The translations under genes and the position numbers were made by a program. Positions 1-6,764 of a stretch of DNA of 6,764 nucleotides are shown here, piece after piece. The notes beneath the pieces are model-generated. The model was not told where the DNA came from. It did no database searches and was given only the letters and a program-made list of their open reading frames with translations. The stretch comes from Bacteroidota bacterium (lineage in GTDB: Bacteria; Bacteroidota; Bacteroidia; Bacteroidales; UBA1556): contig QNXT01000318.1 of assembly GCA_003973505.1 (NCBI GenBank), positions 1 through 6,764 on the forward strand, written 5' to 3'. The stretch's first letter is position 1. Every line of letters starts with the position of its first letter.

Positions 1-216
1 GCATGTAATCCTGCATTTGCCTTAAAATCTATTCAGGCAGAAGATAAAATCGGAACCATCCTCCCATGTAATGTGATGTTGCAAGAGGTAGAAGGTGGAA
101 CCGAAATCGCCATTATCAATCCCATATCCATGGTATCGGGAATCGATAATGAAGAAATGAAAGTCATCGCAGAGCAGATTAATGAGAAAATGAATCGTGT
201 GATTGAGAGTATGTAA
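1..216 (+). CDS. DUF302 domain protein, C-terminal part (5' end outside window)
   Basis: The frame is open from the first base to the TAA at 214-216 and gives 71 residues. It begins with Ala-Cys-Asn-Pro, followed about 20 residues later by Ile-Gly-Thr-Ile-Leu-Pro-Cys-Asn-Val. This ACNP...G-LPCNV pair, then a short beta stretch, an 'NP' turn and a final amphipathic helix (around IAEQINEKMNRVIESM), is the pattern I know from the C-terminal half of DUF302 proteins. Members are small and are often encoded beside metal or redox stress genes; their biochemical role is not settled. The two cysteines (residues 2 and 23 of the fragment) could bind metal or be redox active, but that is inference. The gene lies 91 bases upstream of cusA on the same strand, so co-transcription is possible. 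The N-terminal half and any signal peptide cannot be judged. Confidence 0.8.
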   Translation, partial: ACNPAFALKSIQAEDKIGTILPCNVMLQEVEGGTEIAIINPISMVSGIDNEEMKVIAEQINEKMNRVIESM

Positions 217-239
217 TTGTATTCAAAAATGGATAGCAA

Positions 240-281
240 TTCTAACTCGTAACTTGTAACTCATAACTCGTAACTTGTAAC
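240..281. repeat. Six tandem 7-base repeats (STRR-like heptamer array)
   Basis: Six consecutive heptamers are visible: ttctaac, tcgtaac, ttgtaac, tcataac, tcgtaac, ttgtaac. On the other strand they read as GTTANNA units. Units 2-3 and 5-6 are identical pairs, which suggests amplification of a 14-base or 21-base block. Translated on the minus strand the array gives the heptapeptide-like string MSYKLRV, a by-product of a 7-base period rather than a gene. Similar short tandemly repeated heptamers are known from cyanobacteria and, from memory, Bacteroidota intergenic regions. The array fills almost half of the 91-base gap between the DUF302 gene and cusA. No promoter or terminator could be identified in the rest of this gap. 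Confidence 0.85.
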
Positions 282-307
282 ACATTATCACAATAACACA
301 TAAAATT

Positions 308-3300
308 ATGCTAAACAAAATAATAAGATTCTTCCTCGAAAACAAACTGGTAACCGTTTTGGTATTGGTGAGTTTTATCGCTTGGGGATTGGTTACTTCA
401 CCCTTTGGTTGGGATACCGGGATTTTACCCAGCGACCCTGTGCCTGTGGATGCCATTCCTGATATCGGGGAGAATCAGCAAATCGTATATACCGAATGGC
501 CCGGTCGTTCACCCCAAGATATCGAAGATCAGGTTTCATACCCTTTGACCACGGCTCTTTTGGGAATTCCCGGGGTAAAAACCATTCGTTCCAATTCTAT
601 CTTCGGAGTATCCAGTATTTATTTGATTTTCGACGAGGGAATTGAGTTTTATTGGAGTCGTAGTAGAATATTGGAAAAGTTGAACTCATTGCCTGCGGGA
701 ACCTTACCCGATGGCGTAACTCCCGCTCTTGGTCCCGATGCAACCGCTCTTGGTCAAGTGTATTGGTACACCCTCGAAGGGCGTGACTCGCTTGGCAAAC
801 CTGCCGGTGGTTGGGATCCGCAAGAACTGCGCTCTGTGCAAGATTTCTATGTGAAATATGCCTTGACTTCGGCCAAAGGAGTTTCCGAAGTCGCTTCCAT
901 TGGTGGTTATATCAAAGAATATCAGATTGATATCGACCCCAACGCCATGAAAGCTGCCGGAGTGAGTATCTCTCAAATTATTGGTGCTGTAAAAAAGAGT
1001 AATCTCGATATCGGCGCTCGTACCATTGAGTACAATCGTGCCGAGTATTTGATTCGTGCTTTGGGTTATGTAAAATCGCTCGAAGATCTTGAAGAATCGG
1101 TTGTTTCTGTAAAAAACAATATTCCCATCCGCCTTAAAGATGTGGCCAAGGTGCAGTTTGGACCTGCCACGCGCCGAGGTGGACTTGATAAGGGTGGTGC
1201 TGATGCCGTAGGCGGTGTTGTAGTTGCCCGTTATGGTGCAAACCCTTTGGAAGTAATCAATAATGTGAAAGAGAAAATTGCGGAAATTGAGAAAGGATTA
1301 CCCTCAAAAAAATTGGCTGATGGAACAACTTCCAAAGTAACAATCATTCCATTTTACGATCGCTCGGGATTGATTCATGAGACATTGGGAACATTGGAAG
1401 AGGCTTTATCGCTGGAAATTTTAATTAGTATTATCGTGGTGTTAATCTTAGTTTTTAACCTGCGTGCCTCTTTCCTAATTTCCTCTCTTTTACCCATTGG
1501 TGTATTGATGACTTTTATTGCCATGCGAAAATTTGGTGTCGATGCCAATATTGTTGCCCTATCCGGAATTGCCATTGCCATTGGCGTGATGGTGGATGTG
1601 GGCGTGGTATTTACCGAAAATATTATTCGACATACGGGCTTGCCTCAGAATAAAGGAGCCCAAGGCAAAAAGTTGATGGAAGTGATTTATACCGCTACTA
1701 CTGAGGTGGCTCCTGCGGTAATTACTGCCATTGCTACTACCGTTATTAGCTTTATGCCGGTGTTTGCCATGGAGGCTGCCGAGGGTAAACTGTTTCGCCC
1801 ATTGGCATTTACCAAAACATTTGTAATGCTTTCGGCTATGGTGGTTGGTTTGGTGATTATCCCTGCATTGGCTCATTTTGTTTTTTCCATAAAAGTGGAT
1901 CGTAACAAGATTCGCCAGGCACTGAATATCGCTTTGGCCGCTTCCGGAATTAGCTTTGTGTTTTTTGGACAATACTTCCTTGCTTTTGCTATTGTAGCTG
2001 TGGCCATCAATAATTTCTTTGCCTATCTATGGAAAGAAAGCCATAAGAAATATGTGAACTTTATAAATATTGCAATCATTTTGATTGTTGTAGTAAAATT
2101 CTTAAACCAAGAGTGGATGCCGCTGGGAGCACAGAATAGCGAGTTTATAAACTTTGCTTTTGTGGGAATTATGATAGCCGTAGTACTTGGCTTATTAAGC
2201 ACCATTGTTTACTTCTATCCACGTATTTTGACTTGGGCTTTGAATAATAAATTCAAATTCTTATCGCTGCCCATCTTCGTAATTATATTTGGAATCACCG
2301 CATGGCAGGGATTTGATAAAATGTTTGGCTTTATACCTGATGCTGTGCGTCAAACTGCCGTTTGGAAATCCATCAATAAAACCCTACCCGGTATTGGTAA
2401 AGAGTTTATGCCCTCGCTCGACGAAGGCTCATTCCTCTTGATGCCTACCACCATGCCACACTCTGGCGTTGCCGAGAATTTGGATGTGATTCGTATGGTA
2501 GATAAAAAAGTAAACTCCATTCCCGAAGTGGATAATGTTGTTGGAAAATGGGGTCGTGTGAACTCGGCTCTGGATCCTGCACCCATTTCGATGTACGAAA
2601 ATGTAATTAATTATAAGCCTGAATATATATTGGACGAAAAAGGCTATCGTATGCGCTTTATGACAAATGATGACGGTGCCTATGTATTGGCAGACGGAAC
2701 AACCTTTGATCCTAAAAAAGATAAATTTCGTGCTTTTGATAAAAAGGAATTGGTTGTTGACCCCGATGGAAAATATTTCCGTCAATGGCGTGGTCATATC
2801 AAATCTCCCGATGATATTTGGAAAGAGATTGTAAAGAACTCGAAGATTCCGGGACTAACCTCTGCACCAAAACTGCAACCCATTCAAACGCGTTTGGTGA
2901 TGTTGCAAACAGGTATGCGAGCACCCATGGGAATTAAGGTTTTTGGTCCTGATTTGGAAACCATCGAAAAGGTAGGATTGAAAATTGAAAAGCTATTGAA
3001 GAATGTTGAAGGCGTTTCCCCAAGTTCGGTTTTCGCTGATCGTGTGGTAGGAAAACCCTATATCGAGATAAAAATCAATCGTAAAGCCATTGCGCGTTAC
3101 GGAATTACCATACAAGATTTTCAAACCACCATCAGTTCGGCAATCGGCGGCATGGCTTTATCGTCAACCGTAGAAGGTCGCGAGCGTTATCCCATTCGTT
3201 TGCGCTATGCGCGAGAGTTTCGTGATAATCCTGATGATTTGAAAACGATTTTAATTCCCACAAAATCAGGCGTACAAGTGCCTTTGGGCGAATTAGCAAG

Positions 3301-4177
3301 TATAGAATATACACGAGGCCCTCAGTTGATTAAGAGTGAGAATACTTTCTTGGTAGGTTATGTGATTTTTGATAAAAAATCCAATTATGCCGAGGTTGAT
3401 GTAGTGGAAAATGCTCAAGAGTATTTTGATGCTCGCATTGCCGATGGAACTCTTATCATTCCCCAAGGAGTGAACTATAAATTTACCGGAAATTATGAGA
3501 ATCAAATTCGTGCAACCAAGCGATTGCTGATTGTAATTCCCATTGCCTTATTGGTAATATTCTTAATTCTGTATTTCCAATTCCGTTCGGTGATTGGTGC
3601 CAGCCTGATATTCTCAGGAATATTTGTGGCATTCTCCGGAGGATTTATCATGTTGTGGCTTTATGGCCAACCTTGGTTTATGAATTTCAATATTGGAAAT
3701 ATCCATTTGCAGAGTCTGTTCCAAATTGCCCCCATCAATCTGAGTGTGGCCGTTTGGGTAGGGTTTATCGCCCTCTTTGGTATTGCAACCGACGATGGAG
3801 TATTGATAAGTACTTATATGCAACAAATTTTTGAAGAAAAGAAGCCCGGTACAGTGGCTCAGGTTCGAGCTTATGTTTTAGAAGCGGGTAATAAACGTGT
3901 GCGTCCGGCTATTATGACAACCGCAACAACCCTAATTGCCCTGTTGCCGGTGCTTACTTCAACAGGAAAAGGTTCTGATATTATGGTCCCCATGGCCATC
4001 CCGATTTTTGGAGGAATGGTTATCGCAACCCTAACCATTTTTGTGGTTCCCGTGCTATTTTCATTTTGGCAAGAACGATTGTTAAAAAAGTTACCAGAAG
4101 CTGAAATGGCCACTGAAACTATGGATGCTATCCAAAATACAAATAACGAAGAAATGGAGGCAAACAATGAAAAATAA
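308..4177 (+). CDS. cusA: CusA/CzcA-family heavy-metal RND efflux pump, Cu(I)/Ag(I) type
   Basis: This is the inner-membrane proton-driven pump of a tripartite metal exporter, 1289 residues long. It has TM1 at about 14-31, a first periplasmic domain (about 45-365), a TM cluster (about 368-528), a second periplasmic domain (about 690-1065) and a final TM cluster (about 1072-1252). TM4 reads GIAIAIGVMVDVGVVFTEN (420-438): Asp430 and Glu437 match the E. coli CusA relay residues Asp405 and Glu412, and the AIG-MVD form is that of monovalent-metal pumps, not the DFG form of Zn/Co/Cd pumps. Met712, Met762 and Met865 match the CusA copper-binding triad (573, 623, 672), and Glu764 follows Met762 as in CusA. 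Compared with CusA there are about 114 extra residues between TM4 and the first triad Met, including extra hydrophobic segments (about 538-575, 584-598, 612-635). There are about 54 extra between the second and third Met, and a charged Asn/Glu-rich tail (1260-1289). The start has no clear Shine-Dalgarno, but MLNKIIRFFLENK is a normal family N-terminus. The stop overlaps the tolC start. Confidence 0.96.
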   Translation: MLNKIIRFFLENKLVTVLVLVSFIAWGLVTSPFGWDTGILPSDPVPVDAIPDIGENQQIVYTEWPGRSPQDIEDQVSYPLTTALLGIPGVKTIRSNSIFGVSSIYLIFDEGIEFYWSRSRILEKLNSLPAGTLPDGVTPALGPDATALGQVYWYTLEGRDSLGKPAGGWDPQELRSVQDFYVKYALTSAKGVSEVASIGGYIKEYQIDIDPNAMKAAGVSISQIIGAVKKSNLDIGARTIEYNRAEYLIRALGYVKSLEDLEESVVSVKNNIPIRLKDVAKVQFGPATRRGGLDKGGADAVGGVVVARYGANPLEVINNVKEKIAEIEKGLPSKKLADGTTSKVTIIPFYDRSGLIHETLGTLEEALSLEILISIIVVLILVFNLRASFLISSLLPIGVLMTFIAMRKFGVDANIVALSGIAIAIGVMVDVGVVFTENIIRHTGLPQNKGAQGKKLMEVIYTATTEVAPAVITAIATTVISFMPVFAMEAAEGKLFRPLAFTKTFVMLSAMVVGLVIIPALAHFVFSIKVDRNKIRQALNIALAASGISFVFFGQYFLAFAIVAVAINNFFAYLWKESHKKYVNFINIAIILIVVVKFLNQEWMPLGAQNSEFINFAFVGIMIAVVLGLLSTIVYFYPRILTWALNNKFKFLSLPIFVIIFGITAWQGFDKMFGFIPDAVRQTAVWKSINKTLPGIGKEFMPSLDEGSFLLMPTTMPHSGVAENLDVIRMVDKKVNSIPEVDNVVGKWGRVNSALDPAPISMYENVINYKPEYILDEKGYRMRFMTNDDGAYVLADGTTFDPKKDKFRAFDKKELVVDPDGKYFRQWRGHIKSPDDIWKEIVKNSKIPGLTSAPKLQPIQTRLVMLQTGMRAPMGIKVFGPDLETIEKVGLKIEKLLKNVEGVSPSSVFADRVVGKPYIEIKINRKAIARYGITIQDFQTTISSAIGGMALSSTVEGRERYPIRLRYAREFRDNPDDLKTILIPTKSGVQVPLGELASIEYTRGPQLIKSENTFLVGYVIFDKKSNYAEVDVVENAQEYFDARIADGTLIIPQGVNYKFTGNYENQIRATKRLLIVIPIALLVIFLILYFQFRSVIGASLIFSGIFVAFSGGFIMLWLYGQPWFMNFNIGNIHLQSLFQIAPINLSVAVWVGFIALFGIATDDGVLISTYMQQIFEEKKPGTVAQVRAYVLEAGNKRVRPAIMTTATTLIALLPVLTSTGKGSDIMVPMAIPIFGGMVIATLTIFVVPVLFSFWQERLLKKLPEAEMATETMDAIQNTNNEEMEANNEK
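4156..4160 (+). promoter_or_regulatory. Strong Shine-Dalgarno for the tolC start at 4167
   Basis: GGAGG lies inside the last codons of cusA, six bases before ATG 4167. That ATG sits within ATGAAAAATAA, so the tolC start and the cusA TAA stop (4175-4177) overlap by 11 bases. This arrangement is typical of translational coupling. It is the only proper Shine-Dalgarno in front of any of the gene starts in the window, and it decides in favour of 4167 over the more upstream in-frame ATG at 4125 and over the internal ATG at 4560, which has no comparable site. Confidence 0.75.
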
Positions 4178-5792
4178 TCGAATTATTATAACGAAGAACA
4201 ATTCTTTATTCCAGTGGAATACAAAGATGCAGAAAATAGGTTTAACCAAATATTCCAAGCAGAGTATAGCCCTAGTGGGGCGAAATGATGACATCCAAGG
4301 GATTCATTTTATGGATATAAAGTCTGAACAAAATCTGTTATTGGATAAGTGGGAAACAAAGCATATAAATACAAATTCAATTATTCAGCGGAATACGAAA
4401 ATGCAAAAATTTGGTTTAGCCAAATCCTCCAAGATGAGCATAGCCCCAGAGGGGCGAAATGTTTGTAGCCACGGGATTTATCCCGTGGATGCAAAGTTCA
4501 AACAAAAGCCGCTGGCGGATAATGTTAAACAAAAGAGTACATCTTTATTCCAGCGGAATATGCAGATAATTAAAACCATAGCAGCAAGCCTATTGTTATT
4601 AATATCTATATCAACCTATGCTCAGGACGAATTAAATGGATATCTAAAACAAGCCGCCGAGAATAATCCCGGTTTAAAATACCAATTCAATAATTATATG
4701 GCTTCTTTGGAGCGCGTTGATCAGGTAGCCAGTCTACCCGATCCTCAAATTGCATTTGGTTATTTTATTCTTCCGGTGGAAACCCGTAACGGTCCGCAGA
4801 CATTCAAACTATCGTACAGTCAGATGTTTCCATGGTTTGGAACCCTGAATAATCAGGAAAGTATGACTACTCACGCTGCCAAATCGAATTATGAGAAATT
4901 CGAAGAAGCAAAATCTCAACTATTTCTGGATGTGAAGTCGGCTTATTATCAGCTGTATTATATTCAAAAAAGCCAGCAGATTACCAAGGAGAATATGAAA
5001 ATTTTGGAAACATTCAAAAATATGGCTTTGATAAAAATTGAAGCAGGCAAAGCTTCGGCAGTGGATGAATTGCGTGTGGAGATGCAGTTGGCCGAGTTGG
5101 AGAATAAGCTCCTTTACTTAAACGACCAATGGACTGTAAATACAGTGAAGTTTAACCGTTTGTTGAATGTGCAAAGCAATGCTTTAATTCAAATTCCTGA
5201 TTCGCTTTGGAACGATGATTTTTTATTGAGCTATACCGCTGCATTAGACAGTTTACAAGCCAATAATCATCAATTGCAAAGTTTTGATCACCAAATGGAA
5301 TCTTATCAAAATCAGGAAACGGTAGCCAAGAAAAAGGGAACACCCAATATCTTGCTCGGAGCTGATTATATAGGAATTGGCGACAATGGGTTGAATGCCA
5401 ATAGCGGTAAAGATGCCCTATTTGTAAAGGTGGGAATTACCATTCCCATGTACCGCAAAAAGTACAATGGTGCCATTCGTGAGGCCGCTTTGATGCAGCA
5501 AGTTACCCAAGATCAAAAGATAAATAAGATCAATGCCTTGGAAACACTTTTTGAAAAATCGTGGAGCGATTATTTGGATGCCAAGCGCAGGGTTGATCTC
5601 TATGCAAAGCAAACGGAATTGGCAGAGAAGTCGGTTCGGATTTTACAAAGTGAGTATTCTTCAAAGGGGAAAAACTTTGAAGAGATTCTCCGCATGGAAA
5701 ATGACCTGCTGAAATATGAGTTGGAAACACAAAAAGCTTTGGCCGATAAACAGGCTGCCATAGCATTTTTGGAATATTTAATTGGAAGGTAA
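4167..5792 (+). CDS. TolC/CusC-family outer-membrane efflux protein with repeat-derived N-terminal extension
   Basis: This is the outer-membrane duct of the tripartite pump. From ATG 4167 the product has 541 residues; the recognisable protein begins at Met132 (ATG 4560) and is 410 residues, the usual family size. Residues 132-152 form a classic signal peptide: MQIIKT, a hydrophobic run ASLLLLISIS, then a TYA-Q cleavage site. There is no lipobox cysteine, unlike E. coli CusC. After cleavage come the hallmarks of the outer-membrane efflux repeat: NNPGLKYQFNNY, SLPDPQIAFGYF, SQMFPWFGTL, then long coiled-coil helices (for example DVKSAYYQLYYIQKSQQ and a Glu/Lys/Ala-rich C-terminal helix) in two repeats. 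Residues 1-131 are not TolC sequence: they are basic, Asn/Lys/Gln-rich, and encoded by two diverged palindromic repeat units. The 4167 start is supported by a strong Shine-Dalgarno and overlap with cusA, but a 131-residue leader before a signal peptide should hinder export. So either 4560 is also used, or the leader is removed. Family call is secure; start is uncertain. Confidence 0.9.
   Translation: MKNNRIIITKNNSLFQWNTKMQKIGLTKYSKQSIALVGRNDDIQGIHFMDIKSEQNLLLDKWETKHINTNSIIQRNTKMQKFGLAKSSKMSIAPEGRNVCSHGIYPVDAKFKQKPLADNVKQKSTSLFQRNMQIIKTIAASLLLLISISTYAQDELNGYLKQAAENNPGLKYQFNNYMASLERVDQVASLPDPQIAFGYFILPVETRNGPQTFKLSYSQMFPWFGTLNNQESMTTHAAKSNYEKFEEAKSQLFLDVKSAYYQLYYIQKSQQITKENMKILETFKNMALIKIEAGKASAVDELRVEMQLAELENKLLYLNDQWTVNTVKFNRLLNVQSNALIQIPDSLWNDDFLLSYTAALDSLQANNHQLQSFDHQMESYQNQETVAKKKGTPNILLGADYIGIGDNGLNANSGKDALFVKVGITIPMYRKKYNGAIREAALMQQVTQDQKINKINALETLFEKSWSDYLDAKRRVDLYAKQTELAEKSVRILQSEYSSKGKNFEEILRMENDLLKYELETQKALADKQAAIAFLEYLIGR
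4200..4373 (+). repeat. Palindromic repeat unit A inside the tolC 5' region (degenerate copy)
   Basis: The unit begins with the hairpin TATTCC-AGT-GGAATA (4207-4221), continues with a stretch related to unit B, then has a weakened first palindrome (GCCC-tagt-GGGGC, 4269-4281) and a decayed second palindrome (about 4293-4315, where unit B has a perfect one). In the tolC frame it encodes 58 residues (12-69), starting NSLFQWNTKMQKIGL and containing SIALVGRN. It aligns along its length with unit B, which is 6 bases shorter, so the frame is kept. The decay of the palindromes suggests this is the older copy. In another frame, just after the cusA stop, the same DNA reads FIPVEYKDAENRFNQIF, so the repeat is open in more than one frame. 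Confidence 0.8.
4374..4541 (+). repeat. Palindromic repeat unit B inside the tolC 5' region (intact copy)
   Basis: The unit begins with TATTC-agcg-GAATA (4382-4395) and then carries two perfect palindromes: GCCCC-AGA-GGGGC (4443-4455) and, 13 bases on, CCACGGGA-TTTA-TCCCGTGG (4469-4488). It ends with an imperfect GCC-GCT-GGC element near 4508-4516. It encodes 56 residues in the tolC frame (70-125), beginning NSIIQRNTKMQKFGL and including SIAPEGRN. A third copy of the unit's leading edge (TCTTTATTCCAGCGGAAT, 4542-4559) follows and abuts the ATG of the signal peptide. The layout resembles repetitive extragenic palindromes of the kind mobilised by RAYT (TnpA-REP) transposases; no such transposase is in this window, so that link is inference. 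Confidence 0.82.
4542..4562 (+). repeat. Partial third copy of the repeat edge, abutting the signal-peptide ATG
   Basis: TCTTTATTCCAG-GGAAT recurs here nearly as at 4202-4220, and in diverged form at about 4377-4394. TATTCC (4546-4551) pairs with GGAATA (4555-4560) around an AGC loop, so the A of ATG 4560 is the last base of the stem. This marks the right boundary of the repeat block. The hairpin would partly hide the internal start from free 30S subunits, unless ribosomes arriving from 4167 melt it. Confidence 0.7.
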
Positions 5793-5805
5793 ATTGGGAA
5801 GCTAA

Positions 5806-5852
5806 TTGCCAAAGAGGGGCAATATATTTATAGTCACGGGTTTTAACCCGTG
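5806..5852. repeat. Two-hairpin palindromic element downstream of tolC, related to unit B
   Basis: The first stem is TTGCC (5806-5810) with GGCAA (5818-5822), containing AGAGGGGC as in unit B. The second is CACGGGTT-TT-AACCCGTG (5835-5852), a perfect 8-base stem. The spacing between the two hairpins (about 13-14 bases) and the CACGGG/CCCGTG core match unit B at 4443-4488. The element starts 14 bases after the tolC stop. It has no T-tract, so it is not a convincing intrinsic terminator, though the stems could protect or process the mRNA between tolC and cusB. With units A and B it places the same repeat family on both sides of the tolC body. Confidence 0.78.
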
Positions 5853-5876
5853 GTAAGAAAGAGAAAAGATAATTTA

Positions 5877-5920
5877 GGTTTTGGCGCATGTTTTTGCCCC
5901 GCAAAAACTTTGACAAAACC
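5877..5920. promoter_or_regulatory. Nested inverted repeat in the cusB leader, function unknown
   Basis: An outer 7-base stem, GGTTTTG (5877-5883) with CAAAACC (5914-5920), encloses an inner perfect 8-base stem, GTTTTTGC (5890-5897) with GCAAAAAC (5901-5908), around a CCC loop. A small internal loop of 6 and 5 bases separates the stems. It is unlike the CACGGG-type repeats beside it. It ends 19 bases before the cusB ATG. It could be a second repeat family, an operator, or a leader structure affecting cusB translation. The sequence does not decide between these, and it lacks a following T-run expected of a terminator. Confidence 0.5.
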
Positions 5921-5939
5921 GACTTAAAAAGATAAGAAC

Positions 5940-6764
5940 ATGAAAATGAATTTCAGTAAAAAAGACGCAATAATTATTGCCGCAGCCTTAGTAATAGGTT
6001 TGGTAATAGGTAAATTTGCCTTCGGTGGCAATGAAGAAGATAATCATGAGGGACACGAACTGGTGCAAGTAACCGAAAATGGGGGAACCATTTGGACTTG
6101 CTCTATGCACCCGCAAATTCGAATGGATGAACCGGGTAATTGCCCAATCTGTGGTATGGAATTAATTCCTGCCGATGATGCTGGTTCCGATGAGGATGCA
6201 AGTGATCCTAATGAGATTCAAATGTCGGCTTCGGCAATGAAGTTGGCTGATGTGCAAACCGTGATAGTAAAACGTGGAATGCCCGATAAGAATGTATTCC
6301 TTTTGGGAAAAGTAAAAGCCGATGAACGAAATATAGCTGAACTTACTGCCCGTTTTGGAGGCCGAATAGAAAAGCTGTACGTAAATTATAGAGGTCAGCA
6401 AGTGCAAAAAGGAGAGAAGTTGGCAAGTATTTATTCGCCCGACTTGATAACTGCACAGCGTGAGCTATTGGAAGCTGCAAAATATAAGGATGATAATCCG
6501 GCATTTTACCGCTCGGCACGTGCTAAATTAAAACTTTGGGACTTGACAGACGGACAAATCGATCGCATTGAAAAGGACGGTGAGCCCATGATTAATTTCG
6601 ATATTCTTTCCCCTATTTCGGGTACGATAACTCGTCGCGATGTGGCTTTGGGTGATTATGTGAAAGAGGGAAACCCCTTATTTGAAGTGATTGATTTGCA
6701 TAAAGTTTGGGTGATGTTTGATGCCTACGAAAGTGATTTGCCCTGGATTAGAAAAGGAGATAAA
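5940..6764 (+). CDS. cusB: CusB-type RND membrane-fusion protein with heavy-metal-binding domain (3' end outside window)
   Basis: This is the periplasmic adaptor that joins the pump to the outer-membrane duct; 275 residues are present and the frame is open to the last base. Residues 9-29 are a hydrophobic N-terminal anchor or signal (DAIIIAAALVIGLVIG). Residues 52-77 form the small heavy-metal-binding domain found on many CusB proteins: WTCSMHP, then NCPICGMELIP, with Cys54, Met56, His57, Cys68, Cys71 and Met73 as likely ligands. An acidic linker follows (78-92). The first lipoyl half is about 134-166 (GGRIEKLYVNYRGQQVQKGEKL), then SPDLITAQREL, the family hallmark leading into the short helical hairpin (about 167-212). 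The second lipoyl half is about 220-253 (ILSPISGTITRRDVALGDYV), followed by the start of the beta-barrel (VWVMFDAYESDLPWIRKGD). The leader AAAAAGATAAG gives only a weak ribosome site; a second ATG two codons in (5946) is equally possible. About a third or more of the protein, including any C-terminal domain, is missing. Confidence 0.93.
   Translation, partial: MKMNFSKKDAIIIAAALVIGLVIGKFAFGGNEEDNHEGHELVQVTENGGTIWTCSMHPQIRMDEPGNCPICGMELIPADDAGSDEDASDPNEIQMSASAMKLADVQTVIVKRGMPDKNVFLLGKVKADERNIAELTARFGGRIEKLYVNYRGQQVQKGEKLASIYSPDLITAQRELLEAAKYKDDNPAFYRSARAKLKLWDLTDGQIDRIEKDGEPMINFDILSPISGTITRRDVALGDYVKEGNPLFEVIDLHKVWVMFDAYESDLPWIRKGDK

Follow-up and report, generated by a model that had tools for sequence, protein, structure and literature searches.

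Genes of the locus and the open leader of tolC

The stretch of DNA analyzed here (the window, 6,764 nucleotides) carries, on its forward strand, a cusA-like RND efflux pump gene (positions 308 to 4177; Pfam ACR_tran, E 9.9e-179) and a tolC-like outer-membrane efflux gene of 541 codons from ATG 4167 (4167 to 5792; Pfam OEP, E 4.8e-37). The open reading frame list and Pfam also placed the 3' end of a DUF302 gene in the window and the 5' part of a cusB-like gene downstream of tolC. The cusA stop codon TAA occupies positions 4175 to 4177, giving an overlap of 11 nt with the start of tolC, and a GGAGG sequence (4156 to 4160) lies six bases upstream of ATG 4167, thus confirming the coordinates given in an earlier note on this DNA.

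The signal peptide of TolC (residues 132 to 152; 4560 to 4622, forward strand) was recognized by hydropathy, with its cleavage site placed by eye; the 15-residue mean hydropathy reached 2.34 from residue 134, compared to a maximum of 0.46 in the leader. ATG 4560 is codon 132 of the tolC frame, and the 131 open codons that the earlier note had described ahead of it were indeed found: this pre-signal leader (4167 to 4559, forward strand) is open in the tolC frame only, without a single in-frame stop, the other five frames containing 11, 8, 7, 3, and 6 stops. Farther upstream, the tolC frame stays open as far as ATG 4125, within cusA; ATG 4167 is preferred over it because it has a counterpart in the tolC gene of a related contig, L001 (see below). 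The encoded leader is basic (23 K/R versus 9 D/E) and lacks a hydrophobic stretch. AlphaFold2 modeled it with low confidence (block means of 23 to 36 over residues 1 to 120, residues 1 to 124 all below 50), which we take as weak support for disorder, since the alignment was shallow, with 10 sequences, and the model poor overall (mean pLDDT 57, pTM 0.33).

Two repeat units lie within the leader on the forward strand, unit 1 at 4200 to 4373 (58 codons) and unit 2 at 4374 to 4541 (56 codons). Positions 4200 to 4348 and 4374 to 4522 are 72% identical without gaps over 149 aligned bases, and a 35-nt unit edge occurs in three copies, at 4194, 4368, and 4533, the third of which (4533 to 4567, forward strand) runs across tolC's own SLFQRN-Met codons. 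The units measure 174 and 168 bases and thus differ by exactly 6 bases, as had been claimed. The earlier description of the two as diverged copies of one palindromic unit agrees with their identity and with the third edge, but the palindrome turned out to be intact only in unit 2 (arms 4462 to 4477 and 4480 to 4495) and has decayed in unit 1. RNA folding gave a z score of -5.6 for 4438 to 4500 in unit 2 and of -1.5 for 4231 to 4349 in unit 1. The differences between the units are spread over codon positions 1, 2, and 3 (14, 12, and 16, respectively); 23 codons differ in the encoded residue and 6 only silently, and no sign of residue-level constraint between the units is visible.

A probable two-hairpin REP family in Bacteroidales

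The REP core within unit 2 (4443 to 4488, forward strand) is composed of a first hairpin, GCCCC-AGA-GGGGC (4443 to 4455), 9 nt, the tag GTAG (4465 to 4468), and a second hairpin (4469 to 4488) with a 9-bp stem and a loop of 2. GTAG REPs were scored as GTAG or GTGG located 0 to 2 nt ahead of a 7- to 20-bp stem with a loop of 2 to 5 nt. By this definition unit 2 is a GTAG REP (GTAG at 4465, offset 0, stem 9, loop 2), and unit 1 holds no such combination of GTAG/GTGG and stem-loop. The design of the unit 2 element agrees with the definition of REPs cited in PMC6006769. CGTC, the tag of Rickettsia palindromic elements and CGTC REPs, is absent from both strands of 4440 to 4500. With regard to the unpaired tag expected of a GTAG REP, the RNA fold of 4438 to 4500 in the window copy pairs UUUGUA with UGCAAA to form an outer stem.

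The REP copies of the window are one intact, one decayed (unit 1), and one degenerate, the last located in the tolC-cusB gap (5814 to 5852, forward strand) and consisting of GAGGGGC, the tag ATAG (5830 to 5833, offset 1), and an 8-bp hairpin. tolC is therefore accompanied by a REP copy near each end, unit 2 and this degenerate one. A larger palindrome follows the latter at 5877 to 5922, with GGTTTTG and CAAAACC placed around a TTTTTGC/GCAAAAA stem. The region from 5800 to 5925 folds with a z score of -3.1; BLAST of 5850 to 5935 against the fetched loci returned no match, a motif resembling the palindrome was seen by eye in locus L044, and an Rfam search of the window returned nothing at the gathering threshold.

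The exact hairpin pattern GAGGGGCGAAAT...TAGCNACGG was found in none of 395 genomes of the class. This pattern was too strict, since a DNA similarity search of 393 genomes of the order to which G001, the genome of L001, belongs, the scoring being limited to the two top candidates per genome, gave unit-like matches in 11. Among the 14 matches listed, 12 start at hairpin 1, one corresponds to hairpin 2 and the stretch that follows it, and one (in G241) falls outside the core. A palindrome pattern allowing two mismatches was run on the 11 matching genomes and on G001, rows on both strands of one palindrome being counted once. It detected 48 distinct sites in four of these 12 genomes (37 in G028, 5 in G241, 3 in G141, and 3 in G196) and none in the other eight, while the reversed control pattern had no match in the same 12. 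Hairpin 1 stands ahead of the tag in 25 of the 29 palindrome copies taken from 30 fetched loci of other Bacteroidales, and its arms change together across genomes (GTTCCCC/GGGGAAC, AACTCC/GGAGTT, and ATCCC/GGGAT). These data suggest a family of two-hairpin REPs, tagged GTAG or ATAG, in Bacteroidales. The family may be absent from the 2013 survey of such repeats, since the part of that survey considered here (PMC3733652) assigns GTAG repeats to Proteobacteria, Cyanobacteria, Chloroflexi, and the PVC group and mentions Bacteroidetes for CGTC repeats alone. In genome G036, half elements made of one hairpin and GTAG were seen in four tandem copies with a 49-nt period (L046, 1501 to 1679) and in three copies at another locus (L039, 662 to 980).

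After merging, 28 distinct REP copies remained in the other genomes; 3 of them overlap open reading frames of at least 100 codons, and none of these three frames was matched by Pfam; we therefore make no claim of other in-gene copies. Against plasmids and phages, the unit gave only matches of 29 to 30 bp at chance level (E about 0.5), and the exact palindrome was not found in viral contigs.

Matches to Y1_Tnp were obtained in all 12 genomes, weak and partial ones in G001 and G221. At 4 of 25 distinct loci from these genomes (in G036, G028, G196, and G282), a two-hairpin element was located no more than about 600 bp from a Y1_Tnp gene; the remaining 21 showed none, and the count was 0 for the 30 tolC loci that served as a control (128,553 bases). 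The stem sequence of the Y1-adjacent element of G028 (L096/L099) is unrelated. One of the four adjacent loci, L097 (G196:C1:3870900-3873600), chosen because its adjacency was already visible, contains a tandem pair of nearly identical Y1 transposase genes; a two-hairpin element lies 3' of each gene, and GCCCC/GGGGC hairpins are found on both sides of each, which makes a REPtron-like array.

Relatives with no, one, and two units

Relatives were drawn from the 120 listed of 1642 homologues found, among which the closest were P0001 (93% identity), P0002 to P0004 (76 to 84%), and P0005 and P0006 (80 to 82%). Contig L001, from a Bacteroidales metagenome-assembled genome, carries a tolC gene that agrees with P0006 as far as the two were compared. 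Its start has the same position, the same 11-nt overlap with cusA, and the same upstream GGAGG as in the window, and is followed by 14 codons, MRTNQLLKSIIQRN, and then by MQYIKTL, the repeat being absent; a further ATG lies directly ahead of this start. Genome G001 as a whole does not contain the unit, the best hit being a 20-bp match (E 0.08) and the palindrome pattern having no match in it, and within its family tolC was found in 1 of 11 genomes, namely, G001 itself.

One unit is present in P0002, P0003, and P0004 and two are present in P0001. Together with the window, the unit is in frame in all five repeat-bearing sequences, a count to be read with the reservation that P0001 to P0004 are predicted proteins, i.e., open frames only, among which relatives with stops would be missed. 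P0004 reads MKTN, insert, KQLLKSIFQRN, so that both insert edges match L001, and the third edge of the window (SLFQRN-Met) aligns with KSIIQRNMQ of L001/P0006. The window and P0001 to P0004 thus carry, between aligned flanks, an in-frame intragenic insert that L001/P0006 lack. The earlier note had proposed that the repeat entered near the original start and was then duplicated, the frame staying open through an upstream start, and had suggested looking for orthologues without it. L001, with its 14-codon leader behind the same cusA-overlapping start, is such an orthologue, and the series of L001 (no unit), P0002 to P0004 (one unit), and P0001 (two units) fits this proposal. Sequence comparison hence supports an insertion between the start and the signal codons, in frame, of what would have been one unit first, with a later tandem duplication.

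Searches of the protein collection with the repeat part, which reach only proteins sharing exact 5-residue words and missed P0003, returned P0001, P0002, and P0004 only, and detected no further protein of comparable length in which a unit is translated. P0004 also has, immediately behind the region of signal cleavage, 39 residues with no counterpart in the window.

Comparison of the window with P0001 showed that 101 of 128 aligned leader residues are alike, compared to 385 of 390 in residues 152 to 541 (the mature part taken one residue early, with the split at 151/152). The leader thus evolves fast relative to the mature part. Within it, the core and tail of unit 2 (residues 93 to 131) are alike at 37 of 39 positions, which may reflect some constraint on unit 2 or sequence exchange between units. 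In places where the window and P0001 differ, the units of one protein share residues, K.SK in the window and ISSNA in P0001.

Probable translation of the inserted repeat

We consider it likely that a REP was inserted between the original tolC start and the signal peptide and is now translated as an unconstrained, probably discarded leader. According to this scenario, a two-hairpin GTAG-tagged REP, mobilized most probably by a transposase of the Y1 (RAYT/TnpAREP) type encoded elsewhere in the genome, would have entered tolC of a Bacteroidales-like bacterium downstream of the cusA-overlapping start and upstream of the signal codons, and the unit would have been tandemly duplicated in the line leading to the window and P0001. 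Ribosomes would start at ATG 4167, translation of tolC being presumably coupled to that of cusA, and read through the repeat, thereby adding to the signal peptide n-region a basic and probably unstructured stretch of 131 residues. This leader would stay in the cytoplasm and be removed with the signal peptide, so that the mature channel would be unchanged. Because the leader would be discarded, selection would keep the frame open and ignore most residues. A pre-signal place tolerating almost any open insert would explain the survival of the REP there.

The main alternative, to which we give a small but real chance, is that the repeat is extragenic: TolC would begin at ATG 4560, the upstream open frame would be accidental and kept by duplication, and the REP would be at most an RNA element of the tolC message leader. 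Di Nocera et al. suggest that most REPs in annotated N termini are perhaps extragenic, the starts being misannotated (PMC3733652). The earlier note had put the chance of a 127-codon open run at about 0.2% under uniform codon use; a composition shuffle of the 131 codons gave an open frame in 1 of 20,000 trials, but this is the wrong test for a duplicated unit, and one open unit subjected to 42 random substitutions over 150 nt was still open in 13 to 23% of trials. Frame retention between the units, which the note had regarded as the stronger argument, is thus weak evidence alone. Codon use also counts against a translated leader, since it is not coding-like (-0.11 bits per codon, compared to 0.34 to 0.38 in three mature tolC pieces); the score of the signal peptide itself is low as well (-0.16 bits per codon). 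Furthermore, short leaders are the rule: in a survey of 30 tolC loci from other genomes, including L001, the longest ATG-started leader ahead of the column of Met 132 had 35 codons (at one locus the contig ended too early, and at another no ATG was present upstream of the aligned part), and at 28 of them the first ATG lay at most 21 codons before, or close after, this column, or none was seen, L018 (35 codons) being the only locus beyond 21. The absence of longer leaders elsewhere also counts in favor of an insertion in tolC of the window.

The identity of residue 132 nevertheless argues against a start at ATG 4560. P0003 and P0004 both have Thr at the aligned position, and the insert-free P0005 has Ile; TolC therefore cannot begin at this position in P0003 and P0004, and the conserved start is, judging from the alignments, the upstream one, whose overlap with cusA is common to the window and L001. 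P0003 has another Met shortly before the signal peptide and P0004 has two inside the REP-derived part, making a start within the insert possible in these two proteins. The in-frame state of the unit in every repeat-bearing sequence, read with the reservation given above, likewise speaks against an extragenic repeat. Both ATGs have an A at -3, a base that helps initiation in Flavobacterium johnsoniae (PMC6847099), and ATG 4560 stands directly before the signal peptide, but the 20 bases ahead of it contain 5 A, compared to 10 ahead of ATG 4167. The GGAGG before 4167 is no argument, because Bacteroidia ribosomes are reported not to recognize such sequences (PMC9976891). As to the two outcomes that the earlier note had offered, the Thr or Ile found in P0003, P0004, and P0005 thus favors the long translated leader over an internal start at 4560.

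A more elaborate version of the translated-leader reading strikes us as quite improbable: the REP family would have been made into a translated pre-signal domain, with the signal-proximal copy retained because of either its residues or its hairpins (which would set TolC versus CusA output via ribosome pausing or slowed export) and the distal copy drifting, and pre-signal regions would be a general safe site for in-frame REPs. We rate still lower, as very improbable, the proposal that the leader of the window has been put to use, either as a basic n-region that alters targeting or slows export or through hairpins that pause ribosomes and tune tolC relative to cusA. The strong fold of the REP core and the similarity of the core and tail of unit 2 to P0001, higher than that of the whole leader, are in favor of such a use, as are the autotransporters, whose long signal sequences likewise carry an additional charged N-domain ahead of an ordinary Sec signal (PMC2805444); that of EspP comprises 55 residues in all (PMC2805444), while 131 repeat-derived residues precede the signal in the window. 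However, the differences between the units are about equal at the three codon positions, the palindrome of unit 1 has been lost, and near relatives manage without the insert. Finally, tandem repeats are prone to misassembly, but there is only a negligible chance that the doubling in this leader arose during assembly of short metagenomic reads, since the units are only 72% identical and P0001, a distinct protein 93% identical to that of the window, shows the two-unit arrangement as well, with changes of its own.

In-frame REPs and Rickettsia palindromic elements within genes are already established (PMC3733652, PMC6006769, PMC3767692), and among the titles and abstracts listed in searches of the open-licence literature none described a REP insertion upstream of a signal peptide. 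The tolC case, read as a translated insertion, is thus a new example of a known event, with unusually clear before-and-after relatives. Sequences without the insert, with one unit, and with two form a natural progression in which a mobile palindrome was taken up into a coding sequence, at a site whose extra residues are probably cut away. The REP literature has raised the doubt that N-terminal REPs of annotated proteins may be misannotated rather than genuine codons, and this progression allows a clean test of the question.

GTAG REPs within coding sequences are described as more frequent at the N terminus than at the C terminus, with clusters encoding 43 to 82 residues (PMC3733652). The window element shares with them the GTAG tag followed by a short stem-loop but has a second hairpin ahead of the tag, and its unoccupied relative and the lost internal Met argue for a truly coding N-terminal case. 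Rickettsia palindromic elements are likewise palindromes within existing open reading frames that leave the frame intact (PMC3767692), and proteins with an N-terminal RPE-1 are reported to be expressed in vivo (PMC3733652); those of R. conorii belong, by description of the tag, on which alone they were compared, to the CGTC group (PMC3733652), and the window element to the GTAG group. REPs inserted without a frame break are also described in tnpAREP genes of subclass 2.4, abundant in Bacteroidetes (PMC6006769), where the host gene is the transposase itself, whereas in the window it is an outer-membrane efflux gene, entered ahead of its signal peptide.
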